Of a stretch of DNA of 64,000 bases, positions 1 through 64,000 are shown piece after piece. The DNA is from Burkholderia sp. BCC0506 (lineage in GTDB: Bacteria; Pseudomonadota; Gammaproteobacteria; Burkholderiales; Burkholderiaceae), in assembly GCF_902833145.1 (NCBI RefSeq), contig NZ_CADFEN010000001.1, positions 249,994 through 313,993 on the forward strand, read 5' to 3'. Both the position numbers and the translations under genes were made by a program. Numbering within the stretch: the first letter of the stretch is position 1; each line of letters starts with the position of its first letter. Below the pieces are notes generated by a model. That model was not told where the DNA came from, ran no database searches, and saw only the letters and a list, made by a program, of their open reading frames with translations.

Positions 1-138
1 GCGTGCTGTATCAGTGGAAGTGATCGCGCGCAGCGGTTCGTTCCGGCACGCGTTGCCGGAGCGGGCCGCGCCGAACGCAAACGCATGCGCGTGCGGCCGC
101 GCCGCACGCTGCGCCCATCGCATTCTCGGAGTCATCAA

Positions 139-801
139 GTGAAAAACATCCATCTTGCCCTGCTGGCGTCCGTCGTTTCCCTCGCGGCCTGTTCGAGTGC
201 GTCGGGGCCGACGTACAACGCGTACGAACTGCAGCCGCGCGACGGCATCCGCACGTTCCGGGTCGACTGCCACGGCATCCTGTCGACCGCGAAAACCTGC
301 ATGAAGGTCGCGACGCGCATGTGCGGCAACGAGCCGGTGCGCCTCGTCGACACCACCACGCCGTACCGCGACGGCGCCGATCCGCATTCGATCCTGTTCC
401 AGTGCGGCGCGGCGCCCGCGCCGGCCGCCGCGGCCGTCGCGCCGGCGCCCGTGCCGGTCGAGAAAGTGAACCTGACCGGCGACGCGTATTTCGCGACCGA
501 CTCGGCCGTGCTGACGCCCGCGGCCACCGCGGCGCTCGACAAGCTGCTGAACCAGCAGGCCGACCGGCATTTCGCGCGCGTGGAAGTGGACGGCTATACC
601 GACGCGACCGGCTCGGATGCGCACAATCAGGCGCTGTCGAAACGCCGGGCGGACGCCGTTGCCGGGTATTTGCGCGAGCACGGGCTGAAGGCGGATGCGT
701 TCGCCGCGACCGGCCACGGAGAAGCCAATCCGGCGGCGTCGAACGATACGGCCGAAGGGCGTGCGCGCAATCGCCGCGTGGAAATCTCGCTGCAGAAGTA
801 G
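139..801 (+). CDS. OmpA-family outer-membrane lipoprotein
   Basis: A 220-residue lipoprotein with a C-terminal OmpA peptidoglycan-binding domain. I chose the GTG at 139 because GGAG lies 7 bases upstream and the protein then opens with a lipoprotein signal ending in the lipobox LAAC (Cys about residue 17). A longer reading frame from 85 would put a charged, non-signal-like stretch in front. An Ala/Pro-rich linker (about residues 94-110) joins a small N-terminal domain with several cysteines to the OmpA domain, where the TDATGSDAHNQALSKRRA motif and the NRRVEI ending are typical. It probably tethers the outer membrane to peptidoglycan. Architecture resembles the second OmpA lipoprotein at 14212-15000. 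The gene stands alone on this strand. Family call is firm, specific role unknown. Confidence 0.9.
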   Translation: MKNIHLALLASVVSLAACSSASGPTYNAYELQPRDGIRTFRVDCHGILSTAKTCMKVATRMCGNEPVRLVDTTTPYRDGADPHSILFQCGAAPAPAAAAVAPAPVPVEKVNLTGDAYFATDSAVLTPAATAALDKLLNQQADRHFARVEVDGYTDATGSDAHNQALSKRRADAVAGYLREHGLKADAFAATGHGEANPAASNDTAEGRARNRRVEISLQK

Positions 802-881
802 GACGCTGCGACCGGATTGCCGCAAGCGCGGCCGTCGAAGCCGGACGGCTCGCTTGCGGCGATGATGACGCCCCGGTGCGC

Positions 882-1067
882 TCAGTGCCTGATCATGCAG
901 ACGGCCACGATCTCGTACCCCGGGTCGGCATGCGCGCTCGCGGCTTTCTCCGCTTCGTCATACGAACCGAAGGAGGCGGCATCCTCGATGGCCGGCGCCA
1001 TGCCGATATCGCCGTCCTCGGCGGTGCACAGGAACTGCTCGCCGGTCTTCACGACGTAGACGGACAT
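882..1067 (-). CDS. Small hypothetical protein, 61 aa
   Basis: A short soluble protein I do not recognise. It begins MSVYVVKTGEQF and is acidic, without signal peptide or membrane segment. Two ATG codons (1070 and 1067) follow a strong GGAGGG Shine-Dalgarno at 1080-1075; the second has the better 7-base spacing. The sequence (YDEAEKAASAHADPGYEIVAV) looks like a small alpha/beta domain, and the composition and codon bias are those of a real gene. It is convergent with the OmpA lipoprotein gene. No function is proposed. Confidence 0.7.
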   Translation of the reverse strand: MSVYVVKTGEQFLCTAEDGDIGMAPAIEDAASFGSYDEAEKAASAHADPGYEIVAVCMIRH

Positions 1068-1258
1068 CATGATTCCCTCCATGGTTGGCAGGGGAAATTC
1101 CAGTCTAGCAGGCACGAACGAAGTCGGCGGCGACGCGATACGCGGCCCTCGACCGCCGGTTCGTCGATCCGGCCATTCCGTGAAGGGCCGGATGCGCGGC
1201 CGCGGGCCGGTGTGGGCCGGCGAGCGCGCGGCGGCGCAAAGCCGTGCACAATACGCGC

Positions 1259-1474
1259 ATGCGCGCCCCCGATCTCGAATGCCTTGTCGCCGTCACCATG
1301 CCCTTCGGAAAATACCAGGGCCGACTCGTCGCCGACCTGCCCGGACCTTACCTCAACTGGCTGGCCCGCGAAGGGTTCCCGCGCGGCGAACTCGGCCGAC
1401 AGCTCGCGCTCATGCACGAGATCGACCATAACGGCTTGCGGCACCTGCTGGAGCCGCTGCGCAAACCCGCATAG
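1259..1474 (+). CDS. DUF3820 family protein
   Basis: A 71-residue protein matching the DUF3820 family (annotated in places as putative quorum-sensing-regulated virulence factor). The family core is visible: MPFGKYQGRLVADLP, then YLNWLAREGFPRGELGR and a C-terminal helix ending HLLEPLRKP. Start is uncertain: ATG 1259 is used, but an in-frame GTG lies at 1244 and neither has a clear ribosome site. Biochemical function is not established for the family. It sits 84 bases upstream of the LysR gene on the same strand. Confidence 0.8.
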   Translation: MRAPDLECLVAVTMPFGKYQGRLVADLPGPYLNWLAREGFPRGELGRQLALMHEIDHNGLRHLLEPLRKPA

Positions 1475-1558
1475 CACGGCACACGCCCGGTCGATCGCGC
1501 CACCCCGATCCGCGTGCCGCGCGCAGACCGACTCCTCCCGCGTACCTCGAGGGCCGAC

Positions 1559-2473
1559 ATGGAAATCAAATGGATCGAGGACTTCCTCGCCCTCGCCCAA
1601 TATCAAAGCTTTTCCCGGGCCGCTGAATTTCGCAACGTCACGCAGTCGGGTTTCAGCCGCCGCATCCAGTCGCTCGAACAATGGATCGGCGCGGAGCTGA
1701 TCGATCGCAGCAGCTTTCCGCCGGTGCTGACGCCGGCCGGCCGCCTGTTTCGCGAGACGGCCGAGGACGTGCTCAGCCGCCTGTTCGACACCCGCGCGAT
1801 CATCCGCACCGAGCAGCGGATCGCCGGCAAGAGCCTGCAGATCGCCGCGGGCCACACGATCGCACTGAGTTTCCTGCCCGGATGGCTCAAGGCGCTCGCA
1901 CCGCATTTCGGCGAAGTGCGGGCGCGCGTCATTCCGACCAATGTCCACGATTCGATCCTGATGCTCGTCAACGGCAATTGCGAGCTGATGTTTGCGTACC
2001 ACCATCCGGAACTGCCGCTTCATCTCGATCCGGCGAAGTACGCGCACCTGACCGTCGGGCTCGACACGTTGATGCCGGCGTGCCGGCCGAACCGTCGATC
2101 CGCGCCTGCATTCCGCCTGCCCGGCACGAAGCAGAACCCGCTGCCGCTGATTTCGTATACGGAGACCAGCTACTTCGGGCGCTGCCTCGCGCTGCTGCTC
2201 GGCCGCGCACCGGATGCGCCGGCATTGCAACTGCACTACGAGTCCGACATGGCCGAAGTGCTGAAGAAACTCGTGATGGAAGGCGAGGGCGTCGCGTGGC
2301 TGCCCCGCAGCGCGATCGCCGCGGAACTGTCGGCCGGCGAACTCGTGCCGGCCGGGCCGGCGGCGTGGAACCTGGAAGTCGAGCTCCGCGTGTATCGCGA
2401 CGTGTCCAACCGCAGCGAATTCCTCGACACGCTGTGGCAGCACCTGCGTGCGACGCCTCCCCGGCTCGGCTGA
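1559..2473 (+). CDS. LysR-family regulator (HypT/YjiE-like)
   Basis: A 304-residue LysR-type transcription factor. The winged helix-turn-helix covers roughly residues 1-60 (FLALAQYQSFSRAAEFRN, then VTQSGFSRRIQSLEQWIGAE), followed by an effector-binding domain. The MEIKWIEDFLAL opening and NVTQSGFSRR recognition helix resemble the YjiE/HypT branch, so a role in oxidant response is possible but only by resemblance. ATG 1559 follows GAGGG. The gene is directly upstream of, and codirectional with, the symporter-racemase pair, from which it is separated by a terminator-like hairpin overlapping its stop codon. It is therefore the likely local regulator, though not cotranscribed by default. Confidence 0.88.
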   Translation: MEIKWIEDFLALAQYQSFSRAAEFRNVTQSGFSRRIQSLEQWIGAELIDRSSFPPVLTPAGRLFRETAEDVLSRLFDTRAIIRTEQRIAGKSLQIAAGHTIALSFLPGWLKALAPHFGEVRARVIPTNVHDSILMLVNGNCELMFAYHHPELPLHLDPAKYAHLTVGLDTLMPACRPNRRSAPAFRLPGTKQNPLPLISYTETSYFGRCLALLLGRAPDAPALQLHYESDMAEVLKKLVMEGEGVAWLPRSAIAAELSAGELVPAGPAAWNLEVELRVYRDVSNRSEFLDTLWQHLRATPPRLG

Positions 2474-2484
2474 GTCGGGGTTTT
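2459..2484 (+). terminator. Intrinsic terminator after LysR gene
   Basis: An interrupted stem (CCCCG.CTC pairing with GAG.CGGGG) overlaps the stop codon and is followed by TTTT at 2481-2484. It would end the LysR transcript before the symporter gene. Confidence 0.55.
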
Positions 2485-2651
2485 CCCGCGTTATGCGGGG
2501 CGCGCATACCGCCATGTTGCTCCGGCATCACCGTTTTTTTGACCGTCCCTACCATTCGTTCCAACGGCAAATGTGACGCATGACAAGCGTCACGCGGCCT
2601 TCTTCGCCGCGCTCGTCCGCCTTCCGGCGGCCGGGCGCCACCCAGGGACGA

Positions 2652-3932
2652 ATGGACATGAAAAATCGCCTTACCTTGAGCATCGCGGTCGGCATGATCG
2701 CCGGTGTCGTCGCCGGCTATGCGTGCCACGCGAATATCGCGGACCCGGCCACGCTCAAAGCGGTCGCCGGCTATTTCTCGATCGTCACCGACATTTTCCT
2801 GCGGCTGATCAAGATGATCATCGCGCCGCTGGTGTTCGTGACGCTCGTGTCCGGGCTGGCCGGCATGGACAGCGGCGACGACGTCGGGCGCATCGGCTTG
2901 CGCTCGATCGGGTGGTTCATCTGCGCGTCGCTGATTTCGTTGAGTCTCGGCCTCGCGATGGCGAATGCGCTGCAGCCGGGCGCCGGCCTGAACCTCACGC
3001 CAACCGCGGGCGAGGTCGGCACCGGACTGAACACTGCCGCGCTGAACGCGCGGGACGTGATCACGCACGCGTTCCCGACCAGCCTGCTCGACGCGATGGC
3101 ACGCAACGACATCCTGCAGATCCTGGTGTTCTCGGTGTTTCTCGGCATTGCATTGAGTGCGCTGAAGCACGACAAGCGCGTGAGCGTCGTGATCCGGTCG
3201 ATCGACGGGATGGTGCCGGTGATGCTGCGCCTGACGAACGTCGTGATGCGCGCGGCGCCGCTCGGCGTGTTCGGGGCGATCGCGTCGTCGGTCACGCTGC
3301 GCGGGCTCGACGTGATCTATACGTACGGGAAGCTGATCGGCGCGTTCTATCTCGGGCTGCTCGTCCTCTGGGCGATCCTGATCGGCGTCGGCTACCTGTT
3401 TCTCGGACGACGCATCGGGAGCCTGCTGAAGGCCGTCCGCGAACCCGCGCTGATCGCGTTTTCCACCGCGAGCAGCGAGGCCGCGTATCCGCGGCTGACC
3501 GAGCAGCTCGAGCAGTTCGGCGTCGACAAGAAGGTGGTGGGCTTCACGCTGCCGCTCGGTTACGCGTTCAACCTCGACGGCTCGATGATGTATCAGGCGT
3601 TTGCCGCCCTCTTCATCGCGCAGGCGTTCGGCGTCCACATGCCGTTGTCGGAGCAGGTGTTCATGCTGCTGGTGCTGATGTTGAGCAGCAAGGGCATGGC
3701 CAGCGTGCCGCGCGGGTCGGTGGTCGTGGTCGCGGCGGTCGCGCCGATGTTTCATCTGCCGGTGGCCGGCGTCGCGCTGGTCCTCGCGATCGACCAGATC
3801 CTCGACATGGGCCGCACGATGACGAACGTGATCGGCAACAGCGTGGCGACGGCGGTGATCGCGAAATGGGAGAGCCGGCGCGCCGCGAAGCCGCGGGAGG
3901 CCGTATTCGACCGGCCGGAGCTGAACGCATGA
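2652..3932 (+). CDS. Dicarboxylate/amino acid:cation symporter (DAACS) 1
   Basis: A 426-residue inner-membrane symporter of the GltP/DctA/GltPh family with about eight transmembrane segments and two re-entrant hairpins. Visible signature elements are STASSEAAYP (hairpin 1), FNLDGSMMYQ (equivalent of the NMDGT motif), SSKGMASVPRG (hairpin 2) and DQILDMGRTMTNVIGN in the last helix. The Arg and Asp residues there are those that bind acidic amino acids or dicarboxylates in the family. The final position that is Asp in sodium-coupled archaeal homologues is Asn here, as in proton-coupled bacterial members (inference). The start was chosen at ATG 2652 (a second ATG lies at 2658) behind AGGGA. Its stop overlaps the racemase start (ATGA), so the pair is coupled; the substrate is probably aspartate or glutamate. 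Confidence 0.92.
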   Translation: MDMKNRLTLSIAVGMIAGVVAGYACHANIADPATLKAVAGYFSIVTDIFLRLIKMIIAPLVFVTLVSGLAGMDSGDDVGRIGLRSIGWFICASLISLSLGLAMANALQPGAGLNLTPTAGEVGTGLNTAALNARDVITHAFPTSLLDAMARNDILQILVFSVFLGIALSALKHDKRVSVVIRSIDGMVPVMLRLTNVVMRAAPLGVFGAIASSVTLRGLDVIYTYGKLIGAFYLGLLVLWAILIGVGYLFLGRRIGSLLKAVREPALIAFSTASSEAAYPRLTEQLEQFGVDKKVVGFTLPLGYAFNLDGSMMYQAFAALFIAQAFGVHMPLSEQVFMLLVLMLSSKGMASVPRGSVVVVAAVAPMFHLPVAGVALVLAIDQILDMGRTMTNVIGNSVATAVIAKWESRRAAKPREAVFDRPELNA

Positions 3933-5389
3933 TGCGCACGGACAACGTGACCGCGCGGCGGACATTCGGCGTGGTCGGCGGCCTCGGGCCGCTGGGCAGT
4001 GCCGATGTGTTGTTCAAGATGGTGAAGGCGACGCCTGCGCCGTCGGACGAAGCGCACCCCGAAGTGATCTTCGAACAATACCCGTTCAAGGGCTCGGGGT
4101 CCGGCAGTGCGGCGACCTTCGAGCGCAAGCTGTATGTGTTCGACATGATCCGGCAGTTCGAGAAGCGCGGCGTGACGACGGTCGTGCTGCCGTGCTTCCT
4201 GAGCCATACGTTCATCGACGAGCTGAAGGCGAATACTTGCCTGCCGATCGTGGATATCGTCGAAGCCGTTCGCAGCCACGTGCGGCACACGTATCCGGAC
4301 GCGACGCGTATCGGCGTGCTGGCTTCCGACTACGTGCGGGACAAGCGGCTCTTCGATACGTATTTCCCGGCGCCACGGTTCGAAGTCGTCCATCCGCGGC
4401 CGCACGACGGGATCGACCTCGTGACCGAAGCCGTCTACGGCGCCGGCGGCATCAAGCGCGGCAATCTTCGGGGGCGTCCGGTCGAGTTGTTGCGCCGCGC
4501 GTGCGACGACCTGATCGATCAGGGCGTGCACGTGATCGTCCCCGGCCTGACCGAGATCGCGCTGGTCGCCGATGAAATCCGTCCGCCGCGGGTGCCGCTC
4601 GTGGATTCGAATCAGGCCTATGCGCAGTACGCGCTGACCGAACAGCCGGCTTTGCGTGCGGCGGCGTTCAAGATCGGCGTGGTCGGCGGCGTCGGCCCGG
4701 CCGCGACGGTCGATTTTCTCGACAAGATCGTACGCAACACGCCGGCGTCGCGCGATCAGGACCATGTCAAGCTGCTGGTCGAACAGAATCCGCAGATTCC
4801 CGATCGAACGGAGAACCTGGTGGGCGCCGGCGCGGACCCGACGATCTCGCTGTACGCAACCTGCAAGCGGCTCGAGGAAGGCGGGGCGGACGTCATCGCG
4901 ATTCCGTGCAACACCGCGCACGCGTTCGTCGAACGGATTCAGCCGCACCTCGGCATTCCGATCGTCAACATGCTGACCGTGACGGTCGCTCACTTGCGCG
5001 ATACGTGGCCGGCGCTGCGCGAGGTCGGCGTGCTGGCGACGTCCGGCACGATCGAAAGCGGCGTCTATCAAAAGGCGCTCGAATCGCACGGGCTCCGGCA
5101 AGTCGCGCCGACGGCGGCGCTGCAGGCGCGTGTGATGGAGGCGATCTACGGGAAGCACGGCGTGAAGGCTGGCTTCACGACCGGACAGTGCAACGAGGAT
5201 ATCGGCGCGGCGGTCGACGCGCTGATCGCCGACGGCGTGAGCGTGATCGTGCTCGGCTGCACCGAACTGCCGATCCTGCTGCCGGGCGGCGAATACGTCG
5301 CGCGAAATGGGGCGCGTGCAACGCTCGTCGACCCGACGGACGTGCTCGCACGGACGTGCATTGCCTATGCGGGGGCGGGCGGCGGGTGA
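3929..5389 (+). CDS. Fused tandem aspartate/glutamate racemase (486 aa)
   Basis: Two Asp/Glu racemase domains in one chain, about residues 8-240 and 245-480, each opening with a VVGG(L/V)GP segment. Normal family members are single-domain proteins of about 230 residues that use two cysteines. The C-terminal domain has both: AIPCNTAHAF and VLGCTELPILLPG. The N-terminal domain keeps the first (VLPCFLSHTF) but has PGLTEIALV in place of the GCTE motif, so its second catalytic cysteine is Leu. The first half is therefore probably inactive or mechanistically altered. ATG 3929 overlaps the symporter stop codon, implying translational coupling and a shared job: taking up acidic amino acids and interconverting D and L forms. 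Family call is firm; substrate is inferred. Confidence 0.9.
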   Translation: MMRTDNVTARRTFGVVGGLGPLGSADVLFKMVKATPAPSDEAHPEVIFEQYPFKGSGSGSAATFERKLYVFDMIRQFEKRGVTTVVLPCFLSHTFIDELKANTCLPIVDIVEAVRSHVRHTYPDATRIGVLASDYVRDKRLFDTYFPAPRFEVVHPRPHDGIDLVTEAVYGAGGIKRGNLRGRPVELLRRACDDLIDQGVHVIVPGLTEIALVADEIRPPRVPLVDSNQAYAQYALTEQPALRAAAFKIGVVGGVGPAATVDFLDKIVRNTPASRDQDHVKLLVEQNPQIPDRTENLVGAGADPTISLYATCKRLEEGGADVIAIPCNTAHAFVERIQPHLGIPIVNMLTVTVAHLRDTWPALREVGVLATSGTIESGVYQKALESHGLRQVAPTAALQARVMEAIYGKHGVKAGFTTGQCNEDIGAAVDALIADGVSVIVLGCTELPILLPGGEYVARNGARATLVDPTDVLARTCIAYAGAGGG

Positions 5390-5404
5390 GCTGCGGTCTG
5401 CCCG

Positions 5405-5433
5405 TGGAAAACTGTATGAATATACAGTATAGT
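5405..5433 (+). promoter_or_regulatory. SOS promoter with LexA box in the spacer
   Basis: CTGTATGAATATACAG (5412-5427) is a perfect CTG-N10-CAG LexA operator. It exactly fills the 17-base spacer between a -35-like TGGAAA (5405-5410) and a -10-like TATAGT (5428-5433). LexA bound here would block polymerase directly. The only gene downstream on this strand is the double uvrA, whose start is 123 bases beyond the -10. Confidence 0.85.
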
Positions 5434-5555
5434 ATCTGCCGAACTCGAGCCGCGCGGGCATCCCTTGTCGCGGCGCGTGCGCCGCGCCTGCGGGCATCCG
5501 CCGCAGCGTTCCGGCACCGTGAATTCCGGCTAACTCAATCAGACGGGCAGGCAAA

Positions 5556-8500
5556 TTGTCATCCAGCAATCTGATCCGCATACGCGGAGCACGTCAGCAC
5601 AACCTCAAGAATCTCGATCTCGACCTGCGCACCGGTGAAATGACGGTCGTGACCGGCCCGTCGGGCTCCGGCAAGTCGAGTCTCGTGTTCGACACGCTGT
5701 ACGCGGAAGGCCAGCGGCGCTACGTCGAAACCTTCAGCGCGTACGCGCGGCAGTTCCTCGACCGGATGGATCGTCCGCAGGTCGAGCGCGTCGACGGCGT
5801 GCCGCCCGCGATCGCGATCGACCAGACCAACCCGGTGCGCAGTTCGCGGTCGACCGTCGGCACGATGACCGAACTGAACGATCACCTGAAGCTGCTGTAC
5901 GCGCGCGCGGCCGAGCTGTTCGACCGCAAGACCGCGCGGCAGGTGCGGCACGACACGCCTGAAACAATCTACGCGGAGCTCGTCGAGCGCACGCGCGCCG
6001 ACGATCCGCGCGTCGTCGTCACGTTCCCGGTCGAATTGCCGGAGAGCGCGTCCGACGAAGAGGTCGCGCAGTGGCTGTCGGCGAGCGGCTACACGCGCGT
6101 GCAGGCGCAGCGCGAAGTCGCGTCGCCCACCGGGCCGCGCAAGATGCTCGACGTGGTGGCCGACCGCTTCCGCGTGCAGCAGGCCGACAAGGTACGCGTG
6201 GTCGAGGCGATCGAGGCGTCGCTGAAGCGCGGCGGTGGCCGCGTGAACGTGTACGTGCTCGCGGCGGAAGCGGAAAACGCGGTGGCCGAGCCGTTGATCT
6301 GGCGTTTCTCCACCGGGCTCCACGATCCCGACAGCGACCTGCGCTACGCGGAGCCGCAGGCGGCGCTGTTCTCGTTCAACTCGGCGTACGGCGCGTGCGA
6401 AACCTGCCGCGGCTTCGGCCGCGTGATCGGCGTCGATCTCGGCCTCGTGATTCCCGATGCGCGCAAGACGCTGCGCGGCGGCGCGATCAAGCCGATGCAG
6501 ACGCCCGCGTGGAAAGAGTGCCAGGACGACCTGATGCGCTACGCGGCGAAGGCCGGCATCCGGCGCGACGTGCCGTGGTCCGAGCTGACCGACGCCGAGC
6601 GCGACTGGGTCGTCAACGGCTCGCCCGACTGGAACGGCAAGTGGCAGAGCCAGTGGTACGGCGTGAAGCGCTTCTTCGGCTACCTCGAATCGAAGGCGTA
6701 CAAGATGCACATCCGCGTGCTGCTGTCGAAATACCGCAGCTACACGCCGTGCGACGTGTGCGGCGGCGCGCGCCTGAAGACCGAATCGCTGCAATGGCGG
6801 CTCGGCTCGAAGGAGAATGCCGACAGCGTGCTCGCGCCGGCCGATCGCTTCATGCCGCGCGGCGTCGACTGGAGCCGCGCGCAGCTCGAAGCGCTGCCGG
6901 GCCTGACCGTGCACGACCTGATGCTGCTGCCGATCGAGCGCATCCGCCGCTTCTTCGACGATATCGTGTTGCCGAGCGCACTGCTCGACGATGCATTGAA
7001 ACTGCTGCTCGCCGAGGTGCGCACGCGCCTGAAATACCTGTGCGACGTCGGGCTCGGCTACCTGACGCTCGACCGGCAAAGCCGCACGCTGTCGGGCGGC
7101 GAGGTGCAGCGGATCAACCTGACGACCGCGCTCGGCACGTCGCTCACGAAAACCCTGTTCGTGCTCGACGAACCGAGCATCGGGCTGCATCCGCGCGATC
7201 TCACGCGGATCGTCGAGGCGATGCAGCGGTTGCGCGACGCGGGCAATACGCTGGTCGTCGTCGAGCACGATCCGTCGGTGATGCTCGCGGCCGATCGCTT
7301 GATCGACATGGGCCCCGGCCCGGGCGAGCGCGGCGGCACGATCGTGTACGACGGCACGCCGGGCGACATCCGGTCGGCCCCCACGCTGACGGGCGAGTAT
7401 CTCGGCGGCCGCAAGCAGGTCGCGCATGCGTCGAACTGGGCGCGCCGCGTGGTTGACGCCAACACGCCGCGCATCGTGCTCGAAGGCGCGACCGAGCACA
7501 ACCTGCGCGACGTCACGGTGGAGATTCCGCTGCAACGGCTCGTGTGCGTGACGGGCGTGTCCGGCTCCGGCAAATCCACGCTGTTGCAGGACGTGCTGTA
7601 TCCGGCGATGGCGCGGCACCACGGCAAGGCGACCGAATCGCCGGGCGCGTACCGCAGCCTCACGGGCGCCGATCGGGTGGGCGACGTCGTGTTCGTCGAC
7701 CAGTCGCCGATCGGCAAGACCACGCGCTCGAACCCGGCGAGCTACGTCGGCGCGTTCGACGAAATCCGCAAGCTGTTCGCGAAGGCGCCGCTCGCGCTGC
7801 AGCGCGGCTACGGCGCCGGCACGTTCAGCTTCAACTCGGGCGACGGCCGTTGCCCGACGTGCGGCGGCTCCGGTTTCGAACACATCGAAATGCAGTTCCT
7901 GAGCGACGTCTACCTGCGTTGCCCGGATTGCGACGGCAGCCGCTACCGCGCCGAGATTCTCGAAGTGCGCATCGAGCGCGACGGCCGCGCGCTGAACATC
8001 GCCGACGTGCTCGACCTGACCGTCAGCGAAGCGGCCGCGTTCTTCGCGACCGATGCCGAGGTGCTGCGCGTGCTGCAGCCGATCGTCGACGTCGGCCTCG
8101 AATACGTGAAGCTCGGCCAGCCGGTGCCGACACTGTCGGGCGGCGAGGCGCAGCGGCTGAAGCTGGCCGGTTTCCTCGCCGAGTCGGCGGCGGCGGCCAA
8201 CGGGCGCCGGGTCGCGACGGAAGAGGCGCGCATCGCCCGCGCGAAGCTGTTCATGTTCGACGAGCCGACCACCGGGCTGCATTTCGACGACATCGCGAAG
8301 CTGATGCAGGCGTTCGGCAAGCTGCTCGCGGCCGGCCATTCGCTGATCGTGATCGAGCACAACCTCGACGTGATCCGCGCGGCCGACTGGCTGATCGATC
8401 TCGGCCCGGAAGGCGGCGACGGCGGCGGCCTCGTGCTGTGCGCGGGTACGCCCGACGACGTGAAGGCCTGCGCCGAATCGCATACCGGCGTGGCGCTGCT

Positions 8501-11450
8501 GCAGTACGACCGCGAGATGGATGGCGAAGCGGCGCGCGCCGACGAAGGCGTGCCGCTGCAGGCCGTGCTGAACGCGGCGCGCGCGCGCCGCGCGATCGAA
8601 GGCGAGGACGTCGTGCGCATCGTCAACGCGCGCGAGCACAACCTGAAGGCGCTCGACGTCGACATCCCGCACGGCAAGTTCAACGTGATCACCGGCGTGT
8701 CGGGTTCCGGCAAGTCGACGCTCGCGTTCGACATCCTGTTCCACGAAGGCCAGCGCCGCTATCTGGAATCGCTGAACGCATATGCGCGCTCGATCGTGCA
8801 GCCGGCCGGCCGCCCCGAGGTCGACGCGGTGTACGGCATTCCGCCGACCGTCGCGATCGAGCAGCGGCTGTCGCGCGGCGGGCGCAAGAGCACGGTCGCG
8901 ACCACGTCCGAGGTGTGGCACTTCCTGCGGCTGTTGTATGTGAAGCTCGGCCTGCAGCATTGCATCCACGACGGCACGCCGGTCACGTCGCAATCCGTCG
9001 AATCGATCGCCGCGCAACTGCTGCGCGATCACCGCGGCGAACACGTCGGGCTGCTCGCGCCGCTCGTCGTCAACCGCAAGGGCGTGTATACGGATCTCGC
9101 GAAGTGGGCGAAGGCGCGCGGCAGCACGCATCTGCGTGTGGACGGCGAGTTCGTGCCGGTCGATCCGTGGCCGAAGCTCGACCGTTTCCGCGAGCACACG
9201 ATCGAATTGCCGGTCGCCGATCTCGTCGTGTCGCCGGACAACGAAGCCGAGTTGCGGCGCAGGCTCGACGAGACGCTCGAGCTCGGCAAGGGCGTGATGC
9301 ACCTGCTCGCGCCGCTCGACGGGCTGCACGATGCGATGCGCAACGATCATTCGACCGCCGAGGTCGGCTCGGTCAAGGTGCTGTCGGTCAAGCGCGCGTG
9401 CCCGGTATGCGGCACGAGCTACCCGGAGCTCGACCCGCGGATGTTCTCGTACAACAGCAAGCACGGCTGGTGCACGACCTGCGTCGGCACCGGCGTCACG
9501 CTCACGCGCGAACAGCGCGCCGCATACGACGACACGGTGCTCGCCGGCGACGATCGCGGCCGCGAACAGACACTGCCGTCGGACGAGCAGGAACCGGAAG
9601 GCGTCGGCAACGAGCCGTGCCCGGATTGCCACGGCACGCGGCTGAACCCGTCCGCACGTGCGGTGACGTTCGACGCGCATCCGATCGTCGAGGTCGCGCA
9701 GTGGACGGTGTCGGACACGCGCCGCTGGATCGACGCGCTGGAACTCGCCGGGCGCGACGCGCAGATCGCGCGCGACATCGTCAGCGAGATCGGCAGCCGC
9801 CTCGCGTTTCTGGAGGAAGTCGGGCTCGGCTACCTGAGCCTCGACCGCGCGGCGCCGAGCCTGTCGGGCGGCGAAGCGCAGCGCATCCGGCTCGCCGCGC
9901 AGCTCGGCAGCAACCTGCAGGGCGTGTGCTACGTGCTCGACGAGCCGACGATCGGCCTGCATCCGCGCGACAACCAGATCCTGCTCGACGCATTGCGCAA
10001 GCTCGGCGACAAGGGCAATACGCTCGTCGTCGTCGAGCATGACGAGGACACGATCCGCCGCGCCGATCACATCATCGACGTCGGCCCCGGCGCCGGCAAG
10101 CGCGGCGGCACGCTGGTCGCGCAAGGCGCGGTCGCCGATCTCGCCGCGCAGGCCGATTCGGTGACGGGGCGCCTGCTCGCGCAGCCGATGACGCACCCGC
10201 TGCAGCCGCGCCGCAGCGTGAGCCTGCCGGGCAAGAAGGGCGGGGCCGCCGTGCCGGAAGCCTGGCTGACCGTGCATGGCGCCCGGCTGCACAACCTGCG
10301 CGACGTTACGGTCGGCATTCCGCTTGCGCGGCTCGTCGCGGTGACGGGCGTCAGCGGGTCGGGCAAATCGACGCTCGCGCGCGACGTGCTGATGACGAAC
10401 CTGCTCGATGCGGTCGGCCGCTCGGTGCTGTCGTCGCCGGCCACGCGGCGTGCGCGCAAGGCCGCGCAGCAGGACGCGCCGGCCGCCAACCGCCGTTCGA
10501 GCGTCCTCGCGCGCAGCGCACCGCGGCCGTCGCTGAACGTCACGCACGCGTGGCAGGGTTGCGAATCGCTGAGCGGCTGGGAGCAGATCGATCGCGTGCT
10601 CGAAGTCGACCAGACGCCGATCGGCAAGACGCCGCGTTCATGCCCGGCTACCTACATCGGTGTATGGGACACGATTCGCAAGCTGTTCGCCGATACGCTC
10701 GAAGCACGCGCGCGCGGCTATACGGCGTCGCGCTTCTCGTTCAATACCGGCGACGGGCGGTGCCCGGCGTGCGAAGGGCAAGGCGTGCGCACGATCGGCA
10801 TGAGCTTCCTGCCCGACGTGAAGGTGCCGTGCGACGTGTGTCACGGGCAGCGCTTCAATCCTGAGACGCTCGCCGTCACGTGGCGCGGCCGGAACATCGG
10901 CGACGTGTTGACGATGGAGATCGACGAGGCGGTGGAATTCTTCGCGCCGATCTCGAACATCGCGCATCCGCTGCAGTTGATGAAGGATGTGGGGCTCGGC
11001 TACCTGACGCTCGGCCAGCCGTCGCCGACGCTGTCCGGCGGCGAGGCGCAGCGCATCAAGCTCGTCACCGAACTGACGAAGGTGCGCGACGACGTCACGC
11101 GGCGCGGCCAGAAGGCGCCGCACACGCTGTACGTGCTCGACGAGCCGACGGTCGGCCTGCACATGGCCGACGTCGCGAAGCTGATCCGCGTGCTGCACCG
11201 GTTGGTGGACGCGGGGCATAGCGTCGTCGTGATCGAGCACGACCTCGACGTGATCGCGGAAGCCGACTGGATCATCGATCTCGGCCCGGAAGGCGGCGTG
11301 GGCGGCGGCACGATCGTCGGGGCGGCGCCGCCGGAAGGGCTCGTGCAGGTGAAGGCAAGCCATACCGGGCAGGCGCTGAAGCCGGTGCTGGCGCGAACGG
11401 CCGGCGAAGGCGCCGAAACGGAGCGGCAGGGCGCGGCGCGGGTCGGCTGA
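5556..11450 (+). CDS. Double-length UvrA-like excinuclease ATPase (1964 aa)
   Basis: Two UvrA-like proteins fused head to tail, against about 950 residues for ordinary UvrA. Four Walker A motifs (GPSGSGKSS near residue 34, then GVSGSGKST near 666, 1047 and 1598) and four LSGGE signatures with matching (L/M)(F/L)DEP Walker B motifs give four ABC cassettes. Zinc-finger CxxC pairs are visible (CPTCGGSG/CPDCDG, CPVCGTSY/CTTC, CPACEGQG/CDVC). In the first unit the finger normally found before LFSFN has lost its first CxxC, leaving only CETC; the equivalent finger in the second unit is complete. It starts at TTG 5556, the first codon consistent with the SSNLIRIRGARQHNLKNL opening. It is preceded by a LexA box, so it should be SOS-induced. 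Such large paralogues usually coexist with a normal uvrA elsewhere; the exact role is unknown. Confidence 0.93.
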   Translation: MSSSNLIRIRGARQHNLKNLDLDLRTGEMTVVTGPSGSGKSSLVFDTLYAEGQRRYVETFSAYARQFLDRMDRPQVERVDGVPPAIAIDQTNPVRSSRSTVGTMTELNDHLKLLYARAAELFDRKTARQVRHDTPETIYAELVERTRADDPRVVVTFPVELPESASDEEVAQWLSASGYTRVQAQREVASPTGPRKMLDVVADRFRVQQADKVRVVEAIEASLKRGGGRVNVYVLAAEAENAVAEPLIWRFSTGLHDPDSDLRYAEPQAALFSFNSAYGACETCRGFGRVIGVDLGLVIPDARKTLRGGAIKPMQTPAWKECQDDLMRYAAKAGIRRDVPWSELTDAERDWVVNGSPDWNGKWQSQWYGVKRFFGYLESKAYKMHIRVLLSKYRSYTPCDVCGGARLKTESLQWRLGSKENADSVLAPADRFMPRGVDWSRAQLEALPGLTVHDLMLLPIERIRRFFDDIVLPSALLDDALKLLLAEVRTRLKYLCDVGLGYLTLDRQSRTLSGGEVQRINLTTALGTSLTKTLFVLDEPSIGLHPRDLTRIVEAMQRLRDAGNTLVVVEHDPSVMLAADRLIDMGPGPGERGGTIVYDGTPGDIRSAPTLTGEYLGGRKQVAHASNWARRVVDANTPRIVLEGATEHNLRDVTVEIPLQRLVCVTGVSGSGKSTLLQDVLYPAMARHHGKATESPGAYRSLTGADRVGDVVFVDQSPIGKTTRSNPASYVGAFDEIRKLFAKAPLALQRGYGAGTFSFNSGDGRCPTCGGSGFEHIEMQFLSDVYLRCPDCDGSRYRAEILEVRIERDGRALNIADVLDLTVSEAAAFFATDAEVLRVLQPIVDVGLEYVKLGQPVPTLSGGEAQRLKLAGFLAESAAAANGRRVATEEARIARAKLFMFDEPTTGLHFDDIAKLMQAFGKLLAAGHSLIVIEHNLDVIRAADWLIDLGPEGGDGGGLVLCAGTPDDVKACAESHTGVALLQYDREMDGEAARADEGVPLQAVLNAARARRAIEGEDVVRIVNAREHNLKALDVDIPHGKFNVITGVSGSGKSTLAFDILFHEGQRRYLESLNAYARSIVQPAGRPEVDAVYGIPPTVAIEQRLSRGGRKSTVATTSEVWHFLRLLYVKLGLQHCIHDGTPVTSQSVESIAAQLLRDHRGEHVGLLAPLVVNRKGVYTDLAKWAKARGSTHLRVDGEFVPVDPWPKLDRFREHTIELPVADLVVSPDNEAELRRRLDETLELGKGVMHLLAPLDGLHDAMRNDHSTAEVGSVKVLSVKRACPVCGTSYPELDPRMFSYNSKHGWCTTCVGTGVTLTREQRAAYDDTVLAGDDRGREQTLPSDEQEPEGVGNEPCPDCHGTRLNPSARAVTFDAHPIVEVAQWTVSDTRRWIDALELAGRDAQIARDIVSEIGSRLAFLEEVGLGYLSLDRAAPSLSGGEAQRIRLAAQLGSNLQGVCYVLDEPTIGLHPRDNQILLDALRKLGDKGNTLVVVEHDEDTIRRADHIIDVGPGAGKRGGTLVAQGAVADLAAQADSVTGRLLAQPMTHPLQPRRSVSLPGKKGGAAVPEAWLTVHGARLHNLRDVTVGIPLARLVAVTGVSGSGKSTLARDVLMTNLLDAVGRSVLSSPATRRARKAAQQDAPAANRRSSVLARSAPRPSLNVTHAWQGCESLSGWEQIDRVLEVDQTPIGKTPRSCPATYIGVWDTIRKLFADTLEARARGYTASRFSFNTGDGRCPACEGQGVRTIGMSFLPDVKVPCDVCHGQRFNPETLAVTWRGRNIGDVLTMEIDEAVEFFAPISNIAHPLQLMKDVGLGYLTLGQPSPTLSGGEAQRIKLVTELTKVRDDVTRRGQKAPHTLYVLDEPTVGLHMADVAKLIRVLHRLVDAGHSVVVIEHDLDVIAEADWIIDLGPEGGVGGGTIVGAAPPEGLVQVKASHTGQALKPVLARTAGEGAETERQGAARVG

Positions 11451-11466
11451 ACGCGTTGCATCCGGC

Positions 11467-11504
11467 GAGCGGCCGCGGTGCCCGACGAGGCATCGCGGCC
11501 GCTC
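11467..11504. terminator. Bidirectional terminator hairpin
   Basis: A perfect 11-bp stem, GAGCGGCCGCG paired with CGCGGCCGCTC, closes a 16-base loop between the convergent uvrA-like and binding-protein genes. The T-rich tail is weak on either side. Confidence 0.65.
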
Positions 11505-11530
11505 TCGTTTCGTCATTCAGGTCGCCGCAC

Positions 11531-12472
11531 TCATTCTCCCTTCACGCCGATCGTCTCGATGATGGTCTCCAGTTGCGGGCTCATCGGCAGGTTCAGACTC
11601 AAGCCCGACGGCAGCGGGCGCAGGAACCAGCGCTTGTACTGGCGCGCGATCTCGCCGTCGGCGGCCAGCTCCTGGAACGTGCTTTTCACGATCTGCGCGA
11701 GCGGCGGATCGTCCTTGCGGAACATGATGCCGTACGGATCGTAGGACAGGAAATCGCCCACCACGTCGTATTGGCCACCCTTGCTCGCGTTCTCGGCAAT
11801 CAGCCCGTACAGCAGCACGTCGTCCGTCGCGAACGCGTCGGCGCCGCCGTTCGCGACGAGCGCGAAGCCCTGCGCGTGGTCGGGCACCACCTGTAGCTGA
11901 ATCCCGAGCCGGAACCGTTCGTTCAGGTCGCGCAGCGCCTTCTCGTTGGTCGTACCGGCCGTCACCGCGACTTTCCTGCCCGCGAGATCGCGGAACGAGC
12001 GGATCGGCGCGCCGCGCTTCACCATCACCTTCGTGCCGGCCACGAAGATGATCGGCGAGAACGCCACGCGTTTCTGGCGCTCGAGGTTGCTGGTCGTGGA
12101 GCCGCATTCCAGGTCGACCTTCCCGCTGACCACCGCGTCAATGCGGTTGTCGGACGTGACCGGCACCCAGCGGATCGTCAGGTTCCGGTTGATCGCGTCC
12201 TCGATCGACGATACGAGGGCCTTACACAGCTCGATCGAATAGCCGATCGGCTGGTTGCGCGCGTTCAGGTACGAGAACGGTATCGACGCGTCGCGATAGC
12301 CGAGCGCGATCGTCCCGCTGCCGCGCACCTTCGCGAGCGTGCCGGTCAGTTGGGCCGGCGCGAACGGCTCGACGCGCGGCGGCGTCGACGGCGCATCGTC
12401 CGCGCGCGCGATCGCACCCGTGGCAAGCAGGCCCGCGAGCGCGAGCGCCCGCCAGAATCGCTGCATCTTCAT
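11531..12472 (-). CDS. Periplasmic acidic amino-acid binding protein (GltI-like)
   Basis: A 313-residue family 3 solute-binding protein with a clear signal peptide (first 24 residues, ending AIARA). The mature region carries GTIALGYRDASIPFSYL, QPIGYSIELCKAL and DLECGSTTSNLERQKRVAFS, which closely follow the glutamate/aspartate-binding GltI type. No ABC permease or ATPase gene is nearby. Instead it lies 13 bases downstream of a DAACS symporter gene in the same operon. It may deliver substrate to that symporter, serve an ABC importer encoded elsewhere, or scavenge; the sequence does not decide. ATG 12472 is used (second in-frame ATG at 12466). Confidence 0.9.
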   Translation of the reverse strand: MKMQRFWRALALAGLLATGAIARADDAPSTPPRVEPFAPAQLTGTLAKVRGSGTIALGYRDASIPFSYLNARNQPIGYSIELCKALVSSIEDAINRNLTIRWVPVTSDNRIDAVVSGKVDLECGSTTSNLERQKRVAFSPIIFVAGTKVMVKRGAPIRSFRDLAGRKVAVTAGTTNEKALRDLNERFRLGIQLQVVPDHAQGFALVANGGADAFATDDVLLYGLIAENASKGGQYDVVGDFLSYDPYGIMFRKDDPPLAQIVKSTFQELAADGEIARQYKRWFLRPLPSGLSLNLPMSPQLETIIETIGVKGE

Positions 12473-12485
12473 CGCCGGGCCTCCG

Positions 12486-13793
12486 TCAGACTTCGGTCGG
12501 ATGGGCGAGCGTCGCTTCCTGTTCCGCTTCGATGCGCGCCGCGTTGGCTTCGGCTTCCGCTTCCGACAGGAGCTGACCTTCCCATTTCGCGACCACCGCG
12601 CTCGCGATCGAATTGCCGACCGCGTTGGTGGCCGAGCGGCCCATGTCGAGGAACGTGTCGACGCCGAGAATCAGCAGCAGCCCGGCCTCCGGCAGCCCGA
12701 ACTGGTGCAGCGTCGCCGCGATCACGACGAGCGATGCGCGCGGCACGCCGGCCATCCCCTTCGACGTGAGCATCAGCACGAGCAGCATCGTGACCTGCGT
12801 GCCGAGCGACAGATGCATGTTGTACGCCTGCGCGATGAACAGCGACGCGAACGTGCAGTACATCATCGAGCCGTCGAGGTTGAACGAATAGCCCATCGGC
12901 ATCACGAAGCTCGAGATCTTGCGCTTCACGCCGAACCGGTCGAGCGCGTCGAGGATCTTCGGGTACGCGGCTTCGGAGCTGGCCGTCGCGAACGACAGCA
13001 TGAACGCTTCCTTGATCAGCACCAGCAGCTTGAACACCCGCGGCCCGAGGAACAGCAGCCCCGCACAGACGAGCAGTGCCCAGAGCAGGAACAGGCTCAC
13101 GTAGAAGTCGCCCATGAACACCGCGAACTTCAGCAACACCGACAGCCCGTTGACCGCGACGGTCGCGGCCATCGCGGCCATCACCGCGAGCGGCGCGAGC
13201 TTCATCACGTAGCCGGTGATCTTCAGCATCACGTGCGACAACTGGTCGATCGCGGCGATCAGGATCTTGCCGCGGTCGCCGAGCGCGGCGAGCGCGACGC
13301 CGAAGAACATCGAGAACACGACGATCTGCAGGATTTCGTTGTTCGCCATCGCCTCGGCGAACGACTTCGGCACCATGTGGCCGACGAAATCCTTCAGCGT
13401 GAACTTGGAGGTCGCAAGGTTCGCCGATGCGCCGATGTCCGGCAGCGGCAAGCCGAGATTGTCGCCGGGCCGCAGCAGGTTCGCCATCAGCAGCCCGAGC
13501 AGCAGCGAAACCAGCGACGCGGTGACGAACCAGGCGATCGATTTCGCGAACACGCGCCCGACCGACGCCGCGTCGCCCATGTGCGCGATGCCGACGACCA
13601 GCGTGGAGAACACGAGCGGCCCGATCACCATCTTGATCAGGCGCAGGAACACGTCGGACACGAGCGAGATGTACCCGGCGATTTCGGCGGCGGCCTTCTT
13701 GTCCGGAAAGCTCGTGAAGACCATGTAGCCGATCGCGATGCCTGCCACCATCGCGATCAGGATCCAGACGGCTGCAGCATTCTTTTTTCGCAT
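12486..13793 (-). CDS. Dicarboxylate/amino acid:cation symporter (DAACS) 2
   Basis: A 435-residue inner-membrane symporter of the GltP/DctA family. ATG 13793 follows a strong GGGAGG site with 6-base spacing; the frame stays open far upstream but is not coding-like there. Signature segments: FATASSEAAYP, FNLDGSMMYC, LTSKGMAGVPRAS and DTFLDMGRSATNAVGN. The substrate-binding Arg in DMGR is kept, so acidic amino acids or dicarboxylates are likely; the neighbouring Thr of the family is Ser here. It is followed within 13 bases by an acidic amino-acid binding protein gene, an unusual pairing for a secondary transporter. It is closer to DAACS 1 (2652-3932) than to DAACS 3 (36617-37855). Confidence 0.92.
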   Translation of the reverse strand: MRKKNAAAVWILIAMVAGIAIGYMVFTSFPDKKAAAEIAGYISLVSDVFLRLIKMVIGPLVFSTLVVGIAHMGDAASVGRVFAKSIAWFVTASLVSLLLGLLMANLLRPGDNLGLPLPDIGASANLATSKFTLKDFVGHMVPKSFAEAMANNEILQIVVFSMFFGVALAALGDRGKILIAAIDQLSHVMLKITGYVMKLAPLAVMAAMAATVAVNGLSVLLKFAVFMGDFYVSLFLLWALLVCAGLLFLGPRVFKLLVLIKEAFMLSFATASSEAAYPKILDALDRFGVKRKISSFVMPMGYSFNLDGSMMYCTFASLFIAQAYNMHLSLGTQVTMLLVLMLTSKGMAGVPRASLVVIAATLHQFGLPEAGLLLILGVDTFLDMGRSATNAVGNSIASAVVAKWEGQLLSEAEAEANAARIEAEQEATLAHPTEV

Positions 13794-14211
13794 CGTGAGC
13801 CTCCCATGCAGCGGTTTCGCAATCGGGGATGGAGGGACGATACAGGACCAGAATGGCGATGAATAGTGCAACCGGATCGGGGTTTGCGCTAGCGCCGGAT
13901 GACGGCCGAGCCGGGCGACGGCGATGGCACGGGTGGCGCTTCGTGCCCGGAGCCGGCGCAACCCGATGCCGGTTTGTGCGGAGCAGCACATCGCCTGTTC
14001 GACAGGCCGGCGGATGGCGGCGACGGGGCGCGTCATTCGCGCATGTCTCGCCCCCGTCGACCGACGATGTTGCGTTGCCGCAGCCGGGTGCGAACAGGCC
14101 GCGTTCATGCGCGGACCCGGCAGGCTCGTGCCGAAATCGCACGCTTGCGCCGCGGGCCGGACGTTCCTCGCGGCCCGCGAATGGGCGCGTTCGGCCCGCT
14201 GACGCGGCAAC
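13794..14211. other. Intergenic region, 418 bp
   Basis: Upstream region of the symporter/binding-protein operon and downstream of the minus-strand OmpA lipoprotein gene. Apart from the symporter ribosome site next to 13800 I see no gene, repeat or convincing hairpin. Several open frames cross it, but their arginine-rich translations are typical of noncoding GC-rich frames. Confidence 0.5.
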
Positions 14212-15000
14212 TCAGCGCTGCCCGTACACCGTAATCGTCACCCGCCGGTCTTTCTGCAGGCACGCGATGACCGCCGGTGTTTCTCCGGGCGGACAATGCG
14301 ACACCGGTTGCGACGATCCGACGCCGTCGGCCCGAATGCGAGCGGCGTCGATTCCGTGCGTCACCAGATAGCGCTTCACCGTTTCAGCTCGCGCCAGCGA
14401 AAGCGCGCGATTGCTTTCTTCCGAGCCGATGCGATCGGCGTGGCCGACCACGTCGATGCTCGTCATGCCGGCTTCGTTGCGGATTTTCGCAATCGCGGCG
14501 TCGAGCTCCGCGCGACCGCCCGGCAGCATCGAATCGAGGCTCGACTTCGCGAACGGAAACAGGGCCTCGCCTTCGATCGCGAACTGTTCGAGCGGCGCGG
14601 GCTTCGCGACGGCCGCCGCCGGTGTCGTGACGCGTACGAAGTCCGCGCATTGCGGATCGCGCCAGTACGTCGCGCTCACGCGCATGTCCTTGTCGAACTG
14701 CACCTGGTACTGGCAGGACACTACCTGGTCGCCGCGACGGAAATCGAACAGGTAGTTCCACACATGGTTGCCCACGAACCACTCGTGAAAGTGCGGCGGC
14801 CCGATCAGATCGTAGAGCTGATCCTTGTTGAGGCCCGTACTGACGTTGCGCAGGTTCGCGACGTTCACGAACGTGCCGCCCGCGGGCGACGCGGACGCCG
14901 CGTCCGGAAACCGGGGCGGCGTGTGGGGCACCACACATCCCGTGATTGAGACCGCAGTCGCGACGCACGCCGCGAGCAGCACAGCCTGTCGAGTTTTCAT
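14212..15000 (-). CDS. OmpA-family lipoprotein linked to autotransporter
   Basis: A 262-residue lipoprotein: signal MKTRQAVLLAACVATAVS then lipobox ITGC. The first part (VANLRNVSTGLNKDQLYDLIGPPHF, FRRGDQVVSCQYQVQFDKD) resembles a BamE/SmpA-like fold. The second part is an OmpA peptidoglycan-binding domain with DVVGHADRIGSEESNRALS and a terminal RRVTITVY. ATG 15000 gives the cleanest signal peptide; in-frame ATGs at 15024 and 15033 would add a short basic leader. It begins only about 50 bases after the trimeric autotransporter gene on the same strand. It is therefore probably cotranscribed and may help place or anchor the adhesin, as with OmpA-like partners beside such adhesins in other Burkholderia (inference). 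Confidence 0.9.
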   Translation of the reverse strand: MKTRQAVLLAACVATAVSITGCVVPHTPPRFPDAASASPAGGTFVNVANLRNVSTGLNKDQLYDLIGPPHFHEWFVGNHVWNYLFDFRRGDQVVSCQYQVQFDKDMRVSATYWRDPQCADFVRVTTPAAAVAKPAPLEQFAIEGEALFPFAKSSLDSMLPGGRAELDAAIAKIRNEAGMTSIDVVGHADRIGSEESNRALSLARAETVKRYLVTHGIDAARIRADGVGSSQPVSHCPPGETPAVIACLQKDRRVTITVYGQR

Positions 15001-15049
15001 GGTTCGTCTGTTGTTCCGTTTCATGTTTCGCATCGAATCGCTCGTCCGC

Positions 15050-18000
15050 TTACCACTGGTAGCCGGCGCCGACCACCGCGCCGTACGTGCCGCGCGTGTT
15101 GGTCGACACGGCCGCCTTGTAGATCCAGTGGTTGTTCTCGGAAATGGTCGAGATGCCGAGCGCCTGCCCCGACTGGCCGCGGTACACGCTGCCCGCGATC
15201 GCGACCATGCTCTTGCCCGGGCCGGACGGCTGCGGCAGGCCGGCCACGGCCATTGCCGTCGCGGTGCCGCCGTCCGCGTCGCGGCGATAGCTGTCGAGGC
15301 TGTTGCGCAGGCTCGCGACCTGGCCGTCCGTGTAGCTGTTCGCCTGCGACAGCGCGGTGCCCACGCTCGCGTTCAGCTGGTTCACGTTCACCGCGTCGGT
15401 GCCCTGTGTGCCGGCCGCGACGTTCACGACCTGCCGCGCCGAATCCGCCGAGCCGACCGCGACCACGTTCGAGCGCCCGCCGTCGTTGCTGCCCGCGCCG
15501 ATCGCCGTCGAGTTGTTGCCCGATGCGGTCGAGCCGACACCGATCGCCGTCGAGCCGTTGCCGGACGCCGTCGAGCTATTGCCGACCGCGGTGCTGTTCG
15601 AGCCCGACGCGACCGCCCCCGAACCGCCCGCCGACGAATTCGAACCCGTCGAGCCCGGCGGCACGTTGCCGCCGCTCGGGTTCGTCGTGTACTGCCCGCC
15701 GAGGTTGGTCGTGCGCTGGTCGATCAGCGTCGTCAGCTGGTTGGCGACCGAATCGAGCTGCGACACGTTCACCGCGTCGGTGCCGTTCTTGCCGGCTGCG
15801 AGCCCCGTGATCTGCCGGTTGCCGACGTTCACTTCGCCGGCCGACGACTGCGGGCTGCTCAGCCCGTATGCGACGTAGTTCGTCAGCGCGCCGACCGTGG
15901 TCAGCGAACCGGCGCCCAGCGCGACGCTGTTCGCGAACGTCGCCGACGCACCGGCGCCGAGCGCGAGCGCGTCGGTCGCCGTGCCGCGTGCACCCGAGCC
16001 GAGCGCGACGCTGCCCACGCTGACCGCCACCGCGTTCGCGCCCTGTGCGACCGACTGCGCGCCGGTCGCCGTCGCGCCGCTGCCCAGCGCGATCGCGTCG
16101 GCCTGCGCAGAGCTGGCCGCCTGGCCGATCGCGACCCCGCCCGGTGCGGTCTGATCGACGATCGCGCCGTTGCCGATGCCCACGCCGTTGTCGCCGTTGA
16201 CGACCGTCGTCGGCCCGACCGCGACCGATTCCGCGCCGACCGCGAGCGAATCCGCCGCCGTCGAGTTCGCGTGGAAGTACTTCTGCGCCGTGACCGCGAA
16301 CGACTGCAGCGCGCCGGTCAACTGCCGCACCGTCACCGCGTCCTGCTGGCCGGTGCCGTCTGCGACGTTGGTGATCTGGCGGTAGGTCTTGTTCGTCGCA
16401 TCGCCCACCGAGACCGCGCCGAGCAGCGTCTGGTCGGTCGTGTCGAACGGGATCGACGCGCTGCCGTTGCGCAGGATGCCCGACGACGGCACCACGGCGC
16501 GGTCGGCCACCGAGCCCGAGCCGAGCGCGATGCTGCCGTCGACCCTGGAGATCGCGTTCGGGCCGATCGCGACGCTGTCGACGCCCACCGCCTGGCTGTC
16601 CGGCGCGGTCGAGTTCGCGTGGAAATACTTGATGCCGTGCGCGTTGATGTTGTCGATCGCGGAGCCGACGTTGTTGTTGATCGTGGTCGACCCGTCGCTG
16701 TTGTAGGTCACATACGACGGCGCCGAGATCGTGCCGGTGGTCGGATCGTAGGTCGCGCCGCCGCCGATCGCGCCGGCCGTGCTGTTACCGAGGTTCGTGT
16801 TGTTGTTCGCGATCGAGCTGAGGCCCGTCGACAGCGAACCCAGGCCCGTCGACGTGGCCGTCGACAGCGACGTCAGGTTGCTGTCCGTGCTCGACAAGCC
16901 GGTGGACAGCGACGTGACCGAGCTGTTCGTCGAACTCAGGCCGGTCGACAACGAACCGATGCTGGTCGACGTGGCGGTCGACAGCGACGTCACGTTGCTG
17001 TTGGTCGTGCTCAGCCCCGTCGACAGCGAGCCGATGCCGGTGGACAGTGAACCGATACCGGTAGACAGCGAGCCGACGATCGTCGACGTCGACGTGGATA
17101 GCGACGTGATCGTGCTGTTGGTCGAGCTCAGGCCGGTGGACAGGGAGCTGATGCCCGTCGACGTGGACGTCGACAGCGACGTCACCGTGCTGTTGGTCGA
17201 ACTCAGGCCGGTGGACAACGAACCGACGATTGTCGACGTCGACGTGGACAACGACGTGACCGTGCTGTTGGTCGAACTCAGGCCGGTGGACAACGAGCCG
17301 ACGACCGTCGAGGTCGACGTGGACAGCGACGTGATCGAGCTGTTGGTTGTACTCAGGCCGGTCGACAACGAGCCGATGCCCGTCGACGTGGACGTCGACA
17401 GTGAGACGATCGAGCTGGTGGCCGACGACAGACCGGTGGACGTCGACGTCGACAGCGACGTGACTGAGCTGTTGGTCGAGCTCAGGCCGGTGGACAACGA
17501 GCCGATGCCGGTCGACGTGGAAGTGGACAGCGACGTCACCGAGCTATTGGTCGAACTGAGTCCGGTGGACAACGAGCCGATGCCGGTCGACGTGGAAGTG
17601 GACAGCGACGTCACCGAGCTATTGGTCGAACTGAGTCCGGTGGACAACGAGCCGATGCCCGTCGACGTGGACGTCGACAACGACGTGATGCTCGATGCGG
17701 TCGACGTCGACAGCGAATCGAGCGCCGTATTCGTCGCGGCGAGCTGCGAGCCGTTGATCGCGTCCGTGCTCGACGAACTGATCTGCCCGGCCGCGACGTG
17801 CGTGATCTGACGCTCGCGGCCCGCGGCCCCGACGCTGACGACGTCGCCGGCGGCAGGCGCGCCGCCCGCGAACGTGTAGGTCGTTCCGCCGATGACGGCA
17901 CTCGGCGTCTGCACGGCGGCCGACACCGTCGATGCGTTGCCGAGCACGACCGCGCCGTCGAGGCCGGTCGGCACGGACACGCCGTTGCCGACCACGAACG

Positions 18001-19534
18001 CGTTGTTCGAATTGATCGTGTTGTTGTTGCCGAGCGAATACGAGCCCGAGCCCGTGACGGTGCTCGGATCGCCGATCGCGGCGGAATTCGCGCCGCTGAC
18101 GACGTTGCCCGTGCCGATGCTCAGGCTGTTCGCGCCGCTGGCCTGCGCGCCCGCGCCCATCGCGATCGCGTTCGTGCCCGATGCCTTGGCATTCAGGCCG
18201 ACCGACGTGGTTCCGCTTGCGGTGACACCGATCCCCGCATTGGTGCCGATCGCGACGTTGTCGTTGCCGGATACGAGGCTGCCCGCGGAAGCGGCCAGCG
18301 TGCCGTCGTACGTGACGGTACCGTCGCCGCTGCCCATCGCGACGTTGCGCGTACCCGTGACGCCCGACCCGGCACCGCGCATCGCGCTTGCGATGCCGCC
18401 GCCGATTGCGGTGTTCTGCGCGCCTTTCACGAGCGTGCCGGTCGCGAGACCGACCGCGACCGAGCCGGTGTTGGCGGTCGTCGAGCCTGCGCCGGCGCCC
18501 TGGCCCGCCGCAACGGTGCCGTCGCCGATCGCGAGCGCCTGGCCGCCGATCGCGAGCGACGTGTTGCCGCTCGCCTTCGCGCCGTTACCGACTGCGGTGG
18601 CAGCCGCGTTGGTTGCCTGCGCGTTCGGGCCGAGGGCAACGGTATTGGCTGCCGTCGCCTGCGAGCCGATGCCCATCGCAACACCGTAAAACCCGGTCGC
18701 GACGGACTGCCAACCGAGCGCGATCGCGTACTGGTCGCCCGCGCTCGCCGCCGTGCCCAGCGCGATCGCGCCTTGCTGGGCAGCCGTCGCGCCTGCGCCG
18801 GCCGCGAAGGTGTCCTGTGCCGAAGCCATCGCGTTCCCGCCCAATGCGATCGCCTGCAGCGCGGTGGCGGACGACGAGTCACCGATCGCGATCGCCTGCC
18901 CCGAGCCGTGCGTGGCGGCCCCCGTGCCGCCTGTCGCAAAGGCACTCGGGCCGATCGCGATGTTGTTTGTGTCGCTGGCCGCGGTCGAGCCGGCGGTCGC
19001 CGTGCCGACGGCGACCGAGCCGGCGCTCACCGAGTTCGCGAAACTGCCGAGCGCGCTACTGGCGGAACCCTGTGCCTTCGCGCCGGGTCCGATCGCCGCG
19101 GAATTGAGGCCGCTCGCGTTCGCCGACGTCCCGAACGCCGATGCACCTTGAGCGGATGCCTGCGAAAAGATGCCGACGGCCGTGCCGTTGACGCCGCTCG
19201 CCGTGACGTTCGCGCCGATGGCGATCGCGCCGCTCGTCGCCGCGGCATTCGCATTACAGCCGATCGCAATGCCGTTGTTCGTGTTCGCGGTCGCCGTCCC
19301 CGGGCAATTCGTGCCGGAAACCGCCACCTGAGCCGCCGCGCCGCCCGACCACATCGCCATGCTGCCGAGCACGGCGAGCGTCACGGATTTCAGCGCGGCC
19401 GACGTGCCGGTGCCGCGCGCGACGGCTCGGGCCCCGGCACCGGCTTTGCCCTTGCCGTTGGCCCGATCGAGTTCGGATACCGCGACGATTGCGCCGCGTG
19501 CCGCGTTCCACACAGTGCGGTAAGTCTTGTTCAT
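15050..19534 (-). CDS. Trimeric autotransporter adhesin (YadA/Hep-Hag type)
   Basis: A 1494-residue trimeric autotransporter. ATG 19534 gives an extended signal peptide region (MNKTYRTVWNAARGAIVAVS, then a hydrophobic segment ending SGGAAA). The head is made of many 14-residue Hep/Hag repeats with the AIGxxAxAxGxxxxALG pattern and a neck-like GRERQITHVAAGQIS. Next is a low-complexity stalk built from 25-residue SLSTSTST units (about residues 610-900). More head and neck modules (VADGTGQQDAVTVRQL, GKNGTDAVNVSQL) and a short STAVGNSSTASGNGSTAIG stretch follow. The C-terminal membrane anchor ends in VVGAGYQW, the aromatic terminus of YadA barrels. It should form a surface fibre for adhesion or serum resistance. 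An OmpA lipoprotein gene follows, and a two-component system lies upstream. Confidence 0.95.
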   Translation of the reverse strand: MNKTYRTVWNAARGAIVAVSELDRANGKGKAGAGARAVARGTGTSAALKSVTLAVLGSMAMWSGGAAAQVAVSGTNCPGTATANTNNGIAIGCNANAAATSGAIAIGANVTASGVNGTAVGIFSQASAQGASAFGTSANASGLNSAAIGPGAKAQGSASSALGSFANSVSAGSVAVGTATAGSTAASDTNNIAIGPSAFATGGTGAATHGSGQAIAIGDSSSATALQAIALGGNAMASAQDTFAAGAGATAAQQGAIALGTAASAGDQYAIALGWQSVATGFYGVAMGIGSQATAANTVALGPNAQATNAAATAVGNGAKASGNTSLAIGGQALAIGDGTVAAGQGAGAGSTTANTGSVAVGLATGTLVKGAQNTAIGGGIASAMRGAGSGVTGTRNVAMGSGDGTVTYDGTLAASAGSLVSGNDNVAIGTNAGIGVTASGTTSVGLNAKASGTNAIAMGAGAQASGANSLSIGTGNVVSGANSAAIGDPSTVTGSGSYSLGNNNTINSNNAFVVGNGVSVPTGLDGAVVLGNASTVSAAVQTPSAVIGGTTYTFAGGAPAAGDVVSVGAAGRERQITHVAAGQISSSSTDAINGSQLAATNTALDSLSTSTASSITSLSTSTSTGIGSLSTGLSSTNSSVTSLSTSTSTGIGSLSTGLSSTNSSVTSLSTSTSTGIGSLSTGLSSTNSSVTSLSTSTSTGLSSATSSIVSLSTSTSTGIGSLSTGLSTTNSSITSLSTSTSTVVGSLSTGLSSTNSTVTSLSTSTSTIVGSLSTGLSSTNSTVTSLSTSTSTGISSLSTGLSSTNSTITSLSTSTSTIVGSLSTGIGSLSTGIGSLSTGLSTTNSNVTSLSTATSTSIGSLSTGLSSTNSSVTSLSTGLSSTDSNLTSLSTATSTGLGSLSTGLSSIANNNTNLGNSTAGAIGGGATYDPTTGTISAPSYVTYNSDGSTTINNNVGSAIDNINAHGIKYFHANSTAPDSQAVGVDSVAIGPNAISRVDGSIALGSGSVADRAVVPSSGILRNGSASIPFDTTDQTLLGAVSVGDATNKTYRQITNVADGTGQQDAVTVRQLTGALQSFAVTAQKYFHANSTAADSLAVGAESVAVGPTTVVNGDNGVGIGNGAIVDQTAPGGVAIGQAASSAQADAIALGSGATATGAQSVAQGANAVAVSVGSVALGSGARGTATDALALGAGASATFANSVALGAGSLTTVGALTNYVAYGLSSPQSSAGEVNVGNRQITGLAAGKNGTDAVNVSQLDSVANQLTTLIDQRTTNLGGQYTTNPSGGNVPPGSTGSNSSAGGSGAVASGSNSTAVGNSSTASGNGSTAIGVGSTASGNNSTAIGAGSNDGGRSNVVAVGSADSARQVVNVAAGTQGTDAVNVNQLNASVGTALSQANSYTDGQVASLRNSLDSYRRDADGGTATAMAVAGLPQPSGPGKSMVAIAGSVYRGQSGQALGISTISENNHWIYKAAVSTNTRGTYGAVVGAGYQW
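16850..17700 (-). repeat. 75-bp tandem repeats in the adhesin stalk
   Basis: About ten imperfect copies of a 75-bp unit encoding a 25-residue Ser/Thr-rich module (SLSTSTSTGIGSLSTGLSST then NSSVT). Two adjacent copies, 17487-17561 and 17562-17636, are identical base for base, which points to recent duplication. Copy number should vary by slippage or recombination and would change fibre length in multiples of 25 residues without shifting the frame. Confidence 0.85.
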
Positions 19535-20117
19535 GGATTTCTGCCGGTAAGCGGCGCGCGCCATCCGCGCACCGGGCCAGCCAGGAATGCCGGGCGCGCT
19601 GAATGTCTGTCGAGCCGTGTGAAAACTGTATTTATCGGGAAACGAGTCTTGCGATAAGGCGATTTCGATCAATCGATTGCTCGCGTCAGGCCGAAAATAA
19701 TCACTTCAGCCCATCGAATTGTTTATGCCTTTTTTGCGGGCAAATTCGATTAATCGAAACGGGCAAGAACCCGTTGGTCCATAGAATAAGGGAAAGGTAT
19801 TCCGGGACGAGAGCGGGCAAATCTGAATAATTGTGAGCGAAATGTGAACAAAGAAAACGGGTGTGCGGAGACGACCGACGGGCGAAGCTTCCCGGCAGAT
19901 CGGCCGGCGGTCGAGTGACGGTTTTCGGTCGTTCGAGATGGTTTTTCGCAACAAAATGAATGCAGTTTGCGGCGAATTTGGATAACGGCTGGAAGGCGCG
20001 AAAAAACGTAAGTTCTTTAAATCGATGCAATGGAAATGCCGCGGCGTTATGCGGCGATTCGGCGGCGGCTTTCGAGCCGGCGACGGAATCGGGAAAAACG
20101 GCGCCGCGCGCCGGGTT
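19535..20117. other. Lower-GC region upstream of adhesin gene, 583 bp
   Basis: The stretch between the kinase stop and the adhesin start. The part from about 19640 to 20030 is clearly more AT-rich than its surroundings, with runs of A and T. This fits a regulated promoter region for the adhesin, possibly a site for H-NS-like silencing (inference). Open frames on the minus strand (about 19701-20030) lack a ribosome site and family features. A terminator for the kinase gene lies at its right end. Confidence 0.5.
20094..20112 (-). terminator. Terminator after CHASE2 kinase gene
   Basis: Read on the minus strand, GGCGC-GCG-GCGCC is followed directly by GTTTTT, a few bases beyond the kinase stop codon. 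Confidence 0.6.
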
Positions 20118-22505
20118 TCAACGATCGCGCGGCGCGGCGCTTCGAGGCAGAAGCAGCGTGAAGACCGACCCGCGTCCGACGGCGCTGTCGACGCGGATTT
20201 CTCCGCCGAGCGCGTCGATCACCTGCTTGACGAACGCGAGCCCGAGGCCATGGCCGGCACTCGCGCCGCTCGCGTCGATGCGGAAAAACTCGGTGAAGAG
20301 GTTCGGCAATTGATGTTGCGGTATGCCGACACCGGTATCGGCGACCGTCACGCGCCAGCGGTCCCCGCTTTCGTCGGCCGCGACGGCGACGGTTGCGCCC
20401 TCGGGGCTGAACCGGATCGCATTGTCGATCAGATTCGCGAATGCGCGCCGCAGCAGCAACGCATCGGCGACGACGAGCATCCCCGGCTCCGCGTTCAACC
20501 GGATCGTGATCCGCTTCGCGCTCGCATGCGCCCACAGATCGTCGGCCGCGTCGCCGAGCAGCGGCACGAGATCGACTTCCGTCGCTTTCGGCGAGCGCGC
20601 CTGCGCGCGTGCGAGCAGCAGGAACTGGTCGGCGAGCGTGAGCGTCTTGCGCGCGTAATGGGCGACGAGATCGACGAACAGCGCTTCGGGCAATGCGCGC
20701 GGCGCTTCGCGACGCTGTTCGATCAGCGTGAGTATCGCGGCCTGCGGGGAGCGCATGTCGTGCGACAGAAAGCGCAGCGCGGTATCGCGCTGGCGTTCGG
20801 CGGCGCGCAACGGGGTGACGTCGGCAACGTGAAAGATCAGCATCCCGTCGCTCGTTTCGCGTGCGGGCACGATCGCGCATTTCACCAGCAACGACCGTTG
20901 CTTCGCATTGACGATCTCGAGGCCGTCCATCGGCGCGGGCGTTTCGCTGGCGTGCGCGGCGCCGTTGCGCTCGGCCAGCGTTCGCAGCGCGCGGTGCACG
21001 TATCGGTCCACGTCGTCCGATGCGGTCATCGCGCGCAGCACGTGGGCCGCATGGCGGCCGGTAGCCGGCGGCAGCGCACCGCGCTGCGCCGCATTTGTCC
21101 CGTACAGGTCGAGCGCCAGGCGGTTCGCGAGCATCACGGCACCCGAAGCCGAAGCGAGGAGCGTGGCTTCCGGCAGGCTGTTCATCCATTCGGAAATCAG
21201 ATGCGCGGAGCGCCGCAGGCGCGCGATCATCGCGCTCATCACGATCACCCGCCGGCGGAACGGATCGATCGCGTTCGTGTGAGCGGGGGTGTCGCCCGGC
21301 AGACACGGGTCCGCGATCGCGCGCTCGGCTTCGCGGGTCAGATAGCGCAGCAACGTTTCCTGCCGCCGCCATGCGCTGAGCGCATACGCCAGCACGCACG
21401 CGGCTACCGCCGTGGCCGGAAAGCAGAACAGATGCGCGGTCTTCAGCAACAGCAGCGACGTGGCGCACAGCGCGAGCGCGATGACCGTGGAAGCGAGCAG
21501 GGCGGCGCGCGGGCCGAGCGCGCACAGTGCCGCGCAAAGCCACGGCAGCACGGCGAGGCTGAACAGCAACTGGGCGGGCCACGATGCGCTGCGCACGAGC
21601 GATCCGCTTGCGAGCGCGTAAGTGGCTTGCGCGACGAACTCGACGCCGGCGCGCGACGGCGGCGCGTGGCCCGGCGTGACGAAGTGCGTGTCCGCGATGC
21701 CCGCGGTCGGCCCGACGAGCACGATCGCATCCTTGAGCAAGCCTGGATCGATGCGACCTTCGAGCGCGTCGACGAAGGGCACCGTGCGATACGGAGGGGA
21801 GGAACCGAGCGGCACGTAGCGGCGGCACGCCGTGGTCCAGCGAATCGCGCGACGGGCCGGCGGCTCGTCGCATTCCGCGAACGGCACGCCGCTTGCACGG
21901 AGCAGCGATGCGCTCATGTGCTCGTAGTCGAGATTCGGCGGCCCTTCCCGCAGATAGAAGCTGCGCAACACGTCGTCCGCGTTCGGTGCGGCGTTGACCT
22001 GCGCGATCGCGAATGCGCCGCGCGCGATCGGCTCGAGCGGCGGCACCACGTTCGGCAACCCGTCCCCATCGTCGTCGGCCACCACGGCCGGCAGGACCAC
22101 ACGGCCGTTGCGCTCGATCGCGCTGGCCAGCCACGCGTCGCCCGCGGGCAGGATTCTGCCCGGATGCGTCATCGCGACGTCGAGCCCGATGGCGGCCACG
22201 CCCGCCGCGCTCAGCCGGTCGATCAGCGTCGCATAGTCGGCGCGCTTGACCGGCCATCCGCCCAGTGCCTTCGCGCTCGCGCCGTCGATCGCGATCAGCA
22301 CGACCTTTTGCGGCGACGGCCGCTGCAGCAGCGGCTGCACGATGTCGAAGAAGAACAGGTCGGCGCGACGCAGCACGCCGGAGCTCGTCAGCACCACGCA
22401 CAGCAACAGCACGAACGCACCCATCACGATGCATTCGCGCACGAAACCGTCGGGAATACGCAGCGCGTCGCCACGCATCAGATGTGACTCATTGCACGCA
22501 CGCAT
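20118..22505 (-). CDS. CHASE2-domain sensor histidine kinase
   Basis: A 795-residue membrane sensor kinase. An N-terminal helix is followed by an extracytoplasmic CHASE2 domain (about residues 55-330; VVLIAIDGASAKALGGWP, VLVGPTAGIADTHFVTPG). Three transmembrane helices (about 335-420) and a PAS-like segment (about 450-560) come next. The HisKA motif has its phospho-acceptor His near residue 580 (RFLSHDMRSPQAA), and the ATPase domain carries NLIDNAIRFSPEG, DTGVGIP and GHGLGLAFVKQ. The start could also be ATG 22478. Only 15 bases separate it from the stop of the response regulator gene, so the two form one operon. With the adhesin and OmpA genes downstream on the same strand, it is a plausible controller of adhesin expression (inference). 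Confidence 0.93.
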   Translation of the reverse strand: MRACNESHLMRGDALRIPDGFVRECIVMGAFVLLLCVVLTSSGVLRRADLFFFDIVQPLLQRPSPQKVVLIAIDGASAKALGGWPVKRADYATLIDRLSAAGVAAIGLDVAMTHPGRILPAGDAWLASAIERNGRVVLPAVVADDDGDGLPNVVPPLEPIARGAFAIAQVNAAPNADDVLRSFYLREGPPNLDYEHMSASLLRASGVPFAECDEPPARRAIRWTTACRRYVPLGSSPPYRTVPFVDALEGRIDPGLLKDAIVLVGPTAGIADTHFVTPGHAPPSRAGVEFVAQATYALASGSLVRSASWPAQLLFSLAVLPWLCAALCALGPRAALLASTVIALALCATSLLLLKTAHLFCFPATAVAACVLAYALSAWRRQETLLRYLTREAERAIADPCLPGDTPAHTNAIDPFRRRVIVMSAMIARLRRSAHLISEWMNSLPEATLLASASGAVMLANRLALDLYGTNAAQRGALPPATGRHAAHVLRAMTASDDVDRYVHRALRTLAERNGAAHASETPAPMDGLEIVNAKQRSLLVKCAIVPARETSDGMLIFHVADVTPLRAAERQRDTALRFLSHDMRSPQAAILTLIEQRREAPRALPEALFVDLVAHYARKTLTLADQFLLLARAQARSPKATEVDLVPLLGDAADDLWAHASAKRITIRLNAEPGMLVVADALLLRRAFANLIDNAIRFSPEGATVAVAADESGDRWRVTVADTGVGIPQHQLPNLFTEFFRIDASGASAGHGLGLAFVKQVIDALGGEIRVDSAVGRGSVFTLLLPRSAAPRDR

Positions 22506-22520
22506 GCGTCGACGGCGCCC

Positions 22521-23303
22521 TTACTCACACTCGAGTCCGGCAGCCGCCAGCGGAGGCGGCGACACAGGCCGCGCGAGCGGACTGCGTTGGGCTGACGCGT
22601 TGTCGCGATCGCGGCCCGACGGCACGGCTTCGAGGCGATAGCCGTGCGTGTAGACGGAGCTCAGGCGCAACCCGTTCTCGGGCCCGAGCGCGAGCTTTTG
22701 CCGTATCCGGTAAATGTGGGTGTCGAGCGTGCGGGACTCCGGATCGAGCTCGCGCCCCCACGTGCTCATGCACACCAGCTTGCGCGACAGCAGCTTGCCG
22801 AGGTTGCCGAAGAAGAGTTCGGCAAGGTCGAATTCCTTCGGCGTGAGCCTGATCGGCGCGCCGCGCAACAGGATCGTGCGCTCGCGCGGGTTCAGCACGT
22901 AGTCGCCGGCGCGGATCAGGCCGGGGCGGTCGGTATCGCGCGCCGAGCGCTTCAGCAGCGCGTTCACGCGGCTCGCGAGTTCGCCGGCGCGAAACGGCTT
23001 CGTCACGTAGTCGTCGGCGCCGGCATCCATCGCCAGCACGATGTCGTCTTCGAGCGCCTTGCTCGTCACGAACAGCACGGCGGGCGACGTGCCGAGCGTG
23101 CGGCGAATCCAGTACAGCACTTCGAAGCCGCTCATCGCGGGCAGCAGCCAGTCCAGGATCACGAGGTCGAACGGCTGCGCGCGCAACAGTCCTTGCGCCG
23201 ACGCGCCGTCATGCACTTCCACCACCTCGTGTCCAAGCGGTGCCACGACGCGCGCCGCGGCGCTCGCATGAACGGGATCATCTTCGACTATCAGCACACG
23301 CAT
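22521..23303 (-). CDS. OmpR-family response regulator
   Basis: A 260-residue two-domain regulator. The receiver domain (about 1-115) has the acidic pair VEDD, the phospho-acceptor Asp near residue 52 (LVILDWLLPAMSG) and Lys in VTKPFRAGE. A winged-helix DNA-binding domain follows (ILLRGAPIRLTPKEFDLAELF, then SRTLDTHIYRIRQKLAL). The last 40 residues after the winged helix are a Pro/Ala/Ser-rich tail beyond the usual family end. ATG 23303 is preceded by AAGGA. It is cotranscribed with the CHASE2 kinase gene that follows by 15 bases, which should be its partner. Confidence 0.93.
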   Translation of the reverse strand: MRVLIVEDDPVHASAAARVVAPLGHEVVEVHDGASAQGLLRAQPFDLVILDWLLPAMSGFEVLYWIRRTLGTSPAVLFVTSKALEDDIVLAMDAGADDYVTKPFRAGELASRVNALLKRSARDTDRPGLIRAGDYVLNPRERTILLRGAPIRLTPKEFDLAELFFGNLGKLLSRKLVCMSTWGRELDPESRTLDTHIYRIRQKLALGPENGLRLSSVYTHGYRLEAVPSGRDRDNASAQRSPLARPVSPPPLAAAGLECE

Positions 23304-23956
23304 CGGGGCGTCATCCTTGTCACAAGCACGTGGGCGGCACCGCACACGTCGTCATTTCGTCCTTGGTCGCGGCCGCGCGCGTGCCGGCGCCAGACCGATG
23401 GACGCACGCCGGCCGGGGCCGGGCGAGGCAGGGGAACGGGCGCGCCATGGGTTCTGCGCACCCGGGGAGAAAACATCGAACCGCGCGATCCGCGCGCGCC
23501 CTGCTGCGGCGAGCGCGCTACGCAGTCATGGCCATCTGCGGTGAGCCTTCGCGTTCGGGATCCGATGTCGAACGGCGCCGGAGCAGGGCGCGCGTGGAAG
23601 GGCTAATTGAGGTAAATGTCGAGCATGTTTAAGGGCGTTCTGCCGGGCTCTCAGCATCAGGATGCTCATGGTTGCCATGCCCTCGTCAGGCTGCGGGTGT
23701 TTCGATCGTGCTTGGGTCGGCCGCGTGGCGCGGTGCGTGTCGCGCAGCGAATATCGGTGCGCTCCTCGGTCATGCCGTGCGCAATTTTTTCCGATTCGGC
23801 GATACGGTCGCTGCTGGCGTGACAATGGGCGGGAACCCAAGTGTCGGCGGATTTTCGCACAAGGGTCAGGGTTTGTCATGCGACGACAGACGTTGAATCG
23901 TCGTCGCGGCAACGCGCTCGCCGATCACCTGCCCGTGACCGGCGGCAACGGGCCGA
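23304..23956. other. Intergenic region, 653 bp
   Basis: Long stretch upstream of the response regulator and downstream of the minus-strand binding-protein gene. It contains a small palindrome, AGCATC-AG-GATGCT (23653-23666), and an AT-richer patch near 23600-23640 that may be a promoter. The overlapping frames I examined have no family match, ribosome site or coding-like composition, so I call no gene here. Confidence 0.45.
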
Positions 23957-24691
23957 TCAGGCGGCCGGCGCGACCGATGCGCCCGCGATGCCGTGCCGGC
24001 GCAGCGAATCGGCGACGAAGCCCGACGCCTTCATGTCCTCGACGAATGCGGCCAGTGTCGCCGCGGCCGCGGCGCCGCGGCTCTTCGGCACGCCCATCGC
24101 CTGCCGGATCACCATGAAGCGCGCGTCGAGCAGGCGCAGGCCGGGCGTTTTCGCGGCGTCGGCTTCGAGCTGCTGCTTCACGCCGGCCGCCACTTCGAGC
24201 CGCTGTTCGACGAACGTCGGTACGACCGCCTGCGACGTCGGTGCGCGCACGATCTGCGCGGCCTTCAGTTCGCGGGTGAGAAACAGGTCGTAGGCGCTGC
24301 CCTTGCCGACGGCCACGCGGTTGTGCGGCTGGTCGACGTCCGCGTTGGTGCGGATCGACGATGCGTCCGGCACGAGATAGAAGCCTTCGATCAGCACGTA
24401 CGGCGCGGTGAACGCGACCGTTTCGCCGCGCAGCGGATCGACCGCGAAGAAGCCGAAATCGGCGCGCTCGTCGGTCAGCGCCTGCACCGATTGGCCGGCG
24501 GTGTCGAACACCACGAGTTCGAGGTCGGCCGACAGGCGCTCGGCGAACGCACGGGCGAGGTCGATCGATACGCCGAACGGTTCGCCCGTTGCCGGGTCGC
24601 GGTTCGCGAGGATCGGATTGCCGAGGTTGATCGAGGCGCGGAGCTTGCCGGTGGGCGTGAAGGCGGAGACGACAGCGGGAGCGATGGGCAT
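23957..24691 (-). CDS. Signal-less family 3 solute-binding protein
   Basis: A 244-residue protein with the fold pattern of periplasmic amino-acid binding proteins: GEPFGVSIDLARAFAERL, ADFGFFAVDPLRGETVAF, RVAVGKGSAYDLFLTREL. From ATG 24691 (MPIAPAVVSAFTPTG) there is no signal peptide, and the in-frame extension upstream is arginine-rich and not signal-like. The protein should therefore stay in the cytoplasm, where it could act as a ligand sensor, a carrier or an enzyme like cyclohexadienyl dehydratase relatives; none is proven. No transporter genes adjoin it. It is divergent from chrB. A second protein of this kind occurs at 56439-57176. Confidence 0.85.
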   Translation of the reverse strand: MPIAPAVVSAFTPTGKLRASINLGNPILANRDPATGEPFGVSIDLARAFAERLSADLELVVFDTAGQSVQALTDERADFGFFAVDPLRGETVAFTAPYVLIEGFYLVPDASSIRTNADVDQPHNRVAVGKGSAYDLFLTRELKAAQIVRAPTSQAVVPTFVEQRLEVAAGVKQQLEADAAKTPGLRLLDARFMVIRQAMGVPKSRGAAAAATLAAFVEDMKASGFVADSLRRHGIAGASVAPAA

Positions 24692-24940
24692 GAGCGGACT
24701 CGCGGGAGGCGTAGGGTCGGTCGGGTGACGGGATGCGCGACGGTGCGTCGATGTCGAGCTTATCACCCGAACGCCGGGCGTAGCGTATCGCGGCGCGCAC
24801 GGCGCGCGATGGAGACGGAGCGGGTCGGCGAACGCCGACGGCGCGGTTGCATCGACGATCGCCCGCGACGCTGGAGCGAAAGCATGCCGGCGCACGGCAT
24901 TTCAGGGATCAGACACGAGTTCGTAGCGATCTCTACAGAA

Positions 24941-24969
24941 TTGCAGCTTTCGCGACGGCCCATTATGCT
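24941..24969 (+). promoter_or_regulatory. Sigma-70 type promoter of chrB
   Basis: TTGCAG (24941-24946) and TATGCT (24964-24969) are separated by 17 bases. The chrB ATG starts 7 bases after the -10, which is where transcription should begin, so the message would be leaderless. Confidence 0.6.
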
Positions 24970-24975
24970 GCCGTC

Positions 24976-25938
24976 ATGAATCCCGTCCCGACTTCGTGGC
25001 TCCTGTTGATCGTCAGTCTGCCGACTGCCGGCGCGACCGCGCGCATGCGCATCTGGCGTACCGTCAAGGCGCTTGGCTGCGGCGCACTGCGGGACGGCGC
25101 CTACCTGTTGCCCGCGCATGCCGAGCAGGCGGCGCAGTTGCGTGAGCTCGCCGACGAGGCCCGTAACGGCGAGGGGCAGGCGTGGTTGCTGGATGTCCGT
25201 GCGGACGACCCCGCGGACGAAGACGCGTACAAGGCGCTGTTCGATCGCGCGGCCGATTACACGGGCTGGCTTGCCGAGCTTTCGGAGGCTCGCAAGACGC
25301 TGCCCGAACTGGCGGCAGCCGATCTCAATCGCGTGCAACGCCGCCACGCTCGCACGTACGAGGCGATTCGGAGCATCGACTTCTTTCCCGGCGAAACGTC
25401 GCTGCGCGCACATGCGCAATGGCGGGATTTCACCGCCGCGATCGAAGCGTTGCGCTCTCCCGGCGAGCCGCATGCCGCCCAGCGCGGCATCCCGCGCCGC
25501 GACCCTGCGCAATATCAGGGAAGGCTGTGGGCGACGCGCCGTCACCTGTGGGTGGATCGCGTCGCCAGCGCATGGCTGATTCGGCGTTTCATCGATCCGC
25601 ATGCGCGCTTCGTGTGGCTGGACAACCTCGCCGATTGTCCGGCCGACGCACTGGGCTTCGATTTCGACGGCGCTCCGTTCACGCATGTGGGCGATCGCGT
25701 GTCGTTCGAGGTGCTGGTCGCGAGCTTCGGCCTCGGCGACAACGAAGGGCTCGTCCGGCTGGGGGCCATGGTGCATGCACTGGATGTCGGCGGCGCCACC
25801 CTGCCGGAAGCCGGCGGATTCGAGGCCATTCTCGCGGGCGCCCGAAAGCGCGTGGCCGACGACGACGCGCTGCTGGCCGAGATCGGCGCGGTACTCGATT
25901 CGTTGTACGTACATTTCCGTGGCAATCGAAAACCCTGA
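24976..25938 (+). CDS. chrB: Chromate resistance protein ChrB
   Basis: A 320-residue ChrB. The N-terminal domain (about 1-140: SWLLLIVSLPTAGATARMRIWR, then ALRDGAYLLP) is followed by the ChrB C-terminal domain (about 165-315: RRHLWVDRVASAWLIRRFID, FTHVGDRVSFEVL, GLVRLGAMVHALD). ChrB proteins act as chromate-responsive regulators of chr operons. The ATG at 24976 has no Shine-Dalgarno site and lies right behind a promoter -10 element, suggesting leaderless translation. It is followed after 19 bases by chrA and then by a stand-alone ChrB-C protein gene. Confidence 0.92.
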   Translation: MNPVPTSWLLLIVSLPTAGATARMRIWRTVKALGCGALRDGAYLLPAHAEQAAQLRELADEARNGEGQAWLLDVRADDPADEDAYKALFDRAADYTGWLAELSEARKTLPELAAADLNRVQRRHARTYEAIRSIDFFPGETSLRAHAQWRDFTAAIEALRSPGEPHAAQRGIPRRDPAQYQGRLWATRRHLWVDRVASAWLIRRFIDPHARFVWLDNLADCPADALGFDFDGAPFTHVGDRVSFEVLVASFGLGDNEGLVRLGAMVHALDVGGATLPEAGGFEAILAGARKRVADDDALLAEIGAVLDSLYVHFRGNRKP

Positions 25939-25957
25939 CCTTTCTGCGCGCCTCGAC

Positions 25958-27130
25958 ATGACTACACATCGCGACCGCCCGGCCTATACGCTGTGGCAAC
26001 TGACCAGATACTTCGCGTGGCTCGGCGCGACGGGTTTCGGCGGGCCGGTCGCGCTCGCCGGCTACATGCACCGGGACCTCGTGGACACGCGCCGATGGAT
26101 CGCGGACGCGGACTACAAGGAAGGCCTGGCGCTCGCGCAACTCGCACCGGGCCCGCTTGCCGCGCAACTGGCGATCTATCTCGGCTACGTGCACTACCGC
26201 ATCGTCGGCGCCACGATGGTCGGGATCGCGTTCGTGCTGCCGTCGTTCCTGATGGTGGTGCTGCTCGGCTACGCATACATGCGGTTCGGCGGCCTGACGT
26301 GGATGCAGTCGGTGTTCTACGGTGTCGGCGCGGCGGTGATCGGCATCATCGCGATCAGCGCGCGCAAGCTGACCGCGAAAAGCATCGGTCGCGACAAGCT
26401 GCTGTGGGCGATCTATCTCGTGCTGGTGGCCGTGACGGTGATCACCGAATCGGAAGTGGCGTGGCTGTTTCTCGCGGCCGGCCTGCTCGTCTGGTTCACG
26501 CGCGCGCCGCCCAGGTGGCTACGCCAGCGCCGCGTCAATGCGGCGGTGGCGTTGCCCGTGTCCGCGACCGGCGCCTGGCTCGGTATCGTCGACTGGCCGC
26601 AGCTCGCGCAACTCGCCGTTTTCTTCGCGAAGGCCGGCGCGTTCGTGTTCGGCTCGGGGCTCGCCATCGTGCCGTTCCTGTATGGCGGCGTGGTCACCGA
26701 GCACCAGTGGCTCAACGAGAAGCAGTTCGTCGACGCCGTCGCCGTCGCGATGATCACGCCCGGCCCGGTCGTCATCACGGTGGGCTTCATCGGCTATCTG
26801 GTGGCGGGGCTGCCCGGCGCGTGCGTGGCGGCGGCCGGCACGTTCCTGCCGTGCTATCTGTTTACCGTGTTGCCGGCGCCGTACTTCAAGAAGTACGGCC
26901 GGCTGCCGGCGATTCTGGCATTCGTCGATGGCGTGACGGCCGCGGCCGTCGGCGCGATCACGGGGTCGGTGATCGTGCTGGCCCGACGTTCGATCGTCGA
27001 TGTGCCCACCGCGTTGATGGCGCTCGCGACGATCGTGCTGCTGGTCAGGTTCAAGAAGCTGTCGGAGCCGGTGATCGTGGGCGGCGCCGCGGTGATGGGC
27101 CTGATCGTGTATCCGCTGCTGCATCATTGA
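25958..27130 (+). CDS. chrA: Chromate efflux transporter ChrA
   Basis: A 390-residue inner-membrane transporter of the CHR family, of the long two-domain type. The N-terminal CHR half opens with WLGATGFGGPVALAG and LAQLAPGPLAAQLAIYLG. The C-terminal half repeats the pattern with FAKAGAFVFGSGLAIVPFL and VAVAMITPGPVVITVGFIG. About ten hydrophobic segments are visible. It exports chromate from the cytoplasm. ATG 25958 lies 19 bases after the chrB stop, so it is cotranscribed; the third gene of the unit starts 14 bases after its stop. Confidence 0.93.
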   Translation: MTTHRDRPAYTLWQLTRYFAWLGATGFGGPVALAGYMHRDLVDTRRWIADADYKEGLALAQLAPGPLAAQLAIYLGYVHYRIVGATMVGIAFVLPSFLMVVLLGYAYMRFGGLTWMQSVFYGVGAAVIGIIAISARKLTAKSIGRDKLLWAIYLVLVAVTVITESEVAWLFLAAGLLVWFTRAPPRWLRQRRVNAAVALPVSATGAWLGIVDWPQLAQLAVFFAKAGAFVFGSGLAIVPFLYGGVVTEHQWLNEKQFVDAVAVAMITPGPVVITVGFIGYLVAGLPGACVAAAGTFLPCYLFTVLPAPYFKKYGRLPAILAFVDGVTAAAVGAITGSVIVLARRSIVDVPTALMALATIVLLVRFKKLSEPVIVGGAAVMGLIVYPLLHH

Positions 27131-27144
27131 CCACGGAGGCCGCC

Positions 27145-27606
27145 ATGCAATGGATTACGCGACAACGTCCGAAGATCGACCGGGTGGCGTGCCCCTGGCT
27201 CATTGCCCGTTTCATCGACGAGACGCCCGAGTTTCTGTACGTCCCGCCGGGCGACGTGCTGCGGATCGCGAACGAGACCGGTGCGATTCCGTACGACATT
27301 CCGGACGTGGAGCTGACGCACGTCGGCGAGCATTGCAGCTTCGATGCGTTTCTCGACAAATACGGTCTGGCCGACGATCACGCGTTGCAGCACATGGCCC
27401 GCATCATCCGCGGCGCGGATACGTCGCGGCTCGACCTGACGCCGCAGTCGAGCGGGCTGTATGCGATTTCGCTTGGACTGTCGGACATGTTTTCCGACGA
27501 TCGCGAGATGCTCGAGCATGGTCTGGTCATGTACGACGCGCTGTATGCGTGGTGCAGGCATTGTCAGGCCGAAGGCCATGCGTGGCCGCCGAGAATGGCG
27601 CAGTGA
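27145..27606 (+). CDS. Stand-alone ChrB C-terminal domain protein
   Basis: A 153-residue protein equivalent to the C-terminal half of ChrB. It shares the RxKIDRVACPWLIARFID, LTHVGEHCSFDAFL and ALQHMARIIRGAD positions with RHLWVDRVASAWLIRRFID and its sequel in ChrB (24976-25938). A GGAGG site precedes ATG 27145. Single-domain ChrB-C proteins occur in several chr operons with proposed chromate-related or redox roles, not settled. It contains Cys in VACPWL and CRHC that the longer ChrB lacks, so thiol chemistry is possible (inference). Third gene of the chr operon. Confidence 0.88.
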   Translation: MQWITRQRPKIDRVACPWLIARFIDETPEFLYVPPGDVLRIANETGAIPYDIPDVELTHVGEHCSFDAFLDKYGLADDHALQHMARIIRGADTSRLDLTPQSSGLYAISLGLSDMFSDDREMLEHGLVMYDALYAWCRHCQAEGHAWPPRMAQ

Positions 27607-27671
27607 CGAGCCGCGGAGCGCGGTTCATGCGGACGTCCGGCGCGGCCGCCGGTTTGCCCGCTCGATGGATG

Positions 27672-27695
27672 AAAAAAAGCCCGCGATGCGCGGGC
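27672..27695 (-). terminator. Strong terminator after small lipoprotein gene
   Basis: Read on the minus strand, GCCCGCG pairs with CGCGGGC around a 3-base loop and runs into seven T residues. It ends the small lipoprotein transcript and faces the chr operon end. Confidence 0.85.
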
Positions 27696-27701
27696 GTTGC
27701 C

Positions 27702-27863
27702 TCAACAGTTGCCTTTCTTGGCCTGCCCCGGCGGACAGAATCCATTGCCCGGCCCGCCCTGCGGTGCGACCACGACCGGCGCGCCAGGGACATAGGCGAC
27801 GCACCCGCCGAGCGCACCCACCAAGCTCGCCGCTGCGAGCAATGCGATAACCCCTTTTTTCAC
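27702..27863 (-). CDS. Small lipoprotein, 53 aa
   Basis: A short gene starting at GTG 27863 behind GGAGA, ending TGA at 27702. The product begins MKKGVIALLAAASLVGALGG, a clear lipoprotein signal with Cys21 as the lipidation site. The mature part is only about 33 residues, rich in Pro, Gly and Val, with two further cysteines (GFCPPGQAKKGNC). A strong terminator 7 bases past the stop supports a real transcription unit. It lies downstream of the DUF4382 lipoprotein gene on the same strand (59 bases away). Function unknown. Confidence 0.75.
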   Translation of the reverse strand: MKKGVIALLAAASLVGALGGCVAYVPGAPVVVAPQGGPGNGFCPPGQAKKGNC

Positions 27864-27922
27864 TTCGTTCTCCCGTTGGAAGGAAAGGGCCGAACGGCCC
27901 TTTCGATGATGCCGTCAGTTCG

Positions 27923-29080
27923 TCAGAAACTGAAGTTGACGTTGGACTGACTGGTCGTTGCGTTGACGTTCGCCGATTGGGTCGCGCCCGACGCCGCGTC
28001 GGCCTCGATCGTATATTGGCCCGCGGCAGCCGGCGCCGCGGCCAGCGCGACCGGCAGCGAACCCGAGTAGGTGCCGACGATCGGTGCGGCAGTGGGCACC
28101 GACAGCGAATAGGCGCCGGTGTCCATGTTCGCGTTGATCGACGTGATCTCGTAGGCGTTCGCATCGATCGTCTGCAGCGCACGCACGAAGGCGTTCGCGC
28201 TCGCCGTCACCGTACCGCCGACGGTGCTCATCGTCGAGGCCGGCAGCGTGATCGGCGCGTTCGACGCCGACACCGCCGTGGTCGTGTTCACGACGACCGG
28301 AACCGAGCGGACGATGCCCGATGCGAAGTTGTTCTGCACGATCACGACATCGTAATTGCCCTGCGTCGAACTCTGGATCAGCGGCGACAGCACGAACTTG
28401 CCGGAACTGTCGGCCACCGTGCCGCGGACGACCTTGCCGCCTTGTTCGGCATAGACGGTCGCGCCGGCTTCGGCGGATGCGACGTAACCGGAGATCGCGC
28501 CGCTCACGACGGTCGGGACCGCGGTGACGACGGGTTTCAGCGCATACGAGCCGTTGCCGCGCTGGACGATCGACTTGCATGCGTTGAAGTCGAGCACGAG
28601 ATCGACGAGCGTGTTGGGCTGGACCGTGAACGGCTGGATGATCTTGTAGCCGCTTTGCGTCGCGCTCGGCGTGGCGAGCGCCTGTTCGGTGCCGCCGGTC
28701 GGGACGACCGAGTTCGCGAGGGTGTTGCCTTGATTCTGCGCGAGCACCAGGCGGACTTGCTGATACTGGCCGGCGGGCAGCGCGGTCTGGCCGAGATCGG
28801 CGAGCACGCCGTTGGTCAGCGACAGCAGGTCGATCTTCTGCGGCGTCGCGAGGGAAACGGTCGACCAGCCGGCATCGTTGTCGGCGGCGTTCGCGTTTGC
28901 ATTGACGCGGACTTGCGAGACGGTGACGTACACATGATCGAAACCGCAGGATGGCGCATCCGTCATCGCGACGTGCAGCGTACCGGTTTGCGTGCCGCCG
29001 CCGTCGTCGCCGCCGCCGCAACCGGCGAGGACGAATGGGACGAAGGCCGCGCACAGGGCGCTCTTGATGAGATTGTTCAT
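27923..29080 (-). CDS. DUF4382 lipoprotein
   Basis: A 385-residue lipoprotein: signal ending VLAGC followed by a Gly/Asp linker (GGGDDGGG). Residues about 32-170 match DUF4382 (GTLHVAMTDAPSCGFDHVYV, LPAGQYQQVRLVL, VDLVLDFNACKSIV). A carboxypeptidase-regulatory-like beta domain follows (about 190-250: VSGAISGYVASAEAGATVYA, DSSGKFVLSPL), then a Thr/Ala-rich beta region to the end. This architecture suggests a surface or periplasmic protein of beta sandwiches. A GGGGG site precedes ATG 29080. The gene for a 53-residue lipoprotein follows in the same direction. Molecular role unknown. Confidence 0.88.
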   Translation of the reverse strand: MNNLIKSALCAAFVPFVLAGCGGGDDGGGTQTGTLHVAMTDAPSCGFDHVYVTVSQVRVNANANAADNDAGWSTVSLATPQKIDLLSLTNGVLADLGQTALPAGQYQQVRLVLAQNQGNTLANSVVPTGGTEQALATPSATQSGYKIIQPFTVQPNTLVDLVLDFNACKSIVQRGNGSYALKPVVTAVPTVVSGAISGYVASAEAGATVYAEQGGKVVRGTVADSSGKFVLSPLIQSSTQGNYDVVIVQNNFASGIVRSVPVVVNTTTAVSASNAPITLPASTMSTVGGTVTASANAFVRALQTIDANAYEITSINANMDTGAYSLSVPTAAPIVGTYSGSLPVALAAAPAAAGQYTIEADAASGATQSANVNATTSQSNVNFSF

Positions 29081-29476
29081 ATGTCACCCCCCAATTGGGA
29101 TCGTTATCGTGGGTGACGGGAGAATAGCTCGACCGCGGCTCACTATCTGGGCATCTTTGAAACGAACCGTAACATTCTGTTAGATCGGTCGGTTTTTACC
29201 GGGATGAGTCTCGCGTCGGAGCATGCCGGGCGGGTGGCGAAGGCGAGTGCTTCGTGCGGCGCGGCAGCAAGCGCTTTTGTCATACGTTTAGCGCCGCTTT
29301 GGGCGCAGGGTTGCATCTCGACGTCTTCCGCCCGCGGGTATGCCTGCATGATCGGCATGACGTTGACCATGAAAGCAGGAGGCTTGCCGGCTGTAACACT
29401 GAGTTGTCGGCAAAGTAGAGCCGCTCGTGACGGCAATCTGGCAAGATGCCCCGACTGACCGGAGACAGGTATCCCC
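29081..29476. other. Divergent intergenic region, 396 bp
   Basis: Lies between the divergent DUF4382 lipoprotein and DJ-1/PfpI genes. AT-rich patches at about 29140-29200 and 29270-29290 probably hold the two promoters, but I could not assign -35 and -10 elements with confidence. No gene seen. Confidence 0.45.
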
Positions 29477-30076
29477 ATGCACATCGCAATCGTGACCTTC
29501 CAGGGCTTCAACGAGCTCGACTCCCTCATTGCGCTCGGCGTGCTCAATCGAATCAGGAAGCCCGGCTGGCGGGTCACCCTCTGTTGCCCGACGCCCTCCG
29601 TCACCTCGATGAACGGGGTAACCGTGCAGGCGCAGTCGACGTTGGCGGACGCGTGCACGGCCGATGCCGTCATCGTCGGGAGCGGCACGCAAACGCGGGA
29701 GGTCGTCAACGACGCGGCGCTGATGGCGCAGCTCCAGTTCGATCCTGCCCGGCAGCTCATCGGCGCGCAATGTTCGGGCACGCTGGTCCTGGCGAAGCTC
29801 GGCTTGCTCGGCACCATCCCGGCCTGCACCGATCTCACGACGAAGCCCTGGGTGATCGAGGCCGGCGTCGACGTCCTGGATCAGCCCTTCTTCGCTCGAG
29901 GCAACGTCGCCACCGCGGGGGGCTGCTTTGCTTCGCAGTATCTGGCCGCATGGCTCATCGCGCGCCTCGAAGGCGAGGACGCCGCGCGCAGCGCGCTGCA
30001 CTACGTCGCGCCGGTCGGCGAGAAGGACGAGTATGTTTCCCGCGCGCTGACGAACATCAAGCCGTACATGCCGTAG
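29477..30076 (+). CDS. DJ-1/PfpI family protein
   Basis: A 199-residue protein of the DJ-1/PfpI (class I glutamine amidotransferase-like) superfamily. It opens MHIAIVTFQGFNELD and carries the nucleophile elbow IGAQCSGTLVLAKLGLL with Cys99, the residue used in glyoxalase-, amidase- or isocyanide-hydratase-like members. The later segment ATAGGCFASQYLAAWLI is also typical. A GGAGACAGG site precedes the ATG. Monocistronic as far as can be seen; convergent with the panE-like gene. Which DJ-1 activity it has cannot be told from sequence. Confidence 0.88.
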   Translation: MHIAIVTFQGFNELDSLIALGVLNRIRKPGWRVTLCCPTPSVTSMNGVTVQAQSTLADACTADAVIVGSGTQTREVVNDAALMAQLQFDPARQLIGAQCSGTLVLAKLGLLGTIPACTDLTTKPWVIEAGVDVLDQPFFARGNVATAGGCFASQYLAAWLIARLEGEDAARSALHYVAPVGEKDEYVSRALTNIKPYMP

Positions 30077-30211
30077 TCCGACGGGAAACGGCGCAGCTCT
30101 CGTCGCAGCGGGCCGGGATCGGCGAGCGGGCCGGCTTCGGTGGCATTGCTCGCCGGCGTCGCCTCCAGCGCGGATTCACACTCATCGGGCGGAATGGCGC
30201 ATGCGTCGCTG

Positions 30212-31117
30212 TCAGCCCGGCCCATCGCTCGCCGCCGCGAGAAGCGGCACGACCAGATCGCTGATCGGCGTCGGAATGCCGTGCGTTCGTCCGTATCGCT
30301 GCACGACGCCATTCCGGCAGTCCCATTCGAGCGGACGGTTGTCCTGCCGGTCGGCAAGAATCGACGTACCCAGATCGGGCGGAAAGCCATGGAATCCATC
30401 GATGATTTCCTGCGGCACTTCATCGCCCAGCTTCGCGCCCTCCGCACGCGCGACCGCCAGACATTCCCGCAGGTACGCGAGCGACAGTTCGGTGATATCG
30501 CGTCGCGAGAACATGCCGGCGCGGCGACCGGTCAGCACCATGAGCCCGGCAACCGCGTTCTGCAACAGCTTGCGCCACGCGAGCGAGATGAAATCGTCCG
30601 CCACCTCGGGCGCGCAGCGCGTGCCGCGCAAAGCCGACACCACCACGTGGCTCGCCGGCGTATCGGGCAGGGTGAGCCGAGGCTTGCCCCGCAGCCACAC
30701 CGACGCGCCCGATTCGCGTTGCGCGGGAAACCAGACGACCGACGGCACGACCGTGGCGCCGGCCGCATACGGCGCGAACGCGGCTTGCTGCTCGACGCCG
30801 TTTTGCAGCACGCAGACGACGGTATGCGCATCGCACAGCGCGGCGACCCAGGGTGCCGCGCTCGCCGTCTGCGTCGACTTGACCGCAACGAACACGAGAT
30901 CGACCTTTTCGCTGACCGCTTGCGGATCGGTCAGCACGGGCCCGGGCACGACGATCTCGCCGCCGTCGAAGCGCAGCTTCAGTTGCGCGTGCGCCGAGCG
31001 GCCGCACATCGCCGGCGTGCGGCCGGCTTCATGAAGGGCCGCGGCGACGGTCGTGCCGATCGCGCCGGGACCGACGAGGGCGACGCTCGGGTAGTCGGAT
31101 TTCGTCATGGTGTTCAT
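30212..31117 (-). CDS. 2-dehydropantoate 2-reductase family protein
   Basis: A 301-residue ketopantoate reductase (PanE/ApbA) family member. The N-terminal Rossmann motif is LVGPGAIGTTVAAALHEAG; the mid-region VLQNGVEQ and the helical domain WRKLLQNAVAGLMVLTGRR, with the conserved Lys, follow. In pantothenate synthesis PanE reduces ketopantoate with NADPH. Here the gene is coupled to an MFS transporter (its ATG 31117 overlaps the transporter stop codon as ATGA) and has a divergent LysR, so an accessory ketoacid-reducing role is as likely as pantothenate synthesis (inference). Confidence 0.88.
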   Translation of the reverse strand: MNTMTKSDYPSVALVGPGAIGTTVAAALHEAGRTPAMCGRSAHAQLKLRFDGGEIVVPGPVLTDPQAVSEKVDLVFVAVKSTQTASAAPWVAALCDAHTVVCVLQNGVEQQAAFAPYAAGATVVPSVVWFPAQRESGASVWLRGKPRLTLPDTPASHVVVSALRGTRCAPEVADDFISLAWRKLLQNAVAGLMVLTGRRAGMFSRRDITELSLAYLRECLAVARAEGAKLGDEVPQEIIDGFHGFPPDLGTSILADRQDNRPLEWDCRNGVVQRYGRTHGIPTPISDLVVPLLAAASDGPG

Positions 31118-32331
31118 CCAGTGGAGTCGTCTGCCAGATGCGGGCGCAGTGCGAGGGCGAGCGGAAAAATCGCGAGGGCGGTCAAGGCGGTCGCATACGT
31201 GGCGCCATGCACACCGATCCTGTCGCCGAGGAAACCGTAGAGAACGGGCGATATCGCGCCCGATGCGATCGTCCCCGTGTAGAAGATCGCGAACGCGCGC
31301 TCGGTGCGCTCGGGCGCGGACATCTCCGGCACGGTTCCGTACAGCACCGACGACGTGCCGTTGAGCATCATGCCCAGGATCGGCAGCAGCACCATCGTCA
31401 GCGACAACGGGAGATACATTACCGCGATGATGCACGCGGCGGTACCCCCTTCCGTGAGCAGCACCGTCCGGACCATACCCATGCGCGCGCCGAGCCAGCC
31501 GCACAGGAATTTGCCGGCCGCACCGCCAATGAAAACGAGCGCAAGGGCCGTTCCCAGCAATTGCGGCGAGACGCCCTTCGCCTTCAGCAGGAAAGGCAGA
31601 AAGGTCAGCAGTCCCATGCGGACGGCCGTATCGAGCACGCCGATGGAAAACAGCGCGGGGAATCCGCCTGCTCCGGCGCCACGGTGGGCGCACGCGTGCG
31701 CGTTTGCCGTCGTCTTGCCGGCGGCGGCGCGTGGCACCACGGGAAACCACAGCGCGATGGCGGCGGCCACGACGCAGCCCAGTCCGGCGACGACCCACAG
31801 CGCGTGACGCCACGGCATCATCGTGACGAGCAGCGAGATGGCGGCCGGCAGCGCGGATTTCCCGAGATCGCCGGAAAAGTTGTAGATGCTCAGCGGGCCT
31901 CGCGCGTCGCGCCCGTAGAGGCGGGAGACGGCGCCCGATGCGATCGGATGCTGCGTGCTGGATCCGCCGCCTGAAATCGCCAGCGCGACGCCCAGGCCGA
32001 GCAGGCCACCCGACACGCCCGCGAGCGCATAGCCGAGCGCGGCGAGCAGCGTGCCGACCGCGAGGGTCGCGCGGCTGCCCAGGCGTTGGGCGAGACGCCC
32101 CGCCGACAGCTGCAGCGTCGCCATCGTGCCGGCATAGACGCCGCGCAGGATGGCGAGGGCCGCAAAGTCGAGCCCGAATTCCGCCTGCCACACGGGTAGC
32201 AGCGCGTAGATCATGTCCGTATAGCCGTCGTGCATGGCGTGCGCAAGGCAGGACAGCCACAGCACGCGCTGTCGGCGCGGCGCAGTCTCCTGCATGGCGG
32301 AAGGGGAAAAAACCGGCAGGCGCATCGTCAT
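31114..32331 (-). CDS. MFS transporter, fosmidomycin-resistance (Fsr)-like
   Basis: A 405-residue, 12-helix major facilitator. The first helix segment CLAHAMHDGYTDMIYALLPVW is characteristic of the Fsr-like group, and LAQRLGSRATLAVG gives the loop 2-3 motif. ATG 32331 follows GGAGCGA (second ATG at 32325). The last codons overlap the panE-like start, so the two are translated together. A LysR gene starts 132 bases away on the other strand. Direction of transport and substrate are not determined; Fsr members are exporters. Confidence 0.9.
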   Translation of the reverse strand: MTMRLPVFSPSAMQETAPRRQRVLWLSCLAHAMHDGYTDMIYALLPVWQAEFGLDFAALAILRGVYAGTMATLQLSAGRLAQRLGSRATLAVGTLLAALGYALAGVSGGLLGLGVALAISGGGSSTQHPIASGAVSRLYGRDARGPLSIYNFSGDLGKSALPAAISLLVTMMPWRHALWVVAGLGCVVAAAIALWFPVVPRAAAGKTTANAHACAHRGAGAGGFPALFSIGVLDTAVRMGLLTFLPFLLKAKGVSPQLLGTALALVFIGGAAGKFLCGWLGARMGMVRTVLLTEGGTAACIIAVMYLPLSLTMVLLPILGMMLNGTSSVLYGTVPEMSAPERTERAFAIFYTGTIASGAISPVLYGFLGDRIGVHGATYATALTALAIFPLALALRPHLADDSTG

Positions 32332-32463
32332 TCGCTCCGTGCGAGCGGTGCATGAAAACCGCTCGTGGTATCGCTTTCAGGCTCGATGTGCAAATTTTAT
32401 GGCCGGCAGGATCGCCATTTCAATTGAGCTAAAATCGCGTCAACGGAGAGAAAAAGTCACGTC

Positions 32464-33435
32464 ATGAGCGAAAGCCCGGAGGTTGCGAAGCATCGAGGCG
32501 AGTTGCCCCCGCTCAATGCGCTGCGCGCTTTCGATGCGGTCGCGCGGCACGGCAGTTTCGCCGGAGCCGCGGCGGAACTGCACGTCACCCACTGGGCCGT
32601 CGGAAAACAGATCAGGTTGCTGGAGGACTGGTTCGGCCTGCCGTTGTTCGACCGCCGGCCGCGCGGCGTTGCGTTGACCGACGAAGGGGCCGCGTTGCTG
32701 AATGACGTCAGCCACGCGTTCGAGCGGCTCGGTACCGCGGTGGTGCGACTGCGCCACAACACGTTCACGCACCGGATATCCGGCGTCGTGCGGGTGAACG
32801 TGCCGATGAGCTTTGCATTTTGCTGGCTGCTGCCGCGGCTCGCCGATTTCCATTCGCGATACCCGGACATCGACGTCAGGGTATCGACGACCTCGCGCAA
32901 GCTGCGCTATGTCGCCGACGCTTTCGATATCGGCGTGCGCTCCGGTCCCGAACACGGCGCGGGCGTCGTATCGCGCCCGTTGATGCCCGACCTGCGCGTG
33001 CCGGCCTGCAGTCCCGCCGTGCTGCGCCAGCATCCGATCCAGAGCGTGACCGACCTGCGCCATCACACGCTGCTGCATTCGGCCACGACGCGCGCCGCCT
33101 GGTCGCACTGGTTGAAGGAAGCCGGTGCGTCCGATCTGCGGGCCGCGCGCCACGTCGAATTCGATCACGTGAATCTTCAGCTCGGCGCGGCCGTCGAGGG
33201 GCTCGGCGTGGCGCTGGCATCGCTGCCGCTGATCGGACGCGATCTCGCCGAAGGGCGCCTCGTGTGTCCCGTCGCATCGCCCGTATGGCGTGCCGACGAC
33301 TACATGCTGGTGACGAACGCCGATCGTGCCGACGATGCCGCGGTGTCCGCGTTCGAACGATGGATGGAAGGCATGGCGAGCCGGGAGGGCGCACCGGGCT
33401 CGCCGATCAGGCCGGCCGGCGCGGCGCCGGCGTAG
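32464..33435 (+). CDS. LysR-family regulator (GcvA-like)
   Basis: A 323-residue LysR regulator of the GcvA-like type. DNA-binding domain: PPLNALRAFDAVARHGSFAG with AAAELHVTHWAVGKQIRLLE. The effector domain includes GVVRVNVPMSFAFCWLLPRL and ADAFDIGVRSGPEHG. The C-terminal 25 residues are a Pro/Ala/Gly-rich extension. It is transcribed away from the MFS-panE operon across a 132-base gap that includes an AT-rich TAAAAT (-10-like, 32430-32435). It is the natural candidate to regulate that operon and itself. Confidence 0.9.
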   Translation: MSESPEVAKHRGELPPLNALRAFDAVARHGSFAGAAAELHVTHWAVGKQIRLLEDWFGLPLFDRRPRGVALTDEGAALLNDVSHAFERLGTAVVRLRHNTFTHRISGVVRVNVPMSFAFCWLLPRLADFHSRYPDIDVRVSTTSRKLRYVADAFDIGVRSGPEHGAGVVSRPLMPDLRVPACSPAVLRQHPIQSVTDLRHHTLLHSATTRAAWSHWLKEAGASDLRAARHVEFDHVNLQLGAAVEGLGVALASLPLIGRDLAEGRLVCPVASPVWRADDYMLVTNADRADDAAVSAFERWMEGMASREGAPGSPIRPAGAAPA

Positions 33436-33452
33436 CGCGGTCGCTACGCCGG
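33427..33452. terminator. Bidirectional terminator hairpin
   Basis: A perfect 10-bp stem CCGGCGTAGC/GCTACGCCGG with a 6-base loop. It overlaps the LysR stop codon and lies between the convergent LysR and porin genes. Confidence 0.65.
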
Positions 33453-33468
33453 GCCGGCGAGTCGACGA

Positions 33469-34641
33469 TCAGAAGCCGTGGAACATGCCGATGTTGACCT
33501 GCACCTGGTTGCCGCCCGACGAGGTGTTGCCGAAGTCGGCGGCCGACGCCTGGGCGCCCTTCGCATGGACGTACGCGCCCATCGCATACAGCGCGGTACT
33601 CTTCGACAGCGAGTACGTCGCGCCCAGCGACACCTGGTTGATCGAGGCCATCGTGCGCCCTTCGGCCGCCTGCTTGGGCGTGGCCGCGGAACCGTAGACG
33701 TACGTGTAACCGGTCGCAAGGGACAGCGCCGGCGTGACGCGGTACTGCAGGAGCGCGCCGAGCACGTTGAAGTGGATCGACGGCTGGCCATCGTTGCCCT
33801 TGTACTGGGCGTTCGAGTAGCGCAGGCCAGCGGTGTACGGCCCCACCTGGTATTGCGCTGCGACTTGCGCGATGCCCGCGCTCTTGAACGCATTGCCGCC
33901 GTTGTAGCCCGAACTCGGATAACCCAGCGCGCCACCGAAGCTCGGTTGTGCCGTTGCGTTCAACCATCCGTTCTCGCCCTGGTTGGCCGCACGAAAGTAG
34001 CCGCCGGCGACCGTCAGGCCGCCTTGCGCATAGGTCGCGGCCGCCGACCACGATTGACCGGAGCCCGTTGAACCCGCAACGCCGCCGAACGAGTACGCGC
34101 CTTCGGCCTGAAAGCCGTTGATGATCGGCGAAATGTACTTCACGGCATTGTTCTGGTTCGTCGTGTTGTCGTTGTTGTCGACGTCGCCCGGCGTCGAGAA
34201 GGTCGACGCCGAAATGGCGTCGCCCGTCAGCACCTGGACCATTTCGGTCACGGCGTCGAGCTGGCGCCCCATGCGCAGCGCGCCGTACCGATCGGACGCG
34301 AGGCCGACGTAGGCCTGGCGGTTGAACAGCGAACGCGTGGCGCCGATCGGCCCTTGGCCGCCTATGCCGCCTGTCGCGATGTTGAAGCCATTCTCGATCT
34401 TGAATACCGCCTGGAGGCCGCCGCCGAGGTCCTCTTGCCCCCTGAGGCCCCACTTGTTCGAGCCGGAGGCGCCGCCATCGAGGCCGAACCGGCTGTGGCC
34501 ATTGATGTTCGACGTATAGCCGATGCCCGCGTCGAGCATGCCGTACAGGGTGACCGACGACTGTGCCATTGCTGCCGAAGATGCTGCGAAGGCGGCAACA
34601 GCGATAACGCTGATGTTGATCTTCTTGTTGTTCATCTGCAT
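33469..34641 (-). CDS. General porin (Burkholderia OmpC-like, Gram-negative porin)
   Basis: A 390-residue trimeric outer-membrane porin with a signal peptide ending SSAAMA, and a mature start QSSVTLYGMLDAGIGYTSN typical of beta-proteobacterial porins. Later segments NKWGLRGQEDLGGGLQAVF, FNRQAYVGLASDRYGALRMG and the final strand ending in Phe (GMFHGF) match the 16-strand family. ATG 34641 and ATG 34635 are both possible starts; ribosome sites are weak for both. Its upstream region is long and contains a palindrome at 34778-34792. Confidence 0.93.
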   Translation of the reverse strand: MQMNNKKINISVIAVAAFAASSAAMAQSSVTLYGMLDAGIGYTSNINGHSRFGLDGGASGSNKWGLRGQEDLGGGLQAVFKIENGFNIATGGIGGQGPIGATRSLFNRQAYVGLASDRYGALRMGRQLDAVTEMVQVLTGDAISASTFSTPGDVDNNDNTTNQNNAVKYISPIINGFQAEGAYSFGGVAGSTGSGQSWSAAATYAQGGLTVAGGYFRAANQGENGWLNATAQPSFGGALGYPSSGYNGGNAFKSAGIAQVAAQYQVGPYTAGLRYSNAQYKGNDGQPSIHFNVLGALLQYRVTPALSLATGYTYVYGSAATPKQAAEGRTMASINQVSLGATYSLSKSTALYAMGAYVHAKGAQASAADFGNTSSGGNQVQVNIGMFHGF

Positions 34642-35356
34642 TTCACTGTCAGGAGTGGTTTCGGGATGGATTGAAGCGGCTTGTGTCGTATTCGAATGCA
34701 GGCGACGGCGCACGACCTGCGCGTCGTCCTGGTCGCAACGGGCGGCGTCATGTTCGACAAACCGGCGTGCCCGATGCGATCACTTCGTGATCCTGATGAT
34801 TCGGCGTAGGGAAGGTCGCACTGCCCGACCTGTCCTGCACCCCCGACAGAGCAAACCCCGCCACGGCGGCATGAAACGGGCTGGAAATGTCGGCGCTGCC
34901 TTGCGGACCGGCCAAGCGTCCGCTTCAGCTACCGGCGACGTACCCCCACCTTTTCGCCGAGCGCCAGTACGGCAGCGCGGTTGCTCTTTACAGGTGCAAA
35001 AACCATATCAGGAACATAAATTCCCGTCAAAATTTGTTTGATATAAGTTAATCTCGTTTGATGGCCTGACGCCCTAGGAATTTCCCTTATAGGCAGGTCG
35101 CGTGGATTGCGCGATCCGGGCCGAATTCGATCGTTCGGCAAGCCGAACGCCATCGCCGAAAATCGACGGCCGAGGTTCGTCCTCGGCAGCCGTTTCATTT
35201 TCTTCCGGTTGCGATAATCGAAACGGAGAAGGCGATTGTTTAATGCCTGTCTGTATTGAGCAGCAGCGGGTTTTACGCGCGTCACGGAGTTTCCGCACTG
35301 CGACTGCCGCTCGATATCGGCCTCGATGGCGAGCGGGCGTCAGTGATGGACGAAAC
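34642..35356. other. Long intergenic region with palindromes, 715 bp
   Basis: Upstream of the porin gene and downstream of a GNAT gene on the same strand. It holds a 15-bp palindrome (34778-34792), an AT-rich stretch (about 34980-35110) and two neighbouring hairpins at 35132-35149 and 35169-35187. I find no convincing gene in it; overlapping frames give arginine-rich or low-complexity products. Confidence 0.5.
34778..34792. promoter_or_regulatory. Palindromic operator candidate upstream of porin
   Basis: GATCACTTCGTGATC is a palindrome with 6-bp arms and a 3-base centre, 137 bases upstream of the porin start. The protein that binds it is unknown. Confidence 0.4.
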
Positions 35357-35821
35357 TCAGCGTTCGATCCGGCGCTGCATTAGATAGAATTTCATGTCGT
35401 CGCGGCCGTGCATTGAAATCGGAACCGGATCGCGATCGAAGCCGAGCATTTCATAGAACCTGTATGCCGATTCGCGCGCCGTGCACCAGAGCAGCGTGCC
35501 ACGCCGTTCGCGCACATGGCGAATGGAGAGGTTGACCAGCAGGCGCCCGAATCCCAGGCCGCGTACCGACGGATGGACGGCCATGCCGCGCAGGCGCCAG
35601 GCCTCGGCGTTCGACACGCCGGATGGTCCTTCTTGACATACCGATGCCACGGCAACGATCGTGTCGTTGTCACGGACGGCAAAATGCATTGTCGTTGGGG
35701 CGAGATCTCCGTGCAGCGCGCTGCCTTCCTCATCTCCGGCCATCAGGATTGCGGCTCTGAGGGGATACGTTTCTTCCGCACGGACGGCACAGATGGTAAA
35801 GCGCACATCTTTTGAAATCAT
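35357..35821 (-). CDS. GNAT-family N-acetyltransferase
   Basis: A 154-residue acetyltransferase with the acetyl-CoA binding core LRGMAVHPSVRGLGFGRLLV (motif A, RGLGFG) and a motif B region AYRFYEMLGFDRD. The acceptor substrate is unknown. I used ATG 35821; the frame stays open to TTG/GTG codons at 35887 and 35881, but the domain needs no more sequence and ribosome sites are weak at all candidates. Divergent from the GntR gene, so the 149-base gap holds both promoters. Base composition of the N-terminal region is somewhat AT-richer than neighbours. Confidence 0.82.
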   Translation of the reverse strand: MISKDVRFTICAVRAEETYPLRAAILMAGDEEGSALHGDLAPTTMHFAVRDNDTIVAVASVCQEGPSGVSNAEAWRLRGMAVHPSVRGLGFGRLLVNLSIRHVRERRGTLLWCTARESAYRFYEMLGFDRDPVPISMHGRDDMKFYLMQRRIER

Positions 35822-35956
35822 ATAATTATCGGCTCTCTTCGTGACGCGGATTTTCTTCCAATTCTCTTTCGGTATACCCACTCGCAAAATTAGCAGTTGC
35901 CGTGCGTTACCAGTAAGGGTAATTTCCTATCCGCAACGCTTTTTCAATCATACGCC

Positions 35957-35970
35957 AACTGCGATCACAG
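35957..35970 (+). promoter_or_regulatory. Candidate GntR operator at its own start codon
   Basis: AACTGCGATCACAG abuts the GntR-family ATG. The same 14 bases recur at 38401-38414, within a longer palindrome at the other end of the gene cluster. Possible autoregulatory site; inference only. Confidence 0.3.
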
Positions 35971-36633
35971 ATGACGTCCAAAGTCTCGACAGATGCAGAG
36001 CTTGCCTACGAGGAGATCCGGTCACGGATCTTTGACGGCCGCCTTGCGCCCGGGCAGAAAGTATCGCACCGAGGCCTGTCGGATGAACTGGGCTTCGGCC
36101 AAATGCCCGTGCGCAGCGCATTGCATCTGCTCGAGTCCGAAGGGCTGGTCGTCGTCGTCGACAAGAGCGGCACCTACGTCGCGTCGCCGACCACGAGCGA
36201 TCTGCGCGAAATTTTCGAAATGCGGCTGGCCCTGGAGAGCACGGCAGCGTTTCTGGCAGCGAAATCGGGCGCGACGGCCGGCCTCCGGGACGCGGCAGCC
36301 AAATTGCAGGAACTGCTTGACCGGGACGTCATGGACATCATGCTCGAGCAACGTATTGGCTGGGTATTTCATCAAGAGTTGTTCGCCGCCGCACGGAACG
36401 TCCGGATCTCATCGGCGTATGGTCTATTGCGGGCCCAAACCCTGGCCCTGAACGAACTTCCGCGTGGCGACGCCGAAACCGTTCGGCGCGGCACGATCGA
36501 GCACCTGCACATCTTTCACGCAATCGAAGCGAACAACGGCGAGCTGGCGCGTCAGCATATGTGGAATCACATCGTTGACGGCACGCCGGCACGGATAAAA
36601 CTGCTAAAGGCGCGACATGAACACGAAAAATAA
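35971..36633 (+). CDS. GntR-family regulator (FCD type)
   Basis: A 220-residue GntR regulator. The N-terminal winged helix is AYEEIRSRIFDGRLAPGQKV, then LGFGQMPVRSALHLLESEGL. The C-terminal all-helical FCD-type effector domain (about 85-215) has the family pattern with EMRLALES early and His residues in FHQELF and HIFHAIE that can hold a metal. FCD regulators typically sense small organic acids. Its last 17 bases overlap the downstream symporter gene, so it is cotranscribed and probably controls that transporter. Confidence 0.9.
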   Translation: MTSKVSTDAELAYEEIRSRIFDGRLAPGQKVSHRGLSDELGFGQMPVRSALHLLESEGLVVVVDKSGTYVASPTTSDLREIFEMRLALESTAAFLAAKSGATAGLRDAAAKLQELLDRDVMDIMLEQRIGWVFHQELFAAARNVRISSAYGLLRAQTLALNELPRGDAETVRRGTIEHLHIFHAIEANNGELARQHMWNHIVDGTPARIKLLKARHEHEK

Positions 36634-37855
36634 AGGGCTTTCCCTCCCGATGCAAATGCTTGGCGGACTGGTCCTGGGCGCCGCCTGCGGCGTGTTCGCG
36701 CCGGGCTTTGCCGCGAAGCTGGGCTTTCTGAGCGCGATGTTCGGCCACGCGATCAAGATGGTCGTCATGCCGCTGATCTTCCTGTCGGTCACGGTCGGCG
36801 TCTTTCGTGCGGGCCGGCTTCGCGAGCGGCTTGGCAAGGTCGCGCTGTCGAGTATCGGCTTCTTCGTCGTGATGACCGGCCTGGCCGCGTCGCTCGGCTT
36901 GCTGCTCAACTTCGCATTTCGGCCGGGCCTCGGCGCGAGCATGACGCACTCCGGATCGATGCCCGCCGCGCTCGCGTCCAGTATCGACTGGACGAAATTC
37001 CTCGTCGACCTGATCCCCGCGAACATCGTCGCCGCGCTCGCCGCGGGGAATTCGCTCCCCGTGCTGGTGTTCGGGGTGATTTTCGGCGCGGCGCTGTCGG
37101 CGGCCCCGGAGCGTGCCGAGCCCGCGATTGCCGTTTTCGAGGCGCTGCTGTCGGGGTTGTTCAAGATGGTCCAGTGGGTGATCGCGTGGTCGCCGCTCGC
37201 GATCTTCGCCGCGATCGCGCAGCTGTTGTCGGCCAAGGGCTTCAGCGGCGCGCACTCGCTGATCGAACTGCTGGGCGTGGCCTATATCGGCATGGCGGTT
37301 CTGGCGGTTGTCCTCACCGTCGTCATTCGTGTTGCCGGTCAATCGCCGCTCGCCGTTCTCAGGAAGGTCAAGGAACCGCTGATCCTGGGCTTCACGACGC
37401 GTTCGTCCGAAATCACCTATCCGCTGCACCTGAAGAAGCTGGTTGAACTGGGCGTGCCCTACGGCGTGGCGTCGACGATCCTGCCGCTGGCCTACATTTT
37501 CAATCGCGACGGTGCGGTGCTCTACACGGCCCTTGCGGTCGGCTATCTGGCCGACGCCTATCACCTTGCCTGGTCCTGGCCGCTGGTGATCACGATCTTG
37601 ATCTTGACGATCATCACCATTGACGGCGCGGCCAACGTGCCTTCCGGGGCGATCGTCGCCATCACCATCGTGCTCACGTCGATCGGGTTGCCGGCCGATG
37701 CGGTGCTGCTGCTGTTGGGCGTCGACGCCTTTTTCGACATGGGAAGAACCGCTCTCAACGTGTATGGGAGCACGGCGGCCGCGGCCGTTGCGGTGAGGCT
37801 GTCCGGTTCGGACAGTATCGCCGCGGAAACCGTGACGCGTCAGGCAAGCGTGTAG
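36617..37855 (+). CDS. Dicarboxylate/amino acid:cation symporter (DAACS) 3, divergent
   Basis: A 412-residue symporter of the GltP/DctA family with eight hydrophobic segments. It keeps TRSSEITYP in hairpin 1 and DAFFDMGRTALNVYGS in the last helix, including the acidic-substrate Arg. It departs from the other two symporters here in the unwound helix (FNRDGAVLYT rather than FNLDGSMMY) and in hairpin 2 (DGAANVPSGA rather than SKGMAxVPR). Substrate or coupling may therefore differ. ATG 36617 lies inside the end of the GntR gene behind AAAGG, giving tight coupling. A 134-residue unknown protein gene follows 141 bases later. Confidence 0.9.
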   Translation: MNTKNKGLSLPMQMLGGLVLGAACGVFAPGFAAKLGFLSAMFGHAIKMVVMPLIFLSVTVGVFRAGRLRERLGKVALSSIGFFVVMTGLAASLGLLLNFAFRPGLGASMTHSGSMPAALASSIDWTKFLVDLIPANIVAALAAGNSLPVLVFGVIFGAALSAAPERAEPAIAVFEALLSGLFKMVQWVIAWSPLAIFAAIAQLLSAKGFSGAHSLIELLGVAYIGMAVLAVVLTVVIRVAGQSPLAVLRKVKEPLILGFTTRSSEITYPLHLKKLVELGVPYGVASTILPLAYIFNRDGAVLYTALAVGYLADAYHLAWSWPLVITILILTIITIDGAANVPSGAIVAITIVLTSIGLPADAVLLLLGVDAFFDMGRTALNVYGSTAAAAVAVRLSGSDSIAAETVTRQASV

Positions 37856-37996
37856 GGGGGGCGGAAGCGACGGACGCCGCGCGTTTCAATGCCGCGTCCG
37901 TCCATTCGAGCCGCCGGGCAGGGCGACGAGAACGGACGGACACGCGTTCTCGTCGAGTTTCAGTGGGTGGAATGACGTATTTTTTGCCGGAGAAAC

Positions 37997-38401
37997 ATGA
38001 TGATTGGTTCAGAGTCCGCAGATTTTTTCATGCTGCGTCTGGGCACGCCGCATCCGTCGTGGACCTTCACCGATGACAGCAACATGCTTGGCATCGGCGA
38101 TTGCGACGGGGTGATGAGTGCCATGTTCGAGCTGGATCGCGACCAGGTCGCACAGATCAGAAGATTGGGCCAATCGGTGGAGAGAATCAGGTGTACGTGC
38201 GAACGCGGTGGCCGGGAGCTGCATTTTTATCTCCATGGCAGGCAGGTGTCCCAGGGCGTGTGGGTCGGCGTCGCGTCGGCCGATCCCGACTATCTTCCGA
38301 GCGACGCGACGATCGCGACATGGGAAGTGCCGAGGCCTGACGATGTCTTCACGCGTCCGGGCGTGCGGGCGCCGCTGATCCGATCGGTTAGCCTGGCCTA
38401 A
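37997..38401 (+). CDS. Hypothetical protein, 134 aa
   Basis: I do not recognise this protein. It is soluble, with no signal peptide, and begins MMIGSESADFFMLRLGTPHP. Alternating polar and hydrophobic stretches (RELHFYLHGRQVSQGVWVGV) suggest a beta-rich fold, and CTCERGG holds a closely spaced Cys pair. A GGAG site precedes ATG 37997. It is the third gene after the GntR regulator and symporter in the same direction and is followed by two terminator-like hairpins (38512-38580), so it probably closes that transcription unit. A palindrome overlaps its stop codon. Confidence 0.72.
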   Translation: MMIGSESADFFMLRLGTPHPSWTFTDDSNMLGIGDCDGVMSAMFELDRDQVAQIRRLGQSVERIRCTCERGGRELHFYLHGRQVSQGVWVGVASADPDYLPSDATIATWEVPRPDDVFTRPGVRAPLIRSVSLA

Positions 38402-38417
38402 ACTGCGATCACAGTTT
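38400..38417. promoter_or_regulatory. Palindrome overlapping stop codon
   Basis: AAACTG-CGATCA-CAGTTT has 6-bp arms and shares 14 bases with the site at 35957-35970 next to the GntR start. Candidate regulator binding site or transcript element. Confidence 0.3.
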
Positions 38418-38723
38418 GGTGCGCGGCTTCGGACGGGACAGTCCCGGTTGTCGGGATCTGGCCGTTTGACTTGCCCCGTCTGTCTGCACGCGTACGCCGT
38501 TCAATGCATGTGGTTCTGGCACACACAACCTCGGATCGCCAGAACCGTTTTGCTGGCCGGATCACTGGCCAGCGCTTTTTATTCGTCGAACCGATTGCAT
38601 CGGTTCGCTTGCTTCATGCTTGCTGACCGGGGACGAGGCGTGCCGCGTCGACGTCCCCGTTGAAGCCCGGCTGGCGCGGCAGCGCTACGCCGGGTCCTTT
38701 CTCCCGCACGAATCCGCCGTCCC
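38402..38723. other. Structured intergenic region, 322 bp
   Basis: Between the 134-residue protein gene and a GNAT gene. It contains a palindrome at the left end, a short CGGGAC/GTCCCG hairpin near 38436-38449 and two strong tandem hairpins ending in T-rich runs (38512-38580). No convincing gene is present. The left 180 bases could be a structured 3' UTR or a small RNA. Confidence 0.5.
38512..38580 (+). terminator. Tandem terminator hairpins
   Basis: The first stem GGTTCTGGC/GCCAGAACC (38512-38520 with 38538-38546) is followed by GTTTT. The second stem GCTGGCC/GGCCAGC (38552-38558 with 38567-38573) is followed by GCTTTTTATT. Both read on the plus strand. Confidence 0.75.
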
Positions 38724-39173
38724 ATGCATCTCGCCTTCCTCCCCGTCACGCACGCCGACGCCGACACGCTCGTCGCGATCCGCATCGCCGCGATGCGCGA
38801 CAGCCTCGAGCGCATCGGCCGTTTCGATCCGCAGCGTGCGCGCGACCGGTTTCTCGCGTCGTTCGACCCGGCGCTGTGCCGTTTCATCGAAGCCGATCAT
38901 GCGCGTGCGGGCTTCTACACGCTTCGCCCGATGGCGGATCACTGGTTGCTCGACCACCTGTATATCGTGCCCGCGCATCAGGGGCGCGGTATCGGCGCCG
39001 CCGTGCTGCGTGCGCTCCTTGCCGAAGCCGACGAACAGCGGATGCCCGTTCGCGTCGGCGCGTTGCGCGGCAGCGACTCGAACCGCTTCTACGAACGGCA
39101 CGGCTTCGTGCGCACCGACGAAGCGGAATGGGACATCTACTACCGGCGCGAACCGGGCACGGCAACGGCGTAG
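38724..39173 (+). CDS. GNAT-family N-acetyltransferase
   Basis: A 149-residue acetyltransferase. Acetyl-CoA motif A is LLDHLYIVPAHQGRGIGAAV (QGRGIG) and motif B is SNRFYERHGFVRTDEAEWD. It resembles the common single-domain GNAT proteins acting on small amines or protein N-termini; the substrate is not predictable. The adjacent genes are unrelated signalling genes starting 121 bases downstream. Confidence 0.88.
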   Translation: MHLAFLPVTHADADTLVAIRIAAMRDSLERIGRFDPQRARDRFLASFDPALCRFIEADHARAGFYTLRPMADHWLLDHLYIVPAHQGRGIGAAVLRALLAEADEQRMPVRVGALRGSDSNRFYERHGFVRTDEAEWDIYYRREPGTATA

Positions 39174-39294
39174 CGTTCGCGCGATGCATTCCGGTTGAAA
39201 TCGACACACACCTATTAGCGTTTCCACCCATGTGGAAAACGCGGCATCGGCCGATGTTGCAGAGGGGGCGCAAACAATCGATCCGAGGCTGAAT

Positions 39295-40707
39295 ATGACG
39301 ACATCTGCAACAAACGACGTGAATGCCGTGCCGCCCGAAACGTCCGACGCCGCGGCGGCATCCGGCGAAGCGTCCCGCGTCCCGTCGATCCTGCTGGTCG
39401 ACGACGAGCCGAACGTGCTGTCGGCGCTCAGGCGCGTATTCCGGCCCGCCGGCTACGACATCGTGACGGCCGACAGCGGCGAGGCCGCGCTCGAGATTCT
39501 GGCGTCGACCGAAATCGACCTGATCGTGTCGGACATGCGGATGCCGCGCATGAGCGGCGCGGAATTCCTGGCGCGCGCGCGGGCGCTGTACCCGGACACG
39601 ATGCGCATTCTGCTGACTGGCTATGCGGAGATCGCGTCGATCATGCAGGCCGTCAACGAAGGCGGCGTATATCGCTACCTGAACAAGCCGTGGGACGATC
39701 ACGACCTGCTGCTGACCATCGAGCAGGCGCTGGAGCAGCGCCGCTTGCGCCGCGAAGCGGCCCGGTTGGCGGCGCTGACGGAGGCGCAGAACGAAGCGCT
39801 GCGCCGTTTCAATACCGACCTCGAAACGCAGGTTCGCGCGCGCACCGAGGAACTCGGCCAGACGGTGATGTTCCTCGAAGCGGCGCAAAGCGACCTGAAA
39901 AGCAGTTTCACGGCGATGGTCCAGGTGTGCGCGAGCATGATCGAGCTGCGCTGCGGGGCCGCGAGCGGGCATGCGATGCGGGTCGGCGAGATCGCGCGCC
40001 GGCTCGCGCTGGCGTCCGGGATGAGCGAACTGCATGCGCAGGACGTCTATTTCGCGGGGCTGTTGCACGGCATCGGCAAGCTGTCGTTGCCGGACGAATT
40101 GCTGCACAAGCCGCTCGTGCGGATGACGACGGACGAGCACCGCGTGTTCCAGGAGCATCCGTTGCGTGCGCAGATGGTGCTGACGCCGGTCGCCCAGCTG
40201 CACAAGGTCGCGTCGATCGTGCTGCACCAGTACGAGCGCTTCAACGGCCGCGGCACGCCGGACGGCCTGGTCGGCGACGCGATCCCGGTCGGGTCGCGAA
40301 TCGTCGCGATCGCGCGCGATTTCGAAGGATTGCGCCACGGCGAAATCGGCGCGCCGCATTCGATCGAGCAGGCGATCGACGTGTTGCGCTCGCAGGCGAA
40401 CGTGCGTTACGACCCGCAACTGGTCGCGCGCTTCGTCGAGTTGATGCGGGATCCCGCGAGTCTGCGCATCGCGGCGTCCGTCGCGGAGATCCGGTCGTCG
40501 CAGCTGCGCGAAGGGATGCAGCTCGCCGACGATCTGCGCACGCATCGCGGCGTGCTGTTGATGACGAAGGGCAGCGTGATGTCCGCGCACCAGATCGAGC
40601 TCGTGCGCCGCTTCGAGACGCGCGAGGGCATGCCGTTCGACATTCTCGTGCTGGCGCGCCCGGCCGGGCAGGCGCATGCACCCGATCCAGGCGCGCCGCC
40701 GGCCTGA
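39295..40707 (+). CDS. Response regulator with degenerate HD-GYP domain
   Basis: A 470-residue regulator of the RpfG type. The receiver domain (about residues 30-150) has the acidic VDDEP pair, Asp80 (LIVSDMRMP) and Lys in YLNKPWDDHD. A coiled-coil linker (about 155-205) leads to an HD-GYP-like domain (about 210-390). Its key motifs are altered: the HD pair is HG (LLHGIGKLSLPDELL) and GYP is GTP (FNGRGTPDG), while GHAMRVGE and EHPLRAQ remain. It may be a poor or inactive c-di-GMP phosphodiesterase and act through binding. ATG 39295 follows GAGG; an earlier start at 39232 is possible. The MHYT kinase gene follows after 83 bases and is a likely partner. Confidence 0.9.
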   Translation: MTTSATNDVNAVPPETSDAAAASGEASRVPSILLVDDEPNVLSALRRVFRPAGYDIVTADSGEAALEILASTEIDLIVSDMRMPRMSGAEFLARARALYPDTMRILLTGYAEIASIMQAVNEGGVYRYLNKPWDDHDLLLTIEQALEQRRLRREAARLAALTEAQNEALRRFNTDLETQVRARTEELGQTVMFLEAAQSDLKSSFTAMVQVCASMIELRCGAASGHAMRVGEIARRLALASGMSELHAQDVYFAGLLHGIGKLSLPDELLHKPLVRMTTDEHRVFQEHPLRAQMVLTPVAQLHKVASIVLHQYERFNGRGTPDGLVGDAIPVGSRIVAIARDFEGLRHGEIGAPHSIEQAIDVLRSQANVRYDPQLVARFVELMRDPASLRIAASVAEIRSSQLREGMQLADDLRTHRGVLLMTKGSVMSAHQIELVRRFETREGMPFDILVLARPAGQAHAPDPGAPPA

Positions 40708-40790
40708 CGCCGAACGTCGGCCCGATGACCGCGGCGCGCGCGACGGCCCGCACCGCGGCACGGCATTCAACCCGTTGCGGGCGCCCGATC

Positions 40791-42560
40791 ATGCATGGCA
40801 TCTACAACCTTCCGCTCGTCCTGCTGTCGCTCGCGATCGCGACGCTGGCCTCCTATACGACGCTCGACCTCGCCGCGTTCATTTCGCTGCTCGACGAGCC
40901 GAAACTCAAGCGCGCATGGCTCGGCGGCGGCGCGGCGGCGATGGGCACCGGCATCTGGTCGATGCATTTCGTCGGCATGCTCGCGTTTTCGCTGCCGGTC
41001 CCGCTCGGCTATGCGTGGCAGGAAACGGGAGCCTCGCTGGCGATCGCGGTGCTCGTGTCGTATTTCGCGCTGAACGTCGTCACGCGCGCCCGGCTCGGGT
41101 GGCGGCGGCTGTGCGCGGGCGGCGTGCTGATGGGCGGCGGGATCGCCGGCATGCATTACACGGGGATGGCCGCGATGCACATGCAGCCCGGCATTCGCTA
41201 CGATGCCGCGCTGTTCGCCGCGTCGATCGGGATCGCGGCGATCGCATCGACGGCCGCGCTGTGGATCGCGCAGGCGTTGCGCGTGCGGCAGGCGCGCCAT
41301 GCGACCGCGCAACGCATCGGCGCGGCGGTCATCATGGGCATCGCGATCACCGGCATGCACTACACGGCGATGGCGGCCGCGCATTTCGCGCCGGATGCAC
41401 GATGCGGCGCCGCGAACGGCGTCGACGCACCGTGGCTTGCGACGACGGTTGCGCTGTTCACGATGGCGACGCTGGTCGTCACGCTGCTGGTGTGCCGATT
41501 CGATGCGCGCACGATTTTCCTGCGCGGGATGACCGACACGCTCGAGCGGCTCGTGCGGTTGCGCACCGGCGAACTCGAACGCGCGCTGCAGCGCTACGAG
41601 CAGACGACGCAGATGCTGCAACGCACGCGCGAGAACATGGCGGCCGAGATCGACGAACGCAAGGCCGCGCACGCGCAGCTCGAACAGGAGAAGGACGAAC
41701 AGCGCCGCCTGCTGCATGCGCTCGAGGAAACGCACGAACAGTTGCTGCAGTCCGAAAAGCTCGCGTCGATCGGCCAGCTCGCGGCCGGCGTCGCGCACGA
41801 GATCAACAATCCGATCGGCTTCGTCAGCGCGAACCTCAATACGTTGAAGACGTGGGTGCGCGGCCTCCTCGACGTGGTCGCCGCGCACGAGGCGGCGCTG
41901 CCGCAGCTCGATCCGGCCACGCGCGACGCGCTGACGGCCGCGCACCGGGCGGCGGATCTCGACTACGTCCGCGAAGAGATCGCGACGCTGATCGACGAGT
42001 CGATCGACGGCGCGCTGCGCGTGACGCGCATCGTGCAGGACCTGCGCGATTTCTCGCGCCCGGCCAGCGACGAATGGAGCGTGGTCGATCTCCATGCGGG
42101 TCTCGAGAGCACGCTCAACGTCGTCCACAACGCGCTGAAATACAAGGCCGACATCGTGCGCGACTACGGCGATGTCCCGCAGGTCGAGTGCCTGCCGTCG
42201 CAATTGAACCAGGTGTTCATGAACCTGCTGGTCAATGCGGCGCAGGCGATTCCGGAGCGCGGCGTGATCACGATCCGCACGTCGAGCGACGGCGATCAGG
42301 TATCGATCGAGATCGGCGATACCGGCGCCGGCATGACGCCCGACGTCGTGCGGCGGATCTTCGATCCGTTCTTCACCACGAAACCGGTCGGGCAGGGCAC
42401 GGGGCTCGGGCTGTCGGTATCGCACGGCATCGTCGAGCGCCATCGCGGCGCGATCGACGTGACGAGCGAGCCGGGGCGCGGCACGACCTTCCGGATACGG
42501 TTGCCGGTCCGGCGTGCCGGCGAGCGTGCGCACGCGGCAGCGCTGGAGCAACGGGTTTGA
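40791..42560 (+). CDS. MHYT-domain sensor histidine kinase
   Basis: A 589-residue membrane kinase. The N-terminal seven-helix MHYT domain (about 1-240) has three motif copies: SMHFVGMLAF, GMHYTGMAAM and GMHYTAMAAA. These are thought to bind copper or sense oxygen, CO or NO. A coiled coil (about 255-325) precedes the HisKA region with His336 (GVAHEINNPIGF). The ATPase domain contains NLLVNAAQAIPERG, DTGAGMTPD and GTGLGLSVSHGIVERH. It is codirectional with the upstream HD-GYP-like regulator, so the pair probably forms one signalling route. Confidence 0.93.
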   Translation: MHGIYNLPLVLLSLAIATLASYTTLDLAAFISLLDEPKLKRAWLGGGAAAMGTGIWSMHFVGMLAFSLPVPLGYAWQETGASLAIAVLVSYFALNVVTRARLGWRRLCAGGVLMGGGIAGMHYTGMAAMHMQPGIRYDAALFAASIGIAAIASTAALWIAQALRVRQARHATAQRIGAAVIMGIAITGMHYTAMAAAHFAPDARCGAANGVDAPWLATTVALFTMATLVVTLLVCRFDARTIFLRGMTDTLERLVRLRTGELERALQRYEQTTQMLQRTRENMAAEIDERKAAHAQLEQEKDEQRRLLHALEETHEQLLQSEKLASIGQLAAGVAHEINNPIGFVSANLNTLKTWVRGLLDVVAAHEAALPQLDPATRDALTAAHRAADLDYVREEIATLIDESIDGALRVTRIVQDLRDFSRPASDEWSVVDLHAGLESTLNVVHNALKYKADIVRDYGDVPQVECLPSQLNQVFMNLLVNAAQAIPERGVITIRTSSDGDQVSIEIGDTGAGMTPDVVRRIFDPFFTTKPVGQGTGLGLSVSHGIVERHRGAIDVTSEPGRGTTFRIRLPVRRAGERAHAAALEQRV

Positions 42561-42568
42561 CGCCATGA

Positions 42569-42594
42569 CGCCGGCCGCTTGCGCGCGGCCGGCG
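42569..42594. terminator. Bidirectional terminator hairpin
   Basis: A perfect 10-bp stem CGCCGGCCGC/GCGGCCGGCG with a 6-base loop between the convergent MHYT kinase and esterase genes. Confidence 0.65.
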
Positions 42595-42607
42595 CGCGTG
42601 TCATGCG

Positions 42608-43714
42608 TCAGGCCAATCGCTGGCGGCGCTGACGACGAAAGAACTGCCAGAGCATCGCCGTCGCGTCCGGCCCCTTGGCGGAATGAAACGGCTCGCTCGG
42701 GTCTCCGCCGCTCCAGGCATGCGGCAGCCCGCGCACGATGCACACCCGGACGACGAGCCGCCCGCCCTTCAGATAGTCGACGTAGTCGGCATCGTCCCGC
42801 GCGTAGCTGCGCTGTTCGCCGACGCGGATCGCACCGTGTTCGTCGACGAGCCGGTTGAGCCGCGCGAACGCGATGCCGAGCTGCGTCGCGTTCCGGTCGG
42901 TCACGACCGTATCCAGCGCACCATGAACGACGAAGGCCGGCATGCCGGGACAGGACGCGACGTCGGTGCACGCGTCGAGCGCGGCGATCGGATCGTCGCG
43001 GAGGCCGCGACGCATCAGGCTCATCGCGGCCATCGTCGACGACGGCGGCGCGATGGCCGGGCCCGAGTGCAGGCCGACCGCCGCGAAGCGGTCGGGATAC
43101 CGGAGCGCCAGCGCCGCGGCGAGCCCGGCGCCGGCGGACATGCCGGCCAAATAGATCCGGTCGCGATCGAAACCGTGGCGCTTCACGATGGCGTCGACGA
43201 GCGACGCGACGGCCGCGGCTTCCGACTGCGTCGCGTCGCCATGCCAGTGCCAGCAGCGGTGCGCATGGGCCGTCTTGGCCTGCTCGGGAAACAGCACGGC
43301 GAAGCCGGACCGCTCGGCGAGACGGCAGACACGCGTGCCCGCGGCGAACGATTCGGCGCTCTGCTTGCAGCCGTGCAGCATGACGACGGCCGGCATGCCC
43401 GCTGTCCTGGCAGGTGCGGCGGGAAGATACAGCGCGTACGCAAGATGGTTCACGAGCCGGCCGGCGCTCGGGCCGGCGGAATGAAACGAGCGGAGCCAGG
43501 TGCCGGATGGGCGGGCCGACGGGGCGCGCGCGGCGTCCGCCCGTTTGGCGACGCGGGCGGTGACGGTCGGCTCGAGGGTTCGTTGAACGACCTTTTTGGC
43601 GGCTTTTTTCGTGGCCGGCCGCGGCTTGCCGGCTTTCTTCTTGGGGCGCGCACCGGCCGCGGCCGAGAACAGTTCAAGATGCCGCAACCAGATGCTGGAT
43701 TTTTTCCTGGGCAT
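42608..43714 (-). CDS. PHB depolymerase-family esterase with basic N-terminus
   Basis: A 368-residue alpha/beta hydrolase of the poly(3-hydroxybutyrate) depolymerase/LpqC family. It shows the oxyanion region VVMLHGCKQSAESFAAGT, the nucleophile motif GMSAGAGLA, an Asp in VVHGALDTVV and the catalytic His in RGLPHAWSGG. No signal peptide is present. Instead residues about 22-50 are very rich in Lys, Ala and Pro (KKKAGKPRPATKKAAKK), a feature shared with DNA- or granule-binding proteins. ATG 43714 is chosen because the upstream frame is not coding-like. It may act on intracellular polyester or small esters. Confidence 0.87.
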   Translation of the reverse strand: MPRKKSSIWLRHLELFSAAAGARPKKKAGKPRPATKKAAKKVVQRTLEPTVTARVAKRADAARAPSARPSGTWLRSFHSAGPSAGRLVNHLAYALYLPAAPARTAGMPAVVMLHGCKQSAESFAAGTRVCRLAERSGFAVLFPEQAKTAHAHRCWHWHGDATQSEAAAVASLVDAIVKRHGFDRDRIYLAGMSAGAGLAAALALRYPDRFAAVGLHSGPAIAPPSSTMAAMSLMRRGLRDDPIAALDACTDVASCPGMPAFVVHGALDTVVTDRNATQLGIAFARLNRLVDEHGAIRVGEQRSYARDDADYVDYLKGGRLVVRVCIVRGLPHAWSGGDPSEPFHSAKGPDATAMLWQFFRRQRRQRLA

Positions 43715-44071
43715 GTGCAATCTCGTATCGGCGTCCGGCCGTGGCGGGAACAGGCGGCGGTATGCGCCGTCGGGTGAAAGTCGAACGGGCGGCAGCAAGG
43801 TTCGTGCTGCGCGATCCTGCAAAACGGGGTCGGACGTCGGTTGTCGGCGATCCCGCTCGACCGAAGCACGCTGCGCGTGCGCCGGCTGGTGGGCAACTTG
43901 CCGTCGGCTTCCCGCTCGAGCGTGGCCCAGCATACCGATCACGCATGAAAGCGTCCCGTCCCGGCCGAGCCGGTCGGCGTGAAGGCGACGATCGAATCGC
44001 CCGCCGGCATTCACGTGATATCGTGCGGTTCGACAGCAGCATCCATCGTTCATTCCGTTGCGAGGGGCGAC
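43715..44071. other. Divergent intergenic region, 357 bp
   Basis: Upstream of both the esterase (minus) and a histidine kinase (plus). I see only the GAGGGG ribosome site of the kinase at 44062-44067. No gene, repeat or clear promoter pair recognised. Confidence 0.4.
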
Positions 44072-45193
44072 ATGCGTCTAGCTGATTTCATCATTCGGAA
44101 CATGGAGCCGATCCTCGTGGAGTGGGAGGCATTTGCCGCCACGCTGTTACCGGCTGCGCGGCACATGAACTCGCACGGGCTGCGCGATCATGCGCGGGAG
44201 ATCCTGAGCGCCGTCGCCACGGACATCGCGACCCCGCAAACGCGGCACGCGCAACACGAAAAATCGTTGGGCCGCGCGCCCGAGCCGGCGAATGCGTCGG
44301 AGACGGCCGCGCAGACGCATGCCGTGCTGCGTGCGCGGCGCGGCTTCAACATCAACCAGTTGGCGGCCGAGTATCGCGCGCTGCGGGCCAGCGTGCTGCG
44401 TTTGTGGATCGACGCATGTCAGCCCAGCCCGCCTGACTGGGACGAGATGGTTCGATTCAACGAAGCGATCGACCAGGCACTCGCGGAATCGATCGCTATC
44501 TTCAACGAACAGGTGGAGCAGGCGCGCAACTTACTCCTCGGTATGCTCGGTCACGACATGCGTACGCCGTTGCAGACGATTCAACTGACGGCGTCGTATC
44601 TGGCCGCGCTCAATGCCGGTGAGGAAGTATCGGAGGCGGCCGCCCGGCTGATCCGCAGCGGCGGCCGCATGCAGGGCCTGCTCGACGATCTTTGCGATTT
44701 CAACCGGACGCAGCTCGGACTGGGCATCAACGTCGTGACGCGCAGGATCGATCTCGCTCAGGTGCTCGCCAATGTGGTGGACGAATTGCGGGCAGGGCAC
44801 CCCGATCGAGAGATCGACGTCGCCGTCAGCGGCGATCTCCGTGGGGAGTGGGACGATCAGCGGATGCAGCAGTTGCTGAGCAATCTCGTGAGCAATGCCG
44901 TCAGGTACGGAACGCCCGGGACGCCGGTACGGGTGACGGCTGCGGCGAACGACGCGGAAGTGCTCATCGAGGTCGGCAATCACGGGCCGGCGATCGATCG
45001 GCTCACGCTGGACCGCATCTTCGATCCGCTCCAGCGCGGACGGGTGCGCCCGGAAAGGACGGGCGGCGATGTCGGCCTGGGACTCGGCCTGTTCATCGCC
45101 AACGAAATCGCCAAGGCGCATCGCGGCCGAATCGACGCGCGGTCCGATCACACGGAAACCGTATTCGCGGTGCGGTTGCCGAGACGCGGGTGA
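44072..45193 (+). CDS. Soluble sensor histidine kinase with RsbR-like N-terminus
   Basis: A 373-residue kinase without transmembrane segments. The N-terminal helical domain (about 1-145: MRLADFIIRNMEPILVEWEA, LRARRGFNINQLAAEYRALR) resembles the globin-like RsbRD N-terminal sensor domain seen in some kinases. Then comes HisKA with His161 (GMLGHDMRTPLQTIQ) and an ATPase domain with NLVSNAVRYGTPG and GLGLGLFIANEIAKAH. ATG 44072 follows GAGGGG. No response regulator adjoins it. It could signal to the receiver of the HD-GYP-like protein at 39295-40707, or elsewhere (inference). Confidence 0.9.
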   Translation: MRLADFIIRNMEPILVEWEAFAATLLPAARHMNSHGLRDHAREILSAVATDIATPQTRHAQHEKSLGRAPEPANASETAAQTHAVLRARRGFNINQLAAEYRALRASVLRLWIDACQPSPPDWDEMVRFNEAIDQALAESIAIFNEQVEQARNLLLGMLGHDMRTPLQTIQLTASYLAALNAGEEVSEAAARLIRSGGRMQGLLDDLCDFNRTQLGLGINVVTRRIDLAQVLANVVDELRAGHPDREIDVAVSGDLRGEWDDQRMQQLLSNLVSNAVRYGTPGTPVRVTAAANDAEVLIEVGNHGPAIDRLTLDRIFDPLQRGRVRPERTGGDVGLGLGLFIANEIAKAHRGRIDARSDHTETVFAVRLPRRG

Positions 45194-45275
45194 AGCGGCG
45201 AGCGGAGTCCGCGCATGCGTGGGCTTCAGGCGGTTCGATGCGCAGGCTGGTCGGACGGTAACGACCGACCGGTTG

Positions 45276-45313
45276 CCCGCCGGCGCGACGCGGCACGTCG
45301 TCGCGCCGGCGGG
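45276..45313. terminator. Very strong GC-rich terminator hairpin
   Basis: A perfect 15-bp stem (45276-45290 with 45299-45313, CCCGCCGGCGCGACG and its complement) closes an 8-base loop between the convergent kinase and binding-protein genes. There is no T tract, so it may work as a bidirectional block or with Rho. Confidence 0.65.
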
Positions 45314-45323
45314 CGTGCCGCCG

Positions 45324-46346
45324 TCAATGCGCGTCGACGAGCCGCGGATCGATATACGCGTCGACGTCCTGCGACTGCTTGTACACGGCGTTGCGCACGT
45401 TGAACGCATTCGCGTTGCGCGTCGAGCCGTAGATCGAATCGAGCCCGTCGCCCTTGCGGAACGCGCGCTTCGCGGCCGCCTCGTCGAGCAGGTGCGTGCC
45501 CTTCAGCAGCGGCAGGTACTGCGCCGGCGCGAGCCCGACGCGCGCCGACATGATCTTGACCGCATCGGCCTGCGTCTTCGGATCGTTGATGTACGCGACG
45601 CAGCGGTACCAGACCTTGATCACCTTCGCCCAGTCGGCCCGGCGCGCGGCGAGGCTCGCCGGCGCGACGGTGATCGCATCGTAGATCAGCCCCGGTGCGT
45701 CCGCCGACGTGAAGATCGCCCGCGCGCCCGGCGCGCGCTTCAACGCCTCGCCGGCGTTCGGTTGCCACGCGGCGATCGCGGCGATGTCGGCCGACGAGCC
45801 GAGCACCTGCGGCAGCTCGTTGGTTTTCGCATTCACGAGCGTGACGTCGCCGTCCTTGAGCCCGTGCTTCTGCAGCGCGGTTTCGAGCAGCAGGTGGTCG
45901 ACGAGGCCGAGCTCGACGCCGACCTTCTTGCCCTTCAGCGCCTCGACGGTGCGCAGCGGCGGCTTCGCGACGATCATGTCGTTGCCGGCCGAATAGTCGG
46001 TCAGCAGGATCATCACGTTCTTCGCACCGGACGCGCCCGTCACGAGCGCATCGCCGTTGGTCGCCGCGACCGCGTCCAGCTTGCCCGCGGAAAACGCGTC
46101 GAGCGACGCCGAATAATCGAACCATTCGAAATCGACGTCGACGCCGGCCTCCTTGAACCAGCCCTTGTCGAGCGCGACCTGGAACGCGACCCAGCCCGGC
46201 CAGTCGCTGTAGCCGATCTTCAGCGGTGCCGCGGCCTGCGCGGCAGGCGCCGCCCATAGCGCGGCAGCCGCGACGGCGGCGCCGAAGGCATGACGGATGA
46301 AACGGAAGGACGACAGGCGGCGGAACGCCGGGGCGGGACGGGTCAT
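45324..46346 (-). CDS. ABC importer substrate-binding protein, guanidine locus
   Basis: A 340-residue periplasmic binding protein of the NMT1/SsuA/TauA-like type, with a signal peptide ending AAQA. Mature features: LKIGYSDWPGWVAFQVALDK, FEWFDYSASLDAFSAGKLDA and VGVELGLVDHLLLETALQKH. ATG 46346 follows GGAGAA. It lies alone on the minus strand behind its own guanidine-I riboswitch. Its permease and ATPase are encoded at the end of the divergent operon (54298-56229). This arrangement and the shared riboswitch class indicate uptake of guanidine or a related compound; older annotations say urea. Each transcript can thus be tuned separately while sensing one ligand. Confidence 0.92.
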   Translation of the reverse strand: MTRPAPAFRRLSSFRFIRHAFGAAVAAAALWAAPAAQAAAPLKIGYSDWPGWVAFQVALDKGWFKEAGVDVDFEWFDYSASLDAFSAGKLDAVAATNGDALVTGASGAKNVMILLTDYSAGNDMIVAKPPLRTVEALKGKKVGVELGLVDHLLLETALQKHGLKDGDVTLVNAKTNELPQVLGSSADIAAIAAWQPNAGEALKRAPGARAIFTSADAPGLIYDAITVAPASLAARRADWAKVIKVWYRCVAYINDPKTQADAVKIMSARVGLAPAQYLPLLKGTHLLDEAAAKRAFRKGDGLDSIYGSTRNANAFNVRNAVYKQSQDVDAYIDPRLVDAH

Positions 46347-46487
46347 CGTTGTTCTCCAGGAGACCGGGATCGGGATCGTCGATACGGCCCGTGCGCGAGC
46401 ACACGGGCCGGCTGCGTGACCGGTTCCTGCGGATGCGGAACGAACGAAACAGCGGCCACGGAGAGGCGCGACGGCCGTTGCCATCGC

Positions 46488-46606
46488 CAATCTCCCGGGC
46501 TTTTGTCCCGCCGTGTAGCACGTGCGCATCCGGTCTCGCGACCGGATGGACTCGCGCCGGGCTGCTCTCGGACCAGACGTTCGATGAACCGGAACCCTAG
46601 CACCCC
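46488..46606 (-). ncRNA. Guanidine-I (ykkC) riboswitch, left
   Basis: Read on the minus strand this segment has the conserved blocks of the guanidine-I aptamer in order: GCTAGGGTTCCGG near the 5' end, CTGGTCCGAGAGC, a variable hairpin (CATCCGGTC/GACCGGATG), and ACACGGCGGGACAAAAGCC with CGGGAG at the 3' end. It precedes the ABC binding-protein gene by about 140 bases and should turn it on when guanidine binds. Confidence 0.93.
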
Positions 46607-46680
46607 TAAGATGCGACGCCGCCGCACCTCTCGGCATCATGCCGAGCGAGAAGCGTGCCAACGGCGCGCGGCAACGCGAT

Positions 46681-46770
46681 TCAACGGCGGCGCAGCGGGC
46701 GCTGAAGTTCGATGAAGCGGGCGGCGAACAGCGCGTGCAGCACGCGCCGGAGCAGGTCGAGTTTGTTCAT
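46681..46770 (-). CDS. Possible 29-aa leader ORF
   Basis: A small frame starting ATG 46770 and ending TGA 46681, product MNKLDLLRRVLHALFAARF followed by IELQRPLRRR. It would form an amphipathic basic helix. It lies upstream of the left riboswitch on the same strand, has no clear ribosome site and could be chance. Confidence 0.2.
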   Translation of the reverse strand: MNKLDLLRRVLHALFAARFIELQRPLRRR

Positions 46771-47050
46771 GAAGGATCGGATAGGGGGTGGCGGTGCATG
46801 GGTTCAGCAATGCCCGTGCCATCGCGGATCGGCCGTTGCGCGAGCACGCGACGCGCACTGCGCCGGTGCGCGGTTGCGTGCGCATGGTGCGCCGCGCGCC
46901 CGCCGCGAGGGCAAGCGCATGCATCCGCCATTCGCGTGCCACGCGGCATCGCGCCGCGGGGCCGCGTCGTGCGGTGATCGGGCGATGGCTGGCATGCAAC
47001 TCGCTTATTCGATGCCCGAGAGGTGCGAAGCAATTTGCATCATCTTCAGG

Positions 47051-47178
47051 ATCGCTAGGGTTCCGGTCGTGCGGCGTGTGCCGCGCGATGCCTGGTCCGA
47101 GAGCAATCCGGTCTTGCCTTCGCCTCGACGAGAGGAAACGGCGAGGCTCCACGGAGGGATAAAAGCCCGGGAGGTCGC
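47051..47178 (+). ncRNA. Guanidine-I (ykkC) riboswitch, right
   Basis: The conserved aptamer blocks are present: GCTAGGGTTCCGG (47054-47066), CTGGTCCGAGAGC (47092-47104), a variable hairpin (CGCCTCG/CGAGGC region) and CCACGGAGGGATAAAAGCC with CGGGAGG (to about 47174). About 55 bases further the UAAP1 gene begins. A possible terminator forms between GGGAGG (47169-47174) and CCCTCTC before a TTTT at about 47207; ligand binding would prevent it. Confidence 0.94.
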
Positions 47179-47232
47179 GATGTCGTTCGGTCGCCCTCTC
47201 ACGCCTTTTGTCCAACCGACCCCGGAGCCGCC

Positions 47233-47988
47233 ATGTCGCCGAGCCCCCAAGCCGTCCTTGCCCCACCGCCGCACGTCGCGTGGGAAACGCTGATTCCCGC
47301 CGGAACCCACTGGTCCGGCATCCTGCGCCGCGGTCTCGCGCTGCGCATCGTCGACGTCGACGGCGGCGCGAACCTGTCCGCCGTCTTTCATCGTCAGGAA
47401 GATTTGCTCGAACGCTACAACATGGCCGACACGCTGAAGGCGCAGCACACCGCGCATCTCACGCGCGGCCATGCGCTGTACACGGACATGGGGCGCGTGA
47501 TCGCGTCGATCACGGCCGACACGCTCGGCTGGCACGACCCGCTCGGCGGCGTCGGCGATGCGCGGTTGTTCGCGCAGAAGTACGGCACGTCGTCGTATCA
47601 GGTCGATCGCAACGCGATGATCCGCAACGGCCGCGACAGCCTCGTGCTCGAGCTCGCGAAATACGGACTGTCGGCGCGCGACCTCGCCGCGAACGTCAAC
47701 TTCTTCAGCAAGCTCGCCACGCGCGACGACGGCGCGCTCGAGTTCGTCGCCGGCCATTCGCCGGCCGGCAGCGCGTTGGACCTGCGCTTCGAGATGAATA
47801 CGCTCGCGGCGTTCTCGACCGCGCCGCATCCGCTCGACCCGCGCCCGGACTACGCGCCGAAAGCCGTGAAGCTGATCGCGTACCGCGCGTATCCGGCCGA
47901 CGGCGCGGCGCCCGACGACGATCCGTGCCGGCGTGCGTGCGAGGAGAACACGCGCGGCTTCGCCAATACCGACCGTCTGTTTGCGTGA
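47233..47988 (+). CDS. Urea amidolyase-associated protein UAAP1 (carboxyguanidine deiminase subunit)
   Basis: A 251-residue protein of the DUF1989/UAAP family. Recognisable segments are [50 protein letters not shown] and [15 protein letters not shown]. Together with UAAP2 it is known as the carboxyguanidine deiminase CgdAB, which removes ammonia from carboxyguanidine to give allophanate. ATG 47233 is preceded by GGAG. First gene of the riboswitch-controlled operon; UAAP2 follows 11 bases after its stop. Which of the cgdA/cgdB names applies I leave open. Confidence 0.92.
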
Positions 47989-47999
47989 GGAGCGAGACC

Positions 48000-48656
48000 A
48001 TGCCGATCATCGAAAGCCGTCTCGACCCGCGCGACGCGATCCACGACGTCACGCTCGACGCGGGCGCCCCGTGGCTGCACGACCTGAAGCGCGGGCAGAC
48101 CTTCCGCATTCTCGACCTGGAAGGCAACCAGGCCGTCGACACGCTGTTCTACTGCACCGACGATCCCGAAGAGCGCTACAGCGCGCAGGACACGATCCGT
48201 GCGCAGCGCAACCTGTATCTGAGCGCGGGCAGCGTGCTGATGTCGAGCCGCGGCAACCCGATGGCGACGATCGTCGCCGACACGTGCGGCCGTCACGACA
48301 CGCTCGGCGGCGCGTGCGCGGCCGAGAGCAACACGGTGCGCTACGCGCTCGACAAGCGCTACATGCACAATTGCCGCGACAGCTTCCTCAACGCGATCGC
48401 GCACTGCACGTGCGGCGCCGGCGCGCGGCTCACGAAGCGCGACCTGGTCGGCAACGTCAACTTCTTCATGAACGTGCCCGTCACGCCGCTCGGCGGGCTC
48501 ACGTTCGAGGATGGCATCTCCGCGCCCGGCAAGTACGTCGAGATGCGTGCGGAGATGGACGTCACGGTGCTGATCTCGAACTGCCCGCAACTGAACAATC
48601 CGTGCAACGGCTACAACCCGACGCCGGTGCGCCTCATCGTGTGGGAGGCGCAATGA
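48000..48656 (+). CDS. Urea amidolyase-associated protein UAAP2 (carboxyguanidine deiminase subunit)
   Basis: A 218-residue partner of UAAP1 with the same fold. Matching segments: [51 protein letters not shown], and the Cys-containing [18 protein letters not shown] close to the C-terminus. It holds more cysteines (CGRHD, CTCGAG) than UAAP1 and is probably the subunit with the metal or nucleophile site (inference). ATG 48000 lies behind GGAGCGAG overlapping the UAAP1 stop region. The carboxylase gene starts 88 bases later. Confidence 0.92.
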
Positions 48657-48744
48657 ACGGCCTCCACGCTCACTTGCTTCGCATGGGGCCGGCGTACGCG
48701 CTGAAGCGCTACTCCGGGCCGACACGTTCGCTGCGGGAGGCAAC

Positions 48745-51700
48745 ATGAGATTCGCCAAAGTCCTCGTCGCGAACCGCGGCGAAATTGCGTGCCGCGTGAT
48801 CCGCACGCTGAAGCGCCTCGGCATCGCGTCGGTCGCGATTTATTCGGATGCGGATCGCGACGCGCGCCACGTGGCGCTCGCCGACGAAGCCGTGCGGGTC
48901 GGCCCCGCACCGGCGGCCGACAGCTATCTGAACGTCGCGGCGATCCTCGCCGCCGCGCGCGAAACCGGCGCGCAGGCCGTGCACCCCGGCTACGGCTTCC
49001 TGTCCGAGCACGCCGGCTTTGCCGACGCGTGCGAAGCGGCGGGCCTGCGCTTCATCGGGCCGCGCGGCGATCACATGCGCGCGTTCGGCCTCAAGCACAC
49101 CGCGCGCGAACTGGCGGCCGCGCAGGGTGTCGCGCTGTTGCCCGGCACCGGGCTGCTCGACGACGTCGCGACGGCGCTCGCCGACGCCGACGCGATCGGC
49201 TATCCGGTGATGCTGAAGAGCACCGCGGGCGGCGGCGGCATCGGCATGTCGCTGTGCCGCGACGCCGCGCAGCTCGGCGCCGCGTTCGAATCCGTCGTGC
49301 GGCTCGGCGCCGCGAACTTCGCGCATGCAGGCGTCTATCTCGAGAAGTTCGTCGAACACGCGCGGCACATCGAAGTGCAGATCTTCGGCGACGGCCGCGG
49401 TGGGGCGATCGCGCTCGGCGAACGCGATTGCTCGGTGCAACGGCGCAACCAGAAGGTGATCGAGGAAACGCCCGCGCCCGACCTGACCGACGCCGAGCGC
49501 GACGCGCTGCACACGAGCGCGGTGCGGCTCGCGCGCGCGGTGGGCTACGCGTCGGCCGGCACGGTCGAATTCGTGTTCGACGCGACCGAACGGCGGTTCT
49601 ATTTCCTCGAGGTGAACACGCGGCTGCAGGTCGAGCATTGCGTGACCGAGGAAGTGACGGGTGTCGATCTCGTCGAATGGATGATCCTGCAGGCCGAGGG
49701 CGACCTGCCGCCGCTCGACACGCTCGCCGTCGCACCGCGCGGCGCGAGCATCCAGGTGCGGCTCTATGCGGAGGATCCGAACAAGCAGTTCCAGCCGAGC
49801 GCCGGGCTGCTCACGCACGTGGCGTTTCCCGAGAACGTTCGGGTCGACGGCTGGATCGACGCGGGCACGGAGATCAGCGCGCATTACGATCCGCTGCTCG
49901 CGAAGCTGATCGTGCGCGGCGACACGCGGCGCGACGCGCTGGCCGCGCTGCGTGCCGCGCTCGACCGTACCGAGCTGTACGGGATCGAGACCAACCTCGA
50001 CTATCTGCGTGCCGTAGTCGGCTCCGACACGTTCGCGCGCGGCGCGCCGACGACCGCGTTCCTGTCGCGCTTCGCGTTCGCGCCGCACACGATCGACGTG
50101 CTCGACGGCGGCGTGCAGACCACCGTGCAGCAGGCGCCCGGGCGCGTCGGCTACTGGAGCGTCGGCGTGCCGCCGTCCGGCCCGATGGACGATCGCGCGT
50201 TCGACCTCGCGAACGCGCTGCTCGGCAATGCGCGCGATGCGGCCGGGCTCGAATTCACGATGGTCGGCGCGACGCTGCGCTTCAACACCGCGACGCTCTT
50301 CGTGCTCGGCGGTGCGCCGCTCGCGGCCACGCTCGACGGTGAGGCGGTGCCGTTCTGGCAGGTCGTGCGCGCGCGAGCGGGTGCGGTACTCAAGCTGGGC
50401 GGCGTGACGGGCGCCGGCGTGCGCGCATGTCTCGCCGTCAAGGGCGGGCTGCAGGTGCCCGACTATCTCGGCAGCAAGGCGACCTTTACGCTCGGCCAGT
50501 TCGGCGGCCATGCGGGCCGCGCGCTGCGCAAGGGCGACGTGCTGCATCTGCACGCGGACGCCGGGCGCGGCGACGCCGGTGCGACGCTGGCCGCGGCCGA
50601 CGTTCCGGCGCTCACGCATGCATGGACGCTCGGCGTGCTCGACGGTCCGCATGGCGCGCCGGATTTCTTCACGCCGGACGACATCGCGATGCTCTACGGC
50701 ACGCAGTGGACCGTCCATTACAACTCCAGCCGCACCGGCGTGCGGCTGATCGGCCCGAAGCCGCAATGGGCGCGTGCGGACGGCGGCGAGGCAGGGCTGC
50801 ATCCGTCGAACATCCACGACAACGCGTATGCGATCGGCGCCGTCGATTTCACCGGAGACATGCCGGTGATTCTCGGCCCGGACGGCCCGAGCCTCGGCGG
50901 CTTCGTGTGTCCGGTGACGGTCGTGCGCGACGAGCTGTGGAAGCTCGGGCAGTTGCGGCCGGGCGATACCGTGCAGTTCGTGCGCGCGGGCGTGCCGGCC
51001 GCGAAACCGGACGCGAAACCGGCTGCCGCGGTCGCGGCGGCGCCACGTGGCGTTGCCGCGGCGACATCCGGCCCGTTCGGCGATTGCGTGCTGCATCGCG
51101 ACCCGTCGGCCGGCGGCGGCATCGGCGTCGTCTACCGGCGCTCGGGCGACCGCAACGTGCTCGTCGAATACGGGCCGCTCGTGCTCGACCTGAACCTGCG
51201 CTTTCGCGTGCACGCATTGATGTGCTGGCTCGACGCGCACCGGCTGCCCGGCATGCTCGACCTGACGCCGGGCATCCGCTCGCTCCAGGTGCAGTTCGAC
51301 GCGCGGACGCTGCCGCTCGACACGCTGCTCGCGCATCTGCGCACGGCCGAGCGCGAACTGCCCGACGTGGCCGACATGCGCGTGCCGAACCGCATCGTGC
51401 ATCTGCCGCTGTCGTGGGACGACCCGTCGACGCGCGTCGCGATCGAGCGCTACATGCAGTCGGTGCGACCCGACGCGCCGTGGTGCCCGAGCAATATCGA
51501 GTTCATCCGGCGCATCAACGGCCTGCCGAGCATCGATGACGTGAAGCGCATCGTGTTCGACGCGCGCTACCTGGTGATGGGCCTCGGCGACGTCTACCTC
51601 GGTGCGCCCGTCGCGACGCCGATCGACCCGCGGCACCGGCTCGTGACGACGAAATACAACCCCGCGCGCACCTGGACGCCGGAGAACGCGGTCGGCATCG

Positions 51701-52365
51701 GCGGCGCGTATCTGTGCGTGTACGGGATGGAAGGGCCCGGCGGCTATCAGTTCGTCGGCCGCACCGTGCAGATGTGGAATCGCCACCGCACCACGCGCGA
51801 ATTCGAAGCCGGCAAGCCGTGGCTGCTGCGCTTCTTCGACGAAATCCGCTTCTACGAAGTCAGCGAGGCCGAGCTGAGTGCGCTGCGTGCGGATTTCATC
51901 GCGGGGCGTGCGACGCTGAAGATCGAGGAATCCGTGTTCGACCTGGGCGCCTACAACCGCTTCCTGCGCGACGAGGCGGAGTCGATCGCCGCGTTCAAGG
52001 CGACGCAGCAGGCCGCGTTCGACGCGGAGCGCGAGCGGTGGCGCGCGGCCGGCCATGCGGACTACGTCGGCGACGCGGAGCCGGGCGACGCGCCAGCGGA
52101 CCGGGAAGCGGGCGCGCTCGACGACACGCAGCGCGCGATCGCCGCGGACGTGTCGGGCAGCGTATGGAAGGTGCTGGTGGAAGCCGGCGAGCGCGTGACC
52201 GAAGGGCAGGTCGTCGCGATCGTCGAGTCGATGAAGATGGAGGTGGCGGTGACGGCAACGGAAGACGGCACGATCGAGACGATCGATTGCGCGCCGGGCG
52301 CGGCGGTGGTGGCCGGCCAGCGGCTGATGGTGATGAAGGCGGGCGCCGCCGAGGAGGTCGCATGA
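48745..52365 (+). CDS. Biotin-dependent guanidine/urea carboxylase
   Basis: A 1206-residue enzyme. The N-terminal biotin carboxylase (about 1-450) has [20 protein letters not shown], the ATP-grasp loop [12 protein letters not shown] and [14 protein letters not shown]. The central carboxyltransferase region (about 460-1110) is built from KipI/KipA (AHS1/AHS2)-like domains ([20 protein letters not shown]). The C-terminal biotinyl domain has Lys1164 in VESMKMEV. It carboxylates guanidine (or urea) with bicarbonate and ATP. The guanidine riboswitch and UAAP genes favour guanidine as the physiological substrate; the sequence alone does not exclude urea. Its stop overlaps the allophanate hydrolase start (ATGA). 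Confidence 0.95.
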
Positions 52366-54233
52366 GCACGACGGAACGCTCGATCCCGGCCGCGCGGCAT
52401 TCGATTGCCGCGCTGCGCGCCCGCTACGCGGCGGGCGACCTCACGCCGCATGCGCTTGTCGACGCGATCGCCGCGCATTTCGACGCGGGCGACCCGCACC
52501 ATGCATGGATCCGGCCGCTCACGCGCGACGAGATGATGCCGTATGCCGACGCGCTGGCCGGACGCGACATCGCGTCGTTGCCGCTGTACGGCGTGCCGTT
52601 CGCGATCAAGGACAACATCGACCTTGCCGGCATTCCGACGACGGCAGGCTGCCCGGCCTATGCATACACGCCGGCACGCAGCGCACCCGTGGTCGAGCGA
52701 TTGATCGCGGCCGGCGCGATTCCCGTCGGCAAGACCAATCTCGACCAGTTCGCGACCGGGCTCTCGGGGCAGCGCTCGCCATACGGCGCGTGCCGCAATG
52801 CGCTCGACCCGCGTTACGCGTCGGGCGGCTCGAGTTCCGGGTCGGCGGTGGCCGTCGCGCTCGGCGTCGCGACGTTCTCGCTCGGCACCGACACGGCGGG
52901 CTCCGGGCGCGTGCCGGCCGCGTTCCACGGGCTCGTCGGGCTGAAGCCGACACGGGGCGTGCTGAGCACGCTCGGCGTGGTGCCGGCGTGCCGGTCGCTC
53001 GATTGCGTGTCGGTGTTCGCGCGGTCGGCCGACGACGCGCGCACCGTGTTCGCCGCCGCGCACGGCGTGACGGAAGGCGATCCGTACGGACGTGCATGGC
53101 AGCCGCTGCTGGGCGCGGACGGATTGCGCGCGCAGCCGGCGCGGCCGCTCGGGCAATTGCGTTTCGGCATGCCGCGTGCCGATCAGCTCGAGTTCTTCGG
53201 CGACGCATCGTATCGCGCGGCGTGGGGCGTGGCGCTCGAACGCCTGCGCACGACCGGCGCGCGGATCGTCGAGATCGATTTCGAACCGTTCCTGGCCGCG
53301 GCGCGGCTGCTGTACGACGGCCCGTGGGTTGCCGAGCGGCTCGCCGCGATCGGCGCGTTCGCCGCGCGCGAGCCCGATGCGCTGCATCCGGTGATCCGCG
53401 AAATCGTCGGCGGTGCGGCGCGTTTCAGCGCCGCCGATGCGTTCGCCGCATTCGACCGGCTCGCCGCGCTGCGCGTCGAGGCGGCCCGCGCGTGGGACGG
53501 CCTCGACGCGATCGTGATGCCGACCTCGGCGACGACCGCGACCGTCGACGCGCTCGAAGCCGATCCGATCGCGATCAATTCGCGCTTCGGTTACTACACG
53601 AACTTCGTGAACCTGCTCGACCTGTCGGCGATCGCGGTGCCGGCGGGCACGTGCGCGACCGGGCCGCATGCGGGCTTGCCGTTCGGGATCACGTTCGTCG
53701 GTCGCGCGCACGACGATGCGCGGCTGCTCGATCTCGCGCACGCGTGGGGCGACGGCACGGCCGCCGTCGGCGACGTCCGGTCGCCCGAGGCCGCGGCGCC
53801 GGCGCGCGCCGCAGCCGCGGGCGTCGTGCGGGTGGCCGTCGTCGGCGCGCATCTGCGCGGCGAGCCGTTGAATTGGCAGCTCACGCAGCGCGGCGCGCGC
53901 TTCGTCGATGCGACCACCACCGCGCCGGCCTATCGGCTCTATGCGCTGTCCGCCGACGCAAGCGGCGGCGTCGCCAAGCCGGGGCTCGTGCGCGTGCCGG
54001 ACGGCGGCGCGCCGATCGCGGTCGAGATCTGGGAGATGCCGGTCGAGGCCTACGGCAGTTTCGTCGCCGGGATCGCGGCACCGCTCGGCATCGGCACGCT
54101 GACACTCGCCGACGGCTCGCGGGTGCAGGGCTTCCTGTGCGAAAGCGCGGCGCTCGACGATGCGCGGGACATCACGCGGTTCGGCGGCTGGCGCGCTTAC
54201 CGCGCGCAGGCCGCGAGCGGCGCACTGCAATGA
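52362..54233 (+). CDS. atzF: Allophanate hydrolase
   Basis: A 623-residue amidase-signature enzyme that splits allophanate into two ammonia and two CO2. The catalytic Lys83 ([13 protein letters not shown]), cis-Ser in [11 protein letters not shown] (about 157) and nucleophile Ser near 181 ([12 protein letters not shown]) are all present. The C-terminal domain (about 490-620: LINWQL-like [45 protein letters not shown]) is the AtzF/DUR1-type extension that acts on the intermediate. ATG 52362 overlaps the carboxylase stop, so both are made together, as the fused urea amidolyase of yeast. Confidence 0.95.
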
Positions 54234-54297
54234 ACGCACGGTCGCGCGATGCCGCGGCAGCCACGCGACCGGCACTCGAAACGATACGGAGATTCCG

Positions 54298-55272
54298 ATG
54301 ACAACGACCCGCAACACGACCGGATGGCTCGCCGTGCGGCGCGAGCTGACCACGCGCGGCAAATGGACGCTCGGGCTGGCGTCGTTCCTGCTGCCGTTCG
54401 CCGTCTGGTGCCTGATCAGCTATGTCCCGTTCGTCTGGCATCCGCAGATGCGCATCACGAATCCGGGCAGCGTCGACTATTTCCAGACCGGCATGCAGAT
54501 CGACCGCGACGTGTTCGACGACGAGCTCGCGCATGCGCGGGCCGAGCATGCGGCGGTGCCCGAAGGGGAGCGCGCGAACCCGGTCTACCTGCCGGCGCCG
54601 CACCAGGTATTGCGCGCGTTCTACACGGCGTTCACGACACCGCCCGCGTCGCGCGACGGCGTGTGGCTGCACGAAAGCCTGTGGCACAGCATCCGCATCA
54701 TCTTCTGGGGTTTCGTGATTTCGTCCGCGATCGGCGTGCCGCTCGGCATCGTGTGCGGCACCTTCAGTGCGCTCGCGCGACTGCAGGAGCCGTTCCTGGA
54801 GTTCTTCCGCTACCTGCCGGCGCCGGCGTTCGGCGCGCTGATGGTCGCGATTCTCGGCATCTACGACGCGCCGAAGATCGCGATCATCGTGATCGGTACG
54901 CTGTTCCAGCAGGTGCTGATCATCGCGAACACCACGCGCAAGCTCGAATACGGGCTGTTCGAGGCCGCGATGACGCTCGGCACGAAGAAGCTGAAGCTGC
55001 TCACGCACGTCGTGATTCCGGGCGTGCTGCCGGATCTGTATCGCGATCAGCGGATCCTGCTCGGCTGGGCGTGGACCTACCTGATCGTCGCCGAGCTGGT
55101 CGGCACGAGTTCGGGCATCACGTGGTACATCAGCCAGCAGGCGCGCTACCAGCATTTCGACAACGTGTATGCGGCGATCCTGATGATCGGGATCATCGGC
55201 CTCGGCACCGACCTCGTGCTCGCGCTGCTCGGCCGCCGGCTCTTTCCGTGGGACCGCACGCTGAAAGCGTGA
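54298..55272 (+). CDS. ABC transporter permease, guanidine locus
   Basis: A 324-residue inner-membrane permease of the SsuC/TauC/NrtB type. The first helix (about residues 25-45) is followed by a long periplasmic segment (about 46-150), unusual in length for the family. Five more helices follow, with the cytoplasmic EAA loop EAAMTLGTKKLKLLTHVVIP for the ATPase contact. ATG 54298 follows GGAG. It works with the ATPase encoded 45 bases downstream and the binding protein at 45324-46346. Confidence 0.93.
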   Translation: MTTTRNTTGWLAVRRELTTRGKWTLGLASFLLPFAVWCLISYVPFVWHPQMRITNPGSVDYFQTGMQIDRDVFDDELAHARAEHAAVPEGERANPVYLPAPHQVLRAFYTAFTTPPASRDGVWLHESLWHSIRIIFWGFVISSAIGVPLGIVCGTFSALARLQEPFLEFFRYLPAPAFGALMVAILGIYDAPKIAIIVIGTLFQQVLIIANTTRKLEYGLFEAAMTLGTKKLKLLTHVVIPGVLPDLYRDQRILLGWAWTYLIVAELVGTSSGITWYISQQARYQHFDNVYAAILMIGIIGLGTDLVLALLGRRLFPWDRTLKA

Positions 55273-55317
55273 GCGCCGCCCGCACGTCCCCATCGACCGA
55301 TTTCAGCAGAGGGCATC

Positions 55318-56229
55318 ATGCAGAACCCGCAAGCCGTCCCCGATTACCTGATTCAATCCGACGCGGTGCGCGAGCGCTTCGCGCGGCTGAAGGCCCGCGA
55401 CGTGATCCTCGACGTGCGGCACGTCGGCAAGCGTTTCGCGACGCCGCAAGGCGAGTGCGTCGCGCTCGACGACATCAGTTTCCGCACGCACCGGCGCGAG
55501 TTCGTGTGCGTGATCGGCCCGTCCGGCTGCGGCAAGTCGACGCTGATCCGGATCCTCGCCGGGCTCGATGCGCAAACGAGCGGCGAGGTGCTGCTGGACG
55601 GCAAGCCGGTCGACGGGCCGGGCGCCGATCGCGGGATGGTGTTCCAGGGCTACACGCTCTTTCCGTGGCTCACGGTGAAGAAGAACGTGATGTTCGGCCT
55701 GCGCATGAACGGCAGCAGCAGCGGCGAGGCCGAGCGCGAGGCGCTGCAGTGGCTCGATCTCGTCGGGCTGACGCGTTTCGCCGACGTGTATCCGCACCAG
55801 TTGTCGGGCGGCATGAAGCAGCGCGTGGCGATTGCCCGCGCGCTCGCGAACCGGCCGCGCATCCTGCTGATGGACGAACCGTTCGGCGCGCTGGACGCGC
55901 AGACGCGTGCGAGGATGCAAACGCACCTGCTCGACATCTGGCGCAACATTGACGTGACGATCCTGTTCATCACGCACGATCTCGACGAGGCGATCTTCCT
56001 GGCCGACCGGATCCTGGTGCTGAAGGCGAATCCGGGCGGCGTGCAGGAGCTGATCGAGGTGCCGGTGCCGCGGCCGCGCGATTATTCGCAGGTCAATACG
56101 CCGGAGTTCATCGCGACGAAGGCGCGGCTCGAAGCGCTGATCCATCCGAAGGAGGCCGCGCCGGCGGAAGACGACGGCATCAAGCCGCACATGATCCGGA
56201 TGACGGACGTGGCGGACAACGTCGAGTAG
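55318..56229 (+). CDS. ABC transporter ATP-binding protein, guanidine locus
   Basis: A 303-residue ATPase of the SsuB/TauB/NrtD type. Walker A is GPSGCGKST (residues 67-75), the Q-loop [12 protein letters not shown], the signature [15 protein letters not shown], Walker B ILLMDEP and the switch His in FITHDLDEA. The N-terminal 30 residues and C-terminal tail (about 270-303) extend beyond the core. Last gene of the guanidine operon; the next gene starts 209 bases away. Confidence 0.94.
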
Positions 56230-56438
56230 CGTGGAGCACGTTCATTCTGTCGCGCCGGAGCCCGTGTCGTATCGGGCCCCTGATGCCCGGGGCGACGACT
56301 TCCTTGACGATTGCACCAAAATGATGACGTCAACCCCGCCACATCCGGACTGATTTTTTCGACTCGCTTAATGGCGCTCGACTTCTCACGGTAAGCTCAT
56401 GACTCCCTGATCGATTCTTCGGCTTGTGAGACAAAGCG

Positions 56439-57176
56439 ATGAAGGTAACCATTGCGTACATCGAAGAACCTCCATTCGGCTGGACCGAAGCGGACGGCAC
56501 GGCTGCCGGTGCCGATCTCGAGCTCGCGGCGACGATCCTGCGCCAGATCGGCGTCACCCGGATCGAGTATTGCCCGACGACGTTCAGCGAATTGCTGCCC
56601 GGCGTCGCGGCAGGCTACTGGGACATGAACGTGCCGCTCTTCGTGACACCGCGGCGTGCCGATACCGTCGCGTTCAGCGTCCCGGTGTGGGGGATCGAGG
56701 ACGGTTTCCTGGTTCGCCCCGGCAACCCGAAGGCGCTCAGGAGTTATGCGTCGATCGCCGAGCGTCCCGATGCGCGGCTCGGCATCATTGCCGGACAGGT
56801 GCAGCACGATTCCGCGATGGCGTCAGGCGTGAGCCGGCGGCAGATCGTCCTCTTCGAACAGCAAGCCGATGCGATCGCGGCCGTGCTCTCCGGCGTGATC
56901 GACGCCTACGCGAGCACGGCGTTGGGCAATCGCATCGTGGCGGGCCGGATCGGCAGCGCGATGATCGAGGCCGTCGCGCACGAGCCGGATGTCGACGGCA
57001 GCCAGCGGACGCCGCCGCTGGGCGCGTTTTCATTCAACCGGGGCAACGAGGCGCTTCTGACGGCGGTCAATCGGCAACTTCGCTCATATCTCGGCTCGCC
57101 GGACCATCGTGCCCGCATGGCGAGATTCGGGCTGACGGATCGCGAGATCGATCCGGCTGTCTTGCAGAGCGCATAG
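56439..57176 (+). CDS. Signal-less family 3 solute-binding protein
   Basis: A 245-residue protein with the amino-acid binding-protein fold: MKVTIAYIEEPPFGWTEADG, AGADLELAATILRQIGV, MNVPLFVTPRRADTVAFSVP, LGIIAGQVQHDSAM. It starts directly with the first beta strand, so it has no signal peptide, and the frame has no upstream start. It should be cytoplasmic, with a sensing, carrier or enzymatic role. It follows the guanidine operon by 209 bases on the same strand but has its own spacing and no recognised riboswitch. It shares design with 23957-24691, though the two sequences are not close. Confidence 0.85.
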   Translation: MKVTIAYIEEPPFGWTEADGTAAGADLELAATILRQIGVTRIEYCPTTFSELLPGVAAGYWDMNVPLFVTPRRADTVAFSVPVWGIEDGFLVRPGNPKALRSYASIAERPDARLGIIAGQVQHDSAMASGVSRRQIVLFEQQADAIAAVLSGVIDAYASTALGNRIVAGRIGSAMIEAVAHEPDVDGSQRTPPLGAFSFNRGNEALLTAVNRQLRSYLGSPDHRARMARFGLTDREIDPAVLQSA

Positions 57177-57251
57177 GCCGGCACGCGGGCACGAGCCGTG
57201 CCCGGCGACCGGCCATTAGACTCGGCGAAATGCCTGCCGCGCAATCGGGCT

Positions 57252-57851
57252 TTATCGGTCGAACCTGACGAAGTCCTTGAAGATCAGGCGTCCCCAGCTT
57301 TTTCCGCGCGCGTGCACGAGCCATCCGCCTTCCGACAGCCTGCCCAGCTGGATCGGCGCGAAACCGAGTTTTTCCGCGAGCGCACCGACCTCCGTTGCGG
57401 CATCGTCATCGTCGCTCGCCAGAAACACGACTCGCCTGCCACCGTGGACGGCCGGGTCCTGGGCGAGGACGGCCGCGACCAGATGGTTGAAGCCTTTCAC
57501 CAGTCTGGCGCCGGCAAATGCTTTCGCGATGAAGGCCGACGACGGGAGCCCGTCGAGTTCGTCAAGCGGGGCCTGCGTGTTCATCGCGTCGATGACGGTC
57601 TTGCCGGTCCAGTCGGGTAGCGCTTCGGCGACCGCCGCGTGCGATTCGAAACGAACCGCCAGAAAGATGATGTCGGCCTTGACGGCTTCCGCGAGGGTGG
57701 TGGGAACGATCGTCGGTCCGAGCGCGGCCGCATCGGCCGCGAAGCTTGCCGGATCGCGGGTGGCGGCAACGGCCACGTCGATCCCGTTGCGGGCGAACGC
57801 GCGCGCAAGCGCGTGACCGATCTTGCCGAAGCCGATGATGGCGTAACGCAT
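57252..57851 (-). CDS. NAD(P)-binding F420-dependent oxidoreductase-like protein
   Basis: A 199-residue Rossmann-fold protein of the NADPH-dependent F420 reductase/NpdG-like group. It begins MRYAIIGFGKIGHALARAFA (GxGxxG-type nucleotide motif) with ATRDP after strand 2 and AFAGARLVKGFNHLV later. ATG 57851 follows GGAGAG. F420 itself is generally not made by Burkholderia, though some species make a related cofactor, so the second substrate is unclear. It lies 55 bases downstream of the SDR gene on the same strand and is probably cotranscribed with it. Confidence 0.88.
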   Translation of the reverse strand: MRYAIIGFGKIGHALARAFARNGIDVAVAATRDPASFAADAAALGPTIVPTTLAEAVKADIIFLAVRFESHAAVAEALPDWTGKTVIDAMNTQAPLDELDGLPSSAFIAKAFAGARLVKGFNHLVAAVLAQDPAVHGGRRVVFLASDDDDAATEVGALAEKLGFAPIQLGRLSEGGWLVHARGKSWGRLIFKDFVRFDR

Positions 57852-57906
57852 GTGTCTCTCCTCGAGAAGAAAGGACGCGCGGGCGTAGGCCGCGCTCAAG
57901 TCCTCC

Positions 57907-58641
57907 TCAGAGTTGTGCCAGGCCGCCGTCGACGGCGACTTCGCTGGCGGTCATGAAGCTGCTGTCCGACGACGCCAGAAAGGCGGCCACCGCCCCGATT
58001 TCCGCCGGATCGGCCATGCGCTGGAGCGGCGTCATCGCGCCGTAGGCCTTCTGGCCTTCTTCGCCCAGTGCCTCCTTGGCCAGTTCGGTCGCCGTCGCCC
58101 CGGGCGACAGCACGTTGACCCGGATGCCGGTGCCTTTCAGGTCCGCTGCCCACGTCCGGGCGAGATTGCGCACCGCCGCCTTGCTCGCGCTGTAGGCCGT
58201 GAAGCCGGGCGCGCCCGTGGTGCCGGCGCTCGAACCGGTCAGGATGATCGACCCGCCCGCGCCCATCAGCGGCAGCGCCTTCTGCACCGTGAAGATCGTC
58301 CCCTTCACATTGGTGTCGAAGATGTCGTCGATGTGCTCGGCGGTGATCTGGCCGAGCGGAAGCGGGCTTCCCGTCCCCGCGTTGGCGAAGACGATGTCGA
58401 GCGTTCCGCGCGCCGCCTTCACCGCCGCGTAGAGCCGGTCGAGGTCGGCCGGATCGGAGACCGAGCCCTTTACCGCGCGGGCATGGGGCCCAAGGTCGGC
58501 CACCGCGGCGTCGAGCGCCTGCTGCCGACGGCCGAAGAGGAACACGAAAGCGCCTTCCTCGATGAAGCGCGTGGCCGCGGCGCGGCCGATGCCGGTTGCG
58601 CCACCGGTGATCACGGCGGTCTTGCCATTCAAGCTGTTCAT
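57907..58641 (-). CDS. SDR-family oxidoreductase
   Basis: A 244-residue classical short-chain dehydrogenase. Cofactor motif TGGATGIG near the N-terminus, NAGTG after strand 4, catalytic Ser in LTGSSAGTTG, and the YSASK catalytic Tyr-Lys. An Arg pair after strand 2 (FGRRQQ) suggests NADPH preference. ATG 58641 has AAGGA at 8 bases; ATG 58650 is the alternative. It is the first gene of a two-gene unit with the F420-type reductase, divergent from a LysR gene 106 bases away. Confidence 0.92.
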   Translation of the reverse strand: MNSLNGKTAVITGGATGIGRAAATRFIEEGAFVFLFGRRQQALDAAVADLGPHARAVKGSVSDPADLDRLYAAVKAARGTLDIVFANAGTGSPLPLGQITAEHIDDIFDTNVKGTIFTVQKALPLMGAGGSIILTGSSAGTTGAPGFTAYSASKAAVRNLARTWAADLKGTGIRVNVLSPGATATELAKEALGEEGQKAYGAMTPLQRMADPAEIGAVAAFLASSDSSFMTASEVAVDGGLAQL

Positions 58642-58714
58642 GTCGTGCATCCTTCGAAACAAAAGCGATGAACCCGATTCTGGCGCGCTTGATTCATGAA
58701 GACAATTGACTGAA

Positions 58715-58747
58715 TATCTATCAATACCATCTACTTTTTAGATAGAC
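58715..58747. promoter_or_regulatory. LysR operator candidate, SDR/LysR intergenic
   Basis: An inverted repeat TCTATC (58717-58722) and GATAGA (58741-58746) spans the AT-rich patch immediately before the LysR ATG. Its position between divergent LysR and SDR genes suits an autoregulatory operator. Confidence 0.45.
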
Positions 58748-59671
58748 ATGCTCGACAACGTCACCATCAATCAACTTCGGGCGTTCGTCGCCGTGTGCGA
58801 CCAGGGGAGCTTTTCCGGGGCGGCAAGGGAACTGAGGCGGGCGCAGTCGGCGATCAGTCATGCGATCGGCGCGCTGGAGAGTGCCTTCGACGTGGTGCTG
58901 TTCGAGCGCAACACGCGCAAGGCGACGCTCACGGCCGCCGGCCGCAGCCTGCTGCCCGATGCGCGCGGCGTGATCTCGCGCACCGAGGAAATGAAGATGC
59001 GTGCGGTGGCGATTGCCGAAACCGGTGTTCCGCAGGTGTCGATCTCCATCGACACCTATTTCCCGCGTGCGCATCTGATCGAATGCCTGCGCACGCTTCA
59101 GGCGGAGTTTCCAACGGTTGCGATCAATCTGCGCATGACGACCATGCAGGGTGGCGAGCGCCTGGTTCTCTCGGGCACGTGCGCATTGGCGGTGACGATC
59201 ACGGACGTGCCCGAGCTGAGCCCGGGCACCATCGAACGGCATCATTTACTCGATGCACACATGGTGACCGTCTGTGGGCCAGCGCATCCGCTGGCCGCGC
59301 TGGCGAAGCCGATTCCGCGGGAGGAATTCGGCCGGCATATCCAGCTCGTCGTGACCGACAATCAGCCCGATGCGGAAAAGACCCAGCAAGGGGTCGCCAG
59401 CGAACGCCAGTGGTGGGTGAACGACCTCGGCGCGAAGCACGATCTGCTCAAGGGGAATTTGTGCTGGGGGCACATGCCGCGCCATATGGTCGAGGCGGAC
59501 CTCGCGAACGGAACGCTCGTCGAGCTCCGGCGGCGCGCATGGCACATGCGTCCGCTTACGTTCATGGTCTCGCAGCGGCGCGGGTACGCGTTTTCCGGAT
59601 GCGAGGCACGGCTGGTCGAGCTTCTGGGCAGTTGTCCGTCGCAAAAGGCCGGAAGTGCGAGGTCGACGTGA
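58748..59671 (+). CDS. LysR-family regulator
   Basis: A 307-residue LysR regulator. DNA-binding helix: MLDNVTINQLRAFVAVCDQG, then AARELRRAQSAISHAIGALE; effector domain from about residue 95 (GVPQVSISIDTYFPRAHL). Divergent from the SDR/F420-type reductase pair, with an inverted repeat in the gap, so it probably controls that pair. The family resemblance is to regulators of small oxidoreductase operons; the inducer is unknown. Confidence 0.9.
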   Translation: MLDNVTINQLRAFVAVCDQGSFSGAARELRRAQSAISHAIGALESAFDVVLFERNTRKATLTAAGRSLLPDARGVISRTEEMKMRAVAIAETGVPQVSISIDTYFPRAHLIECLRTLQAEFPTVAINLRMTTMQGGERLVLSGTCALAVTITDVPELSPGTIERHHLLDAHMVTVCGPAHPLAALAKPIPREEFGRHIQLVVTDNQPDAEKTQQGVASERQWWVNDLGAKHDLLKGNLCWGHMPRHMVEADLANGTLVELRRRAWHMRPLTFMVSQRRGYAFSGCEARLVELLGSCPSQKAGSARST

Positions 59672-59901
59672 CGTGCGGCCGCTTTCGCGCGGCGGCGGTC
59701 CTGATGGAGTGCGGCGAGGGCATCAGCTGACAGTGCCGGTCACGAGGCAGGGGCTTGACGCGACCACCTGCCGGACCTGCGCCGAATCGACGGCGTCGCC
59801 GGTACGAACGGGTATTGCGTTGCCTGCGGTGAGCGCGCCGGCCTCGCGCGTCATCGCCGCGAATGTGGAGGCAAGATACCGTGGGCGCCGCCGGAACAGC
59901 A

Positions 59902-60834
59902 CTAGCGCGTGCCGACGCCTCCATGAATGCCTGTCAGTTCGACCAGGAAATCCAGGAACGCCCGGGTCTTTGCCGGCACGTGATGCCGGGACGGGTAGTA
60001 CGCGTACAACGGATACCGCTCGTCGGCCCATTCGGGAAAGAGATCGATCAACCGGCCGTCGGCGATCAGCGGCTCGGCGCCGAGCAGCAGCATCTGCGCA
60101 ATGCCCGAACCGGCGAGGCATGCGTTGAGCAGGGCGCCCGGATCGTTGACCGTGAGCCGTCCGCGGGTGTCGACCACGATGCGTTTGCGCCGGCGATGGA
60201 ATTCCCACGCGAACGGCTTGCCTGTCTCCGGGTTGCGAAATTCGAGGCAGCGGTGGTTCCGGCTTTCGAGGTCCTCGGGTCTGGCCGGCCGTCCCCGGCG
60301 CGCGATGTACGAGGGCGCCGCGACCGTCACGACGCCGGTATCGAGCAGCTTTCTCGCGATCAGGCTGGATGCCCGCGGTTCGCCGAATCGCACGGCGAGG
60401 TCGAAGCCGTCCATGACGAGGTCGCCCAGGCTGTCTCGCGCGATGAGCTCGATTTCGAGCTCGGGATGCGCGTCCATGAATGCATCGAGCCGTGGCCCGA
60501 GAATGGCCCGGTAGACGACCGGATCCAGATTGATTCTCAGCTTGCCGCGCACCGCGGAGGCGCCGCCTGCCGCCGCCGCGGCAGCTTCCTCCAGCCCGGC
60601 GAGATGGGGCATGACCTGCTCGTAAAAGCGGCGGCCTTCTTCCGTCAGCGACACCGATCGCGTCGTTCGGTTGAACAGCCGGATGTTCAGCTTTCTTTCC
60701 AGCCGCGCAATCGCCCGACTGACGCCCGGCGGCGTCATGCCGATGACGTCGGCGGCCGCCGAGAACGTCCCGGCATCGACGACGGCGGCGAACACGCTGA
60801 TGCTGCCGGACAGCTTCTCGCTACTGGATCTCAT
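59902..60834 (-). CDS. LysR-family regulator
   Basis: A 310-residue LysR regulator of the CrgA/AaeR-like type. It begins MRSSSEKLSGSISVFAAVVD with recognition helix GMTPPGVSRAIARLERKL and the NRTTRSVSLTEEG wing. The effector domain starts near residue 95 (GKLRINLDPVVYRAILGPRL). ATG 60834 is chosen as the family start; the frame stays open upstream. It is divergent from the NmrA-type reductase gene with 208 bases between them, and is its probable regulator. Confidence 0.9.
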   Translation of the reverse strand: MRSSSEKLSGSISVFAAVVDAGTFSAAADVIGMTPPGVSRAIARLERKLNIRLFNRTTRSVSLTEEGRRFYEQVMPHLAGLEEAAAAAAGGASAVRGKLRINLDPVVYRAILGPRLDAFMDAHPELEIELIARDSLGDLVMDGFDLAVRFGEPRASSLIARKLLDTGVVTVAAPSYIARRGRPARPEDLESRNHRCLEFRNPETGKPFAWEFHRRRKRIVVDTRGRLTVNDPGALLNACLAGSGIAQMLLLGAEPLIADGRLIDLFPEWADERYPLYAYYPSRHHVPAKTRAFLDFLVELTGIHGGVGTR

Positions 60835-60944
60835 GGTTGTTCGACTGAATACGGGTGGCGGATCGTGCGACCCACTGAAGGCCGACACGCGAACGCCGCC
60901 CGGCGTAGCCATGCCGGGCGGCCGTGTCGATCATGCCGAATTGA

Positions 60945-60957
60945 TGACACGTTGTCA
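60945..60957. promoter_or_regulatory. Short palindrome between LysR and NmrA-type genes
   Basis: TGACA-CGT-TGTCA lies about midway between the divergent starts. Possible LysR binding site; short enough to be chance. Confidence 0.3.
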
Positions 60958-61042
60958 CTTATCTGATGCCATCCATGTCGTTTTGTTTTGATCGCCGTTT
61001 GTCCAGAATGCGACCCACGTATTCACACATGGAGAACGAACG

Positions 61043-61909
61043 ATGTATGCAATCACGGGAATCACCGGCCAGGTCGGCGGCGCACTGGCGCGCGAGCTGC
61101 TGGCCGCGGGCCGGTCGGTGCGCGCAGTGGTGCGCGACACCACGCGGGCGGCGGCGTGGGCGGCGCGCGGGTGCGAGATGGCGACCGCCTTCATGGACGA
61201 CCCTTCGTCGCTCGCCGCCGCGTTTGCCGGCGCGACGGGCGTTTTCATCCTGCTGCCGCCTGTGTTCGATCCGGCGCCCGGGTTGCCCGAAGCGCGGAAG
61301 GCGATCGAGGCCGTGTCCGCGGCGCTTCTGAAGGCGCGGCCCGAAAAGGTCGTGTGCCTGTCGACGATCGGTGCGCAGGCCGACGAGCCCAATCTGCTCA
61401 CGCAACTCACGCTGATGGAGCAGGCGCTGCGCGAGATGCCGATGCCGGTGACGTTCCTGCGGCCCGGCTGGTTCATGGAGAACGCCGCGTGGGATGTCGC
61501 GTCCGCGCGCGACGATGGCGTCGTCGCCAGTTACCTGCAGCCGCTCGACAAGCCCGTGCCGATGGTCGCCACCGCGGATGTCGGCCGCGTGGCGGCGGAG
61601 CTGCTCCAGCAGACGTGGAGCGGGGTGCGTGTCGTCGAGCTCGAGGGCCCGTGCCGGGTGAGCCCCGACGATCTCGCACGGGCCTTTGCTCGCGTGTTGG
61701 GCCGGGACGTGCGTGCGGAAGCCGTCGACAGGCGAACGTGGGAAACGCTGTTTCGCGCGCAGGGCATGAAGCATCCGCTCCCGCGCATGCGGATGCTGGA
61801 CGGCTTCAACGAAGGCTGGATCGATTTCGAAAGCGGTCCTGATGAAATCTTGCGCGGCCATGTTGTGCTGGACACGGTTCTGGGCGCGCTCGTGTCGCGC
61901 ACGGCCTGA
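61043..61909 (+). CDS. NmrA-like NAD(P)H-binding protein
   Basis: A 288-residue atypical SDR of the NmrA/quinone-oxidoreductase-2 type. The N-terminal motif is ITGITGQVGGALARELL (variant GxxGxxG), then AVVRDTTRAAAW after strand 2 and LSTIGAQADEPNLLTQ. The mid-region FLRPGWFMENAAWD is typical of the group. The catalytic Tyr-Lys pair of classical SDRs is absent, so it may be a redox sensor or quinone reductase. ATG 61043 lies behind GGAGAACGAACG. Divergent from LysR 59902-60834. Confidence 0.9.
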   Translation: MYAITGITGQVGGALARELLAAGRSVRAVVRDTTRAAAWAARGCEMATAFMDDPSSLAAAFAGATGVFILLPPVFDPAPGLPEARKAIEAVSAALLKARPEKVVCLSTIGAQADEPNLLTQLTLMEQALREMPMPVTFLRPGWFMENAAWDVASARDDGVVASYLQPLDKPVPMVATADVGRVAAELLQQTWSGVRVVELEGPCRVSPDDLARAFARVLGRDVRAEAVDRRTWETLFRAQGMKHPLPRMRMLDGFNEGWIDFESGPDEILRGHVVLDTVLGALVSRTA

Positions 61910-61927
61910 TTGAAGACGGTGGGCGGT

Positions 61928-61967
61928 GCGGGGCGTGCTGGCGCGACTGGCTCTTCACCGGCCCCGC
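61928..61967. terminator. Possible terminator hairpin
   Basis: GCGGGGC (61928-61934) pairs with GCCCCGC (61961-61967) around a 26-base loop between the convergent NmrA-type and aldehyde dehydrogenase genes. No T tract, so weak. Confidence 0.3.
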
Positions 61968-62060
61968 GTAGAGGATGGGTGCCGGAGAAAGCCCACGGTC
62001 GCGACAGCCGAATCGCGATGTGCGATACCGGCTCTTCACGCACGAACCTGCCCGCCTTTC

Positions 62061-63509
62061 TCAATCGTGCCTGATCGCGATGGTCTTCAGCGCGGTAAAG
62101 CCGAGCAACGCCTCAAAGCCTTTCTCGCGGCCATATCCGCTTGCCTTCACGCCGCCGAACGGCAGTTCCACGCCGCCGCCGGCGCCGTAGTTGTTGATGA
62201 AGACCTGTCCGGCCTGCAGCTTGCGCGCGAGCCGCAGCGCGCGGGCGCCGTCCCGCGTCCAGACGCCCGCGACGAGGCCATATTGCGTGCCGTTCGCGAG
62301 TGCGACCGCCGCGTCTTCGTCGTCGAACGGCATGGCCGCGAGCACCGGGCCGAATACCTCTTCCTGCGCGAGTTCGCTGTCGGGCGGCACGTCGCGGAAC
62401 AGCACCGCTTCCTGGTAGTAGCCCGCACCCGATGCGCCGGCCGCGATGGTGCCGCGCGCCGCTACGCGAATGCCGTCGGCCTGCGCGCGCTCGACGATGG
62501 CGCGGACCCGCGCATGCTGCTGGGCGTTGACGAGCGGCCCCATCTCCAGATTCATCGACGGCGGCCCCGAACGCAGCCGCTCGAAATGTTGGGCGAGACG
62601 ATCGAGCACGCGCTCGTAGACGGTGCGCTGGACGAGCAGGCGGCTGCCGGCCGAGCAGGTTTGCCCCGCGTTCTGCACGATCGCGTTGACGATCACGGGC
62701 AGCGCCTGGTCGAGGTCGGCATCGTCGAACAGCAATTGCGGCGACTTGCCGCCCAGCTCGAGCACCGCGGGGCAGTGACGCTCGGCGGCCGCACGGCCGA
62801 CCCGCGCGCCCGTTCCGGTCGAGCCGGTAAACGAGATGTGACGAATGCCGGGATGGGCCGACAGTGCCGCGCCGGCTTCGCCGCCCAAGCCGGTGACCAC
62901 GTTGACGGTGCCGGCCGGCAAGCCGACCTCCGCCGCGAGTTCGGCCAGCCGCAGAATGGACAGGCTCGCATCTTCCGCGGGCTTGACCACGCACGCATTG
63001 CCGGCGGCGAGCGACGCACCGACCGAGCGGCCGTAGATCTGCATCGGGTAATTCCACGGAATGATGTGGCCGGTCACGCCGATCGGTTCGCGCACCGTCA
63101 ATACCGTGAAGCCGGCCGTGTAGGGCAGCGTGTCGCCGTGCAGCTTGTCGACGCATCCGGCGTAGTACTGCAGGTAGCGCGCGAGCACCGCTGCGTCGGT
63201 ACGGGCGGTGTTCAGCGCCTTGCCCGTGTCGCGCGCTTCGAGCTGCGCGAGTTCGTCCGCATGCTGCGTGACGGCCGCCGCGTACGCGAACAGCAGGTTG
63301 CCGCGCTCGACCGGCGACAGCTTCGCCCACGGGCCGTCGAGCGTATCGCCCATCGCGCGCCGGGCCGCGGAAACGGCGCGCTGCACGTCCGTCGCATCGC
63401 CGCGCGCGATCGTCGCGAACGGTTCGCCGGTGCTCGGGTCGACGACGTCGATCCGCGCGCCGGTGTTCGGCGCGACGCGGGCATTGTCGATGTAGTGATC
63501 AAATTGCAT
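62061..63509 (-). CDS. Aldehyde dehydrogenase family protein
   Basis: A 482-residue NAD(P)-dependent aldehyde dehydrogenase of normal family length. Key elements: IIPWNYPMQIYGRSVGASLA, the cofactor loop FTGSTGTGARVG, catalytic Glu in LELGGKSPQ and catalytic Cys in NAGQTCSAGSR. The C-terminus has EEVFGPVLAAMPF and LPFGGVKASGYGREKG. ATG 63509 begins 3 bases after the stop of the dehydrogenase gene upstream, so they are one operon. The partner's type suggests a pathway for hydroxy-diacids or their aldehydes, but the substrate is not defined. Confidence 0.94.
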   Translation of the reverse strand: MQFDHYIDNARVAPNTGARIDVVDPSTGEPFATIARGDATDVQRAVSAARRAMGDTLDGPWAKLSPVERGNLLFAYAAAVTQHADELAQLEARDTGKALNTARTDAAVLARYLQYYAGCVDKLHGDTLPYTAGFTVLTVREPIGVTGHIIPWNYPMQIYGRSVGASLAAGNACVVKPAEDASLSILRLAELAAEVGLPAGTVNVVTGLGGEAGAALSAHPGIRHISFTGSTGTGARVGRAAAERHCPAVLELGGKSPQLLFDDADLDQALPVIVNAIVQNAGQTCSAGSRLLVQRTVYERVLDRLAQHFERLRSGPPSMNLEMGPLVNAQQHARVRAIVERAQADGIRVAARGTIAAGASGAGYYQEAVLFRDVPPDSELAQEEVFGPVLAAMPFDDEDAAVALANGTQYGLVAGVWTRDGARALRLARKLQAGQVFINNYGAGGGVELPFGGVKASGYGREKGFEALLGFTALKTIAIRHD

Positions 63510-63512
63510 GGG

Positions 63513-64000
63513 TCATTCCTCGATCGATGCGTTATTCGCGACGGTGTGGGCTATCGCCGCGCCCAGTTCTTCGGTGCCGGCCGTGCCGCCCATGTCGCGG
63601 GTGCGCGGGCCGGTGACGAGCACGGCCTCGATCGCGGCGACGATTTCTGCGGCCGCGGCTTCGTAGCGCGATTCGCCGCGGCCGAGGTGTTGAAGCAGCA
63701 ACGCGGCCGACCAGATCTGGCCGATCGGATTTGCGATGCCGCGCCCGGCGATGTCGGGCGCCGAGCCGTGCACCGGCTCGAACAGCGACGGGAAGCGTCG
63801 CTCCGGGTTCAGGTTCGCCGACGGCGCGATCCCGATCGTGCCGGTACAGGCCGGGCCGAGGTCGGACAGGATGTCGCCGAACAGGTTCGACGCGACGACG
63901 ACGTCGAAGCGATCAGGGTTCTGGACGAAGTGCGCGCACAGTATGTCGATGTGATATTTGCGCGTTTCGATGTCCGGGAACGAGCGGGCGATCTCCGCGA
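63513..64000 (-). CDS. Tartrate/isopropylmalate dehydrogenase-like protein (5' truncated)
   Basis: The C-terminal 162 residues of a beta-decarboxylating dehydrogenase; the start is beyond the window edge. Visible: RKYHIDILCAHFVQNPDRFD, VVASNLFGDILSDLGP, GTIGIAPSANLNPE, and SLFEPVHGSAPDIAGRG for the adenine-binding turn. The HIDILCAHFV segment is closer to tartrate dehydrogenase/decarboxylase than to LeuB, whose equivalent is usually YVD. Translationally close to the aldehyde dehydrogenase gene that follows. Confidence 0.88.
   Translation of the reverse strand, partial: AEIARSFPDIETRKYHIDILCAHFVQNPDRFDVVVASNLFGDILSDLGPACTGTIGIAPSANLNPERRFPSLFEPVHGSAPDIAGRGIANPIGQIWSAALLLQHLGRGESRYEAAAAEIVAAIEAVLVTGPRTRDMGGTAGTEELGAAIAHTVANNASIEE

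What the first reader, a model, noticed from the sequence alone, without database searches (positions are those of the whole stretch)
46347..56229. Two back-to-back guanidine-I riboswitches split one guanidine import and degradation system
Both strands of the same intergenic region carry complete guanidine-I aptamer blocks (CTAGGGTTCCGG, CTGGTCCGAGAGC, ACACGG...GGGA.AAAAGCCCGGGAG). One controls only the ABC binding protein; the other controls UAAP1/UAAP2, the carboxylase, allophanate hydrolase, permease and ATPase. Separate control of the binding protein from its own permease and ATPase allows different stoichiometry or thresholds for one ligand. The class is known (ykkC guanidine-I); the divergent double arrangement splitting one transporter is the notable part.
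Basis: partly seen in the sequence, partly recalled or inferred. Interest (0 to 1): 0.72.

Follow-up and report, generated by a model that had tools for sequence, protein, structure and literature searches.

The report
Nitrogen-gated twin guanidine riboswitches and microprotein
A bacterium of the Burkholderia group appears to keep its guanidine-scavenging genes behind two locks, a nitrogen-starvation promoter and a guanidine-sensing RNA, has the transporter's capture protein split off under its own copy of both locks, and carries a small, apparently unannotated protein gene between them.

Summary
Confirmed: one intergenic region holds two back-to-back guanidine-I aptamers, both above Rfam's cut-off (76.7 and 76.4 bits), the only two found in the genome. 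One leads a lone ABC binding protein, the other UAAP1/UAAP2, carboxylase, allophanate hydrolase, permease and ATPase. The design is conserved: of 65 genus genomes, the 32 with guanidine-I all carry this divergent pair. Split binding proteins form one clade across several genera (98/90). Some relatives with one switch keep the binding protein inside the operon.

Each aptamer lies a fixed 60 or 65 nt behind a sigma-54-type promoter (34 of 34 loci; TPP-riboswitch control 0 of 29), with an NtrC-like palindrome between. Published B. cenocepacia ntrC RNA-seq shows loss of what appear to be both arms (PMC5491218). A third sigma-54 site precedes a conserved, apparently unannotated 29-codon gene with a coding signature. 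Best reading: nitrogen shortage starts transcription and guanidine lets it finish. Different thresholds for the arms are possible but untested. Known parts, new variant.

The parts
45324..46346 (-). ABC transporter substrate-binding protein (NMT1/SsuA-like), alone behind the left switch
   Evidence: TIGR03427 141.9 bits (below cut-off 333.9), PF09084, PF13379; next gene (43979-45193, kinase) is convergent
46455..46500 (-). expression-platform hairpin of the binding-protein arm (overlaps the 3' strand of the aptamer), no U tract here
   Evidence: RNAfold -28.6 kcal/mol; similar hairpin in the 9 sequences printed; columns largely conserved
46490..46611 (-). guanidine-I aptamer, binding-protein arm
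   Evidence: RF00442 76.4 bits
46645..46660 (-). sigma-54 (-24/-12) promoter motif of the binding-protein arm, TGGCACGCTTCTCGCT, 60 nt before CTAGGG
46681..46770 (-). 29-codon gene MNKLDLLRRVLHALFAARFIELQRPLRRR (new microprotein candidate)
   Evidence: present in 32 of 32 genus loci; coding signature; core motif once in the genome
46806..46821 (-). sigma-54 promoter motif of the 29-codon gene, TGGCACGGGCATTGCT, 51 nt before its ATG
46855..46869 (.). NtrC-type palindrome GCACTGCGCCGGTGC, candidate shared enhancer
   Evidence: GCACN7GTGC enriched upstream of guanidine-I arms
46990..47005 (+). sigma-54 promoter motif of the operon arm, TGGCATGCAACTCGCT, 65 nt before CTAGGG
47044..47175 (+). guanidine-I aptamer, operon arm
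   Evidence: RF00442 76.7 bits
47161..47209 (+). expression-platform hairpin running into a U tract (terminator-like), operon arm
   Evidence: RNAfold -16.6 kcal/mol; not picked up by the simple terminator scan
47233..47988 (+). UAAP1 (DUF1989; carboxyguanidine deiminase subunit by published work, recalled)
   Evidence: TIGR03425 331.5 bits, over cut-off
48000..48656 (+). UAAP2 (DUF1989)
   Evidence: TIGR03424 339.4 bits, over cut-off
48745..52365 (+). urea/guanidine carboxylase
   Evidence: TIGR02712 1838.8 bits, over cut-off
52365..54233 (+). allophanate hydrolase
   Evidence: TIGR02713 760.3 bits, over cut-off
54292..55272 (+). ABC permease
   Evidence: PF00528
55318..56229 (+). ABC ATPase
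   Evidence: PF00005; TIGR01184 250.2 bits, below its cut-off 291.8

Best explanation
A two-key guanidine-scavenging locus. Key 1: under nitrogen shortage phosphorylated NtrC, bound between the arms, activates sigma-54 RNA polymerase at divergent -24/-12 promoters. Key 2: each new transcript begins with a guanidine-I aptamer; guanidine stabilises its 3' stem and keeps the downstream hairpin from forming, so the mRNA is completed. Both keys stand before the enzyme-permease-ATPase operon and before the lone binding-protein gene. The binding protein was most likely moved out of the operon once, with a copy of the promoter-aptamer unit, which allows it to be made in a different amount while staying under both signals. 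A third sigma-54 promoter, with no aptamer before its gene, makes a 29-residue microprotein under nitrogen shortage alone. Shown by sequence: aptamers, promoter motifs, conservation, coding signature, clade of the split binding proteins. From published RNA-seq: NtrC dependence of what appear to be both arms in B. cenocepacia. Inferred: guanidine response, terminator switching, NtrC binding here, direction of the move, excess of binding protein, any function of the microprotein.
For: Aptamers. Divergent pair in all 32 genus genomes that have guanidine-I, of 65 searched. Sigma-54 motif at fixed spacing, score >=11 of 12, on both arms of 34 of 34 loci (32 genus, 2 Trinickia); TPP-riboswitch control: 0 of 29 distinct regions reach 10. 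Over 216 distinct upstream regions of regex-matched guanidine-I copies, 200 score >=11 against 0.76% of shuffles; in other orders of the class 34 of 49 against 0.18%. The exact pattern occurs 20 times in 7.3 Mb (backward-read control 7), three of them here. GCACN7GTGC in 81 of 216 upstream regions, shuffles 4.5 +/- 2.0. B. cenocepacia H111 ntrC mutant: I35_7283 and 7285 zero reads, 7286 log2 -6.0. Split binding proteins one side of a branch, 98/90; aptamer arms separate, 98/97; own switch kept with no operon within 10 kb in L210, L214 and L217; relic of the gene at the in-operon place in L078.
Against: The H111 experiment as described used only ammonium and mentions no guanidine, yet both arms must have been expressed in the wild type to differ so much, so the riboswitch lock may leak or guanidine may be made inside; a strict AND is not shown. 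That I35_7283-7286 are these genes rests on order and annotation; H111 itself was not at hand. A single GCACN7GTGC is not rare in this window (4 seen, 3.4 expected), and the exact palindrome is in 24 of 32 genus loci. For sigma-54, 15 of 49 regions in other orders of the class and 3 of 6 in other classes score below 11. The sigma-70 scan found none, but expects only 0.1 by chance, so it says little. The binding-protein arm has no U tract in 8 of 9 sequences printed, and the operon arm lacks a run of four T in 3 of 9, so the switching step is unclear. The 29-codon gene has no clear Shine-Dalgarno sequence in the upstream stretches printed and was not found in 12 of 65 related loci.
Confidence: 0.72

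Rival explanations
1. One reading: the essence is two guanidine thresholds or ratios; the promoter type is incidental.
For: Different platforms and 5' leaders on the two arms; arms separate in the aptamer tree.
Against: Aptamer cores match the same consensus with equal scores. Conservation of the promoter unit at fixed spacing and the H111 ntrC data make nitrogen control at least as central. No dose data exist here.
Confidence: 0.3
2. Neutral relocation: the binding-protein gene moved with a promoter-switch copy and nothing was gained.
For: The in-operon arrangement persists in the P. tropica/kururiensis clade with one switch; a relic at the in-operon place in L078.
Against: The split is kept across Burkholderia, Trinickia, Paraburkholderia, Pararobbsia and a Herbaspirillum MAG. 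A different transporter type shows a like split in L072.
Confidence: 0.2
3. The 29-codon stretch is conserved DNA or RNA (enhancer, sRNA), not a protein.
For: No clear Shine-Dalgarno sequence; it lies in a regulatory region.
Against: Pairwise changes among 26 distinct sequences are 1481 synonymous to 974 non-synonymous in frame against 261:2247 and 245:2167 in the other frames, and third positions change more than twice as often as first or second (pairs not independent).
Confidence: 0.12
4. The sigma-54 motifs are chance matches and unseen sigma-70 promoters drive the arms.
For: Consensus matches alone are not function; 7 backward-read control hits in the genome.
Against: Fixed spacing in 34 of 34 loci against 0 of 29 in the TPP control, shuffles 0.76% or lower, ntrC mutant data.
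Confidence: 0.05

Closest known systems
Guanidine-I (ykkC subtype 1) riboswitch, RF00442
   Same: Both arms match the family over its curated cut-off, with the conserved core.
   Different: Two copies, back to back, before separate parts of one transporter-enzyme system, each behind a sigma-54-type promoter.
Enterobacterial guanidine loci (Raoultella terrigena, Erwinia rhapontici, Klebsiella michiganensis): importer and deaminase with guanidine-I, carboxylase and allophanate hydrolase with guanidine-II (review PMC12186494, passages)
   Same: One guanidine-assimilation system split over two guanidine riboswitches.
   Different: There two riboswitch classes, one downstream of the other, with a guanidine importer under the first; here the same class twice, divergent, and the binding protein cut off from its permease and ATPase.
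Herbaspirillum seropedicae SmR1 Hsnc110 and Hsnc116, two ykkC leaders before HSERO_RS22365 and RS22370 (PMC7011215, passages)
   Same: Two guanidine-I leaders before neighbouring genes; fetched locus L072 (G575, leader lengths 101 and 100 nt as in the paper) looks like it.
   Different: The passages list them without orientation, transporter split or promoter; a different transporter type.
NtrC/sigma-54 regulon of B. cenocepacia H111 (PMC5491218, section 13 and passages) and the sigma-54 regulon survey PMC12316311 (passages)
   Same: Urea-carboxylase-related genes and a periplasmic protein are already listed as NtrC-activated; COG3665 (that this is DUF1989 is recalled) is listed as sigma-54-regulated.
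   Different: Filed under urea use in the H111 paper; guanidine occurs 0 times in either main text; the small gene is not described in what I read.

Membership tests
Guanidine-I riboswitch (RF00442) | covariance-model score over gathering cut-off, full length | tested here: met
   76.7 and 76.4 bits, cut-off 63, model 1-107
Guanidine-I riboswitch (RF00442) | guanidine binding and guanidine-dependent expression | not testable with these tools
   needs in-line probing and reporters
Guanidine carboxylase pathway | UAAP1, UAAP2, carboxylase and allophanate hydrolase together over curated cut-offs | tested here: met
   TIGR03425, TIGR03424, TIGR02712, TIGR02713 all over cut-off
TIGR03427 urea-carboxylase-linked ABC binding protein (equivalog) | score over cut-off 333.9 | tested here: not met
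   141.9 bits (141.5); sits in the same kind of place but is filed only as a relative
sigma-54-dependent promoter | GG-N10-GC core with TGGCAYG-N4-TYGCW, conserved position | tested here: met
sigma-54-dependent promoter | loss of expression without rpoN or its activator | tested here: inconclusive
   not run here; published for presumed orthologues in H111
NtrC enhancer site | GCACN7GTGC-type palindrome upstream of the promoters, NtrC binding | tested here: inconclusive
   about 70-230 nt from the three predicted starts here; present in 24 of 32 genus loci, enriched overall, not rare by itself; binding not tested
Intrinsic-terminator expression platform | hairpin that competes with the aptamer 3' stem, followed by a U tract | tested here: inconclusive
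   of 9 sequences printed per arm, a run of at least four T follows in 6 on the operon arm and 1 on the binding-protein arm; the simple scan finds none in the window
Known small-protein family | match in Pfam or NCBIfam | tested here: not met
   three variants: best Pfam E 0.044 (TFIIE_alpha, below its cut-off), no NCBIfam match

The most novel reading that the evidence does not exclude
Guanidine-I riboswitches of Pseudomonadota are, as a rule, the second key of an NtrC/sigma-54 nitrogen gate (a DNA-level and an RNA-level sensor in series). In Burkholderiaceae the same gate also makes a dedicated, previously undescribed microprotein that tunes guanidine uptake or the carboxylase pathway.
Probability: 0.4. 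Interest if true: 0.75.

Novelty: new variant of a known kind. Interest (0 to 1): 0.6.

Why it matters
It would mean that in these bacteria guanidine sensing serves nitrogen foraging rather than detoxification, and that a metabolite riboswitch is wired in series with the general nitrogen regulator. It turns genes annotated as urea use into a guanidine circuit that published ntrC data already bear on. It gives a clean natural case of an ABC binding protein released from its transporter operon yet kept under the same two signals, and it names a small gene for testing.

Tried and rejected
Amphipathic-helix idea for the 29-residue protein: hydrophobic moment 0.13, 3453 of 5000 shuffles as high; rejected. 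Family match for it: none in Pfam or NCBIfam.

Counting every second guanidine-I locus in other families as the same split: rejected. In L070 and L071 the main operon has its own binding protein and the second switch leads a different set of genes; L106, L143, L146, L156 and L109 also show other genes after their binding protein (judged by eye). Only L072 looks like an independent split; L145 with L146 is undecided.

The SBP_bac_3 gene at 56439-57176 as part of the operon: not seen behind the ATPase in L113-L118, where 305-736 nt follow it (E limit 1e-8); left out, though such short stretches could hide it.

Classifier slip: L233 was called in-operon because of a 35% carboxylase match far upstream; I count 12, not 13, in-operon loci and 12, not 11, of the type without a motif.

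Solved structures for the binding protein: five distant matches (a reconstructed ancestral binder named AncQR, taurine, sulphonate and nitrate binders, THI5). Nothing further was made of them. No structure was predicted.

Choices that could flatter the result: the spacings 60 and 65 tested were taken, and each locus was turned by asking for a sigma-54 score of at least 10 at -65 (none of 34 failed); the shuffle tests do not use these spacings. The 29-codon gene was sought on the opposite strand only; one search repeats it with controls (same strand 0 of 65, shuffles 0 of 650).
Full report
OBSERVATION. Covariance search of the window found two matches over gathering score, both guanidine-I and full length, on opposite strands of one intergenic region; the assembly has no others. 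The organism is a Burkholderia near B. latens and B. cenocepacia by its binding protein (99% identity to each).

HOW COMMON. Of 65 genomes of the genus (own included; stricter filters that can lose weak matches), 32 have guanidine-I, and each of the 32 has exactly two matches. I confirmed the divergent pair by motif in loci from all 32: own plus 29, the other two. Among 71 named loci found with the binding protein, one search gave: 21 divergent pair under 1 kb apart, 15 divergent pair 1-6 kb apart, 1 with only permease and ATPase on the other side (Herbaspirillum MAG L220), 3 with own switch and no operon within 10 kb, 1 with own switch but no motif match before the operon, 13 inside the enzyme operon (12 after correcting L233), 11 (12) with permease but no motif upstream, 1 switch-led with permease and ATPase, 5 other or cut.

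ORIGIN OF THE SPLIT. In a tree of 42 binding proteins (43 hand-picked; L244 dropped for a stop) the 22 labelled split form one side of a branch (98/90, 97% of bootstrap trees). The aptamers of the two arms also part cleanly (19 and 23 rows of 56, 14 in no group, 98/97; the alignment is short and the bootstrap had not settled). In the P. tropica/kururiensis clade the gene sits between allophanate hydrolase and permease behind one switch. L078 holds a 35-residue remnant of it at just that place, besides the intact divergent gene. So the gene most likely moved out once with a copied promoter-aptamer unit; I infer the direction. In the Pararobbsia loci L210 and L214 the pair has come apart, yet the binding protein keeps its switch; in the matching assemblies the two parts are on different contigs (L094 and L181 of G099, L095 and L180 of G079).

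THE MISSED PROMOTERS. Upstream of each aptamer lies a sigma-54 element. At 60 nt (binding-protein arm) and 65 nt (operon arm) before CTAGGG, 33 of 34 loci (32 genus, 2 Trinickia) score 12 of 12 and 1 scores 11, on each arm. Upstream of TPP riboswitches in the same genus the best of 29 distinct regions is 9 (30 of 64 matches were fetched, one duplicate dropped). Over 216 distinct upstream regions, not independent of each other, 123 score 12, 200 score 11 or more and 214 score 10 or more; shuffles reach 11 in 0.76%. In other orders of the class 34 of 49 reach 11 (shuffles 0.18%); in other classes of the phylum 3 of 6 (loci of the best-scoring matches only). The exact pattern occurs 20 times in this genome (backward control 7), three of them in this one region. 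The sigma-70 scan of the region found none, but 0.1 is expected by chance, so this is weak. The NtrC-type palindrome GCACN7GTGC lies between the arms in 24 of 32 genus loci; such palindromes occur in 81 of 216 upstream regions against 4.5 +/- 2.0 in shuffles, though one alone is not rare in the window, and divergent arms can share one palindrome.

EXPERIMENT ALREADY IN PRINT. In B. cenocepacia H111 shifted to low ammonium, an ntrC mutant had zero reads of I35_7283 (urea carboxylase-related ABC transporter, periplasmic protein) and I35_7285 (urea carboxylase-related aminomethyltransferase), and I35_7286 (urea carboxylase) fell by log2 6.0; 95% of the top 150 genes were also sigma-54-regulated (PMC5491218, section 13 read). 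By order and name these appear to be the binding protein, UAAP2 and carboxylase of this locus, that is, both arms. The authors file them under urea. The section mentions only ammonium, not guanidine, which warns against a strict AND. Searches of the open library that combined guanidine or riboswitch with sigma54, NtrC or RpoN terms listed no paper that by its listing makes the link; each showed only its 10-20 top rows, I opened few of them, and subscription papers are mostly not held.

A SMALL GENE BETWEEN THE ARMS. The third sigma-54 site (46806-46821, minus) lies 51 nt before an ATG opening 29 codons, MNKLDLLRRVLHALFAARFIELQRPLRRR. All 32 genus loci have site and frame; the two Trinickia loci in that alignment (L074, L075) lack them. 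Among 26 distinct sequences, pairwise changes are synonymous far more often in this frame than in the others (1481:974 against 261:2247 and 245:2167) and fall on third positions (1709 against 790 and 701). Among 65 distinct loci with a UAAP1 of at least 70% identity, 53 have such a frame on the opposite strand within 1 kb upstream of the aptamer, all 53 with a sigma-54 score of 10 or more within 130 nt; 12 lack it, and 2 more (L164, L205) were set aside for want of a switch match. The same finder gave 0 of 65 on the other strand and 0 of 650 shuffles. It is also present beside single-switch operons, so its partner is the enzyme operon rather than the binding protein. A profile search of 150 family genomes gave 11 strong hits (E below 1e-8), all at guanidine loci by coordinates, and 9 weak ones; the core motif occurs once in this genome. 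It is absent from the gene tables of two plasmid records that span the place (those tables are incomplete). No Pfam or NCBIfam family fits.

MECHANISM. Nitrogen shortage, then NtrC and sigma-54 transcription; guanidine-I then decides completion; both locks stand before both parts of the importer. In the window the operon arm folds into a hairpin running into a U tract and the binding-protein arm into a stronger one without; of 9 sequences printed per arm, 6 and 1 have a run of four or more T there, so the second lock may work differently on the two sides. Splitting lets the binding protein be made at its own level, which I infer and did not test.

MEMBERSHIP AND NOVELTY. Both aptamers are guanidine-I by the tested sequence criteria. 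The pathway is the guanidine carboxylase pathway; its enzymology is known from published work (review PMC12186494, passages seen). A split over two riboswitches is known in enterobacteria with two classes, and a pair of ykkC leaders is listed for H. seropedicae. As far as I searched, what is new here is the same-class divergent split of one ABC importer with its evolutionary history, the sigma-54 coupling of the riboswitch, and the small gene.

Noticed in passing
46681-46770 (-), promoter 46806-46821 (-): Conserved, apparently unannotated 29-codon gene with its own sigma-54-type promoter and a coding signature; no known family.
   Followed up: partly
L253-L309: Sigma-54-like sites also precede most guanidine-I aptamers fetched outside Burkholderiales (34 of 49 in the same class, 3 of 6 in other classes of the phylum), in the three of the latter at 37-39 nt.
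   Followed up: partly
L202:6926-9415: In P. xenovorans the two arms are about 3 kb apart, with an isopenicillin-N-synthase-like 2-oxoglutarate/Fe(II) oxygenase, a sugar-phosphate-isomerase-like protein and a MarR-like regulator between them (my reading of the ORFs, no family search); a dioxygenase of that kind feeds a guanidine pathway elsewhere (PMC12508155, abstract start).
   Followed up: no
L078:885-989 (-): 35-residue remnant of the binding-protein gene at its in-operon place, next to an intact divergent copy.
   Followed up: yes
L070, L071, L106, L143, L146, L156, L109: A second guanidine-I switch (or, in L109 and L156, the one seen) leads another binding protein followed by genes that look by eye like membrane, dehydrogenase, DMT-exporter and isochorismatase proteins: perhaps a pathway for another guanidino compound.
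   Followed up: partly
56439-57176 (+): Family-3 binding-protein-like gene, starting without an obvious signal peptide, directly behind the ATPase; not seen in L113-L118, where 305-736 nt follow the ATPase.
   Followed up: partly
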